Virus record (IMG/VR): IMGVR_UViG_3300020391_000003
Span: 62,001-126,000 of that record
Length of the DNA: 64,000 nt
Direction: 5' to 3' (one strand)
DNA from: a virus
Positions 1-64,000 of the stretch are shown piece by piece. Each line of letters starts with the position of its first letter. Position 1 is the first letter of the stretch. The notes beneath the pieces are model-generated. The model made no database searches, was not told the origin of the DNA, and saw nothing but the letters and a program-made list of their open reading frames with translations. The position numbers and the translations under genes were made by a program.

Positions 1-2
1 CT

Positions 3-1769
3 GCAGGCGCTGCGATACTAGCTGCTGTAAATTGCGGCACTATAACAACCAATGGCATAATTCGAAAAGATGATGATACAAATACATACCTTCAGTTTCA
101 TGAAGCAGATCAATTTCGAGTAGTAACGGGTGGAGCAGAAAGACTTGAAGTTACAAATCAACATACCAAAGCTACTGGAAATCTTATAGTTGAAGGTGAT
201 CTTACAGTAAATGGAGATACGGTTACGCTCAACACCACGAATTTAGAGGTAGAAGACAAACTTGTTACGGTTGCTAAAAATGCCACCAACGCCGTCACAG
301 CCAACAATTGCGGACTTGATTTTGGAGGTCAATACAAATTAACTTTTCGAGACGAATCTACAAATAAACTAGTAATTGAAGATACAGCCGACAACACCGC
401 TTCTCTTGAAATTCAAGGTTTTGGTGGCTCACAACTTATACTTCAAGATACCAATTCAACCAATACCACAAATCAATCGGGAGTTGTAGCGTGGAAGCTT
501 GGCAATGACACGGTTACAGCTGAAGTTGGATTTAGAAACAATGAGGATAGCGATTTTACAATTAGAAATGGTAGTGGCGATGTAGTTCTTTTGGGTCAAG
601 ACACACGGCTCACTGGCACAGGAAATTTAATTCTCGAGCAGGGCAACCTTGTCATCAAATCGAGTAGTCACGACGGAACTTTAAGCACTGCAACTCTTAC
701 AGCAGATAGAACATATACTCTGCCAAATAAAAGCGGTACGGTTGCGATGATCAGCGATATTTCGAACTCACCTTCTCAAACAGACAACAATTTTACAAAC
801 GCTCTAAAAAGCAAACTGGATGGTATAGCTGCAGGCGCAACAAACGTCACTAACAACAATCAGCTTGCAAATGGCGCGGGATACTTAACTGCCCATCCAA
901 GTATTTCTGCAGCTAGCTCTTCAAATAATAGTGGCCGAACATATATTCAAGACATCACCGTAGACTCTAATGGTCATGTAACTGGAATTCAAACTGCAAC
1001 AGAAACAGTAGTCAACACCAACACACAACGCACTGACGCAGAAATAAGAACCGCAGTAGGAGGATCATTTCCAAGTTTTACTGCTGCTCAAAATGGTAAA
1101 GTTTTAAAAGTTAACGCTAGCGGAAATTTAGAATGGGACACCGATAATGCTGGAGCAGGATCAACAAGTCCTGGCGGCTCAGATCATCAAGTACAATTCA
1201 ACAACAATGGATCATTTGGGGGTTCTGCTAATTTAAGATTTGATGGAAATAATTTAGTCTGCGCAAATGCATTAATTGCTCAAGCAAATATCGAAGTTGG
1301 TCCAGGCACAGCAGGATTTGCATTTATTGATTTTAAAAACAATAATTCGCAAGATTCCGACATACGTATATCCCAAGGAGTTGGTTCTGGTCAAGCCGAG
1401 CATGATTTATATATAGCCAAAGGACCAAGTTCTTCTCAAGCTACCAATTTACATGTTGAAGGAGACGTTCTTGCATTCTCTGCATCAGACAAAAGATTAA
1501 AAAATAATATTTCAAATATTTCTTCTCCAATTGAAAAAATCAAACAAATAAATGGAGTAAATTTTGAATGGTCAGACAAGCAATCAACTTATAGCGGAAA
1601 AGACGTTGGAGTTATTGCTCAAGAAGTAGAAAAAGTACTACCTGAAGTAGTCACCGAAAGAGAAGATGGTCATCTTGCAGTAAAATATGAAAAAATTATA
1701 CCACTACTTATAGAAGCAATAAAAGATCAACAAAAAGAGATTGAAGAATTAAAGTCAAAATTGTCTTGA
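3..1769 (+). CDS. Tail fibre / receptor-binding protein with C-terminal S74 chaperone, 5' truncated
   Basis: The reading frame is open from base 3 with no stop, so the gene begins before the window; about 589 residues are visible. The visible part is rich in Asn, Thr, Gly and Ser, with short repeated beta-strand-like stretches typical of trimeric fibres. The last ~95 residues contain SDKRLKNNI and DVGVIAQEVEKVLPEVV, the hallmark of the intramolecular chaperone of endosialidase (peptidase S74) domain, which helps trimerisation and then cleaves itself off. The far C-terminus (KDQQKEIEELKSKLS) is a short coiled coil, as expected. The first ATG that would make a shorter protein (591) lies inside this continuous frame and is not the start. 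Receptor binding is inferred from the family. Confidence 0.88.
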   Translation, partial: AGAAILAAVNCGTITTNGIIRKDDDTNTYLQFHEADQFRVVTGGAERLEVTNQHTKATGNLIVEGDLTVNGDTVTLNTTNLEVEDKLVTVAKNATNAVTANNCGLDFGGQYKLTFRDESTNKLVIEDTADNTASLEIQGFGGSQLILQDTNSTNTTNQSGVVAWKLGNDTVTAEVGFRNNEDSDFTIRNGSGDVVLLGQDTRLTGTGNLILEQGNLVIKSSSHDGTLSTATLTADRTYTLPNKSGTVAMISDISNSPSQTDNNFTNALKSKLDGIAAGATNVTNNNQLANGAGYLTAHPSISAASSSNNSGRTYIQDITVDSNGHVTGIQTATETVVNTNTQRTDAEIRTAVGGSFPSFTAAQNGKVLKVNASGNLEWDTDNAGAGSTSPGGSDHQVQFNNNGSFGGSANLRFDGNNLVCANALIAQANIEVGPGTAGFAFIDFKNNNSQDSDIRISQGVGSGQAEHDLYIAKGPSSSQATNLHVEGDVLAFSASDKRLKNNISNISSPIEKIKQINGVNFEWSDKQSTYSGKDVGVIAQEVEKVLPEVVTEREDGHLAVKYEKIIPLLIEAIKDQQKEIEELKSKLS

Positions 1770-1794
1770 CTATAAAATAAAATGCTGCTATAAT
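1766..1794 (+). promoter_or_regulatory. Sigma70-like promoter, leaderless type
   Basis: TTGACT and a perfect TATAAT are 17 bases apart. The ATG at 1801 begins 6 bases after the -10 box, so transcription would start at or next to the start codon. Confidence 0.8.
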
Positions 1795-1800
1795 AGTAGC

Positions 1801-2355
1801 ATGGTAAAAATAGAAGGTAAAAATCTATTGTTCAAAACCAAATGCTATTTGGTTGGACATATGCAGTATGTCAGCGGCAGAAACTGGAGAGAAGAAGTCT
1901 CTGAAAAGCTGACCCCATTAAGTATTACTTGTTTTGATCCTTACAAAAAGCCATTTATGAAAGATGTAGAAGAAGATGAAGCCTCGCGTCAGGAAATGGA
2001 AACTTGGATGCAAACCAAGCAATACGATAGAGTTACAGATCGTATGAAAATGGTTAGAGCATATGATCTTAATTTAGTTGATCGAAGCGATTTTATTATT
2101 GCTCACCTTGTTCCTGATGTTGCAAGCTGGGGCAGTGCAGAAGAAATTGTAACTGCTGTGCGAGAAAAGAAACCTGTGTTTGTTAGCATGGAAGGAGGAA
2201 AAGCAAAAACTCCATTATGGATGCTTGGCATGTTTCCACATAAATATATTTATAATAATGTTGACGAAATCATTAAAATGCTGTATGCTATAGATAATGG
2301 CAACAAACCGATTGATTCAGACAGATGGAGATTATTAAGAAAGGAATTTAGATGA
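1801..2355 (+). CDS. Nucleoside 2-deoxyribosyltransferase-like protein
   Basis: This 184-residue protein opens with CYLVGHMQYVSGRNWREEV and continues with ITCFDPYKKPF, then VDRSDFIIAHLVPDVASWGS and a run ending PVFVSMEGG. This layout (hydrophobic strand, G-M, later D-x-x-I-A and S/G-T-x-x-E) matches the nucleoside deoxyribosyltransferase / YtoQ-like fold that moves or hydrolyses the deoxyribose of nucleosides. Related proteins are common in large phages near nucleotide genes, and GMP reductase follows here. The start is fixed by the promoter 6 bases upstream. Exact substrate is unknown; a sensor or NADase-type role in the same fold is possible. Confidence 0.6.
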   Translation: MVKIEGKNLLFKTKCYLVGHMQYVSGRNWREEVSEKLTPLSITCFDPYKKPFMKDVEEDEASRQEMETWMQTKQYDRVTDRMKMVRAYDLNLVDRSDFIIAHLVPDVASWGSAEEIVTAVREKKPVFVSMEGGKAKTPLWMLGMFPHKYIYNNVDEIIKMLYAIDNGNKPIDSDRWRLLRKEFR

Positions 2356-2471
2356 TACAAGTATTAGCATCAAGTTATTTTGAGTTTTTTCCTGGAGACT
2401 TTATAGTTTTTGGTATTTTAGGGGCAATTGTATGGATAAAGCAAGCAAAAGCAGATGAAGACTTTAAGTAA
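2352..2471 (+). CDS. Small single-pass membrane protein
   Basis: The 39-residue product overlaps the previous stop by ATGA and runs 17 bases into the next gene. A hydrophobic stretch (FIVFGILGAIVWI) in the middle is long enough for one membrane pass, followed by a charged tail (KADEDFK). The double overlap suggests translational coupling. Function unknown. Confidence 0.55.
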   Translation: MIQVLASSYFEFFPGDFIVFGILGAIVWIKQAKADEDFK

Positions 2472-3435
2472 AGCATATAAATATTCTGATATTTGCCTTG
2501 TTCCAAACTACAGCGAGGTATACAGTCGAACAGACTGTGACACTTTTTGCGAACTGGGCGGTAAAAATTTCAAATTACCAATTATACCCGCAAACATGAA
2601 ATCAGTTATAAACATGAGGCTTGCAAAATGGATGAGCCAAAATGATTATTTTTACATTATGCATCGATTTGATAATCATTTAGCTGATGATGTTGGGCTT
2701 GCAAACTCGGAAGATTGGAAAACAATATCATTTAGTGTTGGAGTGAAAATGCCAGATAAAATTCATGTAATGAATATTGGGCAATTAAAAAATATTAGAG
2801 TAGACTTTCTAACAATAGATATAGCTCATGGGCATTGTGCACGAATGAAAATGATGATTGAGCATATTAAAAAATGGCTACCTAATACAAAAATTATTGC
2901 AGGAAATGTTGCTACACCCTCTGCTGTAAGAGATTTAGCTGCTTGGGGTGCAGATATAGTAAAAGTTGGCATCGGTCAAGGGTCTCCTTGTACCACAAAA
3001 GACAAAACAGGTTTTACTATGCCGATGTTTAGTTGCACAACATGGTGCTCAAATGTTTTTAAAGATGAAAACTCAGAAAAACCTATCCCAATCATTGCAG
3101 ATGGAGGAATAAAATGCAACGGAGATATCGCGAAAGCTATGGTTGCAGGAGCAAGTATGGTTATGGCAGGTGGACTTTTCGCGGCATGCACTGATAGCCC
3201 TGCAGTCTCAAGTACGGTTAACGATATTCCACATAAAGCTTATTTTGGTTCTGCTAGTGCAGAAAATAAAGGCCATAACAATAACATCGAAGGCAAGCTT
3301 ACCAACATAGTTTCTAATGGCATGACATACGAGTCCAAGTTAAACGAAATAAAGCAAGACATACAGAGTGCAATATCATATTCTGGAGGAGACGATCTTT
3401 CTTATCTAAAAAATTCAGACTATTTTCAAACATGA
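2455..3435 (+). CDS. guaC: GMP reductase (IMPDH/GMPR family)
   Basis: This 326-residue TIM-barrel protein has the family signature IVKVGIGQGSPCTTKDKTG with the catalytic Cys at about residue 179, the phosphate-binding PIIADGGIKCNGDIAKAM, and TIDIAHGH. There is no CBS domain insertion, and the length matches GMP reductase (about 330-350) rather than IMP dehydrogenase (about 480). It would convert GMP to IMP with NADPH and release ammonia, diverting guanine nucleotides to the adenine branch, useful in an AT-rich phage. It sits between the deoxyribosyltransferase-like gene and an acetyltransferase-like gene in one run of overlapping genes. Confidence 0.82.
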   Translation: MKTLSKAYKYSDICLVPNYSEVYSRTDCDTFCELGGKNFKLPIIPANMKSVINMRLAKWMSQNDYFYIMHRFDNHLADDVGLANSEDWKTISFSVGVKMPDKIHVMNIGQLKNIRVDFLTIDIAHGHCARMKMMIEHIKKWLPNTKIIAGNVATPSAVRDLAAWGADIVKVGIGQGSPCTTKDKTGFTMPMFSCTTWCSNVFKDENSEKPIPIIADGGIKCNGDIAKAMVAGASMVMAGGLFAACTDSPAVSSTVNDIPHKAYFGSASAENKGHNNNIEGKLTNIVSNGMTYESKLNEIKQDIQSAISYSGGDDLSYLKNSDYFQT

Positions 3436-3956
3436 TCAAAGAGATTAACGATATTCAACACTTAAACAAAACACTTTCTCAATGGAATTCTATCGAAAAT
3501 AAAACCTATTGGAAAAATTTATCTACATCTATTGACTCAGATCGATTTAATCCACTAATAATAGAAAATTTTATAAGAAATATTTTTCTTTCTACAAATG
3601 AATATCCTGAAGTTATGCCTTACATTAAGTTATGGTCATACGAAGTCAAAAATTTTAGTATAGCTGGGACAGTATTCATTGTAAAAGAAAACATTATGAC
3701 TGGCAAACCAATTCTAGAAGAATGTTTGTGGCAAGTAAATGGAGCTAGGGCAACAAGTTTTTTACAAAAAAAGATATTAATAAAATTATTAAAAACAGCA
3801 GAAGATTACGCAAGGTTAAAACGTATAGATACTATTTGTTTTAATAGAGGTTTAGACTTTCACAAATTATCAAAAGACGCCTCGCCTATAAATAATTATT
3901 ATACCAAAAATGGATTTCAGCCTTCTTCAGTAATGTATTACAAAAATTTAAAATAA
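3432..3956 (+). CDS. GNAT-like acetyltransferase, tentative
   Basis: The 174-residue protein overlaps the GMP reductase stop by ATGA. Its C-terminal half (AEDYARLKRIDTICF, then NNYYTKNGFQPSSVMYYK) resembles the last helix-strand unit of GNAT acetyltransferases, where Y-x-K-x-G-F ends the cofactor domain. The N-terminal half has no clear acetyl-CoA binding Q/R-x-x-G-x-G/A loop that I can see, so the call is weak. No substrate can be named. Confidence 0.35.
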   Translation: MIKEINDIQHLNKTLSQWNSIENKTYWKNLSTSIDSDRFNPLIIENFIRNIFLSTNEYPEVMPYIKLWSYEVKNFSIAGTVFIVKENIMTGKPILEECLWQVNGARATSFLQKKILIKLLKTAEDYARLKRIDTICFNRGLDFHKLSKDASPINNYYTKNGFQPSSVMYYKNLK

Positions 3957-3961
3957 AAGAC

Positions 3962-3990
3962 TTGACATTACTTGAAATATATTATATAAT
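3962..3990 (+). promoter_or_regulatory. Consensus promoter, leaderless type
   Basis: TTGACA and TATAAT are both perfect and 17 bases apart. The ATG at 3998 follows the -10 by 7 bases, which decides the start of the next gene over an upstream in-frame ATG-like codon at 3962. Confidence 0.85.
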
Positions 3991-3997
3991 CAAACTC

Positions 3998-4171
3998 ATG
4001 AACGCTACTAAAGCAAAACAAATTAGAAAAATTTTAAACTTTGATCCGAATTGTTCGGATGAAACTTCAAAAAGAGTATATTCTCGATTGAAGAAACAAT
4101 ACAGCAAACTTAGTAAAGGCGCCAAGCCTATTTTCTTGGCACAATTACAAAAATTACATCAATCAAATTAA
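3998..4171 (+). CDS. Small basic protein
   Basis: The 57-residue product (MNATKAKQIRKILNF...) is Lys/Arg-rich and mostly helical in character. The start is set by the promoter 7 bases upstream; an upstream in-frame start would lie inside the promoter. Basic charge suggests nucleic acid contact, but no family is recognised. Confidence 0.6.
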   Translation: MNATKAKQIRKILNFDPNCSDETSKRVYSRLKKQYSKLSKGAKPIFLAQLQKLHQSN

Positions 4172-4173
4172 TT

Positions 4174-4503
4174 ATGGAAAATCAAACGCAAGAAAAGCAA
4201 CAGTCGGAATGGCGTAACAGAGAGCTTGGCGCTCTTTGGGTTCGCACGGGAAAGAGCCAAAAGTATCTTTCTGGAACTATTAATGTCGAGACCATGCCTG
4301 GAGTTACCGAACCTGTTAAGGTTGTGGTATTTACGAATAAGGGCAAGGAAAAGAACGAAAAGGCTCCAGATTACGTTATTTATCGTTCCGAAGAACTATC
4401 TCAAAAGAGTAACGTCGAAGAAGTAGCAAAAGAAGCCGCACAGGAAGTTAAGTCAACAGCTAAAGTTGCTGTAGATGAAGATATTCCAGAAGAGCTTTTT
4501 TAA
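4174..4503 (+). CDS. DUF736-like protein
   Basis: The 109-residue product has RELGALWVRTGKSQKYLSG near the start, then KVVVFTNKGKEKNEKAPDY. This G-x-x-W-x-x-x-x-G-x-x-Y-L-x-G and later N-K/P-D-Y pattern is that of DUF736, a small beta-rich family found in phages and plasmids. The last 40 residues are acidic and Ala/Val/Glu-rich, probably disordered (EEVAKEAAQEVKSTAKVAV). It is three bases downstream of the previous gene. Function unknown; a single-strand DNA or replication accessory role has been suggested by the acidic tail, which is inference. Confidence 0.5.
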   Translation: MENQTQEKQQSEWRNRELGALWVRTGKSQKYLSGTINVETMPGVTEPVKVVVFTNKGKEKNEKAPDYVIYRSEELSQKSNVEEVAKEAAQEVKSTAKVAVDEDIPEELF

Positions 4504-4521
4504 TTAGTGTAACAAAATATT

Positions 4522-4704
4522 ATGGAAAAGAAATTTTGGCACAGTAAAAAGTTTTGGGCAGCAGTTTTTGCAGCAGCAACACCTCTGTTCAATCATTATT
4601 TTCATTTAGGCTTAACTCCGGAACTGACGATGCAAATCACAGGTCCGATATTGGCCTACATTCTTGGACAAGGTCTCGCAGATCTTGGTAAGAATAAATC
4701 ATAG
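4522..4704 (+). CDS. Small membrane protein, holin-like
   Basis: The 60-residue protein has two hydrophobic stretches: FWAAVFAAATPLFNHYF (about residues 11-27) and ITGPILAYILGQGLADLG (about 39-56), with Lys at both ends. Size and shape fit small phage membrane proteins including holins, but no lysis gene adjoins it, so holin is only a possibility. The tmRNA begins 16 bases after the stop. Confidence 0.5.
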   Translation: MEKKFWHSKKFWAAVFAAATPLFNHYFHLGLTPELTMQITGPILAYILGQGLADLGKNKS

Positions 4705-4720
4705 TTCTTTAAAATTTTAT

Positions 4721-5082
4721 GGGCGTGTTCTGGATTCGATTTTTATTGGATTAGTTCACTGCAAGCCGAAGAGGTGCCTGGCTTCGATAAAAGGCACAAG
4801 CGAATAAATGCTAAAAACATTAATTCTGTTGAATCCTTCTCTCAAGAAGGGCTCGCTCTTGCAGCTTAAGTCTGCAACCTCTCCTCAATTGACGCAGATA
4901 AATTGAATGAGGGGTCATCCATCTGCAAAACAGATAAAAGTTTACTTGTTTCACAAACTGTAAATAATTGAGACAATTAGTTTGATGTTAATATCATAAC
5001 TATAAAAAAAATTAACTAAGCTTGTAGACGTGAATCTCTTGATGATAAAAAGACGCGGGTTCAACTCCCGCCACGTCCACCA
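4721..5082 (+). ncRNA. ssrA: Transfer-messenger RNA (tmRNA)
   Basis: A one-piece tmRNA of 362 bases. The 5' end GGGCGTG pairs with CACGTCC near the 3' end to form the 7-bp acceptor stem (one G-T pair), followed by A and an encoded CCA. The 5' segment has TTCTGGATTCGAT, the conserved tRNA-like start, and the 3' end has a T arm GCGGGTTCAACTCCCGC. The tag frame runs 4810-4869 and reads AKNINSVESFSQEGLALAA then TAA; the resume codon is GCT, and the ALAA end is the classic protease-recognition tail. It would rescue stalled ribosomes and tag the products. Host genes usually provide this; a phage copy is uncommon. Confidence 0.93.
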
Positions 5083-5087
5083 TTTAC

Positions 5088-5213
5088 ATGATTAAAAATA
5101 AAAAGTTAATTAATTATAAAATCAAAAAGCTAGAAAATAAAATTGTTTTTTTACAAAAGAAAAAATCTACTTTAGTTCGTGAAAAGCGCAGAAGTAAATA
5201 TTTACATAGATGA
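5088..5213 (+). CDS. Small basic coiled-coil protein after tmRNA
   Basis: The 41-residue product is very Lys-rich (MIKNKKLINYKIKKLENKI) and likely one amphipathic helix. Its ATG lies 5 bases after the tmRNA CCA, so 3' maturation of the tmRNA would leave a nearly leaderless message. It overlaps the next gene by 35 bases. Function unknown; it could be only a leader peptide. Confidence 0.4.
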   Translation: MIKNKKLINYKIKKLENKIVFLQKKKSTLVREKRRSKYLHR

Positions 5214-5598
5214 AGCTTCTTTAGATTTCTATGAAAAACTAGATTTTTTTCACGAACATTTTATAGATAAAATGCTTATGTGTGGGGTTTCTGACAACGG
5301 AAGTCATGTTGAAGAAATACCATTTACAAAATGCGCTCGAGAATATACTTATGATTTTTATAAAGCTTTAGTTTTCTTAGTTCAAAAATTTAAACCATTC
5401 TGCATATCTAAATTGACTAACAAAAAAAGACTAGAGTTAGAGTGTATGTTTTTTGATTTTTCTGAGCCAGGTTTTAGCGATAATGTGTATATGATACAGA
5501 ACGTTATGGATTGGACATCGAAAAAGAATTTCTCTTGTCAGTTTTGGAAAGTGAAAGATAATATCAAACCTGATATGATACTAGAATTTTGGTTATAA
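5179..5598 (+). CDS. Hypothetical protein
   Basis: The 139-residue product, with a GTG start, is not recognised. It is acidic-aromatic, with clusters such as FYEKLDFFHEHFIDKM and many Cys (five or more), and no signal peptide. It joins a run of overlapping genes (next start overlaps by TAATG). Confidence 0.5.
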   Translation: MKSAEVNIYIDEASLDFYEKLDFFHEHFIDKMLMCGVSDNGSHVEEIPFTKCAREYTYDFYKALVFLVQKFKPFCISKLTNKKRLELECMFFDFSEPGFSDNVYMIQNVMDWTSKKNFSCQFWKVKDNIKPDMILEFWL

Positions 5599-5786
5599 TG
5601 GAACCTCGCAAAGAAAGATCTGAACCATGGAAGCTACCTTATTCTCGAAGAAAAAAAACTTCAAGAAAATATAAAGATACTGAAAAACAAATTAAAGACT
5701 TTAGACTTTTAAAAGATTGGAGTGGCGTTAAAAAGCTGCAAAGACTTTTGCGAATGTGCTGGTGGGGCATCAAAAGATACAAATGA
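5598..5786 (+). CDS. Small basic protein
   Basis: The 62-residue product MEPRKERSEPWKLPYS... is rich in Arg, Lys and Trp. The start ATG shares a base with the previous stop (TAATG). It ends with an ATGA overlap to the next gene. Function unknown; charge suggests nucleic acid binding. Confidence 0.5.
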   Translation: MEPRKERSEPWKLPYSRRKKTSRKYKDTEKQIKDFRLLKDWSGVKKLQRLLRMCWWGIKRYK

Positions 5787-6088
5787 ATTTATTTAAGAAA
5801 ATTTCTAAGGTTTTCAAAAAAAACAAATCAAAACCAAAAGAATTACCTATGCACGTTGAGATATCTAATTTGTTAGAAAGCGGTATAGAAAAAAGAAAAT
5901 TAGATTTAAATAATAAACCCAAAGATCTTTCAAAAGCAGAATGGAATAATATTCTTGTTAAAATTCAATACGCTTTTCGGGCTAGAAAAGATATGCTTCC
6001 ATTTAAATCAAAAGCAAAAAGAATTAGAAGGCAGACAAAAATAGATCAAGGTTTCGAGTATTTAAAAAAATATTATAAGGAACTGTAA
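5783..6088 (+). CDS. Hypothetical basic protein
   Basis: The 101-residue product starts MNLFKKISKVFKKNKSK and stays highly basic throughout, with a central KDLSKAEWNNILVKIQYAFRA helix. The start overlaps the preceding stop by ATGA. The N-terminal amphipathic Lys/Phe helix could contact membrane or nucleic acid. Not recognised. Confidence 0.5.
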   Translation: MNLFKKISKVFKKNKSKPKELPMHVEISNLLESGIEKRKLDLNNKPKDLSKAEWNNILVKIQYAFRARKDMLPFKSKAKRIRRQTKIDQGFEYLKKYYKEL

Positions 6089-6249
6089 TGGACGAAGAAG
6101 ATGAATATGAAATGGTTTTTGAACCTGACGAAGCTTTAATTTTAGCTTTAAATGAAATTAACGATTTAAAAGAACTTATAGAAGAACAAAATTCTTCTAT
6201 CGAAGCGCTTAAAGACCAGTTATCATCTGTAGAAAAGAAAATAAAGTAA
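6088..6249 (+). CDS. Small acidic coiled-coil protein
   Basis: The 53-residue product MDEEDEYEMVFEPDEA... is strongly acidic at the start, then has heptads (ILALNEINDLKELIEEQNSS) fitting a coiled coil. It overlaps the previous stop by one base and closes this overlapping run of genes. Confidence 0.5.
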   Translation: MDEEDEYEMVFEPDEALILALNEINDLKELIEEQNSSIEALKDQLSSVEKKIK

Positions 6250-6256
6250 TATTTTC

Positions 6257-6285
6257 TTGACTTTATAAAGTATTTATGCGATAAT
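6257..6285 (+). promoter_or_regulatory. Promoter, leaderless type
   Basis: TTGACT and GATAAT are 17 bases apart; the ATG at 6294 begins 8 bases after the -10. Confidence 0.75.
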
Positions 6286-6293
6286 ACTTGCAT

Positions 6294-6566
6294 ATGAAAA
6301 AATTGACATTAAACAAAGATGGTACTCCGCGCAGAAGGCGTAATTCTTCTGGTAAAGGCGGTACAGCTATTGTGACCTTGAGTGTTGACGAGATCATGGA
6401 ACTCGCTTCTCAGGACGTTTCTTCTATTCCCGTAAGTGAGGATTGGGTAAAGTCAAGACTCTACACAAATTACTTACAGAGCAAAAAGGTATCTGCTGAT
6501 TTCAGCGAAACGCAAAGCTCGGAAGACAAGATTGAATACGCAATTACATCTTTTGATAATGAATAA
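6294..6566 (+). CDS. Hypothetical protein, probable partner of the RuvB-like ATPase
   Basis: The 90-residue product has a basic, Gly-containing N-terminus (TPRRRRNSSGKGGTAIV) followed by an acidic helical part (VDEIMELASQDVSSIPVSEDWVKS). It overlaps the RuvB-like ATPase gene by 8 bases, so the two are likely cotranslated. The function is unknown; a loader or DNA-binding partner is inference from position alone. Confidence 0.55.
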   Translation: MKKLTLNKDGTPRRRRNSSGKGGTAIVTLSVDEIMELASQDVSSIPVSEDWVKSRLYTNYLQSKKVSADFSETQSSEDKIEYAITSFDNE

Positions 6567-7485
6567 TTATTTTGATCATCTTATAGGGCAAGACAATGTT
6601 AAGAAGAAGTTAAACTTCTACATTAAAGCTTATCACGCTACAAGTGTCTGCCCATTTTTGAATCTTGTTGGAGCAAAAGGACTAGGAAAAACTTTATTTG
6701 CGAAAGAGTTCGCCAAAAATCTTCACAATAAAGATGGAGGCAAAAGACCATTTATTGAGCTTAACTGCTCAACCATCAAGAATAACAGGCAATTCTTTGA
6801 GCAAATTTTCATTCCTTTGGTGATGAACAACGAGATTACTATTTTGTTTGACGAAGCTCATGCTTTGCCAAAAGATCTGACTATGGCTTTTCTTACTATT
6901 TTTAACACAGAAAAAACAAGCAAAAAAGAATTTATATTTGAAGAGCAAACTTTCGAATTTGATTTCACTAAGCAAACATTTATTTTTGCAACCACAGAAA
7001 GTGATAAATTGTTTCCTCCATTGAAAGACAGACTCAGTACAGTTGACTTTGAGCCATACTCAAAAGAGAATCTTGGAGAAATTATAAAACTAAATTGTGA
7101 TGGAATTAATTTTAGTGATGACGCTCTTTCTGCTTTATCTGAAACGGTTCGAGGCAACGCAAGAAATGCAGTGATGCGCTCAAAAGAAATTGTTCTTTAT
7201 TGCGAGTCAGAAAATCAAAACACTTTCGATATGCAAGATCATCTTAATCTTACAGATCTTCTTGGAATATTACCTCATGGTATTACTTGTACCGAGCGTC
7301 AAATCTTAGAGATTTTAGATCAAAGAGGTAGCTGTAAGCTACAAACTTTATCGGCAGTTACAGGCTTAAGCCCAACCAGTCTTAGAAGAGATCATGAGGT
7401 GTATCTTCTTAGAAAAAATTTCATGCAAATTGACGGAGAAAGAAAAATCACTAATTTCGGCAAAAACTTAATAAAATCAATATAA
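6559..7485 (+). CDS. RuvB-like AAA+ ATPase
   Basis: This 308-residue protein has Walker A GAKGLGKT (about 38-45), Walker B ITILFDEAH (about 93-101), sensor-1 TFIFATTE, an arginine-finger-like PPLKDRLST and sensor-2 VRGNARNAV. The C-terminus (RQILEILDQRGSCKLQTLSA, then LSPTSLRRDHEVYLLRKNF) matches the winged-helix domain of RuvB, giving the same order and nearly the same length as bacterial RuvB (about 330-350). RuvB drives Holliday-junction branch migration. No RuvA is seen here, but a Holliday-resolvase-like nuclease gene lies 1.1 kb downstream. A clamp-loader-type ATPase is the alternative. Confidence 0.75.
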   Translation: MNNYFDHLIGQDNVKKKLNFYIKAYHATSVCPFLNLVGAKGLGKTLFAKEFAKNLHNKDGGKRPFIELNCSTIKNNRQFFEQIFIPLVMNNEITILFDEAHALPKDLTMAFLTIFNTEKTSKKEFIFEEQTFEFDFTKQTFIFATTESDKLFPPLKDRLSTVDFEPYSKENLGEIIKLNCDGINFSDDALSALSETVRGNARNAVMRSKEIVLYCESENQNTFDMQDHLNLTDLLGILPHGITCTERQILEILDQRGSCKLQTLSAVTGLSPTSLRRDHEVYLLRKNFMQIDGERKITNFGKNLIKSI

Positions 7486-7490
7486 TATAT

Positions 7491-7685
7491 ATGACCACAC
7501 AAAAACAAAAAACTGTATATGTAGTTACAAGAAACACAAGAAGAATTGAAGAACAAAATTATAATACCAAAGAAAAAGCTGAAGTTCGAGCGGCTCAGCT
7601 TGTAGAAGTTTTAAAAAAGTGGAGAGATCCTGATGTTAAGCGTGTAAGAGTTGTCGAAACAAATACTCCTCGAAAAATTAGATAA
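7491..7685 (+). CDS. Small basic protein
   Basis: The 64-residue product MTTQKQKTVYVVTRNTRR... has alternating strand-like and basic segments and a helix (KEKAEVRAAQLVEVLKKW). It starts 5 bases after the ATPase stop; a TATAAT lies just before its ATG but I see no convincing -35. Not recognised. Confidence 0.5.
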   Translation: MTTQKQKTVYVVTRNTRRIEEQNYNTKEKAEVRAAQLVEVLKKWRDPDVKRVRVVETNTPRKIR

Positions 7686-8175
7686 GTTGCAAAACGAAAA
7701 AAAACAGTCTTTATTTGAAAAAGCCGCAGAATCAAGGGGCTATTCTCCTCGCAAGCCAACTAGAGAAGAAAAGGCAGGATATCATGTTTCTCATATTCTT
7801 ACGGGCAAATCCTCATTAGGCAAAAAAGTTTGCATCAAAGTAGATCTTAAAAAAAATAAAAATAAAAAAAAGTTTGAAGATTGGCTTTGGATAGAATTTA
7901 AAAACTCAAAAGGAAAGCCAGGATGGATACATGGAGATGCGCACTTTTTGGTTTTTGAAAGATCAGAAGATTTTATTTTTGTTAATCGCAAAGAGCTTGT
8001 GGAGTGGTTAAGTAGCGCCAATAAAATTAGATACGATCTTCCATTTGTTGGCTTGGCAAAACAAGCAAAGTACAGAATATATAAGCGGGCAAACATGCCA
8101 GAAGAAATTACGCAAATTGCAGTTAAAGACATAAAATCGTTAAAATCTTTTCAAATTTGGCCAAAAAATGCCTGA
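7651..8175 (+). CDS. Putative nuclease-like protein
   Basis: The 174-residue product starts with TTG inside the previous gene (35-base overlap). The core WLWIEFKNSKGKPGWIHGDA, followed by HFLVFERSEDFIFVNRKEL, looks like a PD-(D/E)xK-type arrangement: E-x-K on one strand, then a D in the GWIHGDA turn. This is pattern reading only. It lies between a branch-migration ATPase and nucleotide genes, which fits a recombination or repair role. Confidence 0.4.
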   Translation: MSKQILLEKLDKLQNEKKQSLFEKAAESRGYSPRKPTREEKAGYHVSHILTGKSSLGKKVCIKVDLKKNKNKKKFEDWLWIEFKNSKGKPGWIHGDAHFLVFERSEDFIFVNRKELVEWLSSANKIRYDLPFVGLAKQAKYRIYKRANMPEEITQIAVKDIKSLKSFQIWPKNA

Positions 8176-8620
8176 CGTAATATCTTTAGATAAAACTTAC
8201 CTTCGCATGGCAAGAGAGTGGTCAAAGCTGTCTAAAGCTCATCGCAAACAAGTAGGCTGTCTTATAGTCAAAGATGGCATGATTATTTCTGATGGCTACA
8301 ATGGCACACCAAGAGGCTTTGATAATAGATGTGAAGATTACATTGATTCTTATGCAATGCTTGCTTCTAGAGCGTATAAAATTGTAACCAAGCCTGAAGT
8401 TTTACATGCAGAAAGTAATGCAATCACAAAGCTTGCAAAGTCAACACAATCCAGCAAAGATTCCACTTTATATACCACAGTTTCTCCTTGTGTAGATTGC
8501 GCAAAACTTATTATACAGTCTGATATTTGTAGGGTTGTATATGGAGAATTATATAAAAATTCTGATGGAATTGATTTATTAAAAAAAGCTAAAATACAGG
8601 TTGAACACTGTGCAATTTAA
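8168..8620 (+). CDS. dcd: dCMP deaminase
   Basis: This 150-residue cytidine-deaminase-fold protein has the zinc motifs H-A-E (about residues 80-82) and S-P-C-V-D-C (Cys 108 and 111), plus the substrate-side GYNGTPRGFDN loop typical of dCMP deaminases such as T4 gene cd. It would convert dCMP to dUMP, feeding dTMP synthesis together with the dUTPase 0.5 kb downstream. It overlaps the preceding gene by 8 bases. Confidence 0.9.
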   Translation: MPDVISLDKTYLRMAREWSKLSKAHRKQVGCLIVKDGMIISDGYNGTPRGFDNRCEDYIDSYAMLASRAYKIVTKPEVLHAESNAITKLAKSTQSSKDSTLYTTVSPCVDCAKLIIQSDICRVVYGELYKNSDGIDLLKKAKIQVEHCAI

Positions 8621-8628
8621 ATTATAAT
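8601..8628 (+). promoter_or_regulatory. Promoter inside the end of the dCMP deaminase gene
   Basis: TTGAAC and a perfect TATAAT are 16 bases apart; the ATG at 8634 begins 5 bases after the -10. Confidence 0.6.
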
Positions 8629-8633
8629 CTCTC

Positions 8634-9173
8634 ATGTTAGAGGGAATATTTTTCGTTATAATTTTATGTCTTTTGTTTTATATAAAAGATCTTAAAAAAA
8701 GAGAAGATCCTAGAATTAGCGAGTTACAAGAAAAAGCTTGGACTTTAGAAGTTTCAGTTGAACAAGAGCGAGCCAATAAACAAGATTCAGAAAATCATGC
8801 AAAAATTAGCAGGCAATTTCTTGAAGACGAACGAGTTCACCGAAAGAATATCGAGAAACAACTTTTTGAAACTCAAGATAAATTAGAACAAGAAACAGAA
8901 CAGCGCAAAAAAGTTTTATCGCAAAAGAAAAGTGGCGAAGTTAGGCTAGGTCATATTGCTGAAACCTTAGCTCCATTTTTAGATCAGTTTGACTTTGATC
9001 CAGAAAATTGTTGCTTTATGGGCAAGCCCATAGATTATGTTTCTTTCGGGGATGATGAGATTACATTTATAGAGGTCAAGAGCGGTAATGCTCAACTTAG
9101 CAGCAAACAAAGACACATTAGAGATTTAGTTAAACAAAAATTAGTATCATGGAAAGAAGTAAGAATCAAGTAA
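8634..9173 (+). CDS. Holliday junction resolvase-related endonuclease (Endonuc_Holl family)
   Basis: The 179-residue product has an N-terminal membrane segment (IFFVIILCLLFYI), a long coiled coil (about residues 25-105), then a nuclease domain: GEVRLGHIAETLAPFL, YVSFGDDEITFIEVKSG and SSKQRHIRDLV. The D-E/I-x-F-I-E-V-K core is the PD-(D/E)xK active site of predicted endonucleases distantly related to archaeal Holliday junction resolvases. The membrane anchor plus coiled coil is usual for this family. It may act with the RuvB-like ATPase. It overlaps the dUTPase gene by 25 bases. Confidence 0.75.
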   Translation: MLEGIFFVIILCLLFYIKDLKKREDPRISELQEKAWTLEVSVEQERANKQDSENHAKISRQFLEDERVHRKNIEKQLFETQDKLEQETEQRKKVLSQKKSGEVRLGHIAETLAPFLDQFDFDPENCCFMGKPIDYVSFGDDEITFIEVKSGNAQLSSKQRHIRDLVKQKLVSWKEVRIK

Positions 9174-9589
9174 ACTTAAAAGTAAAAAAAATTTTTTCGA
9201 ACGCAGTAATTCCCACCTACACAAAACTTGGAGATGCGGGAATGGACTTAACAGCTATTTCGGTAGAAAAAAGTGGTGCATACTATGAATACGGTACAGG
9301 TTTAGCCATAGAGCTTCCATTAGGCTATGTAGGACTTGTTTTTCCTCGCTCTAGTATATCCAAGACAGATCATTATCTACGCAACTCTGTGGGCGTTATA
9401 GATGCTGGGTACAGAGGCGAAGTTAAAATCAGAATGAGCGTACCGCTTCTTGGTGCGACAGAATACAAAGAAGGCGACAGAGTTGCTCAGCTTGTTATAA
9501 TGAAACTTCCTTGGGTTAATATCGAACAAGTAGATGAGTTGTCGGAAACTGATCGAGGTAAAGGTGGATTTGGAAGCACAGGAAATTAA
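9149..9589 (+). CDS. dut: dUTPase
   Basis: The 146-residue protein shows the trimeric dUTPase motifs in order: DAGMDL (motif 1), PRSSISK (motif 2), GVIDAGYRGEVKIRM (motif 3, with the catalytic Asp), GDRVAQLVI (motif 4) and GKGGFGSTG (motif 5, the nucleotide-covering C-terminal arm). It hydrolyses dUTP to dUMP and pyrophosphate, preventing uracil incorporation and supplying dUMP. Confidence 0.93.
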   Translation: MERSKNQVNLKVKKIFSNAVIPTYTKLGDAGMDLTAISVEKSGAYYEYGTGLAIELPLGYVGLVFPRSSISKTDHYLRNSVGVIDAGYRGEVKIRMSVPLLGATEYKEGDRVAQLVIMKLPWVNIEQVDELSETDRGKGGFGSTGN

Positions 9590-9598
9590 ATTTAAGCC

Positions 9599-9627
9599 TT
9601 GACAATAGACTCAATATATGAGATAAT
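9599..9627 (+). promoter_or_regulatory. Promoter, leaderless type
   Basis: A perfect TTGACA and GATAAT are 17 bases apart; the ATG at 9634 begins 6 bases after the -10. Confidence 0.8.
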
Positions 9628-9633
9628 ACTAGC

Positions 9634-9882
9634 ATGTTCAATATTAAATCAAAGTTAAAAAATAAAGTTATGAAAAATGAAGATCAACGTTATTTCTTGG
9701 TTTACCAAAATCAAGAAAATGAAGTAAAGACCTACGAAATTGGTCGCCCAGACCTTAGTGAATCTTTTGGCAACAAGGGAGAAGAAAGAAACAATATTGG
9801 ATTCAAGGCTTACTGCTTTGGTCGTCAAGAAGTTCGTTCTTTTCGCCATGACCGAATCGTTTCCTTGACTCGCGCTTCGTGA
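9634..9882 (+). CDS. Hypothetical protein
   Basis: The 82-residue product has RYFLVYQNQENEVKTYEIG followed by a KAYCFGRQEVRSFRHDRIV stretch. This resembles the WYL-type strand pattern (aromatic, then R-x-F-x-x-D-R-I) seen in ligand-sensing domains, but it is too short for a full WYL domain. Start fixed by the promoter. The next gene overlaps by GTGA. Confidence 0.55.
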   Translation: MFNIKSKLKNKVMKNEDQRYFLVYQNQENEVKTYEIGRPDLSESFGNKGEERNNIGFKAYCFGRQEVRSFRHDRIVSLTRAS

Positions 9883-10091
9883 ACTCAATGGTTTTAAACT
9901 ACGTAGCAAACAAGTTCGCACCCTTCTTGATTATAGGATTTCTTTTATTCTATAGTCTAGGGTACGAAACTTGGGAGCCGTATGTAGTTCTTGGGTTGAC
10001 AATCTTTATAGAAAGATTTAGTTTTAAAACAGGTTATGCAGTTTGCTATTGCGAACAAAAAGGTATAGAAATTGATTATGACAAAGGATGA
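9879..10091 (+). CDS. Small membrane protein
   Basis: The 70-residue product has two hydrophobic segments (FLIIGFLLFYSLGY and YVVLGLTIFIERF). A GTG start overlaps the previous stop; an ATG at 9888 is an alternative. Function unknown. Confidence 0.5.
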   Translation: MNSMVLNYVANKFAPFLIIGFLLFYSLGYETWEPYVVLGLTIFIERFSFKTGYAVCYCEQKGIEIDYDKG

Positions 10092-10251
10092 CCTCATTAA
10101 GCTTCGACAAGAAGTTTATGCAATGTGGTATTATTCTAAAAACAAAGACAAGAAAAAAACCTACAAAAAAATTCTCAAACTCATAGATTACGCAGGAGAT
10201 TTAAAATGTTCGCTCAAAAGTATATCTCGAATAGGACGATCACATCTATGA
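10078..10251 (+). CDS. Small basic protein
   Basis: The 57-residue product MTKDDLIKLRQEVYAMWYY... is Lys-rich with a probable helical hairpin. It overlaps the preceding gene by 14 bases. Not recognised. Confidence 0.45.
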   Translation: MTKDDLIKLRQEVYAMWYYSKNKDKKKTYKKILKLIDYAGDLKCSLKSISRIGRSHL

Positions 10252-10299
10252 ATTATCATAAGAAATTGAATTTAATTTACTAAAAAATATAATTTAATT

Positions 10300-10470
10300 A
10301 TGCACACAGATACCACACCAGAACATAAATATATTCTTATCAATTACGATAAACCCGCACCAATCATCAAACCAAAGCCAGTAACTTTAACCGAATACGA
10401 AGCTCATACACTCAATAGAGGGTTCGCATTTAATAAACTTACAAAAAGATATATAAAGAGCGAGGATTAG
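10300..10470 (+). CDS. Small hypothetical protein
   Basis: The 56-residue product contains a Pro/Lys segment (KPAPIIKPKPVTL) and ends basic. A TATAAT-like box (TATAAT at about 10288) lies near its ATG, but the -35 is unclear. Not recognised. Confidence 0.4.
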   Translation: MHTDTTPEHKYILINYDKPAPIIKPKPVTLTEYEAHTLNRGFAFNKLTKRYIKSED

Positions 10471-10489
10471 TCATAGTGTACAAGACTAT

Positions 10490-10726
10490 GTGCGAATATT
10501 ATTACTATTATATTTTCTTTCTGGTTGTACAGCGCAAAAATTGCCTCAACCTTCTGATACTGTATTTAAACCTGAAAATAGAAACTGGCTTTTAATATAT
10601 GAACTAGAGCTAGAAGCAGCATTAAAAAATGACGACACCGAAGCCTTCTATTTTTTTTGGTCAGAGTACATTAAAGAACTAGATAAACAAAAGCAAAATA
10701 GTGTAGATAATATCAATGAACTTTAA
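10490..10726 (+). CDS. Lipoprotein, paralogue of the one at 22818
   Basis: The 78-residue product has a short signal sequence ending in the lipobox FLSGC (Cys about residue 13), so it should be lipid-anchored after export. The C-terminal part NDDTEAFYFFWSEYI closely matches NNDTEAFEFFFQEYI in the lipoprotein at 22818-23156, so the two are paralogues. Start is GTG. Phage lipoproteins often act in superinfection exclusion or lysis; which one applies here is unknown. Confidence 0.6.
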   Translation: MRILLLLYFLSGCTAQKLPQPSDTVFKPENRNWLLIYELELEAALKNDDTEAFYFFWSEYIKELDKQKQNSVDNINEL

Positions 10727-12431
10727 GATATTTTTTATTAATTTAAAAGACAACCCTGAACCATGGATAAAAGCTCAAAATATTTTCTCCCTTTTACCTG
10801 ATACCCTCAAGGTTGAGCGAATTGATGCGGTAGATACTAGAAAAGATCTATCTGCATTAGAAAAATTTAATTTAAAACTAGATCCCGTTGGATTAGTAAA
10901 CAAGCTGTATTTCTCTGAAAGTCCAGGCGCCGCAGGTTATTACCTAAACCACTTTTCAGCGTGGCAGCAAATCATAGAACAAAAACTGGATTTTGCGTTG
11001 ATTCTTGAAGATGATGTAGTTTTAACTGATGTTGTTCAATTTTTGCTTGAAAATCCAGACTTACACGACGGAATTGAACTTATGCATCTTGCCAAAAAAA
11101 GTCGCGATAGACTTCATGCCTATATTTTGAGCTATAACGGGGCAGCCAAGTTAATTGAATTAACACTTGATCACAGTCCGCTATCTAAGATTGATCCGTC
11201 ACGCAGTTTATTTTTTAATGAAAAATTAAATTTAAAAAATATAATAAGCAAAAATACTGAATTTGACTGGTCAACTAAAAGAGCTATATCTTCGCCAGTT
11301 GATAAGTTTGTGATGTATTGCTGCTCAGAATTGGTAGATGATTGGCATAGGTTGAATCGTATAATGATGCCGATTATAGACTTGTGTTTAAGCTCTGCCA
11401 ATAATTATCCTGATGCCCCCAAAAAAGAAAATGAAATTATAAAATTGATGGATTCGTGGAGATTTGAGCATTGGAAGAAAAATCCTTCAATTACAGTTTG
11501 CATTTGTACATACAATAATTATGAACTTTTAGAACAAGCTTTCCTTTCTTGCCAAAATCAATTAGGTGATTACGAATATAAAATCATTATATTAGATAAT
11601 TCTCCACACGATCTCAGGGATAACTCTAAAATAATTAAACTTGTAGAAAATTATAATAAAAATTTTTGGCAAGAAAATATTTCTAAAAACCAATTAAGTC
11701 TCGCTAACTTTGGGGCAGAATATTATCATAAAATTACTCATGGCCTTTCTGGAGCTAGAAATGAATGCATAAAATTATGCACTACGGATTTAATCTACTT
11801 TATAGATGATGATGCTACATTGAAACCCAATGCTGTAGCAAACATGGTTTCCAAGTTTAAATCGCCTCAGATTGGGGTTGTTGGTGGAAAAGTTACTCCT
11901 GATTGGGGGGAGCTAATTCGCCCTAGCTGGCTTAGCGATCAAGAACTCGGCAATCTCTCAATGTGCGATTTTTCTGAAAAAGATTTATTCCTTGAAGATA
12001 GTGAATTTCCAATATGGCTTGTAGGTGCAAATATTTGCTTTAGAACTGAGTATGTGAGAGATGTTGGTGGATTTAATACTTCTCTTGGAAGAAAAGGTGG
12101 GGGCTCTAATCTATTAAGCGGTGAAGAAGATGATCTAGTCAGAAAAATTAGGCAAAATTATTATGCTCTTTATACCCCTGATTGTGAAATTTTACATAGG
12201 GTTGATGAATCCAGATTGAATCAAAGCTGGTTTGTTAAGCGAAATGCATGGCAGGCAGTATCAAATATGATTGGCGGGGTGCTATGGATAGATGAAAAAA
12301 AGGGCGTCAGCGAAATTGTTAAAAACAATATACATTTAATATTTGAAGAGCCAAAGTCTGACACTGATTTTGATTTAAAATGTAAAATTATTGCATACTT
12401 AACTCATCTGCTTCTCGATGGAGATATATAA
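10716..12431 (+). CDS. Two-domain glycosyltransferase (GT25-like plus GT2)
   Basis: The 571-residue protein is a fusion. The N-terminal third (IFFINLKDNPEPWIKAQN, then HFSAWQQIIEQKLDFALILEDDV) has the features of GT25 / LPS galactosyltransferase-like enzymes, including the E-D-D metal site. From about residue 253 a GT2 (GT-A) domain starts: ITVCICTYNNYELLEQAF, LIYFIDDDATLKPNA with the D-D-D metal motif, and GGFNTSLGRKGGGSNLLSGE. It overlaps the previous and next genes by 11 and 1 bases. It would add sugars to a phage or host surface glycan; the acceptor is unknown. Confidence 0.75.
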   Translation: MNFKIFFINLKDNPEPWIKAQNIFSLLPDTLKVERIDAVDTRKDLSALEKFNLKLDPVGLVNKLYFSESPGAAGYYLNHFSAWQQIIEQKLDFALILEDDVVLTDVVQFLLENPDLHDGIELMHLAKKSRDRLHAYILSYNGAAKLIELTLDHSPLSKIDPSRSLFFNEKLNLKNIISKNTEFDWSTKRAISSPVDKFVMYCCSELVDDWHRLNRIMMPIIDLCLSSANNYPDAPKKENEIIKLMDSWRFEHWKKNPSITVCICTYNNYELLEQAFLSCQNQLGDYEYKIIILDNSPHDLRDNSKIIKLVENYNKNFWQENISKNQLSLANFGAEYYHKITHGLSGARNECIKLCTTDLIYFIDDDATLKPNAVANMVSKFKSPQIGVVGGKVTPDWGELIRPSWLSDQELGNLSMCDFSEKDLFLEDSEFPIWLVGANICFRTEYVRDVGGFNTSLGRKGGGSNLLSGEEDDLVRKIRQNYYALYTPDCEILHRVDESRLNQSWFVKRNAWQAVSNMIGGVLWIDEKKGVSEIVKNNIHLIFEEPKSDTDFDLKCKIIAYLTHLLLDGDI

Positions 12432-13003
12432 TGATATGCGATAACAGAAATTTTATATTCGTTAGAGTTGCAAAGACTGGTTCTAGCAGTATCATTAAAG
12501 CACTTTTTCCAAAAAAAACTTGGCGGCAAAGAACAAAAGTCAATGATTGGGAAAAGTTTGATCCAAATCATTATCCTTTATTTAAAATTAAAGAAGTAAT
12601 TTCTAAAGAAAAATATGAATCATATTTTAAGTTTGCTTTTACTAGAAATCCATATGACAGATGCGTATCCGCATGGAAATATTCATTAAAAATGGGGTTT
12701 ACGAATCCAGAAAAAAAATTCCTGAATTACGTCAAGCAATTAAATCAAAATAATACGGACGCTAAGTATTTTAGCCAATATAAATTCGTGAAAGGATGCG
12801 ACTTTGTGGGCAAGCTTGAAAACCTTCAAGAAGACTTCGATATCATATGCGACAAAATTGGAATTCCACGTCAACAACTTCCACACGAAAATTCCACAAA
12901 ACACAAACACTACACCGAATACTACGATGGTGAAACTCGTAAGATTGTTGCGGAAAAATACGCAAAAGACATTGAGCATTTCAGATATGAATTTGGAGAG
13001 TAA
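12431..13003 (+). CDS. Sulfotransferase (family 2-like)
   Basis: The 190-residue protein begins NFIFVRVAKTGSSSIIKALF, matching the 5'-phosphosulfate-binding loop (V-x-K-T/C-G-S/T-S), and has FAFTRNPYDRCVSAWKY, the 3'-phosphate-binding motif, at about residues 73-89. Together these mark PAPS-dependent sulfotransferases that modify carbohydrates. Its place between glycosyltransferases suggests sulfation of the same glycan. The kinase domain of the protein at 18510-19331 resembles APS kinase and might supply PAPS, an inference. Confidence 0.75.
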   Translation: MICDNRNFIFVRVAKTGSSSIIKALFPKKTWRQRTKVNDWEKFDPNHYPLFKIKEVISKEKYESYFKFAFTRNPYDRCVSAWKYSLKMGFTNPEKKFLNYVKQLNQNNTDAKYFSQYKFVKGCDFVGKLENLQEDFDIICDKIGIPRQQLPHENSTKHKHYTEYYDGETRKIVAEKYAKDIEHFRYEFGE

Positions 13004-13013
13004 AGAACTAGTT

Positions 13014-13859
13014 ATGGGCTACAATTCAATATCTTTTGGAACAAGCTGCATGGGCAGATTAAATCATTTAAGCCAAACTTATATCCACAATATAGAAACT
13101 GCATTAAGCGTAGATCGTAATTCAAAATTTGTTTTGTTAAATTATAATTCTCAAGATGGAATGCATGAGTGGGTGCAAGAAAATTTATCTAGCTACATTC
13201 AAAAAGGGACGCTTAAATATTTGCGCACATCTACTCCGCAAGAATTTTCGCAGTCTCACACTAAAAATATAACAAGTAAGCATGCAGATGCAGATATTGT
13301 TTGCCTACTAGATGCAGATCATTTTTTAACCAAGCGCTATGTTCAGCAAAATTTACTTTTCTTTAACCAAGAGTTCGACTCACACAAAATATCTAGACCA
13401 AAAGCAGAAGGAGGAAAAGGAGGAAGAATTGCTTTTCAAAAAAAAGATTTTTTAGAAATTGGAGGATTTGACGAACGCATGAAATGCTGGGGACACGAAG
13501 ATACAGACTTTCATTATAGATTCACGCATTACTTTGATAATGTATCAGAAATTACACCCGATATAGAAGAAGAATCAATCATACAGCATGATGACGATTC
13601 TAGAAATTCAAACTCAAAACTTACTGCGGCTCCCGCGATTCATTCAAAAGAAGAGTTTCAAAAATTTTGCAATACAATGAAATGGCATAGAACAAAAGCT
13701 CAGACTTTAGGAATAGATTTTGAGGAATATTTTAAACTTCATGGGCCAAGAATTATCAACAGAGAGTTTTCTGTAAGAATAGAAGAAGAATTTAACAAAA
13801 CTAAAGATTTTTCACTTATGATATCGAACAAAAATTTAGATTGGGGCAACCTTTCATGA
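13014..13859 (+). CDS. GT-A glycosyltransferase with galactosyltransferase-type C-terminal domain
   Basis: About 281 residues. DADIVCLLDADHFLTKRYVQ holds the D-x-D metal site; KKDFLEIGGFDERMKCWGHE followed by DTDFHYR matches the Glyco_transf_7C / chondroitin-synthase type acceptor loop (G-G-F-D-E-x-x-x-x-W-G-x-E-D-x-D). The ATG at 13014 follows a GGAGAG 13 bases upstream; ATG 12987 inside the previous gene is an alternative. It ends in an ATGA overlap with the next gene. Confidence 0.72.
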   Translation: MGYNSISFGTSCMGRLNHLSQTYIHNIETALSVDRNSKFVLLNYNSQDGMHEWVQENLSSYIQKGTLKYLRTSTPQEFSQSHTKNITSKHADADIVCLLDADHFLTKRYVQQNLLFFNQEFDSHKISRPKAEGGKGGRIAFQKKDFLEIGGFDERMKCWGHEDTDFHYRFTHYFDNVSEITPDIEEESIIQHDDDSRNSNSKLTAAPAIHSKEEFQKFCNTMKWHRTKAQTLGIDFEEYFKLHGPRIINREFSVRIEEEFNKTKDFSLMISNKNLDWGNLS

Positions 13860-15568
13860 AAGAAAATTTAATTTTCAGTTCAATTGGAGATTTCGCCCAA
13901 CTGCCAAACTGGATTGGGTCAGATCAAAATTATGATATCTGGATAACTTATTATGGTGATGATGAAAACAAATACAATTACTATAAGCAGTATGTTCAGT
14001 TCATAAAAAAGTCCAAGGGCTCTAAGTTTCAGAATTTTAATCTCATATGGAAAGAGTTCCATTCAGAGTTAAACAAATATGAAAGATTTTTTATTTTAGA
14101 CGATGATATAATCTTTGATTCTTATAAAGATATTAATAAAATGTTTAATTTCGCCAAAGATCAGTCAACCTGGATTTGCGGCCCGACATTTAAATCTTCT
14201 GGAAAAATTTCACACAAAATCACCCAAACCGATGAAGGGGCATCTTTTAGATATGTAAATTTTGTTGAAATTAACACTCCTCTATTTTCTAATTTTGCTA
14301 TAAATAAATTTATGAAACACTATGATGACTCGCTTATTGGATGGGGCATAGATTTTTGCTACATTCAAATACTGGGTCACTCAGCCAAAAATAGATACGC
14401 TCTTGTTGATGAAGTTTCTGTAATAAATCCATTGCCCCAGAAAGCCTTAGATTTATGCAAGATTAATAATATAGACTTTTCATCTCAGGATTTTACGAGT
14501 AGCGAAAAGAGAATCGAACTTCAAGAATTCCTAGAGCAACCAACAGAGACAAGCGGAAGGGAACTCATGAATATAGAAGGCGCAGAAAACAGAAGCCTTA
14601 CATGGAAAAGTTTTTGTCAAAAAAATCAAATACGTCAACGTTTTGAATTAAAAAACTGGGAAGTAATTAAAAAAATAAAAAAAATCTTAATAACCAGAAT
14701 GCTCGGTAATGACCTGAGCGGACTTCATGGAGAAGAACAGACATTACGAAATTTAGAGTTTACCCTTAAAGAAGAACCGCATTTTGATAATGTAGATAAA
14801 CTTTTTATTTTAAACAGAATTGCCTGTAATTATAAAAAGCAAAAAATAATAAACCTGCTAAATGAATATGATGCAAGTTATGCGGAGATACCCTTTTGCT
14901 TTGAATCGTTTCAACAACTTACAAATGTAAGCTCAGAACTAAAACTAGAGCATTTTGACGAAAACAAAAACATAGACTTTATACTTCGACAACTTTTTGA
15001 GCATAATTTATATTTAGTCAACAATAATGCTTGTAGAAATTTCGCAATAGAATATGGAAAAAAAAGAGAATATGGCTGGACTTTTGTTTTAGACTCAAAT
15101 AATTTTTTTACAGAACAATTATTTAGCGATATTATAACAAATATCAATTTTAGCTCCGAGTATTTAGCGATACCACAAAAAAGACTTCAAGATGGTTATT
15201 TGCCAAATCAAATTTTACGTTGTGAAGGCTTTGAAAGATTGCTGGAATACCTACCCAATCAAGAGCCTCAGTTGGCATTTAAGCACACTTCAAATATCAC
15301 CTTTAATCAATTTATTCCTTACGGATTATCTCCAAAAGCAGAGCTTCTGAATGCGTTGAATATTCAAGGTAAATGGAATAATTGGCAAGAATATATTAGA
15401 CTTGGAATAAAACCAAGAAATTTTCCCGCAGCACGAACACAAACTCTTTCTTCGGTAATTAGACTTAATCCTCACTGCGAGGAAAACAATATTAATCAAA
15501 ATTGGATTTCTAGATGGAAAGGAATATATCTTTTATCTGAACAGTTAAGTAATAAGAAATATTTATAA
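13856..15568 (+). CDS. Large two-part protein of the glycan cluster, N-terminal glycosyltransferase-like
   Basis: The 570-residue product starts at an ATGA overlap. Residues 1-200 include ERFFILDDDIIFDSYKDIN and GWGIDFCYIQILG, which fit a GT-A type domain with D-D-D metal site, resembling DUF707 proteins. From about residue 270 a second region begins (KKILITRMLGNDLSGLHGEE), with FILNRIACNYKKQK and later GWTFVLDSNNF, again a D-x-N/D-type pattern. The C-terminal part contains no motif I can name. Role in glycan synthesis is inferred from position and the metal motif. Confidence 0.5.
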   Translation: MKENLIFSSIGDFAQLPNWIGSDQNYDIWITYYGDDENKYNYYKQYVQFIKKSKGSKFQNFNLIWKEFHSELNKYERFFILDDDIIFDSYKDINKMFNFAKDQSTWICGPTFKSSGKISHKITQTDEGASFRYVNFVEINTPLFSNFAINKFMKHYDDSLIGWGIDFCYIQILGHSAKNRYALVDEVSVINPLPQKALDLCKINNIDFSSQDFTSSEKRIELQEFLEQPTETSGRELMNIEGAENRSLTWKSFCQKNQIRQRFELKNWEVIKKIKKILITRMLGNDLSGLHGEEQTLRNLEFTLKEEPHFDNVDKLFILNRIACNYKKQKIINLLNEYDASYAEIPFCFESFQQLTNVSSELKLEHFDENKNIDFILRQLFEHNLYLVNNNACRNFAIEYGKKREYGWTFVLDSNNFFTEQLFSDIITNINFSSEYLAIPQKRLQDGYLPNQILRCEGFERLLEYLPNQEPQLAFKHTSNITFNQFIPYGLSPKAELLNALNIQGKWNNWQEYIRLGIKPRNFPAARTQTLSSVIRLNPHCEENNINQNWISRWKGIYLLSEQLSNKKYL

Positions 15569-15570
15569 TT

Positions 15571-16455
15571 ATGATATTATTAATTGGTGGTACTGGATAT
15601 GTCGGACTTAAATTTCAAGAGATTTTATCTTCACGCAATATTGAGTTTAGAAATCTTTCCCGTAATCAGGTGGATTATTATGATTTCAAAACATTGAACG
15701 ATGTTATTTCAAATGCAAAACCTGAGTTTGTATTAAACGCAGGCGGTTTTACAGGAAAACCAAACGTCGATCAATGTGAAATCAATAAAAGTGAAACAAT
15801 CATCGGAAACGTTCTTCTTCCTCAAATTCTTGGTCAAGTATGCGAACTTAACGATGTTCCATTGGTTCACGTATCAAGTGGTTGCATTTATGCAGGTGAC
15901 AAAGGAGAGAATACCGATGGAAGCAAAATCGGATTTACTGAAGAAGATACTCCGAACTTTTCATACGATCAACCTCCTTGTAGTTTTTATAGTGGAAGTA
16001 AAGCACTTGGCGAAGAAGTTTTAAGCAAGTTTGAAAAAGTATATACTTGCCGACTTCGTATTCCGTTTGACGAATTTGATTCAAACAGAAACTATCTTTC
16101 AAAGATTCAAAGATACGACAAAGTGTATAACGCAGTAAACTCAATTTCACATCGTGAAGAATTTGTAAATGCTTGTCTTGATTTACCATTGAATAAATGC
16201 GACTATGGAATCTACAATGTAACCAACGGAGGATATGTAACAACCAAGCAAGTAGTTGAGTGTATGAAGAAAAAATTTAAGTTGGAAAAAGAATTTGAGT
16301 ATTGGAAAGATGATTCAGAGTTTTATAGCAAAGGAGCAACTACACCAAGATCAAACTGCGTTATGGATAATAGCAAATTATTAAACACAGGAATCAAAAT
16401 ACGTTACTGCATGGATGCAATTGAAGATTCTTTTAACAAATGGAAGAAAGAGTAA
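15571..16455 (+). CDS. NAD(P)-dependent sugar epimerase/reductase, RmlD-like (extended SDR)
   Basis: The 294-residue protein has the Rossmann motif GGTGYVG at residues 6-12, a LNAGGFTGKPNVD loop after strand 4, HVSSGCIYAGD, and the catalytic Y-x-x-x-K as YSGSK. Length and the VDQCE segment fit dTDP-4-dehydrorhamnose reductase-like enzymes. It would make or modify a nucleotide sugar for the upstream glycosyltransferases. It starts 2 bases after the preceding stop, so it belongs to the same operon. Base composition here is slightly less AT-rich than its neighbours. Confidence 0.75.
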   Translation: MILLIGGTGYVGLKFQEILSSRNIEFRNLSRNQVDYYDFKTLNDVISNAKPEFVLNAGGFTGKPNVDQCEINKSETIIGNVLLPQILGQVCELNDVPLVHVSSGCIYAGDKGENTDGSKIGFTEEDTPNFSYDQPPCSFYSGSKALGEEVLSKFEKVYTCRLRIPFDEFDSNRNYLSKIQRYDKVYNAVNSISHREEFVNACLDLPLNKCDYGIYNVTNGGYVTTKQVVECMKKKFKLEKEFEYWKDDSEFYSKGATTPRSNCVMDNSKLLNTGIKIRYCMDAIEDSFNKWKKE

Positions 16456-16490
16456 ATGCAAATCAACATAATTGATTATGAATTCGGAGA

Positions 16491-16703
16491 TTAATTTTTT
16501 ATTTTTTTATAAATCTTTTTTCTTTGTGAATCTGTAAGATTTTCGTATTGCATTTGAGCTTTTAATTTGGCAGTCATCTTTGCCCTGATTACAAATCGAT
16601 CTTTATTTTCTTGCATATATTTTTGGTACAAATAATCAAGCACGTCTTTACGCTCTTGTGGACTTAGCATATCATGATATACACTTTTTTGCAAAAATTT
16701 CAT
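16491..16703 (-). CDS. Small basic protein
   Basis: The 70-residue product MKFLQKSVYHDMLSPQERKD... is Lys/Arg-rich and helical. It is divergent from the gene at 16746, and its upstream region contains a TATAAT on the minus strand. Not recognised. Confidence 0.5.
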   Translation of the reverse strand: MKFLQKSVYHDMLSPQERKDVLDYLYQKYMQENKDRFVIRAKMTAKLKAQMQYENLTDSQRKKIYKKIKN

Positions 16704-16710
16704 TTATTGC

Positions 16711-16739
16711 TTTACATTATAAGTAAAATATGTTAAGAT
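16711..16739 (+). promoter_or_regulatory. Promoter with GTG leaderless start
   Basis: TTTACA and TAAGAT are 17 bases apart; the GTG at 16746 begins 6 bases after the -10, the same geometry as the ATG cases. Confidence 0.6.
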
Positions 16740-16745
16740 CATAAA

Positions 16746-16997
16746 GTGTCAAAAATAACCAAAGAATTAAAAAACGCCACCTTTATCTATGACGAAGAAA
16801 AGAAAACGTTCACAATTATGGAAGCGGATGGATTCAATGGACATATTGAGTTAAACAAAGTTTACGCTTTTGCTTTTATGCGTTTTGTTGTTCGAATGGC
16901 TCAAAGAAATTGGCTTAGATCAAATAAAAGTATTTCCAAAATAATTGAAGAAGAAGAACTTGAAGAAAATGATTCAAATCAATTAAATTTATTTTAA
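16746..16997 (+). CDS. Hypothetical protein
   Basis: The 83-residue product starts with GTG. A beta-like N-terminal half (NATFIYDEEKKTFTIMEADG) is followed by a helix and an acidic tail ending SNQLNLF, which resembles the sliding-clamp-binding Q-x-x-L-x-x-F motif (QLNLF). Clamp binding is inference from five residues. Confidence 0.5.
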   Translation: MSKITKELKNATFIYDEEKKTFTIMEADGFNGHIELNKVYAFAFMRFVVRMAQRNWLRSNKSISKIIEEEELEENDSNQLNLF

Positions 16998-17137
16998 TGA
17001 GTAAATATACATTAGATGTTTCCAAAGAAGAAATCATAGAAATTTATGTCAAAGAATGGGTACTAAATTGGTGCAAAAAGAACCATCCAGAAGTTTTCGA
17101 TAAAGCTAAAGCTTATATCACAGAAAATTTGAAATAA
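16997..17137 (+). CDS. Small hypothetical protein
   Basis: The 46-residue product MSKYTLDVSKEEIIEIYVKE... begins at a TAATG overlap with the previous stop. It is helical with one Cys. Not recognised. Confidence 0.45.
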   Translation: MSKYTLDVSKEEIIEIYVKEWVLNWCKKNHPEVFDKAKAYITENLK

Positions 17138-17216
17138 TATTTAAACTTGCGGCTAGTATTAATAAAGCCGAAATTTGTTTTATTGTTACACAATGAATCA
17201 TAAATTATTTTTATTT

Positions 17217-17807
17217 TTAGTTTTTTTTCTTTGCATGATATAAATCGTCCTTAATATCTTTAATAACTTTTTCAAGATAAGAAACTCTTTTATCTCTTGA
17301 TACAAAAGGAACAGACCAAAACTGACGAGTACGAAACCAAAGCCTCCAATTCCAGCCAAACACAAAAGAATATACTCCCATTATCAATCGCAACTTTACA
17401 GAGTTTGCATATAAAGTAAGAACTGGTAGCGCAGGAGCTCCGTGAGTTATATATGTTCTAACGATTCTATCTTTTAGCAGAGCGGATGGAAGCCCCATAG
17501 TCTTGGTGATAGACTTAAAATTATATGCAAATCCTGGAGTAAAAACTTCGTCAAAAAATACTTCAAGTTTTGGAGTGCAACGAAACCACCAAACAGGTGA
17601 TACAAAATAAATATGAGTTGACCAAGAAACATAATCTTTATATGTTTTTACTAAATCAGTATTCTCTCGCCTGAAATTTTCTTGGTACAATTCTATTGTT
17701 TTTATTTCAACTTTCTTGTTTTCCAAAATAGTTTTAATTGTTCTAAAAATTCCATCATAGCAGAAGGAATCTGTTTCGGGATGTCCGATTATTATTAGTG
17801 CTTTCAT
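17217..17807 (-). CDS. NAD(P)H:quinone oxidoreductase-like flavoprotein
   Basis: The 196-residue protein has a flavodoxin-like (Flavodoxin_2) fold: strand 1 then GHPETDSFCYDG (FMN/FAD phosphate loop), and YFVSPVWWFRCTPKLEVFFD with a following GFAYNF, a signature of the KefF/MdaB/NQO family (P-x-W/Y-W-x-x-x-P). It would reduce quinones by two electrons from NAD(P)H. The ATG lies 1 base after the SdhC-like stop, so it is the last gene of the minus-strand operon; a longer in-frame start would overlap that gene. The hydrophobic stretch near residue 150 may touch the membrane. Confidence 0.75.
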   Translation of the reverse strand: MKALIIIGHPETDSFCYDGIFRTIKTILENKKVEIKTIELYQENFRRENTDLVKTYKDYVSWSTHIYFVSPVWWFRCTPKLEVFFDEVFTPGFAYNFKSITKTMGLPSALLKDRIVRTYITHGAPALPVLTLYANSVKLRLIMGVYSFVFGWNWRLWFRTRQFWSVPFVSRDKRVSYLEKVIKDIKDDLYHAKKKN

Positions 17808-17808
17808 A

Positions 17809-18513
17809 TTAAAAAAGGTTGTTGTTAAATACTTCAATTAAACCAAATTTTTGTGTGACAACTGCAATAGGAATAATTGCAAAGCCAATAAAAATAATAT
17901 AAGCATACGCATAAGAAACTATTTCAAGTTTTGGTCTCATTGCCTCGGTACGCAATCCAAGAGATTGAAACGTACTTGAAACTCCGTGAACAAGATGCTT
18001 GCAAAGCAAAAACATTGCGAGAACATAAAAAATGCTTATCCATTCTTTTTTGAATCCATAAATCATCATAGCATAAACATCGTGAATTTGCTCACCATTG
18101 GGTGATCCAACTGTTGTCATAAGGTTATCGTATTCAGGATAAATAATGCGAATAGTATAATGAAACAAATGAAAGAAAATGAAAGCAAAAATAATAGAAC
18201 CACTTAGACCCATACGCAATGAATGCCATTTGCTTTTTTTGGTAACTTCTATTTTATTTTTAATTGGTCTTGCTTTTTTGTTTTCACGAATTAATGCCAC
18301 TGCTACGACAATATGAATAAACACACTTGCAAACAATATTAAACGAGAACCCCATAATATAGGCATCGGTAGATTTTGCAAAAAGTATGCGTATGCGTTA
18401 ATGGCATCTTGACCAATAAAAATCTGAAGATTGCCTGTCATATGCACAAATACAAATCCTACGAGAACAAGACCAGTAAGTGCCATTAGATATTTTTTAA
18501 TTAATGAATTCAT
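17809..18513 (-). CDS. sdhC: Succinate dehydrogenase cytochrome b558 subunit (SdhC-like)
   Basis: This 234-residue protein has five or six membrane segments and His at about 24, 67, 115, 118, 173 and 176. FVHMTGNLQIF and CKHLVHGVSSTFQSLG match the di-haem b558 subunit of succinate dehydrogenase / fumarate reductase found in Bacteroidota, Chlamydiae, Verrucomicrobia and relatives. It would bind haem b and anchor SdhA/SdhB, passing electrons to quinone. No SdhA or SdhB genes are in the window, so it would have to work with host subunits or replace the host one. It overlaps the upstream gene by ATGA. Confidence 0.82.
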   Translation of the reverse strand: MNSLIKKYLMALTGLVLVGFVFVHMTGNLQIFIGQDAINAYAYFLQNLPMPILWGSRLILFASVFIHIVVAVALIRENKKARPIKNKIEVTKKSKWHSLRMGLSGSIIFAFIFFHLFHYTIRIIYPEYDNLMTTVGSPNGEQIHDVYAMMIYGFKKEWISIFYVLAMFLLCKHLVHGVSSTFQSLGLRTEAMRPKLEIVSYAYAYIIFIGFAIIPIAVVTQKFGLIEVFNNNLF

Positions 18514-19331
18514 TCTGGTCTTTTGCCCAAAGGCTTGCCGTCTTGACCAATCTCACCCTTTCTTATTTTAGTGGCAGAAACTTCTTGAAGCTCTTTGCTT
18601 AGTTCAAGCTGTTCTATATTATAACCAACACCTCTGCCGTAAAATACGTCAGTAATATTGGGTAATTCTACTACTTTTATTTTATTACCAAATTCCAAAC
18701 AAGCCGCATGAATTTCTTGTTTAACTTTTTCAAAATCATAAGGATTACTTTCATCAGTTCCAGCAACATCCCTTAGAGCTATACAGCATTGACCTGTTCT
18801 TTTAATTGCTTCTGCGACCAAAGTCTTGTGTCCGACATGAAATGGCTGATATCGACCGATTAATAATGCAGTGGGAGCTTGATTATCCCATTTTTCTGTT
18901 TCATAAATATTCTTCAAAGCCTTTTCGCACCACTCTTCAGGAGTCCCCTCTCTAAGAATCAAGTCTTGATCATCCCATCTTTTGTCTTTTGTTGGGTCTT
19001 CAAAAAGTTTGTTTGTATCTGCATATCTACCTTCTTTAATTCTATCAACCCATATTACAAAATCAGCATTAAATGCTTCTCTAGCTTCTTCTGTTGGACA
19101 ACAAAAATCCGAAACAACATATCCTCCACCAAGAGCCGCCCAATCTGCAAGTTTGCCCATTCTTCTTGCATGCTCTATACGATCTTCAGCAGAAAATCCA
19201 AGGTCTTTATGTATTTCTTGTCTGACTGCATCAGCGTTAAACCATACAGCATTTAGTCGTGGCACTAATTTTTCTGCTAAAGTTGTTTTTCCAGAACCTG
19301 GCAACCCCATAATTAAAATCTTTCTTTTCAT
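18510..19331 (-). CDS. Kinase-nucleotidyltransferase fusion (APS-kinase-like plus NMNAT-like)
   Basis: The 273-residue protein has two domains. Residues 1-150 have P-loop GLPGSGKT (9-16), FNADAVRQEIHKDLGFSAED and GYVVSDFCCPTEEARE, strongly resembling adenylylsulfate kinase. Residues 150-273 have LIGRYQPFHVGHKTL (the H-x-G-H nucleotidyltransferase motif of NMN adenylyltransferases) and EVSATKIRKGE (the S-x-T-x-I-R motif). NadR joins the same kinds of domain in the opposite order. Possible jobs are NAD synthesis or PAPS supply; the ATP-sulfurylase motif is not seen, so NMN adenylyltransferase is favoured for the C-terminal half. First gene of a three-gene minus-strand operon. Confidence 0.7.
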   Translation of the reverse strand: MKRKILIMGLPGSGKTTLAEKLVPRLNAVWFNADAVRQEIHKDLGFSAEDRIEHARRMGKLADWAALGGGYVVSDFCCPTEEAREAFNADFVIWVDRIKEGRYADTNKLFEDPTKDKRWDDQDLILREGTPEEWCEKALKNIYETEKWDNQAPTALLIGRYQPFHVGHKTLVAEAIKRTGQCCIALRDVAGTDESNPYDFEKVKQEIHAACLEFGNKIKVVELPNITDVFYGRGVGYNIEQLELSKELQEVSATKIRKGEIGQDGKPLGKRPE

Positions 19332-19336
19332 TGACT

Positions 19337-19365
19337 ATTTTACACTTTGTTGAATACATATTCAA
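19337..19365 (-). promoter_or_regulatory. Promoter of the minus-strand redox operon
   Basis: On the minus strand TTGAAT and TAAAAT are 17 bases apart; the ATG (19331) begins 5 bases after the -10. Its -35 shares the palindrome at 19350-19365 with the divergent tRNA promoter. Confidence 0.65.
19350..19365. promoter_or_regulatory. Palindrome shared by divergent -35 boxes
   Basis: TTGAATACATATTCAA has two 7-base arms (TTGAATA / TATTCAA) around a 2-base centre. Each arm holds one of the two divergent -35 boxes, so any protein bound here would block both promoters. It may also simply be a side effect of two facing TTGAAT boxes. Confidence 0.5.
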
Positions 19366-19377
19366 ATTTATTATTAT
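19350..19377 (+). promoter_or_regulatory. Promoter of tRNA-Thr and pyrophosphatase
   Basis: TTGAAT and TATTAT are 16 bases apart; the tRNA begins 8 bases after the -10. Confidence 0.6.
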
Positions 19378-19385
19378 AAATAATA

Positions 19386-19462
19386 TGCCACCTTAGCTCA
19401 GTTGGTAGAGCACCTCACTTGTAATGAGGATGTCGTCAGTTCGACTCTGACAGGTGGCTCCA
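19386..19462 (+). tRNA. tRNA-Thr (anticodon TGT)
   Basis: The sequence folds as a complete cloverleaf: acceptor stem GCCACCT/AGGTGGC, D loop with AGTTGGTAGA, anticodon stem CCTCA/TGAGG with loop CTTGTAA giving anticodon TGT (reads ACA), T stem with TTCGACT loop, and discriminator T followed by an encoded CCA. ACA is a frequent codon in these AT-rich genes, so it would help translation of phage messages. The pyrophosphatase ATG lies 6 bases after CCA. Confidence 0.96.
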
Positions 19463-19468
19463 TTTTAC

Positions 19469-19981
19469 ATGAACTTATACAATATACCCATACATCAAAA
19501 ATCGCCAAATATAGTTAATGCTATCGTAGAAATACCAAAAGGTACTAGCGTCAAATATGAATACGATAAAGACTTTGGAGTTTTTAAATATGACAGAAGT
19601 CTTACTTCTGCAATGACATATCCATGTAGTTATGGATATATTCCAAGTACATTAGGAGAAGACGGTGATCCTCTTGATTTTTTGGTTTATAATTCTACTC
19701 CTATTGACCGAGCTACTTTAGTTGAATGCAAGGTAATTGGAATTCTTGATATGGAAGATGATGGAGAAAAAGACTATAAAATACTTGGAGTACCTACTTC
19801 TCATGTTCGCAGACATTACAGTTTAAAAAGTATTGATCCAATGTTTCTTAAAATAGCTTCAAACTTTTTTGCACACTATAAAGATTTAAGCAAAAAACAA
19901 GTTAAAGTTTTTGATTGGCATGAAAAAGATCATGCTCAAAAAATAATCAATGAAGCAATACAGAGAACACCCACCGATTAA
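19469..19981 (+). CDS. ppa: Soluble inorganic pyrophosphatase (family I)
   Basis: The 170-residue protein has the family signature EDGDPLDFLVYN (three Asp of the active site), an early NAIVEIPKGTSVKYEYD and YPCSYGYIPSTLG, and KDYKILGVP. Length matches bacterial PpA (about 175). It splits pyrophosphate released by DNA synthesis and by nucleotidyltransferases such as the one encoded divergently. The chosen ATG lies 6 bases after the tRNA CCA; an upstream in-frame start would lie inside the tRNA. Phage copies of this gene are uncommon. Confidence 0.9.
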   Translation: MNLYNIPIHQKSPNIVNAIVEIPKGTSVKYEYDKDFGVFKYDRSLTSAMTYPCSYGYIPSTLGEDGDPLDFLVYNSTPIDRATLVECKVIGILDMEDDGEKDYKILGVPTSHVRRHYSLKSIDPMFLKIASNFFAHYKDLSKKQVKVFDWHEKDHAQKIINEAIQRTPTD

Positions 19982-20061
19982 TCAACAAAATCGGGCAAGT
20001 GAAAAGTATCGTCCTCTTCTTCGTCTATTAAATATAAGCTCATACCAAGATATCGATACAT
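19978..20061 (-). CDS. Very small acidic ORF
   Basis: A 27-codon minus-strand frame with ATG (M-Y-R-Y-L-G-M...) and an acidic C-terminus (LIDEEEDDTFHLPDFVD). It overlaps the pyrophosphatase stop by 4 bases and fills the gap before the next promoter. The ordered composition hints at coding, but the evidence is slight. Confidence 0.25.
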   Translation of the reverse strand: MYRYLGMSLYLIDEEEDDTFHLPDFVD

Positions 20062-20083
20062 TACACAATTTGGATCTTTATTC

Positions 20084-20112
20084 TTGACAAATATAACTTA
20101 TTCTGATAGACT
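20084..20112 (+). promoter_or_regulatory. Promoter, leaderless type
   Basis: TTGACA and TAGACT are 17 bases apart; the ATG at 20119 begins 6 bases after the -10. Confidence 0.75.
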
Positions 20113-20118
20113 ATATCA

Positions 20119-20433
20119 ATGAGTAAAAAATCAGATCCATTTTACGATGAAGAGCTAGATAGTGTTTGCCCTATTACAAATAAAGAGGTAATAGATGATT
20201 GCCACATCACCATTGAGTTTGGATATGGAAGTGATTTAGACATGACCACATATAGCTTCTCTCCTGTTCACGATGAAGTTGGCAAGAAGGTTATTAAATA
20301 TATTGAATCTCTTATGCCAAAAGGTCATGTTGTACAAGAGTTTGCAACAAATGTGATGGATGACCTCTTTGATTCCGATTCAGCTTTTCGTTATTGGTCT
20401 GATGAAGATAAAAAAAATCATGGGCTTGAATGA
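20119..20433 (+). CDS. Hypothetical acidic protein
   Basis: The 104-residue product MSKKSDPFYDEELDSVCPIT... is acidic, with a strand-rich centre (CHITIEFGYGSDLDMTTYSF) followed by a helical C-terminus. It resembles small phage proteins of unknown role. The next gene overlaps by ATGA. Confidence 0.55.
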   Translation: MSKKSDPFYDEELDSVCPITNKEVIDDCHITIEFGYGSDLDMTTYSFSPVHDEVGKKVIKYIESLMPKGHVVQEFATNVMDDLFDSDSAFRYWSDEDKKNHGLE

Positions 20434-20615
20434 GACCTTGGAAGGATTGTAATACATTAGGAAAATGTATGATTATTTGCAGTGTAATAAATGTTATTGT
20501 TGCAATTAAATTAGCTACTATTCCAAGTTATTTTTCTATATTTAGTATTATTATGGGTGCTTATTGTGGAATGATGACATATTCCAAAAAATGCACCAAA
20601 GATGACAAAGCATAA
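20430..20615 (+). CDS. Small two-pass membrane protein
   Basis: The 61-residue product has two hydrophobic segments (MIICSVINVIVAIKLATI and FSIFSIIMGAYCGMMTY). It overlaps both neighbours. Function unknown. Confidence 0.5.
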   Translation: MRPWKDCNTLGKCMIICSVINVIVAIKLATIPSYFSIFSIIMGAYCGMMTYSKKCTKDDKA

Positions 20616-21126
20616 TTCAAATACATTGTTCAGGGGTCATAGCATGATCAATGGCATGATTAAAGATATTCTTGCATACTTTCAATCTCCTGTTTGGACA
20701 GAAGAAGATGAAGATTTAAAGTTGGAAATATTTTCTTCAATTATTGTGCAAAATAAATGTTGGTATTGTGGGGTTGGAGAACTAAAAGATAATGATCATT
20801 TTATACCAACCAATGGGAGATTGTTTGATCCGCCAATGTTTGGGCTTGAGCATGAAGGAAATATCATACCATCTTGCAAAATATGCAATGCAAATAAAAG
20901 CAATAAGCATCCTTTGCTTTGGTTAAAGAAAGGGAGAGTCACAAAAGGTAAAGAATTTCAATTTCCTACCAAAAGAATAGAATGCTTTGAATTATTTTTT
21001 GATATTTTTAAGGATAAATTAATTGCAGATTCTGAATTAACAAATATAATAATAGAACAAGCAATACCAAAGTGTGAAAAACAAACAAAAGAATTAGCAA
21101 ATTTTGAAGAATGGATAAAATTATAA
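20602..21126 (+). CDS. HNH endonuclease
   Basis: The 174-residue protein has an HNH core: KCWYCGVGELKDNDHFIP (zinc Cys pair and catalytic His), then GNIIPSCKICNANKSNKHP (the N and second Cys pair). The arrangement C-x-x-C...D-H...N-x-x-x-x-C-x-x-C-N-x-x-K is typical. It may be a free-standing homing nuclease or a host-DNA-degrading enzyme. It overlaps the previous gene by 14 bases; an internal ATG (20644) is an alternative start. Confidence 0.82.
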   Translation: MTKHNSNTLFRGHSMINGMIKDILAYFQSPVWTEEDEDLKLEIFSSIIVQNKCWYCGVGELKDNDHFIPTNGRLFDPPMFGLEHEGNIIPSCKICNANKSNKHPLLWLKKGRVTKGKEFQFPTKRIECFELFFDIFKDKLIADSELTNIIIEQAIPKCEKQTKELANFEEWIKL

Positions 21127-21127
21127 T

Positions 21128-21457
21128 ATGTGGAATTATAGAATAATCAAAAAAGATGAAGTTTACGAACTTCGTGAAGCATACTACAATGACAATAAAG
21201 AGATTTTCGCTATATGTGAATTTGCGGAAATTACAGGAGAAAGCCCTGAAGATATTATTGAATCTTTAAAATATATGCTTGATGATGCTGTGAAATATAA
21301 AGATATGGTTTTAGAAGATGGAAAAATTGAATTTGCTTCTATGTGTGATGATGAAGATTTAGAAGAAATAACTTTTGAAGAATTACAAGAGTCAATAAGT
21401 GGAATAAATATGCCTCCACTTGACTGGACTGATCCTGATGTTGAAGTCAACGACTGA
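21128..21457 (+). CDS. Hypothetical acidic protein
   Basis: The 109-residue product starts MWNYRIIKKDEVYELREAYY, a pattern common in small phage and plasmid proteins (W-x-Y-R-I/V-x-x-x...Y-x-L/I-x-E-V/A-Y-Y), followed by ESPEDIIESLKYMLDDA and an acidic tail. It starts one base after the HNH stop. Function unknown. Confidence 0.6.
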   Translation: MWNYRIIKKDEVYELREAYYNDNKEIFAICEFAEITGESPEDIIESLKYMLDDAVKYKDMVLEDGKIEFASMCDDEDLEEITFEELQESISGINMPPLDWTDPDVEVND

Positions 21458-21558
21458 GATAATCAAAAGCAAAAATTATTATACCTAAATAAAAGATCAT
21501 TTTTGCCATCTCCCATAATTCCACATAAAAATCCATTAGATTAACTTACACAAAAGAC

Positions 21559-21587
21559 TTGACATCTTTTGTCTTTCGTGCTAAAAT
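21559..21587 (+). promoter_or_regulatory. Promoter of the UV endonuclease gene
   Basis: TTGACA and TAAAAT are 17 bases apart; the ATG at 21595 begins 7 bases after the -10 and excludes an in-frame start at 21559 that lies inside the promoter. Confidence 0.8.
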
Positions 21588-21594
21588 GAACTCT

Positions 21595-22632
21595 ATGAAC
21601 GAAACAATACTAGGCTTAACTTGCATCAGTGAACAACTGAAAGACAAAGACAAGAAAAAATACTCTTTTCAAACTATGACTCGCAAGAGATTTAACGATC
21701 TTTGTGTAAAAGAAAGCAGAGATGAAGCCATTGATCAACTTTCTGAAAGGATTATTCACAATATTCGCACGACTCAGTACATTTTGCGTCATTGCATTAC
21801 AAATAACATTGTTCACTATCGTCTTAGTTCTGCTTTGTTTCCTCTTCTTACTGATTCAACTCTCGATCTCTCTCTTGAGTCTTTGCCGAATTATTCCACG
21901 ATTAAACACGAACTAAGATTTGCGGGGCTTATTGCTTTTTCTTTTAAAATGTCTATCAGTATTCATCCCGATCAGTTTAATGTTCTTGCATCTACAAACG
22001 AAATGTCTGTTGCAAAAAGCATCAAAGAACTTAATTTTCAGTCTGATATTATGGACATGATGGGTCTACCTCAAGATCATACTGCCCCTATGAATATTCA
22101 TATCAATGGTACTCCTCCCGAAATAGAATCAAAAGATGATCCTGATGTAGTGAAAAATGTTAGAATAAAAGAAATGGCAGAAAGATTTTATAATAACCTT
22201 ATGCGTTGTCAGCCAGGAGTATTCAATCGCTTGACCATCGAAAATGAAGATAAAGGTTTTTGGAATGTAGACAACATTATTAAATTTAGTGAATATATTT
22301 TCAAAAAATATGGGTTTAACCTTCCAATCTGTTATGACAACTTACATGACTTTTGCAATCCGTCCGAAGAACTTAGCACTTCATTTCAAGCAGAAAGATG
22401 TGCGTATACATGGGTAAACCCACTCAAGCAAGATGACCACTTTGTTGCTCCTGTGTTTCATTGGTCAGAGGGTAAACCCGAAAAGCCAAGGGCACACGCA
22501 GATTATTTTGCACTAGGAAATTTTCCACCGCATATCGCTATTGATCCTAAAAAACCTGTTAAATGGGAATGCGAAGTTAAGCAAAAAGACAAAGCGATTT
22601 CATTGTTGAAAAAAAATTTACAAAAAGTATGA
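21595..22632 (+). CDS. uvsE: UV damage endonuclease (UvsE/UVDE)
   Basis: The 345-residue TIM-barrel protein shows the UVDE motifs: NIVHYRLSSALFPLLTD, MSISIHPDQFNVLAS, MNIHINGTPPE, LTIENEDKGF and FHWSEGKPEKPRAHADYF, with the conserved metal-binding His, Glu and Asp residues. It nicks DNA 5' of UV photoproducts, starting an alternative excision repair. Length and motif order are as in bacterial UvsE. The phage probably uses it to repair its own genome in sunlit water. The next small gene overlaps by ATGA. Confidence 0.92.
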   Translation: MNETILGLTCISEQLKDKDKKKYSFQTMTRKRFNDLCVKESRDEAIDQLSERIIHNIRTTQYILRHCITNNIVHYRLSSALFPLLTDSTLDLSLESLPNYSTIKHELRFAGLIAFSFKMSISIHPDQFNVLASTNEMSVAKSIKELNFQSDIMDMMGLPQDHTAPMNIHINGTPPEIESKDDPDVVKNVRIKEMAERFYNNLMRCQPGVFNRLTIENEDKGFWNVDNIIKFSEYIFKKYGFNLPICYDNLHDFCNPSEELSTSFQAERCAYTWVNPLKQDDHFVAPVFHWSEGKPEKPRAHADYFALGNFPPHIAIDPKKPVKWECEVKQKDKAISLLKKNLQKV

Positions 22633-22772
22633 GCAAAAAATCCTCAAATAATCAAAACGGAAAAGGTTCATCTCCTAGAAACAATAATTCTAAAAAATTT
22701 CAAGATAATTATTCCAAAATAAAATGGAGCAAAATAAAGAAAAAACTTGATAAAGCTAAAGATAACCCGTAA
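22629..22772 (+). CDS. Small basic, low-complexity protein
   Basis: The 47-residue product MSKKSSNNQNGKGSSPRNNN... is Asn/Ser/Lys-rich, then KIKWSKIKKKLDKAKD. It overlaps the UV endonuclease stop by ATGA. Probably disordered and nucleic-acid-binding; not recognised. Confidence 0.45.
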   Translation: MSKKSSNNQNGKGSSPRNNNSKKFQDNYSKIKWSKIKKKLDKAKDNP

Positions 22773-22817
22773 GATAATTAATTGCGTGTAAATTAAATAT
22801 CACAAACCCCTAAAACA

Positions 22818-23156
22818 ATGAAAAAAATAATAACCATAACATTCCTAGCATTATCGCTTTTTCCTTCCTGTTTGCAATCAAATAAAGATTTAAGCATAGA
22901 AACCGAAGAGCCTATTTCAACTCCCAGAAGTCCGCAACTACAAAAAGAAATAGACGAGCTTTTAGCAAAAGACGCAGAAAATAAAAAGCTAGAAAAAGAA
23001 TATTTAGAACAAATAAGAATCGCACAAGAAAATAATGATACAGAAGCGTTTGAATTTTTCTTTCAAGAATATATTGATGTTGAAAGATTATCCATCCCTG
23101 AAGAATTAAAAAAAGAACCAAATTATGTTGAAGGCGGTGTTAATTTAAAATATTAA
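22818..23156 (+). CDS. Lipoprotein, paralogue of the one at 10490
   Basis: The 112-residue product has a signal sequence (KKIITITFLALSLF) and lipobox FPSC (Cys about residue 18). A long helix (LQKEIDELLAKDAENKKLEK) follows, then NNDTEAFEFFFQEYI, nearly identical in pattern to NDDTEAFYFFWSEYI of the lipoprotein at 10490-10726. Probably anchored in the inner leaflet of the outer membrane or at the cell surface. Role unknown. Confidence 0.65.
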   Translation: MKKIITITFLALSLFPSCLQSNKDLSIETEEPISTPRSPQLQKEIDELLAKDAENKKLEKEYLEQIRIAQENNDTEAFEFFFQEYIDVERLSIPEELKKEPNYVEGGVNLKY

Positions 23157-23698
23157 TGTCAAGAAAGAAGCACGAATTAAAAACCCAAATAATAACAGGT
23201 AAAATTTATAAAGATCATAAACAGGGTAAGGATAAATCTTTTTATGATCAGTTTTTCAATACCAAGCCAACAGAATATACAAGAAAAGATATAGGATTAT
23301 TTTTAGTTTGGATATGGGGCTTTATTCTTGGCTTTCCTTTCGGACTAGGCTTTTTCGCAAGCAAATCAACAGATACTCTTTCTACACTTTTATCAATCTT
23401 TGGAGTAAGCACCATGCTTTTTCTTTGGATTAGTTTGTGGATCATCGGCAAACAAAAACATTACTTTCAACAAATTTTTGATTCATTTGATTATACTTAT
23501 CATCCTTCTACTTTTGATAAGGTTGATGATTTAAGATTCTTTCAAATAGAAGAAAAAATGGCTATGGCTAGAGCAAATAACGACATTGAAAAAGTAACAG
23601 AATACAGATACAATATCAAACAAATTGCACTTAATGGTCAACTTTCAAAAGAAACTAGAGAATATATAAAAGAAAAATATTATTATTTAGTAAAATGA
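23156..23698 (+). CDS. Two-pass membrane protein
   Basis: The 180-residue product has a basic N-terminus, two membrane segments (LFLVWIWGFILGFPFGLGFF and LSIFGVSTMLFLWISLWIIG) and a C-terminal soluble domain of about 75 residues with helices. It overlaps both the lipoprotein gene (1 base) and the next gene (ATGA), so these three form a small membrane cluster. Function unknown. Confidence 0.55.
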   Translation: MSRKKHELKTQIITGKIYKDHKQGKDKSFYDQFFNTKPTEYTRKDIGLFLVWIWGFILGFPFGLGFFASKSTDTLSTLLSIFGVSTMLFLWISLWIIGKQKHYFQQIFDSFDYTYHPSTFDKVDDLRFFQIEEKMAMARANNDIEKVTEYRYNIKQIALNGQLSKETREYIKEKYYYLVK

Positions 23699-23886
23699 AA
23701 AAACTTTGGTTGATATGGGCAAGAACTTTAGATCATCGTGTCGGAAAAAATGATGAAGACCAACCAGATATTCCCATCCTGACATTGAAACAAGCTCAGG
23801 TGAGTTTGTTAATTAGAACAATTATTGTCTTGACAAACATGGCAACCTGTGGTATGATTATGGCTAATATTATTAAAAACTGGTAA
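23695..23886 (+). CDS. Small single-pass membrane protein
   Basis: The 63-residue product has a charged N-terminal half and a hydrophobic segment (SLLIRTIIVLTNMATCGMIM) at the C-terminal end. A TTGACA-TATGAT pair with 17-base spacing (23831-23859) lies inside it and may drive the next gene. Confidence 0.5.
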   Translation: MKKLWLIWARTLDHRVGKNDEDQPDIPILTLKQAQVSLLIRTIIVLTNMATCGMIMANIIKNW

Positions 23887-23888
23887 AT

Positions 23889-24140
23889 ATGCACGAAGCA
23901 ATGACAGAAGAAATTAATTATAACAAAGGTTATGATAAAGGTTGGGCAGATGCCCAAGAACATCTCTCAAAGAAATTTGAAAAGGCAATACTGAAAGCCA
24001 AATTAGATTCCTATGAAAAAGGTTATCGAGCAGGAGCAAATCAACTTTCAAACGATCCCTGCGTTTGTGGATTTTGGGGCAGAAGTCATTCAAATAAAAT
24101 AGTAAGCGATTGGTATGACGATTGCGAAAATGGAAAATGA
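23889..24140 (+). CDS. Hypothetical protein
   Basis: The 83-residue product has two similar units, YNKGYDKGWADAQEHLSKKF and DSYEKGYRAGANQLSND, of the Y-x-K-G-Y-x-x-G-x-x-x-A type. Such repeats (Y-x-x-G-x-x-x-G/A) are seen in small phage helical proteins. The C-terminus has a C-x-C (PCVCGFWG) that might bind metal. Not recognised. Confidence 0.5.
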   Translation: MHEAMTEEINYNKGYDKGWADAQEHLSKKFEKAILKAKLDSYEKGYRAGANQLSNDPCVCGFWGRSHSNKIVSDWYDDCENGK

Positions 24141-24181
24141 TTAACCCCCGAATCAATTCTTGAAGATTTAATAAATTTCTC

Positions 24182-24210
24182 TTGACATCTCAAAGTTAAT
24201 TTGCTATAAT
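24182..24210 (+). promoter_or_regulatory. Perfect consensus promoter, leaderless type
   Basis: TTGACA and TATAAT are both perfect and 17 bases apart; the ATG at 24218 begins 7 bases after the -10. Confidence 0.87.
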
Positions 24211-24217
24211 GCTCGTC

Positions 24218-24604
24218 ATGGAATTATCAGATATATTGCAATTTATAGTTGGCTTTTCTATACTATGGGTATGGTTAATACGATCTCATGTAGCCACCAA
24301 TTATAGAGTTGGTGGAGCGACTACCCTGAGAGAAGAAGTTATAGAAGTGGGTTTTCCTAATTGGGTTTATGATGCTTTAAGAGTGGTGAAACCATTTTTT
24401 GCGTTTTTTCTTATGATAGGACTTCTTTATGATCCATTTACCCTGCCTTGTATGGCGGCGACTACACTTTTTATGTTAGGTGGGCTTGGTATGCACATTT
24501 ATGCTAAGGATAGTATAAAGAAAATGATTCCCGCTTTAATTTTATTATTATTTTGTTTTATAATTTTTACTTGTCCATCAAAGTGGGAGAACTTTAATAG
24601 CTGA
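24218..24604 (+). CDS. DoxX-like integral membrane protein
   Basis: The 128-residue product has four hydrophobic segments, with the DoxX-like pattern ALRVVKPFFAFFLMIGLLYD and TTLFMLGGLGMHIYAKDS. DoxX-family proteins are small membrane proteins linked to quinone or thiol redox. The start is fixed by the promoter. With the SdhC-like and quinone reductase-like genes this would be a third membrane-redox gene; that link is inference. Confidence 0.55.
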   Translation: MELSDILQFIVGFSILWVWLIRSHVATNYRVGGATTLREEVIEVGFPNWVYDALRVVKPFFAFFLMIGLLYDPFTLPCMAATTLFMLGGLGMHIYAKDSIKKMIPALILLLFCFIIFTCPSKWENFNS

Positions 24605-24629
24605 TCCCACTTGCTCTATACCTTTTGAT

Positions 24630-24863
24630 ATGAGAACATATATTAGCACAATTTTTTATTTCTTGGGAGACTTAACATCAAAACTTTTACAATATAGTAT
24701 AACAAGCGTAATTTTTTATCCGATATACAGAAGATTAATGTTAATCAGTATTAGTCTTGACAAAAATAATATTGTATGGGAGAATGCAGAAAAAAAAGAA
24801 AGTGCAAGAGTAGATTTTATTGCTAGATTAAAAAATGAAAATAGAATTAGGTATAAGAGGTAG
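24630..24863 (+). CDS. Small hydrophobic protein
   Basis: The 77-residue product starts with MRTYISTIFYFLGDLTSKLL, hydrophobic stretches follow (SITSVIFYPIYRRLMLISI), then a charged tail. It overlaps the next gene by 29 bases. Not recognised. Confidence 0.4.
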   Translation: MRTYISTIFYFLGDLTSKLLQYSITSVIFYPIYRRLMLISISLDKNNIVWENAEKKESARVDFIARLKNENRIRYKR

Positions 24864-25101
24864 TGAGGATGCAATAAATCATATACTACTTAGAGTAAAC
24901 AATGATTTTATTTTGCAGACTAAAGACAATTTATTTTTTGCGGGAGAAGAAGGTAGAGATAAAACAGGAAAAAATTTAGTTGAGTTATTAGAAACTTTAT
25001 CTAAAGATCACGAAATATCTGTTCGCAAAAATGTTGCGGAAGAAATTGAAAGAGAATTAAATTTAAATGGAGAAATAATTAAATATGAAAACATTACATA
25101 A
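24835..25101 (+). CDS. Hypothetical protein
   Basis: The 88-residue product is mixed alpha/beta and acidic, with KDHEISVRKNVAEEIERELN near the end. It overlaps both neighbours by 17-29 bases. Not recognised. Confidence 0.45.
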   Translation: MKIELGIRGSEDAINHILLRVNNDFILQTKDNLFFAGEEGRDKTGKNLVELLETLSKDHEISVRKNVAEEIERELNLNGEIIKYENIT

Positions 25102-25405
25102 TACTAAAAATTGCAATTACAGAAAATTATTGCATAAAAAATTAAAGCACGGCAAAATAAGTGGCAAGTTCTATAAGTTTCTTTGCAGAAACTTTCCTTA
25201 TCGAGTTACCGCAAGGGAAGTGCAAATTTGCGTCGCAATGGTTCTTGATGGCAGAATGACCGAAAATAAAGCCATTGCCACTTTGCAACGAGCAACTACT
25301 GAACTTAGAAGACAACAAGAGATGTATCAATCAAATATAGATTGCAGAAAGAAAATTTCAAAAACAACCACTCCATATACAAAACCTCTTTATACAAATA
25401 AATGA
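25085..25405 (+). CDS. Hypothetical basic protein
   Basis: The 106-residue product is strongly basic (RKLLHKKLKHGKISGKFYKF, RVTAREVQICVAMVLDGRMT) with helices suited to nucleic acid contact. It overlaps its neighbours. Not recognised. Confidence 0.45.
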   Translation: MKTLHNTKNCNYRKLLHKKLKHGKISGKFYKFLCRNFPYRVTAREVQICVAMVLDGRMTENKAIATLQRATTELRRQQEMYQSNIDCRKKISKTTTPYTKPLYTNK

Positions 25406-25506
25406 AAGAAAAAATTAATCAAATAAAAGAATTATTTGGAGCAATCGGGGTATTTTTTATCTTGACTTGCTTGCAAATATGGTATATAATAACAGGAAAT
25501 GAATAA
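25402..25506 (+). CDS. Tiny membrane protein
   Basis: The 34-residue product has one hydrophobic segment (AIGVFFILTCLQIWYIITG). It begins at an ATGA overlap, and the promoter for the next gene lies within it. Confidence 0.4.
   Translation: MKEKINQIKELFGAIGVFFILTCLQIWYIITGNE
25462..25490 (+). promoter_or_regulatory. Promoter, near-leaderless
   Basis: TTGACT and a perfect TATAAT are 17 bases apart; the ATG at 25499 begins 8 bases after the -10, with AGGA directly before it. Confidence 0.75.
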
Positions 25507-25717
25507 AGAATTATACTTAATGTTAAAATCATCTGCCGAGTCGGATGTCGCAAAAGCCAAGTTGTCTTTAAAATTGCTTGGCAAACACGCAGTTGGAATT
25601 GGAGATCACTCTACCAATGATTTTTATAAAAATGCAGAAGAAGCACTCCATTTGCTTGATAATGCAAATAGTAGATTAGATACTTTGGAAAAATATATTG
25701 CCGAAATAAATGATTAA
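25499..25717 (+). CDS. Hypothetical helical protein
   Basis: The 72-residue product MNKELYLMLKSSAESDVAKA... is helical with heptads toward the C-terminus. It overlaps the previous and next genes by 8 bases each. Not recognised. Confidence 0.5.
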   Translation: MNKELYLMLKSSAESDVAKAKLSLKLLGKHAVGIGDHSTNDFYKNAEEALHLLDNANSRLDTLEKYIAEIND

Positions 25718-25883
25718 TTTATTAGATATTGGAACTACATTTGGCGGTCTTAAAGACTTTGATGTAACAAATATAGTTAAACAATTATTGTGGAAAAATA
25801 ACGCACAAGAATTTACTTTAAAAATATCAAAAGATATTGACGATTATCACATTTATGTAAAAATAGAAGATGTAAAAAAATGA
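25710..25883 (+). CDS. Small hypothetical protein
   Basis: The 57-residue product MINLLDIGTTFGGLKDFDVT... ends in beta-like DDYHIYVKIEDVKK. It overlaps both neighbours (8 bases and ATGA). Not recognised. Confidence 0.4.
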   Translation: MINLLDIGTTFGGLKDFDVTNIVKQLLWKNNAQEFTLKISKDIDDYHIYVKIEDVKK

Positions 25884-26107
25884 ACAGGTTTGATTTAGAA
25901 GAAGACATCAGCAATCTCAACCAAATAGGTGAAGATATAGAAACAATGATATATGCTATTGGGGACTCTGCAAATAAATATAGCGAAGATCAATTACTAA
26001 ATATGTTGATTGGCATAAAACAATTACATGATACTCGTTATGAAAAAATGTGGGCTACATTTGAACACTTAGTTAAAAACGGAACGATTTCAAATAATAA
26101 GGTATGA
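25880..26107 (+). CDS. Hypothetical helical protein
   Basis: The 75-residue product is acidic and helical (LEEDISNLNQIGEDIETMIY). It begins and ends with ATGA overlaps. Not recognised. Confidence 0.45.
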   Translation: MNRFDLEEDISNLNQIGEDIETMIYAIGDSANKYSEDQLLNMLIGIKQLHDTRYEKMWATFEHLVKNGTISNNKV

Positions 26108-26442
26108 GAAAAAAATCTTGGTATCTCTCTTCAGTCAGAAAAGAACAATTGGATCAATTTAAACTTTTAGAAATAAAAGACTTTTTTACAAATAAAGGTA
26201 TTCAATTACGACACACAAAAAAACAAATAAGAAAAAGAATATCTTATAGATTTTGGAGACCGATTGTTGAGCAAGTAAGTTCAAATATCAAATCATCAGA
26301 ACGAAATAATGTTGTACAAAAAATATGGAGAGAGATGGATGATCGTTGTTGTTTTCACACATTAACTCAATCGATTTATGATCTAGAATCACTTGCACTA
26401 TGCACAGAAGATCACGACAATGGACATTGGAACGAGAAGTAA
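26104..26442 (+). CDS. Hypothetical protein
   Basis: The 112-residue product is basic in its first half (RKKSWYLSSVRKEQ, TKKQIRKRISYRFWR), with Cys and His in the second (DRCCFHTLTQ, TEDHDNGHW) that might bind metal. It overlaps both neighbours. Confidence 0.4.
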   Translation: MRKKSWYLSSVRKEQLDQFKLLEIKDFFTNKGIQLRHTKKQIRKRISYRFWRPIVEQVSSNIKSSERNNVVQKIWREMDDRCCFHTLTQSIYDLESLALCTEDHDNGHWNEK

Positions 26443-26647
26443 AAAATATGTTGAATATCATATGTTTAATACATTTCATCCAATCTACGAAACAAAAATA
26501 CAAGTTCATGGTTTATGGCATGAAGCAAATGGTGAAATAAGATACGAGTCTATTTTAGAAGAAGAACCCGACGGAACGCAAATAAGCTACCTGTTCCCCA
26601 TCTTTAATCCCGACTCTGATGAGTTTGACAATTACTCTCGTTTATAA
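26420..26647 (+). CDS. Hypothetical protein
   Basis: The 75-residue product MDIGTRSKKYVEYHMFNTFH... is beta-rich and acidic toward the end. The chosen ATG overlaps the previous gene by 23 bases; an earlier in-frame ATG at 26393 is possible. Confidence 0.4.
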   Translation: MDIGTRSKKYVEYHMFNTFHPIYETKIQVHGLWHEANGEIRYESILEEEPDGTQISYLFPIFNPDSDEFDNYSRL

Positions 26648-26655
26648 TTTTCGGC

Positions 26656-26684
26656 TTGACAAATCAAAATATATATGATATACT
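26656..26684 (+). promoter_or_regulatory. Promoter, leaderless type
   Basis: TTGACA and TATACT are 17 bases apart; the ATG at 26692 begins 7 bases after the -10. Confidence 0.8.
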
Positions 26685-26691
26685 CACGACT

Positions 26692-26862
26692 ATGAATCAA
26701 ATAATACTAGATACCTTGGAAGAGTTTCAAGACTCTCAAATTAATATTGCGAGTTTAACTGCACGACAAATTTTAGCAAATAAACTTGAGGAAAACCTAG
26801 AACAATATGTTACTGACTTGGTAGAAGAAGCAGTTTCAGTAATTGAAGGTTTATCAAAGTGA
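26692..26862 (+). CDS. Small acidic helical protein
   Basis: The 56-residue product MNQIILDTLEEFQDSQINIA... is amphipathic. Its start follows the promoter; an earlier in-frame start would sit on the -35 box. It overlaps the next gene by ATGA-type contact. Confidence 0.5.
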   Translation: MNQIILDTLEEFQDSQINIASLTARQILANKLEENLEQYVTDLVEEAVSVIEGLSK

Positions 26863-27128
26863 ACGATATAGAAAACTTAATTGAATCACGAATGGAAGCA
26901 ATCAAAATAATGATGGAAAATCTTCAAGATGATTTGCTTATTCACGAATTAGAACATATTGCATCAAGACATAATGATTTAATCGCACAATCTAGATTTT
27001 GGCATAAACAAAATAATAAAGAAAGATACTTATATGATCTAACAGATTATGCACAATGGCTTTTCAAATATTTAGGTTGGCAAGACATAGAAATAGAAAA
27101 CAAATTAAATGAAAATAAATATGAATAG
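26859..27128 (+). CDS. Hypothetical helical protein
   Basis: The 89-residue product is helical with acidic N-terminus (NDIENLIESRMEAIKIMMEN) and several His (HELEHIASRHND). The start is GTG. It overlaps the next ATG by 8 bases. Not recognised. Confidence 0.45.
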   Translation: MNDIENLIESRMEAIKIMMENLQDDLLIHELEHIASRHNDLIAQSRFWHKQNNKERYLYDLTDYAQWLFKYLGWQDIEIENKLNENKYE

Positions 27129-27288
27129 TTCACAAATAATTTTTGCTTCAGAAGTAGAAGAATTTTTTTGGGTTGAAGATGATATTTCTGTTCCTCAAGG
27201 TACTCCGATTGGATACGAAGTTGAGCGTGGAAATAATATAGACCTTGTGTTATTTGAAGATATATATTGGTCTGACCAAAACTTATAA
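27121..27288 (+). CDS. Small acidic protein
   Basis: The 55-residue product MNSSQIIFASEVEEFFWVED... is acidic with strand-like segments. It overlaps the previous gene by 8 bases and ends 2 bases before the next ATG. Not recognised. Confidence 0.4.
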   Translation: MNSSQIIFASEVEEFFWVEDDISVPQGTPIGYEVERGNNIDLVLFEDIYWSDQNL

Positions 27289-27290
27289 CA

Positions 27291-27560
27291 ATGAAAGACG
27301 AAGATAGAGTGTATGAATTTCGCTTGGAATATCTTAGTGGTAATTCTGTTGGTCACAACTATCATTACTATCTTGCACAAAATGCAGAAAAAGCATTATC
27401 TTATCAACTTGAAATGATGGATCACAAACATTGGAACATACAAATAATCAAATTAGAAAGAAAATGTCCATACGGAAATAAATGGATTGATGAAAGCGAA
27501 GTGCTTAAAAAAACTAATGAAATTAAAGATATGATTTCTAATCGAGAAAAAAACGCTTGA
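27291..27560 (+). CDS. Hypothetical protein
   Basis: The 89-residue product is mixed (YEFRLEYLSGNSVGHNYHYY), with HKHWNIQIIKLERKCPYGNK in the second half. The next promoter begins inside its last codons. Not recognised. Confidence 0.45.
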   Translation: MKDEDRVYEFRLEYLSGNSVGHNYHYYLAQNAEKALSYQLEMMDHKHWNIQIIKLERKCPYGNKWIDESEVLKKTNEIKDMISNREKNA

Positions 27561-27585
27561 CAAACCCATTGCATTGTGTCATCAT
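27557..27585 (+). promoter_or_regulatory. Promoter, weak -10
   Basis: A perfect TTGACA is followed after 17 bases by CATCAT; the ATG at 27592 begins 6 bases later. The -10 is poor, but the geometry fits the others. Confidence 0.5.
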
Positions 27586-27591
27586 TTAAAA

Positions 27592-28005
27592 ATGAGCGGA
27601 GAAGCACATTCAGTATTTTTTAGAAGGACTAATAAAACAAAAGAGTCCAATAGTCAATTATGTAAAATTTTTGAAAGAATTATCTTGGCATCACCTGTCA
27701 AGAAGCACATGAAGTTCTATCCCGACCATCTAGGTCAAGTTGAACTCTACCAAAAAGGTGGAGAAAATGTACCTAAATGGATGGAAAAAGATTTGCGATT
27801 CAATGGAACTTTCGAGTTGCACATATCAACTTATGAGTCTTGGTATGAAGATGGAGACATCTACGAATCTTTTGATCGAGCAGATAGTTTTGTTTCTTTA
27901 GCCAAAAAATTTGCAGAACAATATAACCTAAATTATTATCCTAGAGGAGTTTACGACTTAGAAAAAGAATCAGAAAAAAAAGACTTGACACTTTTTCAGA
28001 AGTAG
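27592..28005 (+). CDS. Hypothetical protein
   Basis: The 137-residue product (MSGEAHSVFFRRTN...) has WMEKDLRFNGTFELHISTYE and a Tyr/Asp-rich centre, with no family recognised. The start is set by the promoter; a TTG 18 bases upstream is an alternative. Confidence 0.5.
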   Translation: MSGEAHSVFFRRTNKTKESNSQLCKIFERIILASPVKKHMKFYPDHLGQVELYQKGGENVPKWMEKDLRFNGTFELHISTYESWYEDGDIYESFDRADSFVSLAKKFAEQYNLNYYPRGVYDLEKESEKKDLTLFQK

Positions 28006-28013
28006 TTTAAGCT
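27985..28013 (+). promoter_or_regulatory. Promoter, weak -10
   Basis: TTGACA and TAAGCT are 17 bases apart; the ATG at 28020 begins 6 bases after the -10. Confidence 0.55.
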
Positions 28014-28019
28014 TATGGC

Positions 28020-28256
28020 ATGATTGATTTTATTGCAGACATGAACGCTTCGATTGCGAAGCATGAAAAAGAGTTGGCATCACAACCTCGCAAGGGTATG
28101 ATGGTCTATTTAGATAAAAGCACTCCAATTTTAGTGCAGTACGCTAGTGCGGAGAGTTTCAACAAGGCAAAGTCTATGACCTCAAGGAAAGGTCAATCGA
28201 GTTGCTTGCGTAATGTCTTGGATGGTAATGGAAGCCTACAAGCAAAAAAGTTTTAA
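28020..28256 (+). CDS. Hypothetical basic protein
   Basis: The 78-residue product has a helical N-terminus (MIDFIADMNASIAKHEKELA) and a basic, Ser/Gly-rich end. The leaderless promoter fixes its start. Not recognised. Confidence 0.5.
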   Translation: MIDFIADMNASIAKHEKELASQPRKGMMVYLDKSTPILVQYASAESFNKAKSMTSRKGQSSCLRNVLDGNGSLQAKKF

Positions 28257-28263
28257 TTTTTTC

Positions 28264-28292
28264 TTGACAAACTAATTTTTTTATCGTAGAAT
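28264..28292 (+). promoter_or_regulatory. Promoter of the rIIA/rIIB-like pair, with leader
   Basis: TTGACA and TAGAAT are 17 bases apart. Unlike most, the ATG (28324) lies 31 bases after the -10, giving a short A-rich leader with no Shine-Dalgarno. Confidence 0.75.
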
Positions 28293-28323
28293 ATATTCTT
28301 ACTTAACAAAAACCCAAACTAAA

Positions 28324-30612
28324 ATGATTATTGCAGAAAACAAACAAAAGAAAGTTGTAAGCTCACATGACTTTGATTCGGTGAGTTGTACTATTGATGC
28401 AGAAGATATGCGTTATGTTGCATCTCTTCTCAGAAACAATTACTCTAATACGCAACTTGCGGTCATTAGAGAGATTAGTGCGAACGCACTAGACGCAAAC
28501 CTAGAGGCAAATTCAAAGCGTAAAATTGAAGTCTCTCTACCAACTCGTATGCAATCTAATTTTTGCGTTCGTGATTTTGGCGGTGGACTAAGCAAAGAAG
28601 ATGTCTTTGGATTGTACTCCAAGTATGGCAAGTCTACCAAAAGACAATCGAACAATTATATTGGTGCATTTGGAATCGGCAAATTTGCCCCTTTGTCTTA
28701 CGGAGAAAATTTCACTTGCGTTTCATATCATGGTGGAATGAAAACTTCCTACAACATTTTTGTCAACGAAGAAGATGACACTAAGATTGTCGAACTGCAT
28801 CAAGAACCTAGTGCTGAACCAACAGGTTTGTGCATCGAAGTTGCAATTTCTGATTCGGATATTGAAAAGTTTCGAGATACTTGCCAAAAGTTTTTCAAGT
28901 TCTTTCCCGAAAAAGATATGCCCAAGTTTCTTGGTGTTGAATCTAATTTTATAGAAAAACAAAAGATATTACTTTCTAGCAAGAAAGACGATTGGTTTTT
29001 CTTGGAAAGCTCAAATACTCGTTATTATGGATATGGAAATTCTAGTCGTTCTCATGTTATCATGGGCAGAGTTTCATATCCTCTCGATCCTAATGCGATT
29101 GATGTAAAGAATTATGTAAAAGATGATCGACAAATTAATATCATCGAATCTTTATTGCAAGAATCAAATTTTTATTTGCGAGTACCATTGGGTTGCGTAA
29201 AGTTGCATCATAGCAGAGAAGCATTGGAATACAACAAACCAACACAAAAGTTTATTGTGCAACTTATGCTAGAAGTGGTGCAAGAAATTCAAGCAATCGC
29301 AAAAGAAAAACTTGCCGATTCAGCAGATTTATTTCAAGCAAAAGCTAATTATGCTAAAATTATAAATTCTATGCCCGATTCTTTGCAAAGAGCATTTAGA
29401 AATTCTTTTGAATGGAACGGAATAAAGATTGATTCTTTTGGATTTAGTCGTCCATATGGAATGACAGATGATCTTGTTTTGACTCTAACCGAAAAGATTT
29501 CTGATCGTGATGCTCGTAATGGATTCAAAGTTAAAAGTCACAAAGTATCCAATATTAATTGCAGAGATAATGTTATTTTTCTTGTGCAAGATATTGAATC
29601 TTCTCATGGCAATAACCTTAGAGCAAGAACTCTGTTTAATCAAGATTCTAATTTACAAGATATATATTTTATTCATGCAAAAACCGATACTGCACAAAGT
29701 GTTATTGACAACGAATGGAATTTCAATTTGATTGACGATTCTCATATCAAGTATTGCTCTAATGTTGCCAAAGAAAAACCTCAAATTGGAGTCAGAAAAG
29801 GTAGTGGAAGTCGAGCAAACATTCCTTTGTTTGAAATGAAAGATGATAAAGGTGGATATGGTTATCGCAACATTGATTATTGGTCTAATGTTGCGGATGA
29901 TATTTCTGTCTTGCAGTCTCAAAAAAATCCCAAGGGATTGGTCAACGGAAAGTATATTTATGTTCCAATCAAGAATTACAAGATTGACCACAAGAGTTTG
30001 GACTTGGATGCAGTCTACAAAAGAGCAAGTGGTATTCGTAAACTTGCCCAAGATAAATCGCAAGAAAAATCTTTTCGATTATTTGGAGTTAGAAGTGGAG
30101 ATGTATCCAAGTTGGACAAAAGTCTTTGGTTATCATTCTTTGATTTCTATGCAGATTTTGCAAAGACCTATCTCAAGTTAAATTTGAAGTCTGCCAAGAC
30201 ATCTTATGGAAGCATTATGGCATCAAAAGATTCACAACTTCATACGCTTATGAATGAAGTCAGATATGATATTGGTGCAATTTTCAACAACAATAATGTA
30301 AAATTGGATTCTCTAGGTGAAGATCATCTTATATTTCAATCGAAGAAAAAATATAATACAATTATCCATGACAATGAATCTCCAACTTGCAGATCATACA
30401 TTGTATACTTGCTTGCAAACGGACATCAAGATTGGGTTGACTTCAACTTCAACGGATCATTTTCTGCCAAGCAAATGAAGAAAGATATTAATGCAATTAT
30501 TTCTACTTATCCGATGCTCACTTATGTTGGCTCAAGTGTAAATAATTACAGAGGAACTCCCAAGGTATACCAACAAATTATCGACTACATACAAATGGTA
30601 GACAAAAATTAA
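28324..30612 (+). CDS. rIIA: rIIA-like protein with GHKL ATPase domain
   Basis: The 762-residue protein opens with a GHKL ATP-binding domain: IREISANALDANLEAN (N box, Glu50, Asn54, Asp57), VRDFGGGLS (G1, D84-x-G-x-G) and IGAFGIGKFAPLSY (G2). Size (T4 rIIA is about 725) and order fit rIIA. The rest is alpha/beta with no motif I can name. In T4, rIIA and rIIB protect against Rex-mediated exclusion by lambda lysogens and associate with membrane. The rIIB-like gene follows with its own promoter. This pairing strengthens the call. Confidence 0.8.
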   Translation: MIIAENKQKKVVSSHDFDSVSCTIDAEDMRYVASLLRNNYSNTQLAVIREISANALDANLEANSKRKIEVSLPTRMQSNFCVRDFGGGLSKEDVFGLYSKYGKSTKRQSNNYIGAFGIGKFAPLSYGENFTCVSYHGGMKTSYNIFVNEEDDTKIVELHQEPSAEPTGLCIEVAISDSDIEKFRDTCQKFFKFFPEKDMPKFLGVESNFIEKQKILLSSKKDDWFFLESSNTRYYGYGNSSRSHVIMGRVSYPLDPNAIDVKNYVKDDRQINIIESLLQESNFYLRVPLGCVKLHHSREALEYNKPTQKFIVQLMLEVVQEIQAIAKEKLADSADLFQAKANYAKIINSMPDSLQRAFRNSFEWNGIKIDSFGFSRPYGMTDDLVLTLTEKISDRDARNGFKVKSHKVSNINCRDNVIFLVQDIESSHGNNLRARTLFNQDSNLQDIYFIHAKTDTAQSVIDNEWNFNLIDDSHIKYCSNVAKEKPQIGVRKGSGSRANIPLFEMKDDKGGYGYRNIDYWSNVADDISVLQSQKNPKGLVNGKYIYVPIKNYKIDHKSLDLDAVYKRASGIRKLAQDKSQEKSFRLFGVRSGDVSKLDKSLWLSFFDFYADFAKTYLKLNLKSAKTSYGSIMASKDSQLHTLMNEVRYDIGAIFNNNNVKLDSLGEDHLIFQSKKKYNTIIHDNESPTCRSYIVYLLANGHQDWVDFNFNGSFSAKQMKKDINAIISTYPMLTYVGSSVNNYRGTPKVYQQIIDYIQMVDKN

Positions 30613-30613
30613 C

Positions 30614-30642
30614 TTGACAAACTATAAAAAATCAACTATACT
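30614..30642 (+). promoter_or_regulatory. Promoter of the rIIB-like gene, leaderless type
   Basis: TTGACA and TATACT are 17 bases apart; the ATG at 30649 begins 6 bases after the -10, and the -35 lies 1 base after the rIIA-like stop. Confidence 0.82.
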
Positions 30643-30648
30643 ATAATT

Positions 30649-31731
30649 ATGAAAAAAGTACCATATCAATTAAGCGAAAGTTCAATTACTATTTTTTGGG
30701 AAGGCAAACCTTATACCCTTCGCAAAGATCATCCTAATTTTGTGCTTGCTCGTCAAGCAATCTTTGATGCAAGGTATGAAGACCTTGGTAGTCTTCTTGA
30801 CATCAAGAAGTCAGTCGAAAACTTTATCGAAGGAGATATTGAAGTCAAAGATGAAGTTGTTTATTACAAAGGTCATCGTTTGCATGGAGTTGTTGTAGAC
30901 AAGCTCATAGAAATGCTTCGTCTTGGCATGAAAGATTCTGCTCCTTTGGTCAACTTTATTCAAAGGTTGCAGTCGAATCCATCTGCCAATTCAGTAAATG
31001 AACTTTATACTTTTCTAAGTTACAAGTCATTGCCTAATGATGAAGATGGCATGGTGTTGGGCTACAAAGGAGTACAAGGAAACTTTTGGAGTCAAACAGG
31101 AAATAGAGATACCATTGTTGTGCAAGGCAAGACCAATGAAAGACATCAAATCTATAACGGAGTTGGTGAAACCATCGAGGTTGCTCGTAGATGCGTAGAT
31201 GACAACAAAGACAATCATTGTTCCTTTGGACTTCATGTCGGCTCATACGATTATGCAAATAATTGGGCAGGAGAAGATGGAAAATTACTTGTTGTAAAAT
31301 TTGATCCTTCTGATGCAGTTAGTGTTCCTACTGATTGCGATTTTCAAAAGCTGAGAGTCAGCAAATACGAAGTAATCGCAGACATCACAGATAGTCGTAC
31401 AGAGCTTTTTAAACCTGTCTACGAGGCTAATAAGCCTATCTACGGATCAGACGATGATTACGATGCTTGTTGCGATGATAAAGATGAATATGGCGATTGC
31501 GATTGCGATGAAGAAGCTGATCTCGACTCTCTTGCTATTCGCAACTATGTTGAGAACAAACATGAGAATGAACAAAATCCTACTCTCAAGCAAATTCAAA
31601 GCAGAATGAAAGGTTCTGAACTGACTTGCGGAGAAATCCTTGACATTGTTAGAGATTTTGGATATTATGTATGTGAGAATTATGGTTCACCTAGATCATT
31701 GTGGATTGTCGAACCAAACCCTAATCAATAA
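30649..31731 (+). CDS. rIIB: rIIB-like protein
   Basis: The 360-residue protein contains the rIIB core: HGVVVDKLIEMLRLGMKDSA, ELYTFLSYKSLPNDEDGMVL, GVGETIEVARRCVDDN, then CSFGLHVGSYDYANNW and LLVVKFDPSDAVSVPTDCDF with KLRVSKYEVIADI. This C-S-x-G-L-H-x-G-x-x-x-Y-A and P-x-D-x-V-S-V-P-x-D pattern marks rIIB and its relatives. After about residue 260 an acidic Cys-rich linker (DYDACCDDKDEYGDCDCDE) leads to a C-terminal helical domain. It works with rIIA in T4; the target here is unknown. Confidence 0.85.
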   Translation: MKKVPYQLSESSITIFWEGKPYTLRKDHPNFVLARQAIFDARYEDLGSLLDIKKSVENFIEGDIEVKDEVVYYKGHRLHGVVVDKLIEMLRLGMKDSAPLVNFIQRLQSNPSANSVNELYTFLSYKSLPNDEDGMVLGYKGVQGNFWSQTGNRDTIVVQGKTNERHQIYNGVGETIEVARRCVDDNKDNHCSFGLHVGSYDYANNWAGEDGKLLVVKFDPSDAVSVPTDCDFQKLRVSKYEVIADITDSRTELFKPVYEANKPIYGSDDDYDACCDDKDEYGDCDCDEEADLDSLAIRNYVENKHENEQNPTLKQIQSRMKGSELTCGEILDIVRDFGYYVCENYGSPRSLWIVEPNPNQ

Positions 31732-31748
31732 TTTAATTACAAAATAAA

Positions 31749-32000
31749 ATGAATACAACTACAAACAATGCGGTGTTGCTTGATACAATCTCCCAAGCAA
31801 ATGAAGCTCAAGTAGATTCTATTTGGGCTATTCTAAAATACAAAGAAATTGGAATCTATCGAAAGATTGCTTGCATCTGCGAAGTATTAAACCTAGACTT
31901 TCAAGAAAGTCTTAATGATCTTCCTCAAGACGAAGAAGGTAGAATACTAGATTACAAAACAAGACATCTTATTCACGATACTCTTATTGGAGTTTCCTAA
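31749..32000 (+). CDS. Hypothetical helical protein
   Basis: The 83-residue product is helical (LLDTISQANEAQVDSIWAIL) and acidic toward the C-terminus. It follows the rIIB-like stop by 17 bases and ends at a TAATG overlap with the next gene. Not recognised. Confidence 0.5.
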   Translation: MNTTTNNAVLLDTISQANEAQVDSIWAILKYKEIGIYRKIACICEVLNLDFQESLNDLPQDEEGRILDYKTRHLIHDTLIGVS

Positions 32001-32413
32001 TGAGCCTAAAACGAAGTGAAGCCTTGAGCCTTTACTTTGAGTTAGAAAAAAATACCGAAAAATTTATTCAAGCAATACAAGAAAAAGGCTTTAGGCTAAT
32101 TGCGGTAGGAAGTTACAAATCAGTTTATTCAAAAAATAAATCAAGTTATGTTATAAAGGTTGCTACATCATTGAATGATGAAAATTCAGATGTTCCAAAT
32201 AATATAAAAGATTTTTATGTTAAACCATTTTTTATTGATGAACGAATTGTAATACAGAAAAAAGCTAAAACAAATACATCACAACTTAATTTTAAAAAAA
32301 TATGCAGTAAATTAGGAGACAAGGTTTGTCAGCACTTGGACATAACTCCACAAAATTGTGGATCAATTAAAGGCAGACCTGTTATTTTTGATTTTGCGGA
32401 AATGCCATGCTAA
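32000..32413 (+). CDS. Mini protein-kinase-like fold protein
   Basis: The 137-residue product looks like a stripped-down kinase: GSYKSVYSKNKSSYVIKVAT resembles the glycine loop and the beta3 Val-x-Lys, and CQHLDITPQNCGS with GRPVIFDFAEM resembles the catalytic H-x-D-x-x-x-x-N and D-F-G/A. The usual alpha-C and C-lobe are too short for an ordinary kinase (about 250). Small phage proteins of this kind exist, so activity is uncertain. It overlaps the next gene by 7 bases. Confidence 0.45.
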   Translation: MSLKRSEALSLYFELEKNTEKFIQAIQEKGFRLIAVGSYKSVYSKNKSSYVIKVATSLNDENSDVPNNIKDFYVKPFFIDERIVIQKKAKTNTSQLNFKKICSKLGDKVCQHLDITPQNCGSIKGRPVIFDFAEMPC

Positions 32414-32769
32414 TATCATTTGAAGACGAATCCGATGATTTCGGAGATAAGATGAGGAAATCGTTTGAACAACAAACTCTTCTTCACTTTCTTTATAAGA
32501 ATTTCTCTTTGTTTGAAAAAGCAATGGTCATTCACTCAAATAATCATAAAGGTTTATTGTATCACAAAATTCATGCGATTACTGAAGAAGACGATAATGT
32601 GTTAATTGAACTCAAAAATTCTTCCAATAAAGTTGTCGCAACCATCACACAAAATCAGCTTGCAAAAGCAAAACGAAGAGGCAAAGAAATGATTATTCCA
32701 CAATCTAGTGACAATCAACAACTTAAATTAAAATTACTTTTCTTAAAAAATATTCTTGACAATTCTTAA
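32407..32769 (+). CDS. Hypothetical protein
   Basis: The 120-residue product has an acidic N-terminus (SFEDESDDFGDKM) and a basic C-terminal half (QLAKAKRRGKEMIIPQSSDN). The -35 of the next promoter lies in its last codons. Not recognised. Confidence 0.45.
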   Translation: MLISFEDESDDFGDKMRKSFEQQTLLHFLYKNFSLFEKAMVIHSNNHKGLLYHKIHAITEEDDNVLIELKNSSNKVVATITQNQLAKAKRRGKEMIIPQSSDNQQLKLKLLFLKNILDNS

Positions 32770-32783
32770 AATCCTGTCATACT
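32756..32783 (+). promoter_or_regulatory. Promoter of CTGTCATA type
   Basis: TTGACA and CATACT are 16 bases apart and preceded by CTGT, the subclass also seen at 40118, 41791, 45082 and 46065. The ATG at 32791 begins 7 bases after the -10. Confidence 0.75.
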
Positions 32784-32790
32784 TATAACC

Positions 32791-33552
32791 ATGAACATTG
32801 CAAAAGATACATTGAAAGAATCCACACTCGATCTGATCGAGTCTATTAACCCTGTCAACAACCTTATGCGTAACGCAAGAGCAGTTGCCAAGGTAGATCG
32901 TTTTAGAGAGCTAGATCGTTTTTTTGATCGCTTGACTCTCAAGATTGTAAAAACCGAAACTGACTATTGGGATAGCCTAAAGGTTGACTCTCATGCAGAG
33001 TGCTTCAAGCGTTGGGTATTCGCAATCATGTCTGTTCATACCACTTGGGAATCGAATGTGCGTGGATATGAATACGCAACAAGAGATATGTCTTGGACTC
33101 TTGACAAAGATGTTTTAGCCAAGATGGTTACTGATGCAAGAGTTGGCATCAACAAGCGTAGGAACATTGGTCTTTGGCAACTTGTTGAAAAGTTTCGTGA
33201 AAATCCAAATCAGTTTTACAAACAAGATGATGAGACTTGGCAAGAATGTCGCAATCGCTTAATTGGATCAATTTATGGATTAGGTAACGCAAAGACTACT
33301 TATGCCATTTCATTATCAAATCCAACCGATTCGCAACTTTGTTGCTTGGATGTTCACTTGCTTCGCTTCATGGGTCACGATCTCAAGAAGGGTCATGCAA
33401 ACTCGCTTGAATCGTATCAGCAGATGGAAAACGAGTGGCTTGCTCGTTGCAACAAGTATGGAGTTGCTCCGAATGTTGCTAGAGAAATCTATTGGAACAA
33501 AGTTCAAGGCAGAAGAAATTCACGCTATTGGAGTTACTGCTTGGAAAGCTAA
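32791..33552 (+). CDS. HhH-type DNA glycosylase-like protein
   Basis: The 253-residue protein has GSIYGLGNAKTTYAISLSN, an HhH-like hairpin (L/I-x-G-L-G-x-A-K-T), followed by CLDVHLLRFMGHDL. The order hairpin then L/V-D-x-H/N-x-x-R resembles the HhH-GPD glycosylases (MutY/Nth/AlkA), where the Asp is catalytic. No C-terminal iron-sulfur Cys cluster is seen. A base-excision role is plausible but not certain. The gene has its own promoter. Confidence 0.5.
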   Translation: MNIAKDTLKESTLDLIESINPVNNLMRNARAVAKVDRFRELDRFFDRLTLKIVKTETDYWDSLKVDSHAECFKRWVFAIMSVHTTWESNVRGYEYATRDMSWTLDKDVLAKMVTDARVGINKRRNIGLWQLVEKFRENPNQFYKQDDETWQECRNRLIGSIYGLGNAKTTYAISLSNPTDSQLCCLDVHLLRFMGHDLKKGHANSLESYQQMENEWLARCNKYGVAPNVAREIYWNKVQGRRNSRYWSYCLES

Positions 33553-33553
33553 T

Positions 33554-33712
33554 ATGAACAACAAAGAAAAATTGGCATTACAAGACTTGATTGATTGCAC
33601 AGAGCATTATTTGCTTATTGGTCATATACAAGATCAATATGATGATGCAGAGTTAAGATTAATCGAGTATCATGTAACTTTAATGAAAAGATTTTTAACT
33701 AAAATTAAATAA
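33554..33712 (+). CDS. Small helical protein
   Basis: The 52-residue product MNNKEKLALQDLIDCTEHYL... is helical. Its ATG comes 2 bases after the previous stop. Not recognised. Confidence 0.5.
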   Translation: MNNKEKLALQDLIDCTEHYLLIGHIQDQYDDAELRLIEYHVTLMKRFLTKIK

Positions 33713-33716
33713 TAAA

Positions 33717-33923
33717 ATGGAAACTCAATACAATATAAATCTTGGATTAACAGAAACAGACTTTCTTGAGATCAAAGATGGTGGAATAAAATTCCACTTT
33801 CTTCCTAATGAAAGCACCGACTACGATGAGAGAATCACCATTTCAATTAAAAGCGTTGAAGATGATACTCCTTTGGGTGATTGCATGAATTTAAGTGTTG
33901 ACAAGACTGAAGTTGTCGTATAG
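33717..33923 (+). CDS. Small hypothetical protein
   Basis: The 68-residue product METQYNINLGLTETDFLEIK... is acidic and beta-rich (DERITISIKSVEDDT). The promoter for the next gene lies in its last codons. Not recognised. Confidence 0.5.
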   Translation: METQYNINLGLTETDFLEIKDGGIKFHFLPNESTDYDERITISIKSVEDDTPLGDCMNLSVDKTEVVV

Positions 33924-33926
33924 TAT
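33898..33926 (+). promoter_or_regulatory. Promoter, leaderless type
   Basis: TTGACA and TAGTAT are 17 bases apart; the ATG at 33933 begins 6 bases after the -10. Confidence 0.65.
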
Positions 33927-33932
33927 ATAAGC

Positions 33933-34307
33933 ATGATTGACAAAAACTTCATGGATGAATCTAAAAATTTATCAGATGATTGCTTTGAAGAAAAACTAAT
34001 ACATAACCTAATTAAAAATAAAATGGAATTAACACAAGAAGAATATATCTTAGATCAAGTCGCAGAAATTAATCCCGATGCGATTGTGCTTGAACCTCGA
34101 TCCACATTCAATCGTGCGATCATTGGAACTGATCCCGATGGTAGAATTGTTTATTCTGCTAACAAGATCATCAATGCGTTTATGGATGTAGATGGTATGA
34201 CCGAAGAGGAAGCTATTGAATATTTTGAATACAATACTCTTGGAACTATTCAACCTATGGGAAGTCCAAACAAACCATTCTTTGTCTATGATGAGTTTAT
34301 TTTCTAA
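33933..34307 (+). CDS. Hypothetical protein
   Basis: The 124-residue product has PRSTFNRAIIGTDPDGRIVY and KIINAFMDVDGMTEEEAIEY, a pattern seen in small phage proteins: an S/T-x-F-N-x-A-I-x-G-x-D-x-x-G-R-x-x-Y core. It overlaps the next gene by 20 bases. Function unknown. Confidence 0.55.
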   Translation: MIDKNFMDESKNLSDDCFEEKLIHNLIKNKMELTQEEYILDQVAEINPDAIVLEPRSTFNRAIIGTDPDGRIVYSANKIINAFMDVDGMTEEEAIEYFEYNTLGTIQPMGSPNKPFFVYDEFIF

Positions 34308-34554
34308 ATTTTTTAGTTCGTTTAAAAAGACTCCCAAGTTATCGAAAGAGGAAATCGAAGCACTTATCGACAAGCATCAACCTATTCTTGAAAGATTGGG
34401 AGATGAAATGGATTATGATGGTATGGGTGATTACGGAAGATTTCCACCGATTAAAAAACAAAAAGAAATTATCGGAGACGATTATCCAACTTATGAGCAA
34501 TTAATCAAAGAATATGAATTACAAAATTCTAAGCAAAGTGCAAAAAGAAATTGA
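34288..34554 (+). CDS. Hypothetical protein
   Basis: The 88-residue product is helical with a basic N-terminus (SLFSKFFSSFKKTPKLSKEE) that could touch membrane. ATG 34291 is an equal alternative start. It overlaps the next gene by 41 bases. Confidence 0.4.
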   Translation: MMSLFSKFFSSFKKTPKLSKEEIEALIDKHQPILERLGDEMDYDGMGDYGRFPPIKKQKEIIGDDYPTYEQLIKEYELQNSKQSAKRN

Positions 34555-34729
34555 TACAATTAAAGATATGCACAAGCATATTAAAGATTTGGAAATGGAA
34601 CTTGAGTTTTTGTACGCAAGAGAACCTAACGAAATTAATTATATTATTAGCGTAGAAAAACAAGTAGACGAACTATACGAAAAACTAGAAGAACTAGAAA
34701 AATATCAAGATGACAGACTCAAACAATAA
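34514..34729 (+). CDS. Small coiled-coil protein
   Basis: The 71-residue product MNYKILSKVQKEIDTIKDMH... has heptads for most of its length (VDELYEKLEELEKYQDDR). It overlaps both neighbours. Not recognised. Confidence 0.45.
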   Translation: MNYKILSKVQKEIDTIKDMHKHIKDLEMELEFLYAREPNEINYIISVEKQVDELYEKLEELEKYQDDRLKQ

Positions 34730-34931
34730 GCAACGAAAGAATCCTTATCAAAGACCAAAGAGATTAACAGATATTGATGATATGAGATATGATTTAGCAG
34801 AAGCAGAAGCAATGAATATGAATACTGCTGATATTATAAATTTACTTATAGATGGATTTGAAGGATTAGATAATATTTCTGATCTTGAAATTGAAGAAGA
34901 ATGGAATAATTTATTTGGAGATAAAGCTTGA
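34710..34931 (+). CDS. Small acidic helical protein
   Basis: The 73-residue product has a basic start (NNKQRKNPYQRPKRLTDID) and then an acidic helical body. The promoter for the next gene begins at its stop. Not recognised. Confidence 0.45.
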   Translation: MTDSNNKQRKNPYQRPKRLTDIDDMRYDLAEAEAMNMNTADIINLLIDGFEGLDNISDLEIEEEWNNLFGDKA

Positions 34932-34956
34932 CAAGATCAACAATCTAGTTCATACT
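34928..34956 (+). promoter_or_regulatory. Promoter, leaderless type
   Basis: TTGACA and CATACT are 17 bases apart; the ATG at 34964 begins 7 bases after the -10. Confidence 0.75.
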
Positions 34957-34963
34957 TATAGCT

Positions 34964-35194
34964 ATGAAAATAACAAATCAATGGGACGAAAGTTTTGAAA
35001 TCGAGGTTGGCGATTGGGTTGGCTTTAAATGCGATATAGAACAAGAAGGCATTGTCAAGTCGATTCAAAGATCAAGACATACTTTAATTGTTGAAAACCC
35101 TCATGGTTTTCATGGAGATTATATTGGTGGAGATACAGAAGCATTACTTGCTTTTGATGATGTATGGGAAATCGCAGGATTTTTAGGTTCTTAA
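34964..35194 (+). CDS. Small SH3-like beta protein, tentative
   Basis: The 76-residue product has EVGDWVGFKCDIEQEGIVKS followed by HTLIVENPHGFHG, a short beta-barrel layout like KOW/SH3-type domains (V-G-D-x-V-x-x-x...G-x-V). Nucleic-acid or polysaccharide binding is possible. Not recognised. Confidence 0.45.
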   Translation: MKITNQWDESFEIEVGDWVGFKCDIEQEGIVKSIQRSRHTLIVENPHGFHGDYIGGDTEALLAFDDVWEIAGFLGS

Positions 35195-35195
35195 T

Positions 35196-35399
35196 ATGAA
35201 ATTAACGAAATATCAAAAAGATAGACTGCTTGAGCATGATTGGGATTTATATACAACCGATGATGGCGAGCAGAATTGTGCATGGATCAGCATTGCTCCC
35301 GAAGATGGTAGAATCTTTGGAGAAGTAGTCGAACAATTAGGCTTGACAGGAGAAGGTGAAGATGTTAAATTATTAATTGTTGCAACTGCTGAAGATTAA
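35196..35399 (+). CDS. Small hypothetical protein
   Basis: The 67-residue product MKLTKYQKDRLLEHDWDLYT... starts 1 base after the previous stop. It ends in a TAATG overlap. Not recognised. Confidence 0.5.
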   Translation: MKLTKYQKDRLLEHDWDLYTTDDGEQNCAWISIAPEDGRIFGEVVEQLGLTGEGEDVKLLIVATAED

Positions 35400-35713
35400 T
35401 GAAATTAAGAAATGCTATTGACATTGTTTTAAATGAAGCAGAATCTTCTGCTCTTGGAGAGAACAATCAAGAGACAATCAAAGCAGTAACTTTATTGCAT
35501 GATTTTTTAGAGTGGGTTGCAGATGACATCAAGATTTGGGATGAAATGACAAACGATGGATTTATTCTTGAACACTTTTATAATGACGCTAATAAAATGA
35601 AAGATTTTGAGTTATTAAGCAAAGAAGAATTTTTAAAGCAACATCCTTTTGTAAAAGAAAAAGAATATAATTTAACTAGATTGAAACAAAAAGAACAAGG
35701 AGATATAAAATGA
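35399..35713 (+). CDS. Hypothetical protein
   Basis: The 104-residue product is helical with a basic tail (YNLTRLKQKEQGDIK). It overlaps both neighbours by one to four bases. Not recognised. Confidence 0.5.
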   Translation: MKLRNAIDIVLNEAESSALGENNQETIKAVTLLHDFLEWVADDIKIWDEMTNDGFILEHFYNDANKMKDFELLSKEEFLKQHPFVKEKEYNLTRLKQKEQGDIK

Positions 35714-36303
35714 ATAATTATTTTAATAACGCACAAGTAAATTGGAATACATGGACTCCACAAGATATTATTTTCAAAAGCAATAATATTGTAAAGCAGT
35801 TAATTCCACAAGAAAATGTATTAAGTTACAAGAGTAAGAGTGATCGTGATGTGCAAATGTGCAAACTCACTAATGGCAAAGCATATCACAATAACTATTC
35901 AAACGCAACATATTATAGTCGTGACAACTATCGTGCAGTTCATGTATGGCTTAAAGATGTTAAGTCAGAGTATCCAACTGCCAATGTTGATTTTATTGAT
36001 TACACAAATAGAACAGATAGCGTTGGTAATGCAAAAGCTTGTATTGATGTCTTGATATACATTCAATCTTTTCATCAACCTTGGGAATGGAAACGAGATC
36101 AAAACGGCAATTACATCAAAGTAAACAATGCTAATCCTAGTCCACTTGAAGAAGGTTACAGAATTTGTTATGGTGGACAAGGAGACTCAAACCCTCTTAG
36201 TCATTCCGAGTTTCAAGAAGTCTTGGATATAACTGAATCGGTTCGTAGATTTCTATTTGAAATGCTGATTCCATATCGCAACGGAGAACTGCTTGTAGCA
36301 TGA
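35710..36303 (+). CDS. Hypothetical protein
   Basis: The 197-residue product has many Asn and Tyr (MNNYFNNAQVNWNTWTPQD) and a central KDVKSEYPTANVDFIDYTNR. It has no motif I can assign. It overlaps both neighbours by ATGA, and is the largest gene of this cluster of small ones. Confidence 0.5.
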   Translation: MNNYFNNAQVNWNTWTPQDIIFKSNNIVKQLIPQENVLSYKSKSDRDVQMCKLTNGKAYHNNYSNATYYSRDNYRAVHVWLKDVKSEYPTANVDFIDYTNRTDSVGNAKACIDVLIYIQSFHQPWEWKRDQNGNYIKVNNANPSPLEEGYRICYGGQGDSNPLSHSEFQEVLDITESVRRFLFEMLIPYRNGELLVA

Positions 36304-36398
36304 TCGAGGTATTTAATATTATAAATCTTTTGCTTGGATTAACTATGTGCGTTGTTGCATTTGGATTCGTGATTGTTTACTTGAGCGAAGAAGAATAA
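36300..36398 (+). CDS. Tiny single-pass membrane protein
   Basis: The 32-residue product has one long hydrophobic stretch (IINLLLGLTMCVVAFGFVIV) then an acidic end. It starts at an ATGA overlap. Function unknown. Confidence 0.45.
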   Translation: MIEVFNIINLLLGLTMCVVAFGFVIVYLSEEE

Positions 36399-36401
36399 GC
36401 C

Positions 36402-36430
36402 TTGACACATTGAAAAAATTTCAGTATAAT
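36402..36430 (+). promoter_or_regulatory. Perfect consensus promoter with unclear target
   Basis: TTGACA and TATAAT are both perfect and 17 bases apart, but no ATG, GTG or TTG in a good frame lies 5-8 bases downstream. An AGGAGA at 36445-36450 and the ATG at 36488 come next. Confidence 0.75.
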
Positions 36431-36487
36431 ATATCTTATCAATTAGGAGAAGAGAATAAAGAAATTGGATTTCATTCAAAAGCAAAC

Positions 36488-36601
36488 ATGATTGACTACT
36501 TAAATAAAAACAAAAATTATTTAAATAAACTAAATCATGTATATTTGAACTTTAAAACTATCAAACTATCAATTAAACAATCAACATGGAAAACAAAATA
36601 A
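36488..36601 (+). CDS. Small uncertain ORF
   Basis: The frame downstream of the perfect promoter has a longer open reading frame, but the only standard start after the -10 is the ATG at 36488, giving 37 residues (MIDYLNKNKNYLNKLNHVYL...), Asn/Lys/Leu-rich. The true start could be a non-standard codon nearer the promoter. Confidence 0.3.
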   Translation: MIDYLNKNKNYLNKLNHVYLNFKTIKLSIKQSTWKTK

Positions 36602-36807
36602 CTAAAGAAGAATTATTGTTGAATCAAATTATTGATTCTTGTAATCAGATTATTGATAATCTTTCGTTGGGTGCAAGAACAACTCAAGCAGATTACAATT
36701 CTCTTGGATATATTTATAGCGGAATTACCGCATTGCAAAATAGAATTTATACTGACTTGGATAATCAAATTACTCAAGATGTACAGAACTCAAAGTACAA
36801 TGTTTAA
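36586..36807 (+). CDS. Small helical protein
   Basis: The 73-residue product MENKITKEELLLNQIIDSCN... is helical. It overlaps the preceding frame by 16 bases and the lipoprotein start by 8. Not recognised. Confidence 0.5.
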   Translation: MENKITKEELLLNQIIDSCNQIIDNLSLGARTTQADYNSLGYIYSGITALQNRIYTDLDNQITQDVQNSKYNV

Positions 36808-36931
36808 TAAATTATTTTTTTTGATTACTACATTATTACCTTTCGGATGCTCTAGCAAGCAGTTTGCTTTCAACGATTGCTATTGCGTAGAAACATCCAT
36901 CAACTGCGAAATCTGCAAACCCATAAACTAA
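36800..36931 (+). CDS. Small Cys-rich lipoprotein
   Basis: The 43-residue product has a short signal (MFNKLFFLITTLLPF) and lipobox LPFGC, followed by a short Cys-rich tail (NDCYCVETSINCEIC). It would be a tiny lipid-anchored peptide. It is too short to overlap with the other two lipoproteins in sequence. Function unknown. Confidence 0.5.
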   Translation: MFNKLFFLITTLLPFGCSSKQFAFNDCYCVETSINCEICKPIN

Positions 36932-37096
36932 ATGCAAGAAATAATAAATAAAATATACGAAAGAATGGAATTTTGTGCAAATGCACATACAAACGATCAA
37001 GCCGAAGAACAAGCATATATTCTTGAAATAACTTGCTTGAACGAAATCTTAGATCAAATAGAAACTTTTCCTTGGGAAAGCGAAGAAGTTAATTGA
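36932..37096 (+). CDS. Small acidic helical protein
   Basis: The 54-residue product MQEIINKIYERMEFCANAHT... starts directly after the lipoprotein stop. Not recognised. Confidence 0.45.
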   Translation: MQEIINKIYERMEFCANAHTNDQAEEQAYILEITCLNEILDQIETFPWESEEVN

Positions 37097-37118
37097 ATCA
37101 AAAAAACTATAAAATAAC

Positions 37119-37301
37119 ATGAGCAAGAAGGCAACAAAAAAAGGAGTAACAACCAAAGAACAAAGCTACAAACTTCACATGGTTTGCAAGAAGACATCTC
37201 ACACAGGAGCAAAACCACTTGTACCTCACATTAGCAATCCTAATGTTATGGTAACACAAAAGGTTCGGGATGCACAAGAACGCAACAGAAAAACGCAATA
37301 A
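37119..37301 (+). CDS. Small very basic protein
   Basis: The 60-residue product MSKKATKKGVTTKEQSYKLH... is Lys/Thr-rich with few hydrophobic residues. Likely disordered and nucleic-acid-binding. It overlaps the next gene by 32 bases. Confidence 0.5.
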   Translation: MSKKATKKGVTTKEQSYKLHMVCKKTSHTGAKPLVPHISNPNVMVTQKVRDAQERNRKTQ

Positions 37302-37473
37302 TTTTTTTCTGCAATTAACAGAGCGTTGGCAAGATGGTCAGTATTTGGAAGTTGCAGATTATGTTGCTCATCACGAAATATTTAGCGAACGATCTAACCT
37401 CATAGATTTTTGCGTTTACTTATCTAAGCATCTAGGACTCAAAGAGTTAAGAGTGCTACAAAAATTAATTTAA
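37270..37473 (+). CDS. Small helical protein
   Basis: The 67-residue product MHKNATEKRNNFFLQLTERW... is basic to neutral and helical. Not recognised. Confidence 0.45.
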   Translation: MHKNATEKRNNFFLQLTERWQDGQYLEVADYVAHHEIFSERSNLIDFCVYLSKHLGLKELRVLQKLI

Positions 37474-37480
37474 AAAAGCC

Positions 37481-37509
37481 TTGACAGGCAATCCAAAATT
37501 TAGTATTAT
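37481..37509 (+). promoter_or_regulatory. Promoter of the DNA ligase gene
   Basis: TTGACA and TATTAT are 17 bases apart; the ATG at 37516 begins 6 bases after the -10. Confidence 0.82.
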
Positions 37510-37515
37510 ATACTT

Positions 37516-38709
37516 ATGACGAAAAAATTGCAAACACTCTACAAAGTAGATACCAAAGGAAAACTGCGTGAATGGACTATGCACATTGATGGCAATTCAT
37601 TTTATGCAGTCAAGGGTCTTGTCGATGGCAAGAAAACTCAAGACAAAGCTACAACCACAATCGCTAAGAATGTTGGGCGAAGCAATGAAACTACTCCCGA
37701 AGCTCAAGCAGAGTTACAAGCTCAAGCCAAGTTCCAAAAGAAATTGGATAGTGGATATGCTCTTAACGAGATAGATGCACAAGAAAAAAAGTTTTATGAG
37801 CCTATGCTTGCACACAACTTTAAAGATCGTAAGCACGAATTGAAGTATCCTATTTACTCGCAACCAAAACTAGATGGTATTCGTTGCATCGTTCGCAAAG
37901 AAGGTGATACGCTTGTAGGAAGAACTCGCAATGGTAAAGAGATAGAATGTATTCCTCACATTCTTTCAAGCCTAAATAGCTTTTTTCTCGCTCATCCAAA
38001 GGCTATTCTCGATGGAGAATTGTACAACCATGATCTAAGAGACAACTTCAATAAAATTACTTCACTTGTTCGCAAGCAAAAACCTGTTAAATCAGATAAG
38101 ATGACAGACAATGCTTATGCAAAAAAAGTAAAAGAATATCAAGAAAGACTCGCAGAAGCAGAAGAGACAATTCAATATCATGTATATGATGTTCCTTATC
38201 TTCACGATTCATGCACAGAAAAAACTTCATTCGATATGCGTTTTACTGAACTAAAAAATTCATTGAATATTGGTATTGTTATTCACCGCAATGTAACATT
38301 AGTTGAAACTAGTGAAGTGTTTAATGAAAGTGATCTTGACAATTTGTATGGTCAGTATCTTGATCTAGGATACGAAGGTCAAATGGTTCGCAAAGATGAA
38401 GCATACGAAAACAAACGAAGCACAACTTTGCTCAAGCGTAAAGAGTTTATTGATTCCGAATATCGAGTGATTGACATTGATGTAGGCAATGGTAATCGTA
38501 GTGGTACTGCAAAGCATCTTGTATGCTACTGCGACAAGACCAAGCAAACATTCAATTCAAACATCAAAGGTTCATTTGATTACCTCAAAGAAGTTTATGA
38601 TAATCGCAAAGATTATATTGGTCAGTTGGCTACAATCAAGTATTTCCAACTTACTCCCGATGGAATTCCACGCTTTCCGTATGCAATAAGTTTCAGAAAC
38701 TACGAGTAA
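37516..38709 (+). CDS. ATP-dependent DNA ligase with N-terminal WGR-like domain
   Basis: The 397-residue protein starts with a WGR-like stretch (LQTLYKVDTKGKLREWTMHI, KNVGRSNETTPEAQA) and then a ligase core: YSQPKLDGIR with the adenylation Lys at about 118, RTRNGKEIE, AILDGELYNHD, EGQMVRKDEAYENKRS (motif IV) and LLKRKEFIDSEYRVID (motif V). The C-terminal OB-fold part ends PRFPYAISFRNYE. It seals nicks using ATP. The WGR-type extension is known in other phage ligases. It closes with a 266-base ORF-poor, AT-rich stretch. Confidence 0.9.
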   Translation: MTKKLQTLYKVDTKGKLREWTMHIDGNSFYAVKGLVDGKKTQDKATTTIAKNVGRSNETTPEAQAELQAQAKFQKKLDSGYALNEIDAQEKKFYEPMLAHNFKDRKHELKYPIYSQPKLDGIRCIVRKEGDTLVGRTRNGKEIECIPHILSSLNSFFLAHPKAILDGELYNHDLRDNFNKITSLVRKQKPVKSDKMTDNAYAKKVKEYQERLAEAEETIQYHVYDVPYLHDSCTEKTSFDMRFTELKNSLNIGIVIHRNVTLVETSEVFNESDLDNLYGQYLDLGYEGQMVRKDEAYENKRSTTLLKRKEFIDSEYRVIDIDVGNGNRSGTAKHLVCYCDKTKQTFNSNIKGSFDYLKEVYDNRKDYIGQLATIKYFQLTPDGIPRFPYAISFRNYE

Positions 38710-38975
38710 ACATATACTCTAACATACAACACAACATATTAATATCTTTATATTCACTATACAAGACAATACAAAGCAAAATATAAGTAATAACATTGTT
38801 TTCTGTAATAATAAATAAAATATTGTGTGGTTTAATGTGGGTTAAAATGGTGAATAGTGGAGTGCGAGACTTAAATATATAAAATAATTGATTAGATTAT
38901 AAATTAAAAACAAATAATATTTCGAGCTTGAAAATAAAAAAAAATTAAATAAAATAAATAATAAGCACTAATTAA
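38710..38975. other. ORF-poor AT-rich stretch after the ligase gene
   Basis: About 266 bases without a supported gene on either strand. It is rich in A and T with scattered short G-rich patches. I see no promoter, tRNA-like fold or strong hairpin. It may be untranslated or regulatory. Confidence 0.4.
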
Positions 38976-39158
38976 ATGAAAAAATTACTAAAGTTATCGA
39001 CACAAATAACAAGACAATTACAAAAAATTTATTATAAAATACGGCGAATTACAAAAGTTTTTTTGTCAAATAAAAGCGAAAATAAACAAATTGAATTTGA
39101 GTTTAATGAGCATGGTCGAGATTCTTACGGATTTCCAAACTTTTTCAAAAGAAAATAA
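38976..39158 (+). CDS. Small basic protein
   Basis: The 60-residue product MKKLLKLSTQITRQLQKIYY... is very Lys/Arg-rich, with a final IEFEFNEHGRDSYGFPNFFK segment. No promoter is evident upstream. Not recognised. Confidence 0.4.
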   Translation: MKKLLKLSTQITRQLQKIYYKIRRITKVFLSNKSENKQIEFEFNEHGRDSYGFPNFFKRK

Positions 39159-39214
39159 AATAAGTCAATTCTTTACATTAATTTACAAAATTTTTAAGTT
39201 TTTTTAATTTATTC

Positions 39215-39243
39215 TTGACATCGTGTTTAATGTATTGTATACT
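39215..39243 (+). promoter_or_regulatory. Promoter with short leader
   Basis: TTGACA and TATACT are 17 bases apart; the ATG at 39256 follows by 12 bases, giving a leader of only about 5 bases. Confidence 0.75.
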
Positions 39244-39255
39244 ATGTAACATATT

Positions 39256-39423
39256 ATGAGTGAAGAAACACAACAAAATCAAGAAAGCGTATCTGTTCCA
39301 CCGCCACTAACAGACGAACAGAAGATAGAAATGCTTAAAAACATGATCGAAACTGCTCCAAGCGAGGAGATTCGCAAGCAAGTAGAAAAAGCTTTACAAC
39401 AACAACAACAAAATAATACTTGA
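39256..39423 (+). CDS. Small acidic Gln-rich protein
   Basis: The 55-residue product MSEETQQNQESVSVPPPLTD... is acidic with a Gln-rich C-terminus (EKALQQQQQNNT). Not recognised. Confidence 0.5.
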   Translation: MSEETQQNQESVSVPPPLTDEQKIEMLKNMIETAPSEEIRKQVEKALQQQQQNNT

Positions 39424-39434
39424 TACAATAAAAA

Positions 39435-39635
39435 ATGGATGAATTGCAAAAAATAAGTGCCGAAATAATAAATATATTTAATAATAAGGTAGAATCACTA
39501 TCAGAAGAACAAGCAGAAGTATTAAATTTGCACAATAATAGTATGAATTTTTATATTCAATTGGGTGATCGACAAAAAGCCATGTGGGAAGCACAACAAA
39601 CACTAAAATATTTAATCCAAATAACTCATGATTGA
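39435..39635 (+). CDS. Hypothetical helical protein, first of a tandem pair
   Basis: The 66-residue product has NNSMNFYIQLGDRQKAMWEA followed by QQTLKYLIQI. The next protein (39628) carries NESIQFFIEQDDTDRALLEA then RNLKKYLMRL at the same place, so the two are paralogues from a tandem duplication. Function unknown. Confidence 0.55.
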   Translation: MDELQKISAEIINIFNNKVESLSEEQAEVLNLHNNSMNFYIQLGDRQKAMWEAQQTLKYLIQITHD

Positions 39636-39849
39636 TGATCTTGATCCTAGTGCCGAAGAAGTATTACAACTTACTCTTGAAATATTACATTTAATTGAAA
39701 CTAAAGCTAGTTTGATTAGTGATGATGAGATGAATGAAGTGCTTATGTCTAATGAATCAATACAATTCTTTATTGAACAAGATGATACCGACAGGGCACT
39801 GCTTGAAGCCCGCAATCTAAAAAAATATTTAATGCGATTAGGCACATAA
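39628..39849 (+). CDS. Hypothetical helical protein, second of a tandem pair
   Basis: The 73-residue product is acidic, overlaps the preceding paralogue by 8 bases and shares its C-terminal N-x-S-x-x-F-x-I-x-x-x-D pattern. Not recognised. Confidence 0.5.
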   Translation: MIDDLDPSAEEVLQLTLEILHLIETKASLISDDEMNEVLMSNESIQFFIEQDDTDRALLEARNLKKYLMRLGT

Positions 39850-39984
39850 TAATATTGCATCATATAAAAAGCAATAATACAATCTTTTATCTTATACAAT
39901 ACATAATACTAAATAAACAATCTAATTGCAGGATATAAAAAGCAAAATATATCAATTCAAATAAACATTTAATTATAAAAAATT

Positions 39985-40134
39985 ATGAAGCAAATAAACA
40001 CAAATAAGTATTTGGTTGGCAAAAAGAAGTTGGGCAAAGGCAAAGTCGGAGCTAGAGGTGGAGTTGGTGTTCCAACAGGAGCTTTCGGAGGAAAATCCAA
40101 GTTCAACAAGAAAAAGCTTGACAAGTCTGAGTAA
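39985..40134 (+). CDS. Small basic Gly-rich protein
   Basis: The 49-residue product MKQINTNKYLVGKKKLGKGK... is Lys/Gly-rich throughout, with GARGGVGVPTGAFGGKSKF. Likely disordered and nucleic-acid-binding. The -35 of the next promoter is in its last codons. Confidence 0.5.
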   Translation: MKQINTNKYLVGKKKLGKGKVGARGGVGVPTGAFGGKSKFNKKKLDKSE

Positions 40135-40145
40135 TCTGTCATAAT
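40118..40145 (+). promoter_or_regulatory. Promoter of CTGTCATAAT type
   Basis: TTGACA and CATAAT are 16 bases apart, with ATCTGT directly before the -10. The gene starts at 40184, so this one has a leader, with AAGGAAA before ATG. Confidence 0.78.
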
Positions 40146-40183
40146 AGAGTACATCAACCATTAATTGCTAACGAAAGGAAATT

Positions 40184-40405
40184 ATGAGCATTGCAAAAAA
40201 CGCACGAGCAAGTCAAGTTATGAACGACATACAGAGTGGCAAACACACGCCCATCAATAAAAGAGGTAAGTTTGCAAATTTCGGTTCAATCGCAGAAGAT
40301 AGTATTTATTATCACACAATGCTTGCAGATCAAGCTGATGCAAAACAAAAAGCTAAAGCTCAACAAGCTAAAGCAAGACTTAGATTAAAAGGAATTATTG
40401 TTTAA
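40184..40405 (+). CDS. Small basic helical protein
   Basis: The 73-residue product MSIAKNARASQVMNDIQSGK... is basic, ending in an Ala/Lys/Gln helix (AKQKAKAQQAKARLRLKG). AAAGGAAATT before the ATG gives one of the few clear ribosome-binding sites here. Not recognised. Confidence 0.55.
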   Translation: MSIAKNARASQVMNDIQSGKHTPINKRGKFANFGSIAEDSIYYHTMLADQADAKQKAKAQQAKARLRLKGIIV

Positions 40406-40407
40406 TT

Positions 40408-40680
40408 ATGCACCCAAAAGTAGAACAACCTGTTGGTTCGTATACCGAATTTGAAAAGCTTGCCTGGATAAGCACCAAAGCAATTCCTGCCATAGGAAGT
40501 AAGCTGAATGTAAAAATTAATGGAATTGGCGAATCTATTGTTAAGAAGTATTTCGTAGAGTATGGCTTTATTGGGATGCTTGTTACTCCTCAGAATCCAC
40601 CTGCTTGGTACATCAAGCAAAACGGAAAAGGTGCTGATTGCCATGTTTATCCTGCTGAATGTGAAGAGCTAAGAGGATGA
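40408..40680 (+). CDS. Hypothetical protein
   Basis: The 90-residue product has TKAIPAIGSKLNVKINGIGE and AEYGFIG-like turns (VEYGFIGMLVTPQNPPAWYI), suggesting a small beta-barrel. It starts 2 bases after the previous stop. Not recognised. Confidence 0.45.
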   Translation: MHPKVEQPVGSYTEFEKLAWISTKAIPAIGSKLNVKINGIGESIVKKYFVEYGFIGMLVTPQNPPAWYIKQNGKGADCHVYPAECEELRG

Positions 40681-40686
40681 TTAACA

Positions 40687-40893
40687 ATGGACTGGATAGT
40701 TAGAACATACGACGAGCAAGACAATCAAATCTCGTCCTTTATTATACAGAATAGAACAGAGTCTCAGGCAGAGCGTGAGGCGATGCACGATACAGAAGTT
40801 AGATCCGCCGAAGATTGGAGTATGGAGGAATACAATGGAATGATTAACCCATCAGATAAAAGCAAAATAAATAAAAAAACTCTTGACAAATAA
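40687..40893 (+). CDS. Hypothetical protein
   Basis: The 68-residue product starts MDWIVRTYDEQDNQISSFII, a W-x-V-R-x-Y/F-D...I-x-x-x-x-I-x-x-R-T-E-x-x-A-x-x-E-A pattern typical of small phage proteins. The promoter of the RNA gene overlaps its last codons. Confidence 0.5.
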   Translation: MDWIVRTYDEQDNQISSFIIQNRTESQAEREAMHDTEVRSAEDWSMEEYNGMINPSDKSKINKKTLDK

Positions 40894-40911
40894 TAAATAA
40901 TAGAGTATAAT
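40883..40911 (+). promoter_or_regulatory. Perfect consensus promoter of the RNA gene
   Basis: TTGACA and TATAAT are both perfect and 17 bases apart. No ORF follows for about 380 bases, so the transcript beginning near 40918 is best read as non-coding. Confidence 0.85.
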
Positions 40912-40917
40912 AGATAC

Positions 40918-41257
40918 ATAAATTTGAGAACAAAACTCAAATAAATAAAATAAATTGATCTTTAACATTTTAAACACTTTGGAAGGGCTTATAATCCTTC
41001 CTGTGGGTGACTGAGCAAGCCTGTGATGAGCGGGCTAAGGTACGCAGATTCCTTGTGGTGAGGTAGCAGAGTCCAATCGGATGAGCTGATGACGAATACC
41101 AAGTCTAATTTGTGGTGCGAAGTAGGAAACACTTGAACTGATGTTCATCCCGAAAAGTCGAGGGTATACAGTAATCCCTTCCCACACTAATTTTCTTAAT
41201 CATACAATCCCTAACCCTGTCCAAGACAAAGAAGAACCTCTTGGATGGGGTTTTTTT
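40918..41257 (+). ncRNA. Candidate structured non-coding RNA, unassigned
   Basis: An ORF-free transcription unit lies between a perfect promoter and an intrinsic terminator. The middle (about 40981-41186) is far more GC-rich than its surroundings. GGAAGGG at 40981 pairs with CCCTTCC at 41176, closing a ~200-base domain. Inside are AGCCTG/CGGGCT (41018/41031), a TAAGG/CCTTG hairpin (41036/41051), TACCA/TGGTG (41097/41113) and GAAC-TGAT-GTTC (41135-41146). GGAAGG can instead pair with CCTTCC at 40996, and CCCACA at 41181 with TGTGGG at 41002, so two exclusive folds exist. It matches no RNA family I know. Confidence 0.65.
41213..41257 (+). terminator. Intrinsic terminator of the RNA gene
   Basis: The inverted segments AACCC plus TCCAAGA (41213-41226) and TCTTGGA plus GGGTT (41239-41252) pair into an interrupted stem, followed by a run of seven T. 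Confidence 0.75.
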
Positions 41258-41258
41258 G

Positions 41259-41288
41259 TTTGACAGTCGCATCAAAACCTGGCATAAT
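41259..41288 (+). promoter_or_regulatory. Promoter, leaderless type
   Basis: TTGACA and CATAAT are 18 bases apart; the ATG at 41296 begins 7 bases after the -10. Its -35 lies just after the terminator T-run. Confidence 0.7.
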
Positions 41289-41295
41289 TATAATC

Positions 41296-41550
41296 ATGAA
41301 CACATTATTACAAATCTTCACGAATTGGGGTTACATTACCGATTCACAACTCAAAGAACTTGTTGAATACTTTCCGCACACGAAAGTGGTTATTCAATGG
41401 GGCAGAATGAAACGCGAGCGTCTTCCAGCATGGGAAGCAATTGAACGCATGGAAAAAGTAGAAGCAGAGGACATTGATTATGTTCGTTCTGTCTTTTTTA
41501 CTTCTCAGGACATGGACAAGCTCAGAGAAGTATTTCACATTGTTCATTAA
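41296..41550 (+). CDS. Hypothetical protein
   Basis: The 84-residue product MNTLLQIFTNWGYITDSQLK... is helical with acidic segments. The start is set by the promoter rather than an upstream in-frame ATG-like codon at 41245 that lies within the terminator. Not recognised. Confidence 0.5.
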   Translation: MNTLLQIFTNWGYITDSQLKELVEYFPHTKVVIQWGRMKRERLPAWEAIERMEKVEAEDIDYVRSVFFTSQDMDKLREVFHIVH

Positions 41551-41624
41551 TGGAAATCTCAATCATAATAATAATCAGTTTTACAATAGGTATGATAAGA
41601 GCAATAACAGATAATAAACAATAA
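41550..41624 (+). CDS. Tiny membrane peptide
   Basis: The 24-residue product MEISIIIIISFTIGMIRAIT... has one short hydrophobic segment. It starts at a TAATG overlap with the previous gene. Reality uncertain. Confidence 0.3.
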   Translation: MEISIIIIISFTIGMIRAITDNKQ

Positions 41625-41730
41625 AATAATAAAAGACAAATACTTAAATACTAAATAATCAAGTTCAAATAATTAAATAAAAATTTAAAGTAAATTGCGT
41701 TCAATAGAATAAGTTAATTGAACGAAAAGT

Positions 41731-41796
41731 TTTGTGCAGCTCGGCCCCCCCTGCAATCGTATTGTGCAAGAAATTAAATGAATTGTTTTCTTGACA
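41731..41796 (+). repeat. GC-box element A
   Basis: AAAAGTT lies just upstream; then a C-rich core (GGCCCCCCC, 41743-41751) flanked by TGCAG/CTGCA, then TGCAATCGTATTGTGCA (41752-41768) and the CTTGACA promoter of the next gene 23 bases later. The 17-base segment recurs at 52053-52069. One of seven related elements. Confidence 0.7.
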
Positions 41797-41818
41797 TTCA
41801 CATCAATTCTGTCATAAT
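41791..41818 (+). promoter_or_regulatory. Promoter of CTGTCATAAT type after GC-box A
   Basis: TTGACA and CATAAT are 16 bases apart with TTCTGT before the -10; the ATG at 41825 begins 6 bases after. Confidence 0.8.
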
Positions 41819-41824
41819 GAAGTA

Positions 41825-42262
41825 ATGATTAAGCGAGACTCCCGATACAAGATAAACTTCAACAAAAAAGTCTTTGTTTACAAAAACCTTCACAAAAACT
41901 GTTGGAGCGTAAAGCAAAGCGGATTAGTCAAAGCTCACGCTCTCGAATTGAATCTTTATGATTGCGTTCTCAAGGTCAGCAAAGCGGGTCAGCAAAGAGT
42001 GCGTAATGAAAAGTGTAAAAATGTTCATGCAGGTGTTAGCGGTTATCTTGAACCATACCACTTAGGATTGTCACACGAAGCAGAACTGAATGATGAAGCA
42101 AGAACATTTCAACGAGCTTGGGAAGGTTTACCAAATTCGCAGATGAGAGAGATTACTTACAATCCTTACAAGTATGACTCATTCGTTCATGCAGATGATC
42201 AAACTCCTCGTTGGTTTGGGTCTTTTGTAAGATTATTAGAAAATCAAGTATTTATTGCTTGA
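41825..42262 (+). CDS. Hypothetical conserved phage-type protein
   Basis: The 145-residue product has VYKNLHKNCWSVKQSGLVKA and LELNLYDCVLKVSKAGQQRV, which I recall from hypothetical proteins of phages and plasmids. It is basic with several conserved-looking Trp, Cys and His. A later part holds YLEPYHLG and GSFVRLLENQ. No function can be given. Confidence 0.55.
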   Translation: MIKRDSRYKINFNKKVFVYKNLHKNCWSVKQSGLVKAHALELNLYDCVLKVSKAGQQRVRNEKCKNVHAGVSGYLEPYHLGLSHEAELNDEARTFQRAWEGLPNSQMREITYNPYKYDSFVHADDQTPRWFGSFVRLLENQVFIA

Positions 42263-42287
42263 CTCAAACACCCCCAAATGATAGGAT
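42259..42287 (+). promoter_or_regulatory. Promoter, leaderless type
   Basis: TTGACT and TAGGAT are 17 bases apart; the ATG at 42294 begins 6 bases after the -10. It overlaps the end of the previous gene. Confidence 0.65.
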
Positions 42288-42293
42288 ACATTT

Positions 42294-42527
42294 ATGACAC
42301 AATCACAAATTAGAGAAATGATTATTCAACTCACGAAGGGTAATCTCGCATGGGCAGATCCAATGTCTAAAGTTTGCCTTGATCAACACGAACTTCATCC
42401 CAAAAAGTTTCCGCTTGGCAGTACTTTTCAGTCAGCAGAAGAAGTTTTGGATGACATCATTTCAGACTTGACATCTTTCAGAGATGAGCTTAGAATAGAA
42501 TCATCTTTTCAATCAGCACAATTGTAA
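42294..42527 (+). CDS. Hypothetical protein
   Basis: The 77-residue product is helical and acidic (LASEEVLDDIISDL-type, EEVLDDIISDLTSFRDELRI). Not recognised. Confidence 0.5.
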   Translation: MTQSQIREMIIQLTKGNLAWADPMSKVCLDQHELHPKKFPLGSTFQSAEEVLDDIISDLTSFRDELRIESSFQSAQL

Positions 42528-42543
42528 ACAAAAGGAAAAAATT

Positions 42544-42954
42544 ATGGGATTAGATCAATACGGATACGCAGTTCCCAAAGAGGAATCTGAAGCTAGAAAC
42601 GAATTAGCTTATTGGCGAAAGCACAACAGGCTACAAGGTTGGATGGAACAACTTTGGAATGACAAAGGCAGACCAAATGCACAAACAGATGGTAATGCCA
42701 TGGGCGACTTTAATTGTGTTGACCTAGAGCTAGATGCCGATGACATTGATGCTTTGGAAGAAGCAATTGAAAATTTCGCTTTGCCCGAAACACAAGGTTT
42801 CTTTTTTGGAGATGATTCCTACCTATGGGAAAGTGAAGATGGCAATCCTTCTTCGGCAAATTATTTTCACAAAGAGCAGGACTTGCAATTCGTTGAAGAA
42901 GCAAGAAAAGCTCTTGACAAAGGCGACAAAGTTGTTTATCATTGTTGGTATTGA
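42544..42954 (+). CDS. Conserved phage protein with YWRKHN motif
   Basis: The 136-residue product begins MGLDQYGYAVP and has ELAYWRKHNRLQGWMEQLWN, then a D/E-rich centre (VDLELDADDIDALEEAIENF), FFFGDDSYLW and DKVVYHCWY. The M-G-L-D-x-Y...Y-W-R-K-H-N pattern is recurrent in phage genomes, sometimes misannotated; its role is unknown. AAAGGAAAAAATT before ATG is a clear ribosome-binding site. Confidence 0.6.
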   Translation: MGLDQYGYAVPKEESEARNELAYWRKHNRLQGWMEQLWNDKGRPNAQTDGNAMGDFNCVDLELDADDIDALEEAIENFALPETQGFFFGDDSYLWESEDGNPSSANYFHKEQDLQFVEEARKALDKGDKVVYHCWY

Positions 42955-42956
42955 TT

Positions 42957-43157
42957 ATGAAAGAACTACAAGACATTATTAACGATCTGCAAGCTAGACT
43001 AGCAATAGTTGGTGGAGGCAGAATTATTATTACTAGCGATGATGTTTCAATTAGCTTGGGAGAAGAACACGAAAACTTTGAGGTTCAAGAAAAAAGTAGT
43101 TGTGATTCTCTGACCAATCCCGATGTTGAAATGTACAACCAAATGTGGGGACAATAA
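42957..43157 (+). CDS. Small hypothetical protein
   Basis: The 66-residue product MKELQDIINDLQARLAIVGG... has a coiled-coil start and a strand part. It begins 2 bases after the previous stop. Not recognised. Confidence 0.5.
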   Translation: MKELQDIINDLQARLAIVGGGRIIITSDDVSISLGEEHENFEVQEKSSCDSLTNPDVEMYNQMWGQ

Positions 43158-43158
43158 A

Positions 43159-43374
43159 ATGAACAATTACATTGATGCAATTTGCGAAGGACAACCTCTT
43201 GAGTTACCATCTTATGATCAAGACTCCGACATGTGGAGCCTTTGGTTTGAAGAATCAGATACTCCTTGGCATCCTTACTTTCAAAAAGATTTAATCGAGG
43301 TTCATTTCGAATCTCAAGCGGAAGCAGAAAGTGCTTATCACCATTACTCACAACCTAACGAAGGGATTTCATGA
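43159..43374 (+). CDS. Small acidic protein
   Basis: The 71-residue product MNNYIDAICEGQPLELPSYD... is acidic with many Trp and Ser. It ends in an ATGA overlap. Not recognised. Confidence 0.5.
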   Translation: MNNYIDAICEGQPLELPSYDQDSDMWSLWFEESDTPWHPYFQKDLIEVHFESQAEAESAYHHYSQPNEGIS

Positions 43375-43535
43375 ACAAGTCTAGAATCGAAAGATTAAGA
43401 ATGCAAGTTCGCGAAATAGGCCACAAGCTAGCAATCACTGAGAAACGTGGACTGCAAGGCAAGGACCATTTCGCTCAAAAAATTGCGCACGGTTTATTAT
43501 TGGACCAATTGTACAAGTTGGAAAAAAGAGTCTAA
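43371..43535 (+). CDS. Small basic helical protein
   Basis: The 54-residue product MNKSRIERLRMQVREIGHKL... begins at an ATGA overlap. GC-box B follows its stop. Not recognised. Confidence 0.5.
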   Translation: MNKSRIERLRMQVREIGHKLAITEKRGLQGKDHFAQKIAHGLLLDQLYKLEKRV

Positions 43536-43625
43536 AAGTTGACCTATTCGCGGGCGGGGGCCCCCCGCTAACCTATCCGGTTTTATTGTTGCATAATTCA
43601 ACTAAATGCAAAAAAGGTGTTGACA
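43536..43625 (+). repeat. GC-box element B
   Basis: AAAAGTTGACC (43536) is followed by the palindrome GCGGGGG/CCCCCCGC (43554-43568), TTTTATTGTTGCATAATTC (degenerate ATTGTGCAA and TTGAA region) and the TTGACA promoter at 43620. The left AAAAGTTGACC equals that of element D on the other strand. Confidence 0.72.
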
Positions 43626-43648
43626 GGATCGCTCTTTTACTTCATAAT
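43620..43648 (+). promoter_or_regulatory. Promoter after GC-box B
   Basis: TTGACA and CATAAT are 17 bases apart; the ATG at 43656 begins 7 bases after the -10. Confidence 0.8.
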
Positions 43649-43655
43649 TATACTT

Positions 43656-43832
43656 ATGAAAACAATTGATTGCACACCAACATGGAAAACAGCAGTAAGA
43701 ATTTTGACCGAAGTTCTTAAAAACCCAAAAGCCGGACACGCAGACAAGTCCAATGCCACAAACGAATTGCTTAGGCTTGCAGAGATTGTGGACAAACAAA
43801 ATGCACTTAATCGCAAAAAAAAGCTTGACTAA
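43656..43832 (+). CDS. Small helical protein
   Basis: The 58-residue product MKTIDCTPTWKTAVRILTEV... is helical and ends basic. The start is set by the promoter; an upstream in-frame ATG-like start would lie across it. The next promoter overlaps its end. Confidence 0.55.
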   Translation: MKTIDCTPTWKTAVRILTEVLKNPKAGHADKSNATNELLRLAEIVDKQNALNRKKKLD

Positions 43833-43853
43833 CACTAAAAAATTTCGTATAAT
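43825..43853 (+). promoter_or_regulatory. Promoter of the DUF932 gene, with leader
   Basis: TTGACT and a perfect TATAAT are 17 bases apart; the ATG (43893) lies about 40 bases downstream, giving an A-rich leader. Confidence 0.78.
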
Positions 43854-43892
43854 TAAAGCTTCAAAGACAATAACTCAAACCTTAAAAAAAGT

Positions 43893-44645
43893 ATGAATAA
43901 CAGAATTAATCTCTCAGTATGTGCCACAAAAGAATCTTCTTTCGAGGATGTCAAAGCAGTTGCCACTCCTCAAGCAACAGATTCATGGCAACCAATCAGT
44001 CACTCGTTTCTTGTGGATCGAGTTCAAAACCAAATGCAAGACAATGGTTGGGAAATCGTTAACACTTATCATTCTCTTCATCGTTATGGTCAGCGTTACT
44101 TTGGCTTGTTCCATGTTAAGAACACAGGCGTTGACAATGACGAGCGTGGAACTATTGTAGGACTTCGCAACTCGCATGACAAATGCTTTCCTGCAGGTCT
44201 TTGCATGGGCAATGCTCCATTTGTTTGCTCAAACCTTATTTTCACAAACGAGGTTGTTCTTGCTCGCAGACACACCAAAAACATTTTGAATGACTTGTCT
44301 CAAGTTATTGCTCGCACTCTTGGCAAAATGACTGAGACTTGGGCAAGCGATGAGCAACGCATTCAAGCTTACAAGCAGTACGAGCTTGGCAACGAGCAAG
44401 CTCATGACCTTGTGATTCGTGCGTATCAAAATGGTGCAATCAGCAAAGCTAAGATTGCAGATGTTGTTGAGCAATGGCACAAGCCCGAACACGATGACTT
44501 CTCTGAGAGAACCATGCACTCTCTTTACAATGGTTTCACTCACATTCTCAAAGGTGGTATTACCGCATTGCCAAATCGTTCTGTCGCACTTCATGGAGTT
44601 CTTGACTCCGAAGTTGGCTTGACCTCGCAAGTATCAGTTTCTTAA
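43893..44645 (+). CDS. DUF932 protein
   Basis: The 250-residue product has WQPISHSFLVDRVQNQMQDN, RYFGLFHVKN, IVGLRNSHDKCFPAGLCMG, and PFVCSNLIFTNEVVLARRHT. The V-G-L-R-N-S-x-D-K and V-C-S/D-N-L-x-F motifs are typical of DUF932, common in phages and plasmids, often near replication or recombination genes. Function unknown. GC content here is slightly higher than around it. Confidence 0.78.
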   Translation: MNNRINLSVCATKESSFEDVKAVATPQATDSWQPISHSFLVDRVQNQMQDNGWEIVNTYHSLHRYGQRYFGLFHVKNTGVDNDERGTIVGLRNSHDKCFPAGLCMGNAPFVCSNLIFTNEVVLARRHTKNILNDLSQVIARTLGKMTETWASDEQRIQAYKQYELGNEQAHDLVIRAYQNGAISKAKIADVVEQWHKPEHDDFSERTMHSLYNGFTHILKGGITALPNRSVALHGVLDSEVGLTSQVSVS

Positions 44646-44676
44646 TCTCAAACCTAAACCTAAACTTAAAATTATT

Positions 44677-44907
44677 ATGAGCATAGAACCAAAACTCCAA
44701 AATGTAGTTGACTCTCTCAAGGGTCGTTTCGTTTCCCTTCTTGTCAAAAAAGGCGAGCAAAGGAAAGTGTATTCCGCTAAGGTCATTAATGTCACACCTC
44801 GCAATGTGATGTTTCAAGACACCAATGGTGGAAATCGTCGGATCAATCGTCGCCATGTGCTTCGAGCCACTTGCTCAAACAAGACTTTCAAAAGGTCGGT
44901 GAGTTAA
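44677..44907 (+). CDS. Small basic beta-barrel-like protein
   Basis: The 76-residue product has GRFVSLLVKKGEQRKVYSAK and VINVTPRNVMFQD then RRINRRHVLRATC, the layout of a small SH3- or Sm-like barrel. It is positively charged, so nucleic-acid binding is possible. It ends before two tandem hairpins and a strong terminator. Confidence 0.5.
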   Translation: MSIEPKLQNVVDSLKGRFVSLLVKKGEQRKVYSAKVINVTPRNVMFQDTNGGNRRINRRHVLRATCSNKTFKRSVS

Positions 44908-44913
44908 TTGGTT

Positions 44914-44950
44914 GCTCCAAATATGGAGTAAATTGCTCCAAATACGGAGC
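44914..44950 (+). repeat. Tandem imperfect hairpin repeats
   Basis: GCTCCAAATATGGAG (44914-44928) and GCTCCAAATACGGAGC (44935-44950) are near-identical; each can fold into GCTCC/GGAG(C). They precede the terminator and the second is complementary to itself. Confidence 0.65.
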
Positions 44951-44958
44951 CAAATATG

Positions 44959-44984
44959 AGCCTCCCTTCGGGGAGGCTTTTTTT
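44959..44984 (+). terminator. Strong intrinsic terminator
   Basis: AGCCTCCC and GGGAGGCT pair perfectly around the UUCG tetraloop, followed by seven T. A textbook Rho-independent terminator. Confidence 0.92.
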
Positions 44985-45009
44985 GCGGACATCAACTGAC
45001 TGATTCAAT

Positions 45010-45087
45010 TGCATTATAGCACTATCAGGGCAGGGGGCCCCCGGCGATAGAATTGTGCAAAAACTTAGTTGAATTTTAGACTTGACT
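45010..45087 (+). repeat. GC-box element C
   Basis: The perfect palindrome GGGGGCCCCC (45033-45042) is flanked by CTATC/GATAG, then ATTGTGCAA (45052-45060), TTAGTTGAA and the CTTGACT promoter. The left flank has TTGCATTATAGC. Confidence 0.78.
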
Positions 45088-45109
45088 TTGCAAGTTAATC
45101 TGTCATAAT
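45082..45109 (+). promoter_or_regulatory. Promoter of CTGTCATAAT type after GC-box C
   Basis: TTGACT and CATAAT are 16 bases apart with ATCTGT before the -10; the ATG at 45117 begins 7 bases after. Confidence 0.78.
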
Positions 45110-45116
45110 TGTAACC

Positions 45117-45857
45117 ATGATTAAGACAACTCTACTCACATCAGGTAATCAAAAAATTCTCAAAGGCGAGAAGATGGGTTACATCACCAAAGGAATTCAT
45201 CTTGCACCAGCAAATCTTGCAGGCTACGAAGTTTGCCAATGGCGTTCCAAAGGATGCACGGCATCTTGTCTCAACACAGCAGGTCGTGGACAAATGAATT
45301 CTGTTCAGCAATCACGCATTGCCAAGACAAAGTTATTTTTTGAAGAACGCAAAGAGTTTATGATTAAGCTTTGTAAAGAGATTGCAAGCACCATCAAGTC
45401 GGCACAGAAAAAGCGTATGCAAGCTGTTTTTCGTCTTAACCTTACGAGCGACATTAAATGGGAAGATGTGTTCATGAAAGATCCGGATTACAACATTTTC
45501 GAGTATTTTTACGCAATTCAATTTTACGATTACACCAAGTCTTTCAAAAGAATGTGTGCTTTTCTAGACAAGCCTTTTGCCAAGGATGAACCAAAATTTC
45601 CTTCCAATTATCATTTAACTTTTTCTCGCTCAGAACACAACGACAAAAAGTGTGAGATGGTTCTTGCAATGGGTGGTAATGTTGCGGTAGTATTTCGTAA
45701 TCAGTTGCCCAAAACTTGGAAAGGTTACGAAGTTGTTAATGGTGATGAAACTGATTTACGCTTCCTTGACAAGCGTGGCGTTGTTGTCGGGCTTATCGAA
45801 AAAGGCATGGCAAAGAAAGATCAAACAGGTTTTGTTCAGGAAGGAATTGACTCTTGA
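45117..45857 (+). CDS. Gene product 88-like phage protein
   Basis: The 246-residue product has GIHLAPANLAGYEVCQWRSK followed by GCTASCLNTAGRG, then a core with RFNLTSDIKWED-like RLNLTSDIKWEDVF and FYDYTKSFKRM, RSEHNDKKCEMVLAMGGNVA. This G-C-x-x-x-C-L...G and Y-D-Y-T-K pattern is the hallmark of the Gp88 family known from many phages and plasmids. The biochemical role is unknown. It follows GC-box C and a leaderless promoter. Confidence 0.8.
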   Translation: MIKTTLLTSGNQKILKGEKMGYITKGIHLAPANLAGYEVCQWRSKGCTASCLNTAGRGQMNSVQQSRIAKTKLFFEERKEFMIKLCKEIASTIKSAQKKRMQAVFRLNLTSDIKWEDVFMKDPDYNIFEYFYAIQFYDYTKSFKRMCAFLDKPFAKDEPKFPSNYHLTFSRSEHNDKKCEMVLAMGGNVAVVFRNQLPKTWKGYEVVNGDETDLRFLDKRGVVVGLIEKGMAKKDQTGFVQEGIDS

Positions 45858-45882
45858 CATTTGAATTAAACTCAACTATTAT
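45854..45882 (+). promoter_or_regulatory. Promoter, leaderless type
   Basis: TTGACA and TATTAT are 17 bases apart; the ATG at 45889 begins 6 bases after the -10. Confidence 0.8.
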
Positions 45883-45888
45883 TAAAAC

Positions 45889-46050
45889 ATGGATTATTAC
45901 GAATCAGCCGAAGGAGAAATCATTTCAAAAGCTCGTGCCTTGAAAGAATTAGAAGATCATTGTTGCGAAGACATCGAGCAATTTTTTGATGATTTAGGAG
46001 ATCACGAAGAGTATGATGCCCAAAAAGTTTTGGCATGGTTGGGTTATTAA
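45889..46050 (+). CDS. Small acidic protein
   Basis: The 53-residue product MDYYESAEGEIISKARALKE... is acidic with a C-C pair (DHCCEDIEQ). Not recognised. Confidence 0.5.
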   Translation: MDYYESAEGEIISKARALKELEDHCCEDIEQFFDDLGDHEEYDAQKVLAWLGY

Positions 46051-46064
46051 TTTTAATTTAAGTG

Positions 46065-46092
46065 TTGACAAACAAACTCAATCTGTCATAAT
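46065..46092 (+). promoter_or_regulatory. Promoter of CTGTCATAAT type
   Basis: TTGACA and CATAAT are 16 bases apart with ATCTGT before the -10; the ATG at 46099 begins 6 bases after. Confidence 0.8.
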
Positions 46093-46098
46093 TAAATC

Positions 46099-46221
46099 AT
46101 GAAAGCAACCAAAGTCAAAGTAAGAATCCCGATGATTTTTACCAAGTCAAGACCTCACAAAGTCAAAGCTAGAACTTTGCACCGAAAACTAAAACACAAG
46201 GAAAAACTATGCGATTACTAG
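46099..46221 (+). CDS. Small very basic protein
   Basis: The 40-residue product MKATKVKVRIPMIFTKSRPH... is Lys/Arg-rich and likely disordered. It overlaps the next gene by 13 bases. Confidence 0.45.
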   Translation: MKATKVKVRIPMIFTKSRPHKVKARTLHRKLKHKEKLCDY

Positions 46222-46451
46222 AAAACGAAAGCCTCGGCAAGCCCGAACAAAATGCTGATACGATTATGCAAATTTGCCTTGATCTTATTCACGATGTTTT
46301 GATTGCTCCTGCAAGAGCAAACGATACTCTTAGCCAAGAGCAAGAAGAAATTTTGAATGAAACTAGAAGCGTTCTTCTGATCATCGCAGACAAGGCAAGA
46401 ACTTACGAAAGAATATTTGAGGAAGGAGACAATGCAAGCCTCAAAAACTAA
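46209..46451 (+). CDS. Hypothetical helical protein
   Basis: The 80-residue product MRLLENESLGKPEQNADTIM... is helical and acidic. It overlaps both neighbours. Not recognised. Confidence 0.45.
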   Translation: MRLLENESLGKPEQNADTIMQICLDLIHDVLIAPARANDTLSQEQEEILNETRSVLLIIADKARTYERIFEEGDNASLKN

Positions 46452-46641
46452 TAAATTCCTTATCACAAAAAGCAAAGACGGATGCGTAGTCGCAATCTCA
46501 GCAGACAAAAAGACTAGTCCGACAGATGTTTTTATTGGACAAACAACCATGCAAAAGAACATCAAGAATGGCACATTCGTCAAGCACTCAACCTTAACCT
46601 TTAACGACAAACCTCTTTATGTTTATTCTCAAGACCTTTAA
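46432..46641 (+). CDS. Hypothetical basic protein
   Basis: The 69-residue product MQASKTNKFLITKSKDGCVV... has a GAGGAAGGAG ribosome-binding site upstream, favouring ATG 46432 over 46417. Strand-rich with Lys; not recognised. Confidence 0.5.
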   Translation: MQASKTNKFLITKSKDGCVVAISADKKTSPTDVFIGQTTMQKNIKNGTFVKHSTLTFNDKPLYVYSQDL

Positions 46642-46963
46642 TGATTTAAATTTTCAGCCTCACGCTCACGCAAAAGACATGGGCGTTCAAGCATCCATGA
46701 CTTTCGACAATGGGTATTCTATTAGTGTTGTCGCAAATGACGAAGGAGGCGATTGCTTTTACGGCAATCATCCCGACACTTACGAAGTTGCCGTCTTCAA
46801 TCAGCGTGGTGATTTTGTGCCATTACAACCTCACGATGATGTTCTGGGCTGGCAAGACTCTTTGCAAGTATCCAAGTTGATGTCTCAATTTCAGCAAGAT
46901 GGACTGCAACAAGAAAAACTTTTGCGTTCAATTAAAGATGAGGAGCAAAAGTCTCTGTTTTAA
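46619..46963 (+). CDS. Hypothetical protein
   Basis: The 114-residue product has FNDLNFQPHAHAKDMGVQAS and ISVVANDEGGDCFYGNHPDT then EVAVFNQRGDF, a small alpha/beta layout seen in phage proteins, with a Gln-rich helical end. It overlaps the preceding gene by 23 bases. Last plus-strand gene before the strand switch. Confidence 0.5.
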   Translation: MFILKTFNDLNFQPHAHAKDMGVQASMTFDNGYSISVVANDEGGDCFYGNHPDTYEVAVFNQRGDFVPLQPHDDVLGWQDSLQVSKLMSQFQQDGLQQEKLLRSIKDEEQKSLF

Positions 46964-47025
46964 ATACAATAGTCAAATACAATTGCCAAATACACAAATA
47001 CAAATACAGTTATTGACAGCTGTAT

Positions 47026-47090
47026 AATTGACCAATTTTATTGCACAATCCGTCTGCGGGGGGCCCCCCGATCAGATCGGTCAACTTTTT
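47026..47090 (-). repeat. GC-box element D
   Basis: TTGCACAAT (47041-47049), then the perfect palindrome CGGGGGGCCCCCCG (47057-47070), a GATCAGATC dyad and GGTCAACTTTTT. On the minus strand it reads AAAAGTTGACC, palindrome, ATTGTGCAA, the same order as element B. No minus-strand promoter or gene follows it. Confidence 0.78.
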
Positions 47091-47149
47091 GATCGTTTAG
47101 TTAAAAAAGCGGAGCGAGTGCCAAGAACATTAAGGTAGGCGGTAGTATT

Positions 47150-47236
47150 ATGCAACTTATTTCGAAGATTGTCATTGACTTATTCTCCTTTATCTGTGAC
47201 CGCTCTGATCATGCCGATTGTGAACGATACAACTAA
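47150..47236 (+). CDS. Very small uncertain ORF
   Basis: A 28-codon frame MQLISKIVIDLFSFICDRSD... with a GTAGGCGGTA-like G-rich upstream segment. It is the only frame in the strand-switch region. Weak evidence. Confidence 0.2.
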   Translation: MQLISKIVIDLFSFICDRSDHADCERYN

Positions 47237-47256
47237 GATTATGGTTAATTCCACAA

Positions 47257-47547
47257 TTATTGATCTTCGAAGATTTCACGCATCGAACCACTTATGCAAT
47301 TCATGTCTGTGAGGTTTTCGTCATTGTCGAAGTCTTCATCTTCTTCAGCTTCGACTGCATCGAGAGAAACGAATTCGTCCTCGACATCGTTTTGATTTGC
47401 TTCGAGCAAACCATGTTCAATGACCAAGTCCTCGGCAAGCTTTTCAGCTTTGAGGTCTTCCATGTAATTTGCAAGTCTTGGATCGAGCTTGTTGTCGCTT
47501 TGAGCGACTGCGTTTGCGATGATTGCGAGTCTTTGTGATTCTGTCAT
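47257..47547 (-). CDS. Acidic hypothetical protein
   Basis: The 96-residue product MTESQRLAIIANAVAQ... has a helical start and a strongly acidic second half (EAEEDEDFDNDENL). Its promoter is at 47555-47582. The N-terminus follows the same M-T/Q-x-x-E/Q-R style as other genes in this block. Not recognised. Confidence 0.5.
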   Translation of the reverse strand: MTESQRLAIIANAVAQSDNKLDPRLANYMEDLKAEKLAEDLVIEHGLLEANQNDVEDEFVSLDAVEAEEDEDFDNDENLTDMNCISGSMREIFEDQ

Positions 47548-47554
47548 GGTGTTA

Positions 47555-47582
47555 ATTATAAGGATTTTAAGTAATGTGTCAA
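47555..47582 (-). promoter_or_regulatory. Promoter, leaderless type, minus strand
   Basis: TTGACA and a perfect TATAAT are 16 bases apart on the minus strand; ATG (47547) begins 7 bases after the -10. Confidence 0.82.
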
Positions 47583-47585
47583 GCT

Positions 47586-47753
47586 TTAAGATTGAGAAAC
47601 TAGATCGAAAAGCATTTGAGCTTTTTGATTCTCGACAATTTCATCGAGTTCAATTTGAGCAGAGATTACAAGCTGTTGGCTTGAAATGCAACCTGCTTCG
47701 GCAAGTGGAGTGTGAAGGCGAATTATTTCTTTGAGTTCTGTGATTTTTTCCAT
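47586..47753 (-). CDS. Small helical protein
   Basis: The 55-residue product MEKITELKEIIRLHTPLAEA... is helical and acidic. The stop adjoins the -35 of the next gene. Not recognised. Confidence 0.45.
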   Translation of the reverse strand: MEKITELKEIIRLHTPLAEAGCISSQQLVISAQIELDEIVENQKAQMLFDLVSQS

Positions 47754-47759
47754 GATTCT

Positions 47760-47787
47760 ATTCTAAGGATTAAAGGTTAAAGGTCAA
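47760..47787 (-). promoter_or_regulatory. Probable promoter, minus strand
   Basis: TTGACC and TAGAAT are 16 bases apart; ATG (47753) begins 6 bases after the -10. It overlaps the end of the upstream gene. Confidence 0.6.
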
Positions 47788-47996
47788 GAAAAAAGATAAG
47801 GAAATTCTTCTTCATCAAAAAGCCCCAAAGCCTCAAAATCGTGTCTTTGAATCTCTTGCGTGAGCTTTGCGATCTCGTCTTGCAAGTGTTGCACATGAGC
47901 GGCACGAATCGAGCGAGTCGATTCCTTGCGTGAGCGATTGAGTTTATCTTGCCACCAAGCAAGATCTTTTTGGAGTTTTTCTAATTTCTTAATCAT
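47784..47996 (-). CDS. Small coiled-coil protein
   Basis: The 70-residue product MIKKLEKLQKDLAWWQDKLN... is a heptad-rich basic coiled coil with an acidic C-terminal end. Not recognised. Confidence 0.5.
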   Translation of the reverse strand: MIKKLEKLQKDLAWWQDKLNRSRKESTRSIRAAHVQHLQDEIAKLTQEIQRHDFEALGLFDEEEFPYLFS

Positions 47997-48015
47997 ATCT
48001 ACAAAAGGTTAAAGG

Positions 48016-48198
48016 TTAAGCAAAAAAAGGATGGATCTCAATTTGCCAAGGCATGAAGTTAAACCGATATTGAGAGCGGTACAACCTGCAAGTAATTAAC
48101 TTGCCAAGGCTATCTTTGCGGGCAAAGCCCACGACTTGAAAGGTTTTACCCTTGTGAACGCCATACTTGACGCGAACGACATCTTTTAATTTGAACAT
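48016..48198 (-). CDS. Small KOW-like basic protein
   Basis: The 60-residue product has VVRVKYGVHKGKTFQVVGFA, which fits the KOW motif (V-x-V...G-x-x-K-G-x-x-x-x-V-x-x). KOW folds bind RNA or DNA and proteins. Small, basic, beta-rich. Function unknown. Confidence 0.55.
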   Translation of the reverse strand: MFKLKDVVRVKYGVHKGKTFQVVGFARKDSLGKLITCRLYRSQYRFNFMPWQIEIHPFFA

Positions 48199-48233
48199 AA
48201 TTTAAAGTAACATAGTTAAAGAGAAAAAGCAAA

Positions 48234-48422
48234 TTATTTTTTGCAGTTATTTATCATTGCCAAGCTGTCTTGAGCTTTCCATTCGTCAAGCCAAGCTTTA
48301 TTCTTTGCCAAAAGATCCCGGGCAATGCTGACCATTTCGGAATCGGTATCGTAGGCGATGATCTCCCGAAGGATTACCATCTCGGCTTTAACTTTTGAAG
48401 TGAGGCTAACTGATTTATTCAT
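48234..48422 (-). CDS. Small helical protein
   Basis: The 62-residue product MNKSVSLTSKVKAEMVILRE... is helical. A TATGTT box lies 6 bases before the ATG, without a clear -35. Not recognised. Confidence 0.45.
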   Translation of the reverse strand: MNKSVSLTSKVKAEMVILREIIAYDTDSEMVSIARDLLAKNKAWLDEWKAQDSLAMINNCKK

Positions 48423-48529
48423 AAGTATAACATAGCAAAAAAAACCGAAAAAAGCGAGAAAAAAAACGCTATTATTTGCGTTTGTAGCGTAGCTTATAAG
48501 CTTATAAGCCGGACTTAAGATGTACTATT

Positions 48530-48598
48530 CGATTGCCTTATTGCACAATCCGGCCTCCGGGGGGCCCCCGATAGAATCGGGTAACTTTTAAGCTATTT
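48530..48598 (-). repeat. GC-box element E
   Basis: On the plus strand TTGCACAAT (48541-48549) precedes CGGGGGGCCCCCG (48558-48570), followed by CCCGATAGAATCGGG and AACTTTTAAG. On the minus strand it reads the element order, after the stop of the 48588 gene. Confidence 0.75.
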
Positions 48599-49205
48599 GA
48601 GGCAATTCAGACATTCTGGCTCTTAACGAAACTTGTCTTGCCTCCTTCTGCCATCTTTGTTTACTATTGCTCCATCTTTTTTCTCTTGAAGTATTGTTTA
48701 ATGAAAAAGTGCCATGGTGCATTTTATTAATCGAACTGCAAAGCTCTCTCGTTTCGCCTAGTGAAAAGGCTCTATTTTTAACATACTGAGATGCTTGACT
48801 CCAAATTGTTTTCATTTTTTGAATTTCTTTATTTACTTTTATTTTGAAAAATTGAACATCAACCAAATTGTTTGGATCGCCATCATGAAAACCAACAACA
48901 ACAACCAATCCTTTTTTGAAGGATTTTAATTTTCTTTCTACATCTCCAAGACTAATGAAAGCGTTTTTAATGTTGTAGTATTTTACTTCCCAATTTCCTT
49001 GCAGTTCTTCGGGAACATTGCCTTGAGCCACAATCTCGGCAGGAAAATCAACTTCTGCATTATGTTGTTCGTACTTTGGAAAATTGAATTGTTCGGCAAG
49101 GAAGTTCTCGAAAGCTTTTCCGTGCTTACCTTTTTGCTTATTGTGAGCTTTTATATTTCTGATATGTTTTCTGATCTTTGAGTAGTTTTTTTGAAGCAAT
49201 TTCAT
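48588..49205 (-). CDS. Putative PD-(D/E)xK-type nuclease
   Basis: The 205-residue product has KHGKAFENFLAEQFNFPKYE, then NAEVDFPAEIVA and GNWEVKYYN, matching E...D...E-x-K of restriction-endonuclease-like nucleases (F-E-x-x-L, x-D, W-E-V-K). The C-terminal half is basic and helical. It could act on DNA. Not closely recognised; the ATG lies 6 bases before an A/T-rich segment. Confidence 0.45.
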   Translation of the reverse strand: MKLLQKNYSKIRKHIRNIKAHNKQKGKHGKAFENFLAEQFNFPKYEQHNAEVDFPAEIVAQGNVPEELQGNWEVKYYNIKNAFISLGDVERKLKSFKKGLVVVVGFHDGDPNNLVDVQFFKIKVNKEIQKMKTIWSQASQYVKNRAFSLGETRELCSSINKMHHGTFSLNNTSREKRWSNSKQRWQKEARQVSLRARMSELPQIA

Positions 49206-49376
49206 AATTTTTTAGTTTTAGCAATTTTGATTTATAGTTTATAGATTAAATATTTTTTACATAATGTCAATAGTTTTCTTCAGAAAAGATTGATTTCCAC
49301 ATGATGTAAAAAACAAAAGACCAAGGCAGTACAAGAAACAGGATATCATAATTCATGATTTATTTTGGTTGAGTTA

Positions 49377-49637
49377 TTAGTAAACGAATTGCTCGGTTGA
49401 GTCAACAAAGGAATGCTCGACGGAAACCTCTTCGGTGTTCCATGCGTTGCCTTCTAGGCGACGAGCTTCAGACAAAGCCCAAAAGTGATCAAGGTCTTGG
49501 TCAAGATGAGCCGAAACCTTGGTATTGAAAACTCTCGTTTCGGTTGGGTCTTCGACTGAAGACTGCACGATGCGAAGAGTGACATTGAGAAACTCGACTC
49601 TGCGAGTGGGAACATTTCTATTTGAAGTATTTAACAT
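49377..49637 (-). CDS. Hypothetical protein
   Basis: The 86-residue product MLNTSNRNVPTRRVEFLNVT... has an alternating strand pattern. Its promoter is at 49644-49672. Not recognised. Confidence 0.5.
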   Translation of the reverse strand: MLNTSNRNVPTRRVEFLNVTLRIVQSSVEDPTETRVFNTKVSAHLDQDLDHFWALSEARRLEGNAWNTEEVSVEHSFVDSTEQFVY

Positions 49638-49643
49638 AATTTT

Positions 49644-49672
49644 AATCTAACGAATTTTTTTGTGAAAGTCAA
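49644..49672 (-). promoter_or_regulatory. Promoter, leaderless type, minus strand
   Basis: TTGACT and TAGATT are 17 bases apart on the minus strand; ATG (49637) begins 6 bases after the -10. Confidence 0.72.
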
Positions 49673-49684
49673 GAAAAAAGTTTA

Positions 49685-50146
49685 TTATTTTAATTCCCAA
49701 AGTTCGGGATGAGAAGCCCAATGAAAAACGAATCGACCTTGATTTTGTTGGGCAAATTCAATTTCAAACTGAGAAGGCTCCACACCATAACGCAAACGAA
49801 AGTTTGCCTCAGATGCAGAAATGCCAAGCTCTTTTTTAAGCTTAACAACTTCACCCATGCGTGGACGAGCAAGTTTGTTCTTGAAAGTTTTTTCAAGCTT
49901 TGGAGCTTTTGGAGCAAAGGTTGAGGAATCAACTTGAAAACGCTCGGGAGCGGATTCATTCCAAAGGGTAGCAACTTCGGCAGGGTCTTTGCCGTTTACA
50001 ACAAGGTTGTGAGCCATTGACTCAAGAGATTTGCGAGCATCTCTGCCACGACTCCAAACTGAGTGATCATCAGCAAAGTTGAAGAACCAATCATGAGATT
50101 CTAAAGCGTTTATAAAGTTTGTTAGAGCATTATCAATCTTAATCAT
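49685..50146 (-). CDS. Hypothetical protein
   Basis: The 153-residue product MIKIDNALTNFINALESHDW... is helical and mostly polar, ending HWASHPELWELK. Its promoter is at 50153-50181. Not recognised. Confidence 0.5.
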   Translation of the reverse strand: MIKIDNALTNFINALESHDWFFNFADDHSVWSRGRDARKSLESMAHNLVVNGKDPAEVATLWNESAPERFQVDSSTFAPKAPKLEKTFKNKLARPRMGEVVKLKKELGISASEANFRLRYGVEPSQFEIEFAQQNQGRFVFHWASHPELWELK

Positions 50147-50152
50147 AATTAC

Positions 50153-50181
50153 AATGTAGCATAAAAAGTGTTAAAAGTCAA
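50153..50181 (-). promoter_or_regulatory. Promoter, leaderless type, minus strand
   Basis: TTGACT and TACATT are 17 bases apart; ATG (50146) begins 6 bases after the -10. Confidence 0.72.
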
Positions 50182-50194
50182 GAAAAAAATGAAT

Positions 50195-50341
50195 TTATTT
50201 TAGGGCTTCCACGATCATCTCAAGAGTCCAAAGGTGACCACCTGGGCATTCCCAAAGATCAAAAGCCTCAGACATCGGGCTTACTTGAATGCGAACAAGA
50301 TCATTATCTTGTATGAATTGTACTATTTCTTTATCTAACAT
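50195..50341 (-). CDS. Small acidic protein
   Basis: The 48-residue product MLDKEIVQFIQDNDLVRIQV... is acidic and alpha/beta. Its promoter is at 50348-50376, downstream of GC-box F. Not recognised. Confidence 0.55.
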   Translation of the reverse strand: MLDKEIVQFIQDNDLVRIQVSPMSEAFDLWECPGGHLWTLEMIVEALK

Positions 50342-50347
50342 ACCTAC

Positions 50348-50376
50348 AAACTAAACCATAAAACCCGAAAAGTCAA
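50348..50376 (-). promoter_or_regulatory. Promoter, leaderless type, minus strand
   Basis: TTGACT and TAGTTT are 17 bases apart; ATG (50341) begins 6 bases after the -10. Its -35 is in the 39-base repeat. Confidence 0.7.
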
Positions 50377-50406
50377 GAAAAACTTTCAACTATTTTATTG
50401 CACAAT
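50368..50406 (-). repeat. 39-base direct repeat, copy 1
   Basis: Identical over 39 bases to 51968-52006. On the minus strand it runs ATTGTGCAAT, an A/T stretch and AGTTGAAAGTTTTTCTTGAC, ending in the -35 of a promoter. A diverged copy lies at 50688-50726. Confidence 0.85.
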
Positions 50407-50450
50407 CCTGTTGCGGGGGGGCCCTCCAGAGGATAAGATAACTTTTTAAA
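50398..50450 (-). repeat. GC-box element F
   Basis: TTGCACAAT (50398-50406) precedes GGGGGGG/CCC-T-CC (50415-50427) and a downstream AACTTTTTAAAG. On the minus strand it sits directly upstream of ATTGTGCAA and the promoter of the 50195 gene. Confidence 0.75.
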
Positions 50451-50451
50451 G

Positions 50452-50661
50452 CTATCCGTTATACTTGTATTTTTTGTCTTGCTCGTAGGCTTCTGCCCAC
50501 ATTGCAGCTTCGTGATCATCTGCGATCTCGACAATTTCAGCGTCATCGCCATAAGACTTGAGTCTTTCGCTTTTGAATTCTTCGATGTTTGCAATTCCAC
50601 CGAGTTCGAAGATTCTTTCTTTATCTCCGAGATAGTATTTGATTTTAACTTTCTTAAACAT
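50452..50661 (-). CDS. Small acidic protein
   Basis: The 69-residue product MFKKVKIKYYLGDKERIFEL... is beta-rich at the start, then acidic (DDAEIVEIADDHEAAMWAEA). Promoter at 50668-50696. Not recognised. Confidence 0.5.
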   Translation of the reverse strand: MFKKVKIKYYLGDKERIFELGGIANIEEFKSERLKSYGDDAEIVEIADDHEAAMWAEAYEQDKKYKYNG

Positions 50662-50667
50662 ACCTAT

Positions 50668-50696
50668 AACCTAGCACAAGAACTGCAAAAAGTCAA
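50668..50696 (-). promoter_or_regulatory. Promoter, leaderless type, minus strand
   Basis: TTGACT and TAGGTT are 17 bases apart; ATG (50661) begins 6 bases after the -10. Confidence 0.7.
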
Positions 50697-50726
50697 GAAA
50701 AACTTTCAACTATTTTTTTGCACTAT
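50688..50726 (-). repeat. Diverged copy of the 39-base repeat
   Basis: The first ~25 bases (AAAAGTCAAGAAAAACTTTC and the following AACTATTTT) equal copies 1 and 3, then it departs: TTTTGCACTATT replaces TATTGCACAAT. It runs into the end of the next minus-strand gene. Confidence 0.7.
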
Positions 50727-51046
50727 TCAACTGGAGGAAGAACTTGCCTTGTAGTATTGGGTTCGTGAGTCTTAACGAACCAAGCGGATGGGTCAATGAT
50801 TTGACCGTTTAGGCAAGCCTCAAAGTCAACTTGATGAAAGCCTAATCCTGTTATTCCGTTGACTCTTTCTCTTGTGGTTGGTGTATTCCAACCTGCAAGC
50901 GTAGCCATCACCAAACCGCTAGGATCACGGGTTACAATCTTGTTGCCATGCAACCAAACGCTTTCTCCGTCGGTGTGAGTATTGCCAACGGTTTTCGCTT
51001 GGCGGTTTTCAAATGCTTGTTTTATTTGTTCTGTGACTTTTCGCAT
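50723..51046 (-). CDS. Hypothetical protein
   Basis: The 107-residue product MRKVTEQIKQAFENRQ... has RTTRERVN-like TTRERVNGIT and GNKIVTRDPSGLVMATLAGW, suggesting a small alpha/beta fold. The chosen ATG lies 2 bases before the next gene's stop codon; a longer frame would overlap it. Not recognised. Confidence 0.5.
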   Translation of the reverse strand: MRKVTEQIKQAFENRQAKTVGNTHTDGESVWLHGNKIVTRDPSGLVMATLAGWNTPTTRERVNGITGLGFHQVDFEACLNGQIIDPSAWFVKTHEPNTTRQVLPPVE

Positions 51047-51048
51047 AA

Positions 51049-51291
51049 TTATTTTTTGTGTGTTAATTCTATTTGAAGATTTGTTGCTTGTTGCACAAAG
51101 TTGAGAGCATCTAGGATCGCTTGACCCTGAGTAATTGAGCCTTGCCAATCAGAAGAACTTGAGACTTCAGCGAGGAACTGCAGGTTACCTTGAGCTTTGG
51201 AAAGTAGTTGCACAATGTCAAGCTGTTTGGAAGCACGATTGCCGAGCTTGGTCATTGAAAGAATTTTTTCGCGTTCGGTTAAGTTTTGCAT
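51049..51291 (-). CDS. Hypothetical helical protein
   Basis: The 80-residue product MQNLTEREKILSMTKL... is helical and polar. The peptide at 51847-51909 shares L-T-E-R-E-K-I-L and L-T-K at its N-terminus, so it is a shortened relative. Promoter at 51298-51325. Confidence 0.5.
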   Translation of the reverse strand: MQNLTEREKILSMTKLGNRASKQLDIVQLLSKAQGNLQFLAEVSSSSDWQGSITQGQAILDALNFVQQATNLQIELTHKK

Positions 51292-51297
51292 GATTCT

Positions 51298-51325
51298 ATT
51301 CTAGTGATTTGGTTGCTTGTGTCAA
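51298..51325 (-). promoter_or_regulatory. Promoter, leaderless type, minus strand
   Basis: TTGACA and TAGAAT are 16 bases apart; ATG (51291) begins 6 bases after the -10. Confidence 0.75.
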
Positions 51326-51331
51326 GCTTTA

Positions 51332-51532
51332 TTATTGAAAAACGACATTAAAACGAAACTGATTGAGACCTTCGTCTCGCATTATTCGATTGAGATGAGA
51401 TTGACTTGAAGCAGTGCGAACGCGTGGGCGTTCGTTGCCTTCTGCATCGACTCCTTGGTCGAAGATTTTGACAGCCCAATGGGTTGACCATCTTTTAATT
51501 CTTACTTGTATTGTTTTATTATTCTTAATCAT
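51332..51532 (-). CDS. Small basic protein
   Basis: The 66-residue product MIKNNKTIQVRIKRWSTHWA... is Arg/Lys-rich and beta-like. Promoter at 51539-51567. Not recognised. Confidence 0.5.
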   Translation of the reverse strand: MIKNNKTIQVRIKRWSTHWAVKIFDQGVDAEGNERPRVRTASSQSHLNRIMRDEGLNQFRFNVVFQ

Positions 51533-51538
51533 ATTTTT

Positions 51539-51567
51539 AATCTAATCTATTTTTTACTAAAAGTCAA
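51539..51567 (-). promoter_or_regulatory. Promoter, leaderless type, minus strand
   Basis: TTGACT and TAGATT are 17 bases apart; ATG (51532) begins 6 bases after the -10. Confidence 0.72.
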
Positions 51568-51584
51568 GCTTTTTTTTAATTATT

Positions 51585-51770
51585 TTACTCCCATTCGGAG
51601 TGATGACCAAAGTCGATGTCCTCGACTTCTTGGAAGTCAAGGAGTGCAACCTTGTCCTGAAGGTCGCCGATTTCGTTGCGAATTGCAACAAGGTCAGCGG
51701 AAGTGAGAACGGAGTCCGCGAGGACTTCGCGAAGGAGAGAGATTTTGTTGAGCATTTCGGACTTAGTCAT
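51585..51770 (-). CDS. Small helical acidic protein
   Basis: The 61-residue product MTKSEMLNKISLLREVLADS... is helical, then acidic (VEDIDFGHHSEWE). This one has a short leader from the promoter at 51810-51838. Not recognised. Confidence 0.5.
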   Translation of the reverse strand: MTKSEMLNKISLLREVLADSVLTSADLVAIRNEIGDLQDKVALLDFQEVEDIDFGHHSEWE

Positions 51771-51809
51771 AATTTTTTTTGCGTTAGGTTTTCTTAATGT
51801 TATATTTAC

Positions 51810-51838
51810 AATCTATCAGATGAATCGGTAAAAGTCAA
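51810..51838 (-). promoter_or_regulatory. Promoter with leader, minus strand
   Basis: TTGACT and TAGATT are 17 bases apart; the ATG at 51770 lies 39 bases further, an exception to the leaderless pattern. Confidence 0.65.
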
Positions 51839-51846
51839 GTTTTTTT

Positions 51847-51909
51847 TTACTTTTTTTTAATTATTTTAGTGAGGATAAGAATTTTTTCTCTTTCGGTCAA
51901 GTTTGTCAT
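51847..51909 (-). CDS. Tiny basic peptide, possible truncated paralogue
   Basis: A 20-residue frame MTNLTEREKILILTKIIKKK with its own promoter (51948-51976). The N-terminus (N-L-T-E-R-E-K-I-L) matches the gene at 51049-51291, so it may be a shortened copy of that gene. Its C-terminal Lys run coincides with an A-tract, which suggests decay. Confidence 0.4.
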   Translation of the reverse strand: MTNLTEREKILILTKIIKKK

Positions 51910-51947
51910 TTTTATATTTGTTATATTGTTTATCTTATTATGTATAT

Positions 51948-51976
51948 AACATAGCACAGAAACGCACAAAAGTCAA
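51948..51976 (-). promoter_or_regulatory. Promoter, minus strand
   Basis: TTGACT and TATGTT are 17 bases apart; the next ATG (51909) lies about 38 bases further. The -35 is at the end of the 39-base repeat copy 3. Confidence 0.65.
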
Positions 51977-52006
51977 GAAAAACTTTCAACTATTTTATTG
52001 CACAAT
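51968..52006 (-). repeat. 39-base direct repeat, copy 3
   Basis: Identical over 39 bases to 50368-50406 (two copies 1.6 kb apart), and followed on the plus strand by GCTGCTACCCC instead of the GC palindrome. Confidence 0.85.
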
Positions 52007-52093
52007 GCTGCTACCCCACCTACCTAACCCTACCCATTAAATGAATTAATTTTGCAATCGTATTGTGCAGCAACCGCCGGGGGTGGTTTTTTT
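51998..52093. repeat. GC-box element G, a double-ended variant
   Basis: TTGCACAAT (51998-52006) is followed by a C-rich stretch with five C-runs (52014-52035), then ATGAATTAATTTTGC and TGCAATCGTATTGTGCA (52053-52069, also in element A) and the terminator at 52073. The two ATTGTGCA-type boxes face each other, so this element ends both the minus-strand block and the repeat family. Confidence 0.6.
52073..52093 (+). terminator. Intrinsic terminator before the phoH gene
   Basis: ACCGCC and GGTGGT pair (one G-T) around a GGG loop and are followed by seven T. Confidence 0.75.
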
Positions 52094-52126
52094 CAATATG
52101 AAATTCATTTTATAATTTTTATTACA

Positions 52127-52195
52127 TATCTTGAATTAAAAAAATACCAGGCTATACAAAACCAATCTGCGCTATTATCTTGAATTAAAAAAATA
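52127..52195. repeat. Two direct repeats upstream of phoH
   Basis: TATCTTGAATTAAAAAAATA occurs at 52127-52146 and 52176-52195, 49 bases apart. Both lie in the intergenic region before the phoH gene and could be regulator sites. Confidence 0.7.
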
Positions 52196-52228
52196 ATTTG
52201 TGTACTTTATTTTATATTATTCTATATC

Positions 52229-52969
52229 ATGCCTCGACGCAAGAAAAAACCCGAGATCGTGGACGAAGCACAGATCGCAAAGATTAAGGCTTCTCTGACC
52301 AAAACTAACATCAAGCTAAAAAAACTAAAGCTCACAGACAAACAGTTAGAATTATTAAAAATTATATTTGACAAAGATTCAAAAATAATATTTATAAGTG
52401 GACCCGCAGGAACCAGCAAAACATTTGTCGCAATATATGGTGCTCTGCAGTTATTCAACATGAACAATGAGCGCAGCATAACATATGTTCGAACTATTGC
52501 CGAAAGCGGCGAAAAGAGTTTAGGCGCACTTCCTGGAGAAATGGCAGAAAAAATTAATCCGTACATGATGCCCATGAACGAAAAGCTCGAAGAACTTTTG
52601 TTGGCTGGACAAGCTCGAACTGTAAAAGAAGAAGATATAATAAAAGGCATGCCAATTAATTATTTACGCGGAGCAAGTTGGAGAAATGAAATTGTAATTG
52701 CTGATGAATCACAAAATTTTACATTCAAAGAATTAACTACTTTAATGACGCGATTAGGAGAAAACAGTAAATTAATTATTTGTGGTGATCCTATGCAAAG
52801 TGATATCAATGGAAAAAGTGGATTTTCAGATATGTATACATTATTTAATGATACTGAAAGCAAAAACAAAGGCGTTCATACATTTTGCTTTGGGCCTGAA
52901 GATATCAAGCGCAGCGAAATACTAAAATTTATCATCGAAAAGCTCAGAACCACAAAACGACAAAAATAG
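52229..52969 (+). CDS. phoH: PhoH-like ATPase
   Basis: The 246-residue protein has Walker A SGPAGTSKT (about 57-65), NVVIADESQNF-like Walker B EIVIADESQNFTFKELTTLM, and RLGENSKLIICGDPMQSDI, the P-loop ATPase pattern of PhoH. Length agrees with phage PhoH. It may act in RNA metabolism or phosphate stress, unresolved even in known phages. The gene is upstream of the structural cluster and shows no TTGACA promoter. Confidence 0.88.
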   Translation: MPRRKKKPEIVDEAQIAKIKASLTKTNIKLKKLKLTDKQLELLKIIFDKDSKIIFISGPAGTSKTFVAIYGALQLFNMNNERSITYVRTIAESGEKSLGALPGEMAEKINPYMMPMNEKLEELLLAGQARTVKEEDIIKGMPINYLRGASWRNEIVIADESQNFTFKELTTLMTRLGENSKLIICGDPMQSDINGKSGFSDMYTLFNDTESKNKGVHTFCFGPEDIKRSEILKFIIEKLRTTKRQK

Positions 52970-52973
52970 TGTA
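52963..52973 (+). promoter_or_regulatory. Candidate late promoter box
   Basis: AAAATAGTGTA lies exactly 10 bases before the ATG of the structural gene at 52984. The same 11 bases occur at 59302-59312, again 10 bases before ATG. No TTGACA box is present. Confidence 0.5.
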
Positions 52974-52983
52974 GTATATACAT

Positions 52984-55446
52984 ATGAGCGAGATAACACC
53001 CCCAAGCCCAATTATTTCTCTAAATCTTGGGCCCCAAAATCCAGGCAACACTCCAGTGCGTTATTTTTTCGCGCAATTTATGCCTGATTGGGGTGGGCCG
53101 TCTCGCGATTTTGTAATAAATTTTCCATACTACAAACTGCAGTCTGGTCAACGAGTGTTTGATAATAGAATTGCTTTTACCAAAGAATCTTTAACTGCTG
53201 AGTACAGAAGAGTGAATGGTTTGGCCTCTGTGGCATCGGTATCAGATTCTGACCTGCAAACATATTGGAATTCGGTTACAAAAATTAAAGTTAAATTTGC
53301 TTACTTCGGTCATCGAGGTCAGGCATTAGGTACGTCTGGTAGTTATAGTAGCTGGATAGCAAGTTCAAAAACCTATGACCGTACTCCAATAACAGGAACC
53401 ATAACAATTGAGGGAACAAATACAAACGTAAGTGCCCAAGATTTGATCAACGGAAGTACCGCATGGCCTACAGAATCAGAATTCAACGCGATTCAGACGC
53501 ATTTCCGAAAATTTGCAGCGGCGCTTTTTACAGATAATGTTGAGTATGAAATCAATGTGCCTGATGGAGCAAGTGATAATTTTTGGCTAGATGTAGATGC
53601 GGGTGACCCTCGTAATCTTGTAGGCGCTGCAGGTAGTACGCCGCTTGATGGACCATGGAAAGGCGTGATTATGGGAGGCCTAAATATCGATTTTCCTGAA
53701 GCGCGAGGATACGCGTTAATGTCAAACGAAGAAGATTACGAAATCTCTACAGAACAATTTGTACCAATATTGGTTTCATATACTACCCCAATGGCCAGCG
53801 CATCAGCATCTGGGCCAGTTGATGTTATAGTCAGAGGTATGGATGCAAGCCACAATACGCTTGCGACAGATACTGAAGCAACCACATTCGATTCAAGCAA
53901 ATATTATCGAGTAAATGTAAATGCCATCGGAGTTGATCACTGGGGTTGGCGCATCGACAAATATGCGGGTGAAAATAGCACAGAAACCATGATGCCTGCA
54001 GGTTCAACATATTTTACAATAAATGGTGTTGATTATCAAGCAAGTGGCGGCACAACATCTTCAAGTAGTGGTGGAAGTACTAGCGTTCCTTTAGCATATA
54101 CTACAGCTCAACAAGCTTGCGACCCTAATGCGAACTTAGATGGATACCTATATGATGAAAACCATTACGTGATTAGATATGCAGCGGTTCAACGTTTTGG
54201 GTCATTTACTGCCCGCGGTCAGGTTTATGAGTTTTATTGTTATGGTTCTGCCAGCTCGTTTGTAACAAATGCCCCGGATTTTACCCCATTTTATACACTT
54301 CAAGCTGAGACATTAAGTTTATTCAACACATCAATCTGTGTTGGATGGGCCGCTTGGCAATATTCGGCTCAGATTAATACGGAAATGGCAGCATTTGGGC
54401 TTGTATATGACGGGGCGAAGAATTCTATTTTACAACATACTCTCGACACCCCGTATGTAGCCGGTTCTAATTTGGCCTCCTCCCAGAATTATAGAGAATA
54501 CATACATCCCCAGAATTGTTCAACATCAAATAATCTAGACGGTTATGACACGAACTCAGCTGCATCTGGTGGTAATGGGGTTGTTGTTATAAATAACGGA
54601 GGACTAACTTCACATATAGAAGCATTGCAGGTCACTGCTGGTACTGATCTAGAACAAATTAGCATTTACCCAATTAAAAAAATTACATCTTCAACACCTT
54701 CAACATTTGATACCTCAGATCGATCCCTATGGGGTGGCACAAATTATCCAAAATTAGATATATTTTATGCCCACGGTCACGGTGGAACTTACAACGGATA
54801 TGGAACTGGCTATACCAAGACATTTATCAATTGGAAACAGGGTTACGGACCGCACTCAGGACAATTGGATCAATGGTCCTGGATGTGGACTCATACGGGG
54901 CATACGGGGTATATATATGGTTCTCGAAAAATAAAAGGAAGATGGCTTGGCGATGCGGGTGGATCCGGTGACGATGATGGCACTCCAGTCTATCCTGGAT
55001 ACAATTTTGGATATTGGGCGCAGCCTTTTGTGAGCCCTCCGGCAGATGGAATATATCCAGACGGATCAACTCGCCCTCATCCTAATAATATTAGTTCCAG
55101 TTCTCACGCAAACATAACATACGGTTACGACTTATCAAATTACGGGAACCCCGCACCCGTTACAGATAGCAATGGAGTTATGACGTGGGAGCGAGCAATG
55201 ATGGGCCCAATTTCAGATATTATGGAATATGATGTAACAATTGGTAGCCAAACCGTAGCTGGGTACCGTTCTGAATTTCGCGGAATAACTTTCGCTGAAA
55301 ATGTAGGGTTCGGACTAAGAAGCACAAGTTGGGACGAGGGTTCAGACGGAGAAACAGCGGGCACCACGTTTAAGGGCGCGGCATTTTTAGTTGTTGGATT
55401 CCAAGATGATGCAGGAGTCTGGCATTACAAAGACGAATACCTTTAA
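52984..55446 (+). CDS. Large structural protein, probable tail fibre or adhesin
   Basis: The 820-residue protein is Ser/Thr/Gly/Tyr-rich with long beta-like stretches, and no catalytic motif that I can see. The first 260 residues look like a globular domain (PVRYFFAQFMPDWGGPSRDF), then a Ser/Gly linker (GGTTSSSSGGSTS) and a His/Tyr-rich C-terminal part (HGHGGTYNGYGTGYTKTFIN; TGHTGYIYGSRKIKG). Position among tail genes supports a surface role. Exact structure unknown. Confidence 0.6.
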   Translation: MSEITPPSPIISLNLGPQNPGNTPVRYFFAQFMPDWGGPSRDFVINFPYYKLQSGQRVFDNRIAFTKESLTAEYRRVNGLASVASVSDSDLQTYWNSVTKIKVKFAYFGHRGQALGTSGSYSSWIASSKTYDRTPITGTITIEGTNTNVSAQDLINGSTAWPTESEFNAIQTHFRKFAAALFTDNVEYEINVPDGASDNFWLDVDAGDPRNLVGAAGSTPLDGPWKGVIMGGLNIDFPEARGYALMSNEEDYEISTEQFVPILVSYTTPMASASASGPVDVIVRGMDASHNTLATDTEATTFDSSKYYRVNVNAIGVDHWGWRIDKYAGENSTETMMPAGSTYFTINGVDYQASGGTTSSSSGGSTSVPLAYTTAQQACDPNANLDGYLYDENHYVIRYAAVQRFGSFTARGQVYEFYCYGSASSFVTNAPDFTPFYTLQAETLSLFNTSICVGWAAWQYSAQINTEMAAFGLVYDGAKNSILQHTLDTPYVAGSNLASSQNYREYIHPQNCSTSNNLDGYDTNSAASGGNGVVVINNGGLTSHIEALQVTAGTDLEQISIYPIKKITSSTPSTFDTSDRSLWGGTNYPKLDIFYAHGHGGTYNGYGTGYTKTFINWKQGYGPHSGQLDQWSWMWTHTGHTGYIYGSRKIKGRWLGDAGGSGDDDGTPVYPGYNFGYWAQPFVSPPADGIYPDGSTRPHPNNISSSSHANITYGYDLSNYGNPAPVTDSNGVMTWERAMMGPISDIMEYDVTIGSQTVAGYRSEFRGITFAENVGFGLRSTSWDEGSDGETAGTTFKGAAFLVVGFQDDAGVWHYKDEYL

Positions 55447-55451
55447 TAAAA

Positions 55452-56012
55452 ATGATACAAAAAAATAATAGTTTAATACCGCAAATTCAGACCGAACTTG
55501 ATGACATCCTCGCAAGCTGGGACCAACTCACTATAAAAAAAGAAACAAACGATTCAATAGATTTTTCATCCCAAGATTCACTCGCTAATGCAATAAATGA
55601 TCGCAAAAGATACAGTAAAATGATCAGTTATGAATTTGGACAAAAACAAAAAGATCTTGCTTTAAAAATTGAAGATATTATTGAAGAACCTGTTCTAGCT
55701 AGGGGTTGCAGTAAATATCCTGCGGGCGGAGGTTTGGTTTGGCATGATAATTTGGAATGTGTTGGAAAAAGATTGTATCTAAGTTTTGCGGTAGAGTCCG
55801 AAAAGAGTTTTTTTAGATATCAAGACTGGGAAACCAAAGAAATAGTTACTTTATATGATCAAGGAGTTTGGGAAGCAAGAGAATTCGAGGTAACATTTGA
55901 AAAGCCCGTTTGGCACTGTGTTGAAAGTGAAACAGAAAGATACAGCTTGGGGTTTTTTGTTGGAGAAAAAGGGTTAAACTTGATGGAAAGGCAGGCTATC
56001 GGTTTATTATGA
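55452..56012 (+). CDS. 2OG-Fe(II) oxygenase-like protein, first of a pair
   Basis: The 186-residue product has GLVWHDNLECVGKRLYLSFA followed by EKSFFRYQDWE and later EKPVWHCVESETERYSLGFF. The W-H-x-N...G-x-R-L-Y...E-K-S-F-F-R-Y...W-H-C...R-x-S-x-G-F order is shared with the protein at 57525-58085 and matches 2-oxoglutarate/iron oxygenase-like proteins found near tail genes of T4-like cyanophages. The usual H-x-D has N in the third place. Possible role: modifying a virion protein. Confidence 0.55.
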   Translation: MIQKNNSLIPQIQTELDDILASWDQLTIKKETNDSIDFSSQDSLANAINDRKRYSKMISYEFGQKQKDLALKIEDIIEEPVLARGCSKYPAGGGLVWHDNLECVGKRLYLSFAVESEKSFFRYQDWETKEIVTLYDQGVWEAREFEVTFEKPVWHCVESETERYSLGFFVGEKGLNLMERQAIGLL

Positions 56013-56383
56013 TAAAAGGTTGGCACGTTTTGGATGGGGATTGGGCCATCGAGGGATTTGAGGATTTAAAGGTAAGTCCTGCTAAATTTGTTAAAGATGA
56101 TATGCGCATTGTTAAATTTGCAGACTTTTGCCACAAGCCTCTTCCGGATATGAATTGTCCTAATTTTAACGTAAATAGGTATCAGAATGCAGATCCAAGA
56201 TTTCCAGGTATTCTTGCCGAAGGTGTACCAAATCCTGAAAATAAAAAATACAGAATGTGCGATGGCAGATATAGATTATTAAAAATGAAAAATAGTGGAA
56301 TAAAAGAAGCGTTATTTATAATAATAAATAAAAAAACATTTATGAACGCTGCCAAACTACAATTTGAAGAGAATTTAACATGA
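56009..56383 (+). CDS. ParB/sulfiredoxin-fold-like small protein
   Basis: The 124-residue product has KKYRMCDGRYRLLKMKNSGI then KEALFIIINKKTF, resembling the D-G-R-H-R motif of ParB/sulfiredoxin-type domains. The rest (FADFCHKPLPDMNCPNFNVN) has Cys and Pro that may fix a fold. Similar proteins occur near tail genes of cyanophages. Function unknown. Overlaps both neighbours by ATGA. Confidence 0.45.
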   Translation: MIKGWHVLDGDWAIEGFEDLKVSPAKFVKDDMRIVKFADFCHKPLPDMNCPNFNVNRYQNADPRFPGILAEGVPNPENKKYRMCDGRYRLLKMKNSGIKEALFIIINKKTFMNAAKLQFEENLT

Positions 56384-57519
56384 GCAGAAGATACATGCAG
56401 TCAAGTGGCCCAATCAGCCTAAAGAATATAAAGACATTTATAGACCGAGATTATTATCATCCTGGAGCGGTGGCAGTAAACGGATATTATCCGTTATACA
56501 CTAGCGCTTCTGCTGCAAATGCAAATCAATCCGGAGACGGATCTTCTCATACTCATGTATTCGGGTCAACAACATACTATATGCCCAACGGCCTGACCAT
56601 GGGCACAAATCAATTTCATGGAGATCTTCCCACGGTTAGCTATTCGAATATCAGCCTAGCAACGCTTTTTACTGAAGCTCAAAATACTAGTCCTTCTGCT
56701 GCAGTACTTCCAAATGGTAATTTTACTGCTCCTCACTCGATGAGCGAGTTTCATGATGCATATATACAAATGAGCAGCATTCAAATCACAAGTATCGAAG
56801 AACTTCTTTGGGATTTGGTTATAAATGTAAATGCTCCTGCAGGATCTGCAACAGTTGCATCTGGCGCTGGATCGTATGCGCCAGGAACAGTTGTTAATAT
56901 TTCCGTAAGTTTTGATGCTTCGAGTGAACATTTTACAAATTGGACTGGCGGAACTGTTGCAGATTCAAGTTCATCATCAACCACAGTAACCATGGATGGA
57001 GACAAAACTTTAACCGCAAATCTAGCAGAGCACACTGGACCGTCTCAACCACCCGATGCTGTTGGCCCAACTTGTCGTCAGGTTACAATGCTAAATACAG
57101 GCATGGGATTCACAAGCATTGCGGACATTCAGGCTTTGTTTGGTACAAACATATACTGGATAGACTCGGGCAACCATAAATACAGCAGTCGGACAAGTTT
57201 CGGTGGCGGCAACAGCGGGCTTCCTTATGGTACCGCAGGCGAACTAGATTCTGAGGGCAGAATCACCAAGTGGTGCGCAGGTAATTTTAGCTTTGATGTA
57301 GACGAAGATGATGATGGCCCAGACCCACATACAGTTTACATTCTTCAAGATCCTCTCGAACTCTGGGTTCAAGCACCGAATGGGCGATGGAATAAAGGTT
57401 GGACTAGTAATGGCTGGGGCAATAACAACAATCCCAACCCCAACGGAGTTCCTGATTTTACAAACAGAATTTATGCGAAGTGGACGCAAACACCTTACTT
57501 CTCTTATCAATCGGATTAA
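56380..57519 (+). CDS. Structural protein with bacterial repeat domain
   Basis: The 379-residue product has an N-terminal Gly/Asn/Ser/His-rich region and a 60-residue unit GSATVASGAGSYAPGTVVNI, continuing to FTNWTGGTVADSSSS and VTMDGDKTLTANL. This G-x-x-Y-x-x-G-x-x-V-x-x-x-A...F-x-x-W-x-G...M-x-x-x-x-x-x-x-A pattern is the divergent InlB B-repeat / bacterial repeat found in bacterial surface and secreted proteins. The C-terminal 150 residues are Asn/Gly/Trp-rich. Probably a tail or surface protein, with the repeat taken from a host-like source. Confidence 0.6.
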   Translation: MSRRYMQSSGPISLKNIKTFIDRDYYHPGAVAVNGYYPLYTSASAANANQSGDGSSHTHVFGSTTYYMPNGLTMGTNQFHGDLPTVSYSNISLATLFTEAQNTSPSAAVLPNGNFTAPHSMSEFHDAYIQMSSIQITSIEELLWDLVINVNAPAGSATVASGAGSYAPGTVVNISVSFDASSEHFTNWTGGTVADSSSSSTTVTMDGDKTLTANLAEHTGPSQPPDAVGPTCRQVTMLNTGMGFTSIADIQALFGTNIYWIDSGNHKYSSRTSFGGGNSGLPYGTAGELDSEGRITKWCAGNFSFDVDEDDDGPDPHTVYILQDPLELWVQAPNGRWNKGWTSNGWGNNNNPNPNGVPDFTNRIYAKWTQTPYFSYQSD

Positions 57520-57524
57520 AAAAT

Positions 57525-58085
57525 ATGAAAAATTACGTTTCACTAGAACAGTTCATCGAAGAATTCGAGCAATCGATAAACAACATAATCGAAGATATGC
57601 CTTCTGTGCAAGCAACAAAAGAAGAGCTTGAACAAGCGCTCTCCAAAGAAAACTTGATGAATATAATTGATCAAAAAGAAGATCTATGTCACGCACGATT
57701 GATCGACGACAATGATTCAAGAATTATCTATCGAAAAGTAAGCGGAGATGCTTCGCAGTATCCAAATTTGCGCCCCGAAATTGCAGATCTAAGAATTGAG
57801 GGATACAAGCGTAGTGGATTTTTTGCTTATCCTGAAAATACTTTCTGCGGATGGCACACAAATAGCAATAATACAGGAGAAAGGCTTTACATTGTTTACG
57901 CAGATCAAGACGAAAAAAGTTTTTTTAGATATTACGATTCAGAAAAAGACGCAGTCGTCACCAAGTGGGAGAAAAAGGGAATCAATATAAACAAGTTTAC
58001 GTGCTCGCAAGAAAATTTATTCTGGCACTGCGCGGGCAGCTACTGCAACAGAATTAGCGTAGGGTTCAATAAAATCGAAGACTAA
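57525..58085 (+). CDS. 2OG-Fe(II) oxygenase-like protein, second of a pair
   Basis: The 186-residue product has GFFAYPENTFCGWHTNSNNT, GERLYIVYADQDEKSFFRYY and LFWHCAGSYCNRISVGF. The same W-H-x-N...E-K-S-F-F-R-Y...W-H-C...R-I-S-x-G-F motifs as the protein at 55452-56012 make the two paralogues of equal length. The H-x-N motif seen twice suggests the third residue is not Asp in either. It starts 5 bases after the previous stop. Confidence 0.6.
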   Translation: MKNYVSLEQFIEEFEQSINNIIEDMPSVQATKEELEQALSKENLMNIIDQKEDLCHARLIDDNDSRIIYRKVSGDASQYPNLRPEIADLRIEGYKRSGFFAYPENTFCGWHTNSNNTGERLYIVYADQDEKSFFRYYDSEKDAVVTKWEKKGININKFTCSQENLFWHCAGSYCNRISVGFNKIED

Positions 58086-58162
58086 ATCTATACAAGTATA
58101 TTATATAAACTAATTTATAGACACTTTTAAATTAAGCTCTAATCTTGCGTGTATTTATTTCT

Positions 58163-58225
58163 ATGGAAATGCAAGAAATATTGCGAACAGATATAGTTAG
58201 ATTATTAGAAAAATTGGAAAAATGA
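58163..58225 (+). CDS. Tiny helical peptide
   Basis: A 20-residue frame MEMQEILRTDIVRLLEKLEK that ends in an ATGA overlap with the next gene. Too short to identify; it may be a leader. Confidence 0.3.
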   Translation: MEMQEILRTDIVRLLEKLEK

Positions 58226-58533
58226 AATTAATCATCGATTCCTATCTTACTGAGCCACCCAGCGAAATTACTTGTTTTCGCGATATTACATTGTACGCAA
58301 AAACTTTTTGTTTTGAAGATATTTTATTGGAATGTCCTCCAGGTACTCGTAGCATGTACTGGAATTGGCTCAAAAGATACGGCGCGCATGATTTTGTTAG
58401 TTATTTAATTAAGTCCACAGAAATTGAAAGTGGATATACTATAAAAACAACTAAACCTGCCAATATAGTAATCGACAAGTTTGATAACGATAATTTAAAT
58501 TATCTTGTTACTCGCTTTGAGTTTCTTCGCTAG
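58222..58533 (+). CDS. Hypothetical protein
   Basis: The 103-residue product MKLIIDSYLTEPPSEITCFR... has PPGTRSMYWNWLKRYGAHDF in the middle. It converges with and overlaps the end of the minus-strand gene at 58508 by 26 bases. Not recognised. Confidence 0.5.
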   Translation: MKLIIDSYLTEPPSEITCFRDITLYAKTFCFEDILLECPPGTRSMYWNWLKRYGAHDFVSYLIKSTEIESGYTIKTTKPANIVIDKFDNDNLNYLVTRFEFLR

Positions 58534-58804
58534 GCTGCTCTTTGGGTTTAAGAGCTTCTTCAAGAATTTTCTGGAAATCTTCTTCGCTTAAATTTTTAAC
58601 CGTTTCTTTTGCGCGGCTCAAAGCTTGATTTTGTACGATTTGAACTAATGTATCCATAGGAACCGCAGATAATGCGTCTACGAGAGTTGATCTTGCTAAA
58701 AAGTCATTTGCAATGTATTGCGTAACTTTTTGCGTTTCTTCCTCTGAAGGAGCGTTAGATTCTTGAGTTTCCTCAGCGTTTTTTTCTAGAGTTGCATCTG
58801 TCAT
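58508..58804 (-). CDS. Hypothetical acidic helical protein
   Basis: The 98-residue product MTDATLEKNAEETQESNAPS... has a Glu/Thr/Ser-rich disordered start, then helical segments. It is first of a short minus-strand group. Not recognised. Confidence 0.5.
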   Translation of the reverse strand: MTDATLEKNAEETQESNAPSEEETQKVTQYIANDFLARSTLVDALSAVPMDTLVQIVQNQALSRAKETVKNLSEEDFQKILEEALKPKEQPSEETQSE

Positions 58805-58842
58805 ATATATATGATATAATTATTAAAGATAAATTAAAGTGA

Positions 58843-59040
58843 TTAATGTATATTATATAAACCACCTTTTCGCGGTGTATTTATAATCATATTTTGCATC
58901 ATGTTTTGAATTACTATTTGTTGTTTTAATTCTTGTATTTGTAGATTTTGTTTTTGAATTACTTTGTGTTGATCCCACGCAAACCACGACAAGAAAAAGA
59001 TGAGCAACAGCAAACTTATTGTTCCTAAATGATCATTCAC
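58843..59040 (-). CDS. Small membrane-anchored coiled-coil protein
   Basis: The 65-residue product, GTG start, has a membrane segment (ISLLLLIFFLSWFAW) and then a Gln-rich coiled coil (VIQKQNLQIQELKQQIVIQN). The topology fits a spanin-like or holin-accessory protein, but no partner is seen. It overlaps the next gene upstream by GTGA. Confidence 0.5.
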   Translation of the reverse strand: MNDHLGTISLLLLIFFLSWFAWDQHKVIQKQNLQIQELKQQIVIQNMMQNMIINTPRKGGLYNIH

Positions 59041-59216
59041 ATCTTATTGTAGTAACTTTGTTTTATTTTTTCTATAGCCAATTCAAGATCGTAATTGTTT
59101 TCCTTTGCGTATCTTTGAAAAGTTTTAAATTCTATACCTTTATGAATATCATTAAATTCACTTTTTTTGATATAAAATTCATAATACCATGCTGAAATTA
59201 ATTCTGAAGTATTCAT
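59037..59216 (-). CDS. Small hypothetical protein
   Basis: The 59-residue product MNTSELISAWYYEFYIKKSE... is helical and polar. Its stop overlaps the GTG of the next gene. Not recognised. Confidence 0.45.
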   Translation of the reverse strand: MNTSELISAWYYEFYIKKSEFNDIHKGIEFKTFQRYAKENNYDLELAIEKIKQSYYNKM

Positions 59217-59301
59217 TTTATTGTATTTGAATATACAATATACACATTTAATATAAGAATATAATGTGTGCAGAAAGAATCTGCAAACAACTTTAAAGTC
59301 T

Positions 59302-59312
59302 AAAATAGTGTA
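59302..59312 (+). promoter_or_regulatory. Candidate late promoter box, second copy
   Basis: AAAATAGTGTA lies exactly 10 bases before the ATG at 59323, matching the site at 52963. Confidence 0.5.
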
Positions 59313-59322
59313 TATAAATTAG

Positions 59323-60705
59323 ATGGCAAGTTTACCAAAATTTCAATTCACTATGGGGTTGCATGCTCAGGTTGGGGTTAGCCCCAATATATATGTAAAC
59401 ATTTGGACCATAACTAATGTAGAAATGATCGATGCCGGAAGCGGAATTCAAAACAGCGCTTTTGTTCAGCTTGAAAACTTGAGCACTGTGTATCACGCTC
59501 CCGGTACGGGTGGTAGCGCTCAAGTAGGATATCCTAATAATTTTAATTTCAGAAGACCAATCATTGGACAAACAAGTTTAAGTCATTTAACTGGCACCGG
59601 AAGAAACGGAGGCGTTTTTTCTAATTCATTAAAAGATGCCACATTCAATATAACTGTAGATCCATCTACTCAGGCGGTAAGTGGAATATCTCTTCAGAAT
59701 GGAGGATTTTATTATGGAATTGGGCAGTCAAATCAAAGTATTACCACTGACTGGCGCTCTTGGGTCGGAAGGAGCGCTGGAAACTTAAACACAACATTGA
59801 GTGCAGATGGAGGATACTTTCTGGGGCTGCCCGCAGAGCTTAAGATTAATGATGTTGAAACAAGACAAGCTAGCAGCAAACAATCAAGGCCAAATAACCC
59901 TGTCTATGAAAATGTTAGCGATATTTTTACATATAGTTTTCTAGGCAAAGACGCAACAGGTAAAATCAGAAGAGGTGTTGAGCCTTATTATGCGCCTAAA
60001 AACCCAACTCAACTTGGTGGATATACTTTTACAGCAGACTATAATTTACATACCGCAACTGTTTTTGCTGATGCGGGTAGTACCACTACCGAAGGAGTAA
60101 TTCAGGCTAGATTTAACAGTCCCAACGCAACAGTATACGGAATTACAGCTCCAATTTTAGGTTTAAATTCTAGCTCAAAAAATTCTATGTTTGCTCAACC
60201 CTCTGATCCAACCCCGGATCCAGATAAAGGTTTGAAAATCTATGAATTGCCCGAAACAAATGCTGAAGAATTTGACAAAACAAATAGATTTGTAATAGTT
60301 CAACAGCCTAGCGGTGAATTATTTAAAATGAGTGCGTTTCCTTTTTCTTCTGCTCAAGGGGTAGATGGAATAGAATTTTTTGACGAAGAAATTGTGGTTG
60401 AGAACATGAGAATTAATACCTCACAAGTAAAAGAAATAGATATCCCGGCACATGATTTAAGGGGATTTGTGCCAGATTCAGCAAATTTTGTTATTATAAC
60501 AATAGAATTTGGCACCGCATTATATCCGTTTCTATCGTGTACGCTTGGAAACTGCTTTACATATATGGTTTCAAGGGGTGATGGGGACAATGCTCCAAGA
60601 TCAAATCAAGTTTTTGTTCCGATTGTTAATGGAAGATTATTGATAACAAATGTTGAGGTTAGGGCAAGTGGATTTTTAATAATTAAACTTCATGGCTACG
60701 GATAA
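59323..60705 (+). CDS. Structural tail protein
   Basis: The 460-residue product is Ser/Asn/Gly/Thr-rich with short beta-like repeats and no catalytic motif, typical of a virion tail or fibre protein. Near residue 305 a KGLKIYELPETNAEEFDKTN segment with FVIVQQPSG resembles segments near the start of the next two proteins, so the three share a domain. Late-type promoter box upstream. It overlaps the next gene by 14 bases. Confidence 0.55.
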   Translation: MASLPKFQFTMGLHAQVGVSPNIYVNIWTITNVEMIDAGSGIQNSAFVQLENLSTVYHAPGTGGSAQVGYPNNFNFRRPIIGQTSLSHLTGTGRNGGVFSNSLKDATFNITVDPSTQAVSGISLQNGGFYYGIGQSNQSITTDWRSWVGRSAGNLNTTLSADGGYFLGLPAELKINDVETRQASSKQSRPNNPVYENVSDIFTYSFLGKDATGKIRRGVEPYYAPKNPTQLGGYTFTADYNLHTATVFADAGSTTTEGVIQARFNSPNATVYGITAPILGLNSSSKNSMFAQPSDPTPDPDKGLKIYELPETNAEEFDKTNRFVIVQQPSGELFKMSAFPFSSAQGVDGIEFFDEEIVVENMRINTSQVKEIDIPAHDLRGFVPDSANFVIITIEFGTALYPFLSCTLGNCFTYMVSRGDGDNAPRSNQVFVPIVNGRLLITNVEVRASGFLIIKLHGYG

Positions 60706-61273
60706 AGAAATTAAAGACTTTCCGATTATCATCGGTTCGGAATTTGACACATCAAAAGATTTATTTTTGTTGCCAGGAGATGGATCTGTTCATCCGACAA
60801 GCACTGTTGTTGCTGACGCAGTATTAGACAATTTAAAAAAACAGCAAGGTTTAGTTAACCATAAGCAAATTAAAAGTCTAAATTTATTTTCCGAGTGGGA
60901 CGGATTTAAGCTGAGCGCTGCATCTACAAATATAGTAGATGAATGGGCGGGTCTTAGGCAGGAATCGAGTATTAGAACCTATGATTTAAGTAACCTTGGT
61001 ATTCCTGATAATACTAAAGCGGTTTACGTAAAAATATTCATTCATGGAAGTTATCCCGCATTGCATATGACTTACTATAAAAGCTCCACCGCTACCTCTG
61101 GTCATACTATGAATAATCTGCAAAAAGGGAAATCTAGGGGAGCAGCAGAAGCGTGGCAACTGTGGATGCCGGTGAATGAAAAAAAAATATTCATAAAATG
61201 GAGATATACTAGAGCCACCGGAGTGGATGGGGCTCAATCTATCGTACAATTAATGGTATCATCATATATATAA
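60692..61273 (+). CDS. Tail protein, family-related to its neighbours
   Basis: The 193-residue product starts MATDKEIKDFPIIIGSEFDT, then SKDLFLLPGDG. The x-x-P-x-x-x-x-x-x-F-D-x-S-x-D-L-x-L-L pattern recurs at the start of the protein at 61273 and inside the protein at 59323, so the three are related modules. Overlaps both neighbours by 1-14 bases. Confidence 0.55.
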   Translation: MATDKEIKDFPIIIGSEFDTSKDLFLLPGDGSVHPTSTVVADAVLDNLKKQQGLVNHKQIKSLNLFSEWDGFKLSAASTNIVDEWAGLRQESSIRTYDLSNLGIPDNTKAVYVKIFIHGSYPALHMTYYKSSTATSGHTMNNLQKGKSRGAAEAWQLWMPVNEKKIFIKWRYTRATGVDGAQSIVQLMVSSYI

Positions 61274-61878
61274 TGAACAAAAATATAGAAACCTTACCAA
61301 TTTTAAATACAGACGACTTTGATTCTAGTCAAGATTTGCTTTTATTACAAAAGACTCAAGTCGGAGGGGTGGGTGAGCCTTCGATTTTTAGTTTAACAGG
61401 AGATTTAGCTAGTAACCAAGTAGCTATTCGTAATGCAAGCATAAGATTTTTACCGCAAGAGATGCATATTGATAAATTTTTTTATTCTGAAGGAGATCGC
61501 AATAAACAAGAATACGCTCAAAATGTATTTAGATCTCAAAACTTAACATCTTACGGAGTTCCTTCAAGTGCAAACCATGTCTTACTTAGCGTAGTTGATT
61601 CGACTCGAGCGGGGGGAAATGCAGGAAGAACATTTCATATAAGATTTTTTTATGGAAAATATCCAGAAGCGCTTAATGTCAACAATTATCTATTCCAGGA
61701 TTTTGTTAGACATTATACAAGCAAACAATCTCAGGACGAGGGATATCCAATTATGCACACAGATCAGTTTTGGCTTCCTGTTTTCGAAAATACCGGAGAC
61801 GATTCCAAAAAATTAATCTATCATAAAGCTAATTTAGTAAATGTAGACTTAGATTTTTATATTATAGCTTATTCATAA
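61273..61878 (+). CDS. Tail protein, family-related to its neighbours
   Basis: The 201-residue product begins MNKNIETLPILNTDDFDSSQ, then DLLLLQKTQVGG, a second copy of the P-I-x-x-x-x-F-D-x-S-x-D-L-x-L-L pattern. The rest is beta-like and polar. It starts at a single-base overlap with the previous gene. Confidence 0.55.
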   Translation: MNKNIETLPILNTDDFDSSQDLLLLQKTQVGGVGEPSIFSLTGDLASNQVAIRNASIRFLPQEMHIDKFFYSEGDRNKQEYAQNVFRSQNLTSYGVPSSANHVLLSVVDSTRAGGNAGRTFHIRFFYGKYPEALNVNNYLFQDFVRHYTSKQSQDEGYPIMHTDQFWLPVFENTGDDSKKLIYHKANLVNVDLDFYIIAYS

Positions 61879-62036
61879 TGCCATTACCAAAACCAAATAA
61901 AAACGAAAAAAACAGCAAGTTTATGACGCGCTGTATTTCTCAATTAGAATCCAAAAAAGAATTCAAAGATAACAAGCAAAGAATTGCTGTTTGTTACAGC
62001 CAATTGGCTAGAAACAAAAGCAAAAAAAAGTCTTGA
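61878..62036 (+). CDS. Small basic protein
   Basis: The 52-residue product MPLPKPNKNEKNSKFMTRCI... is Lys-rich with QRIAVCYSQL near the end, a motif (F-M-x-R-C...Q-x-x-A-V-C-Y-x-Q) shared with small phage proteins near head or tail genes. It overlaps the previous stop by TAATG. Confidence 0.5.
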   Translation: MPLPKPNKNEKNSKFMTRCISQLESKKEFKDNKQRIAVCYSQLARNKSKKKS

Positions 62037-62061
62037 CATTTTAGCACAAATTTGAGATAAT
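62033..62061 (+). promoter_or_regulatory. Promoter of the peptidase gene, leaderless type
   Basis: TTGACA and GATAAT are 17 bases apart; the ATG at 62068 begins 6 bases after the -10. The gene is therefore switched on by host-type sigma70, unlike the tail genes beside it. Confidence 0.8.
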
Positions 62062-62067
62062 TCCAGT

Positions 62068-63477
62068 ATGAAATATTGGATATTATTTTTAATTAGTTTT
62101 ACTTTATGTGCGAATACCTATGATGAAGTTTTTATCAGTGGAAATTCAGATAATCGATTGGACATTGTTTTTGCTCAGCCAGAAAATGAAAATCCAAATT
62201 TAATACCAGATGTATCGAAAATGTGGAATGATGCCTGCGACTACTATCCATTTTACAAAAGATACAAAAACTTTTTCAATGTTCATGTAATCAGTAGAAA
62301 TGATTTTTTAATGCACGATGAATTATGGAATAGCGGCTATTACCAAAGAAATAATTTTAAATTAATTGATGCTAATTTTTCAAAACGCGATCTGGGTTTT
62401 ATGATGAGATTTCCTTTATCTAATAATGGGTGGGCTGCAGACTCATACTTGGAAGAAGGGCGGCTTGGGGCAATGATGGGCACAAATTTCAAAATTTTCG
62501 CCCACGAAATGGGGCATATGTTGGGAGACTTATATGACACCTATTTAAATTACATAGATAGTCATACTCATTATCCTCAAAACATAATTGTGCCAGAAAA
62601 TCACCCTATTTTTCTTGCAAAATGGTTTTATCCCAAGCTTAAGCCAGGGTTTGATAAATGGAGTAGATGGCAAGATTATGAAGATCCAATTACAGGCATC
62701 AAAATAGATGGCCCTTTTATGGAGCATACAGAGCCTCATTCTAGTGAAGACATTTTTAATTATTGGAGAACAACAAGTGATACCACATTAATGAGATCAT
62801 GGAATGCAGAGGGAGCCTTTTTGTGCCCAGTAGAGCGAGAGCATATGGTTTTGTCTCTTCATAAATACATCGACCCACTAGATTCATATTCAGACAATAA
62901 TTTATCGATCAATGATTTTGATGTTTTAGAAGCAAATGTGGTGGATAAAGATGTGATTGATGTTTTGTGGAGCGTAAATGGAGAGCCCATTTCAAATCAG
63001 CATTTTCTTGCGATCAAAGATTTAAATTTAACTCAAGATACCAACATCACACTCACTGCATGGGACAACACACTCAATCACGATTACGAAACTGACAATC
63101 GTGGCGGCTGGGTACGAACAGAAGATTTTTTAACAACTTATTCTACTGGCCCTGAGGGTGTAATTTCAGAAAGAGACGAAAGCAATAAGCTCACACAAAT
63201 TATTGATTATAATTATGCCAAAAACTCTGAAATTAAAAAATGGCATGATTTGATTCCAAATGTTGTTGGTAATTGGAAGCAATCAAACTGGTTTGGGGTG
63301 TTTGGCGTTTTTCAAAATGATTGGATTTATCACGAAAAATTAGCTTGGATTTATGTTCATCAGGCAGAGAGAGGCTTATGGTTGTATCTTGAGGGTGCAG
63401 GATGGCATTGGACAAATACAACCTCTTATCCTTACCTTTACTCGCAAACCAAAAGCGAGTGGATTTGGGTGTATTAA
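62068..63477 (+). CDS. Secreted M64-like metallopeptidase with C-terminal Trp/Tyr-rich domain
   Basis: The 469-residue protein has a signal peptide (KYWILFLISFTLCA). The zinc motif FAHEMGHMLGDLYDTY (His146, Glu147, His150) has the H-E-x-x-H-x-x-G-x-x-x-D/E-x-Y layout of the IgA-peptidase-like M64 family. The C-terminal ~70 residues contain NWFGVFGVF, WIYHEKLAWIYVHQAE and GWHWTNTTSYPYLYS, a Trp/Tyr repeat that I associate with secreted proteins of Verrucomicrobia and relatives. It would be exported and cut proteins outside the cell. Its own leaderless promoter sets it apart from the tail cluster. It may digest the host surface or adjust it for infection. Confidence 0.72.
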   Translation: MKYWILFLISFTLCANTYDEVFISGNSDNRLDIVFAQPENENPNLIPDVSKMWNDACDYYPFYKRYKNFFNVHVISRNDFLMHDELWNSGYYQRNNFKLIDANFSKRDLGFMMRFPLSNNGWAADSYLEEGRLGAMMGTNFKIFAHEMGHMLGDLYDTYLNYIDSHTHYPQNIIVPENHPIFLAKWFYPKLKPGFDKWSRWQDYEDPITGIKIDGPFMEHTEPHSSEDIFNYWRTTSDTTLMRSWNAEGAFLCPVEREHMVLSLHKYIDPLDSYSDNNLSINDFDVLEANVVDKDVIDVLWSVNGEPISNQHFLAIKDLNLTQDTNITLTAWDNTLNHDYETDNRGGWVRTEDFLTTYSTGPEGVISERDESNKLTQIIDYNYAKNSEIKKWHDLIPNVVGNWKQSNWFGVFGVFQNDWIYHEKLAWIYVHQAERGLWLYLEGAGWHWTNTTSYPYLYSQTKSEWIWVY

Positions 63478-63538
63478 TCCCTCTTTTTTCCTTTAATTCT
63501 TTTGATTTCGTCGGGCCCTATATCATTTAAAAATATAT

Positions 63539-64000
63539 TTATAAAAAATAACCAACAGATGGTTCTGGTTTAACATAAAAATATCCGTATTTTTTCATAA
63601 AAATATCCAATTTTATTTTCAAATCGTGTTTATTAATTTCAGAATCTTTTAAACCATATTGTTTAAATACTTTTACATATGTAGATGATATTTTTGGTTT
63701 ATGTATAACAGCATGATAAATCAAACTATATAAATGCATTTCATTGTTTGGAATATAAAAACCATTCGGATGTTTTATCCTTGTATCTAAGATATCTTTT
63801 TGGAGTTTTTTATCATAATAATTATCACCTATCGATCTAAAATCAAATAAAACTTTTTTATTATTTATAATAACATAATTGAGTATTCTGTGTTTCCCAT
63901 CTTCATATCTATCATTTATTGCAGAAGTACCATCTAGAATATTTTTTACTAAATAATAATCACTAACCAATAAATCTACGTCTAAATGATCATCTATAAT
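63539..64000 (-). CDS. Nucleotidyltransferase-like protein, 5' truncated
   Basis: About 150 residues remain before the window edge; the frame is still open there. IDDHLDVDLLVSDYYLVKNI near the visible start resembles the D-x-D of nucleotidyltransferase-fold proteins. Later parts (EMHLYSLIYHAVIHKPKISS) resemble the helical C-terminal half. No start can be given. Tentative. Confidence 0.35.
   Translation of the reverse strand: MIDDHLDVDLLVSDYYLVKNILDGTSAINDRYEDGKHRILNYVIINNKKVLFDFRSIGDNYYDKKLQKDILDTRIKHPNGFYIPNNEMHLYSLIYHAVIHKPKISSTYVKVFKQYGLKDSEINKHDLKIKLDIFMKKYGYFYVKPEPSVGYFL

Follow-up and report, generated by a model that had tools for sequence, protein, structure and literature searches.

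A structured phage RNA that carries a promoter and a terminator of its own raises two questions: whether it belongs to a known family, and whether it controls the gene behind it or works as an RNA gene in its own right. Such an RNA lies in the window analysed here, a stretch of 64,000 nucleotides that covers positions 62001-126000 of an IMG/VR virus record of 184,324 bases. The preliminary description of this DNA, made from the letters of the window, read it as a previously undescribed phage RNA with two exclusive folds. The evidence reviewed below points instead to a distant member of the manA family and argues for a free-standing gene.

Judged by its gene content, the record is a distant T4-like phage, marked by rIIA/rIIB and DNA ligase. 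The rIIA and rIIB homologues are adjacent at 28324-31731, and a T4-type DNA ligase gene lies at 37516-38709. The ligase is nearest to proteins of alphaproteobacterial phages and an uncultured phage, and RIIA has weak matches in many phages (Vibrio, Aeromonas, Caulobacter, Arthrobacter); both signals are too weak to decide the host.

The transcription unit

The features of the locus are collected in Table 1. The promoter described at the outset was confirmed at its coordinates and is the sole 12/12 site in the 6 kb scanned; transcription from it is expected to start near 40918. The intrinsic terminator proposed for the end of the unit was also located. It is absent from a simple terminator scan, which limited the loop to 8. 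The description of an ORF-free, GC-richer unit likewise holds: the G+C content of the RNA is 48%, that of the leader 17%, and that of the window 35%. No gene-like sense ORF was found in the RNA region, and the one sense ORF over the RNA (41141-41263, 40 aa) is chance-like. Antisense ORFs of 47-56 aa beneath the RNA were considered as genes and rejected, as they are chance-like and carry no sign of coding.

Table 1. Features of the manA unit and of the tmRNA gene, in window coordinates.
Feature	Position	Strand	Basis
Phage tmRNA gene (4721-5082) with boxA-like AGTTCTTTAAAATTTT directly upstream	4703-5082	+	RF00023, 153.9 bits; ARAGORN
Sigma70-type promoter TTGACA-17-TATAAT	40883-40911	+	TTGACA at 40883-40888, 17-nt spacer, TATAAT at 40906-40911; 12/12 match; relatives keep a promoter before the same leader
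Leader hairpin ATTTGAG-AACAAAA-CTCAAAT	40922-40942	+	Fold; stem changes and loop-tail pairs in relatives
boxA-like element TGATCTTTAACATTTT	40956-40971	+	Exact in the window; compared with E. coli rrn TGCTCTTTAACAATTT
manA RNA (Rfam RF01745), full length	40981-41190	+	Covariance model; covariation
P1 hairpin GGAAGG/CCTTCC	40981-41001	+	Covaries
Closing stem TGTGGG (41002-41007) with CCCACA (41181-41186)	41002-41186	+	Invariant pairs; Rfam closing stem
3' hairpin GAGGG-TATACAGTAAT-CCCTT	41160-41180	+	Helix 10; loop most conserved of the family
Intrinsic terminator	41215-41257	+	CCC (41215) to GGGG (41250), hairpin of -16.5 kcal/mol, then seven T at 41251-41257
Next-gene promoter TTGACA-17-CATAAT	41260-41288	+	11/12 match; directly 3' of the terminator
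Next gene, 84-aa protein, outside the RNA unit	41296-41550	+	Family downstream in 14/22 relatives

Own promoter and own terminator of a structured phage RNA are both located in the sequence. The product of the next gene has no Pfam match. Across 38000-44000 of the + strand, nine TTGACA-(16/17)-TATAAT-like sites reach at least 11/12, some right behind terminators, and small genes of this phage seem each to be served by a sigma70 promoter of their own. Further downstream, a C-rich word, GCAGCTCGGCCCCCCCTGCA, stands at 41736-41760 in an A+T-rich spacer and folds no better than its shuffles.

Family identity

The preliminary description knew of no fitting family and named a hit to a known RNA class in advance as one of the refuting outcomes. 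The Rfam covariance-model search (release 15) returned such a hit. RF01745 matches 40981-41190 at 74 bits, above the gathering score of 55.2 and over the whole model (1-192 of 192). It stands alone among Rfam matches at E<=1 in 40850-41320, and no Rfam family covers the leader by itself. On this full-length match, the window RNA is a member of the known manA family and not an undescribed RNA. It is a distant member, with 74 bits versus 124-193 bits for cyanophage manA.

The manA motif was described by Weinberg et al. in 2010 and rated a possible riboswitch, with reported positions in what may be the 5' UTRs of genes related to mannose, nucleotides, and photosynthesis (PMC2864571). Rfam assigns RF01745 the type Cis-reg, riboswitch candidate; the type is not part of the model. 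The window RNA shares with the family its helices, the conserved 3' hairpin GGUAUACAGUAAUCC, and carriage by large tailed phages. It differs in forming a separate transcription unit with a terminator and a boxA leader, whereas cyanophage members lack boxA.

Relatives in phages and bacteria

Relatives were gathered by scanning viral contigs with patterns of conserved segments and by a BLAST search of phages with the family consensus. Since the patterns came from the conserved core, divergent manA members were missed. The set comprises 126 distinct loci: 22 of group G (mean identity 79%), which includes the window copy (L001), and 104 of group C, the cyanophage type. Related loci are not independent events. 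Searched directly with the nucleotide sequence of the window, phage records yielded no relatives; only distant ones emerged, through the family consensus. Scanning genome contigs with the 3' hairpin pattern was set aside, as it yielded mostly chance matches.

Bacterial genomes hold few candidates. No manA was found in 395 Enterobacterales chromosomes, and one case among 397 in Actinomycetota is on a phage-like contig, L386. There, a divergent manA-like RNA (L386:1430-1636, 35.7 bits) lies between two small coiled-coil-like proteins; the contig had been placed in the bin of an Actinomycetota genome. Of 192 searched in the phylum to which a Saccharibacteria bin belongs, one gave a weak, unconfirmed match inside a reading frame.

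A conserved fold without a switch

By minimum free energy alone, the RNA (z of -0.62) and the unit as a whole (-1.73) are unremarkable, and the case for structure therefore relies on comparison. Across the 22 group-G RNAs, 96.6% of the cells of a 44-pair structure are paired, versus 89.2% in shuffled and 35-49% in slid versions; because this structure was partly read from the same sequences, the contrast with the slid versions is inflated, and two-sided changes are the firmer measure. Such compensatory changes, proposed as a check in the preliminary description, are present in 18 of the 44 pairs and amount to 77 cells versus 20 in shuffles (0/500).

P1, tested apart, keeps all six pairs in 20 of the 22 relatives and occurs in at least four sequence versions (GGAAGG/CCTTCC, GGAGAT/ATCTCC, GGATGT/ACATCC, and GGATAT/GTATCC). 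The five tested pairs of the closing stem, 41003-41007 with 41181-41185, are invariant in the 22 relatives and match the Rfam closing stem. Helix 10 is 100% paired, and two of its pairs show two-sided changes. What these comparisons show or strongly imply is a manA fold made up of the P1 hairpin, the invariant closing stem, internal helices, and the conserved 3' hairpin.

Two exclusive folds had been proposed, in which GGAAGGG (40981) pairs either with CCCTTCC (41176) or locally, while CCCACA binds TGTGGG. The long-range pairing is complete in 2 of 22 RNAs and reaches at most five of seven pairs in 13, whereas P1 forms locally in 20 of 22, and the CCC at 41176 is part of the conserved 3' hairpin. 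The CCCACA/TGTGGG pairing proved real, as the invariant closing stem, but it is not one side of a switch. By the comparative evidence it coexists with the P1 hairpin, and no conserved switch is present. All words of the suggested internal stems occur in the sequence. AGCCTG/CGGGCT is backed by covariation and GAAC/GTTC weakly so, but TAAGG/CCTTG and TACCA/TGGTG are not part of the comparative structure. An undescribed family with a two-state switch, to which the complementary words in the window had given some appeal, is ruled out by the full-length RF01745 match together with the unconserved alternative pairing, and its remaining probability is practically nil.

A leader of the rRNA type

Group-G RNAs are preceded by a leader in which a hairpin, TTGAG-loop-CTCAA, is followed by an A-rich linker, ATAAATAAAATA, and then by TGATCTTTAACATTTT. 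The last element is close to the boxA of rRNA leaders, such as that of E. coli rrnB (TGCTCTTTAACAATTT), which follows its boxB hairpin. A boxA of at least 11/13 within 140 nt is present at 16 of 21 group-G loci, versus 1.7% of shuffles. At L003, L154, L188, and L212, the promoter-hairpin-boxA module stands further upstream, with a variable insert before P1. L002 and L218 have promoter and boxA with the hairpin absent, and L176 has a partial boxA match. No boxA was found in group C at 11/13. Inserts of about 50-190 nt separate boxA from P1 in L003, L154, L188, L191, L200, L234, and L389, and many of them can form hairpins.

The leader structure itself changes in a paired manner. Its stem occurs as TTGAG/CTCAA, CTGAG/CTCAG, and TCGAG/CTCGA. 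In about a dozen of 31 boxA units, a collection that includes partial and newly found loci and holds no frequency information, as its units were picked for having boxA, the hairpin loop pairs with sequence just 5' of boxA to give a small pseudoknot. These pairs co-vary (GGAT/ATCC, GGGC/GCCC, GAGGC/GCCTC, and GGGT/ACCC, with GGGGC/GCCCC in L234 by eye). The leader pattern AAATAANNNNGATCTTTWACATTTT, run alone on 2.9 million viral contigs, gave three hits, all followed by manA; two of these loci, L389 and L390, are new and identical in sequence. A looser pattern of the other leader type recovered further manA units (L399 and L449) and fragments (L418 and L159) among many chance hits.

Both rRNA and CRISPR arrays are established cases of a boxA placed before a non-coding RNA (PMC7862264, PMC10931766). 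NusB-NusE(S10) binds boxA and counters Rho on untranslated RNA, and together with SuhB it aids rRNA folding (PMC10931766). Leaders of rRNA (boxB-boxA-boxC) and boxA-led CRISPR arrays share with the manA unit the order of promoter, hairpin, boxA, and structured untranslated RNA. The hairpin at 40922-40942 occupies the place of boxB in rRNA leaders, and the boxA elements compare as TGATCTTTAACA versus TGCTCTTTAACA. Here, however, the product is a 210-nt phage RNA, neither rRNA nor crRNA. The manA leader also differs from rRNA leaders in an A-rich linker of about 12-15 nt before boxA and, in part of the clade, in the loop-tail pseudoknot. A similarity between the RNA and rRNA themselves, the 23S stretch CTAAGGTAGCGAAATTCCTTGT compared with the window RNA, was dismissed because it is at chance level and absent in relatives.

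The comparison strongly implies a group-G RNA preceded by an rRNA-like leader of hairpin or small pseudoknot followed by boxA. With its promoter, leader, RNA, and terminator, the group-G unit resembles a small rRNA operon. We infer that the element of the manA leader functions as a boxA. It would then bring in the antitermination complex NusB-NusE(S10) of the host to shield the untranslated manA RNA from Rho and help it fold, as for rRNA. This reading of the leader is somewhat favoured by the evidence.

Free-standing gene or cis-regulator

The family has been classed as a candidate cis-acting riboswitch, in which the manA domain would bind a metabolite and thereby regulate the gene behind it, by way of either the terminator at 41215-41257 or translation. 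A conserved complex fold and the potential 5' UTR positions described earlier (PMC2864571) are consistent with this role, as is the downstream gene common to 14 of the 22 group-G relatives. At the window locus, the RNA stops at its own terminator and thus is no leader of the next gene, for which a separate promoter is present. The terminator and fresh promoter before that gene depart from the 5' UTR position in front of mannose, nucleotide, or photosynthesis genes. The window RNA also appears to lack an expression platform that overlaps or alternates with an aptamer. The order of terminator and then TTGAC recurs in many group-G relatives.

Promoters accompany the cyanophage copies as well. At 89% of 103 group-C loci, which were not picked for promoter presence, a promoter of at least 10/12 is placed to start transcription at the first P1 bases, versus 2.3% of shuffles; at 11/12, the values are 82% and 0.1%. 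Terminators within 130 nt follow 64% of the 22 group-G loci versus 2.5% of control windows, and 14% of group-C copies versus 0.7% of controls. Many group-C copies are followed after 10-50 nt by the start of an ORF, a point in favour of the riboswitch. Few terminators and close downstream ORFs make read-through into the downstream gene likely in group C, and a cis role is possible in some phages.

The genes behind manA vary widely. The proteins encoded downstream at 124 loci form 40 clusters; mannose-6-phosphate isomerase-like ones, recognized by eye, are found at two of the 124, one of them behind tRNA-Asp. Cyanophage sites include positions after gp23, before talC, before gp32, between regA and purL, and beside tRNA genes, among others. 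Five observations speak against cis-regulation as a general account of manA. Each of the 22 phage records (22/22) carries exactly one manA; the sites differ and the downstream clusters are many, with tRNAs among the downstream products; a strong promoter is placed at the start of P1 in most group-C loci; tRNAs adjoin some group-C copies, and the copy on the megaplasmid pMP7017 sits in a tRNA array; and most group-G copies have a terminator, which in the window gives way immediately to a separate promoter. Terminator sequences moreover diverge among relatives while the RNA is conserved, and the complementarity of its 3' end to the region of the terminator is on a par with shuffles (-15.1 versus -14.5 kcal/mol). 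A riboswitch is improbable on this evidence.

Sequence comparison strongly implies that manA RNA is transcribed from its own promoter, and that promoter, leader, and terminator would together yield a discrete RNA. The window feature thus encodes, in our judgement with good probability, an RNA of the manA family that would be free-standing and act in trans.

The company of tRNA and tmRNA

Adjacency of manA to tRNAs has been mentioned in passing (PMC10832533). At 12 of the 104 group-C loci, a same-strand tRNA is no more than 40 nt away, with 0.05 per side expected from tRNA density; the loci are partly related and do not represent 12 independent events. In S-SSM7, tRNA-Gly starts where the manA RNA ends. 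The window copy and its 21 closest relatives are not within or directly beside tRNA genes.

The Bifidobacterium megaplasmid pMP7017 has an array of 18 tRNAs that begins with a tmRNA, and its manA copy is flanked there by tRNA-Phe and tRNA-Arg. This copy scores 41.5 bits, below the Rfam cut-off, but it has been published (PMC10832533). It belongs to the same family as the window RNA and has a tmRNA on the same element; it differs by lying inside the tRNA array. The array of tmRNA, 18 tRNAs, and manA corresponds to L382:2877-7805 (pMP7017 120,876-125,804), and manA is 95-99% identical in B. longum plasmids.

A tmRNA gene above the cut-off is present in 10 of 23 clade records, among them all eight of at least 100 kb. 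Just before it, a boxA-like element of at least 9/10 was found for seven of the ten clade genes, versus 1.3% of shuffles. The boxA-like element of the window tmRNA, GTTCTTTAAAA, is letter-identical to the boxA of a Legionella CRISPR array (PMC7862264). The window tmRNA encodes the tag AKNINSVESFSQEGLALAA, and unusual tags occur in relatives, for example GKNKNRVVAFSPKAEQLALAA and GNKNRVRALGFKNRLAAKRFGFKGRKLALAA. None of 14 cyanophages has a tmRNA above the cut-off, so the manA-tmRNA link is specific to the clade; tmRNA as a general partner of manA is not supported in cyanophages.

Because of this tRNA and tmRNA company on phages and megaplasmids, an action in trans would most likely concern translation. 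A small regulatory RNA free of any link to translation RNAs, which would pair with host or phage mRNAs or titrate a host RNA-binding protein, fits a free-standing promoter-terminator unit and loops conserved as single strands. Nearly all conserved segments, however, belong to one compact fold with an invariant closing stem, a pattern more structural than seed-pairing, and the company of tRNA and tmRNA also weighs against this explanation, which we regard as somewhat unlikely.

GOLLD and ROOL are, like manA, phage-borne non-coding RNAs near tRNA islands (PMC12286853). The shared company of phages and tRNA islands could suggest that manA is a self-assembling ornate RNA of this kind, that is, an RNA-only cage. 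Yet GOLLD and ROOL are unrelated to manA in sequence and structure and several times larger, manA measures about 200 nt, and the RNA has no Rfam match to either; such an assembly is very improbable.

The window gene most likely encodes an RNA that is stable and acts in trans, with a probable role in translation during infection. That the mature RNA would act in trans on the infected cell's translation machinery, by analogy with the companion phage and plasmid tRNAs and tmRNAs, is proposed tentatively. The broadest account is speculative and rather doubtful. It would make the manA RNAs of phages and megaplasmids trans-acting, single-copy RNAs with an action on translation, not riboswitches, and would have the clade transcribe its manA and tmRNA through host rRNA-type boxA antitermination, with a hairpin/pseudoknot-boxA leader of its own.

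Implications

As far as the known literature shows, the case for manA as a free-standing RNA gene is new, as is the rRNA-type leader in the group-G phage clade. manA has been listed as a cis-regulatory riboswitch candidate since 2010, a label that annotations of phages and plasmids take over. Should manA instead be an RNA gene that stands on its own, the hunt for a ligand and a regulon would be misdirected. The boxA leader offers a concrete hypothesis for how phages may make large untranslated RNAs. manA would thereby join GOLLD and ROOL among the phage RNAs that keep the company of tRNAs.
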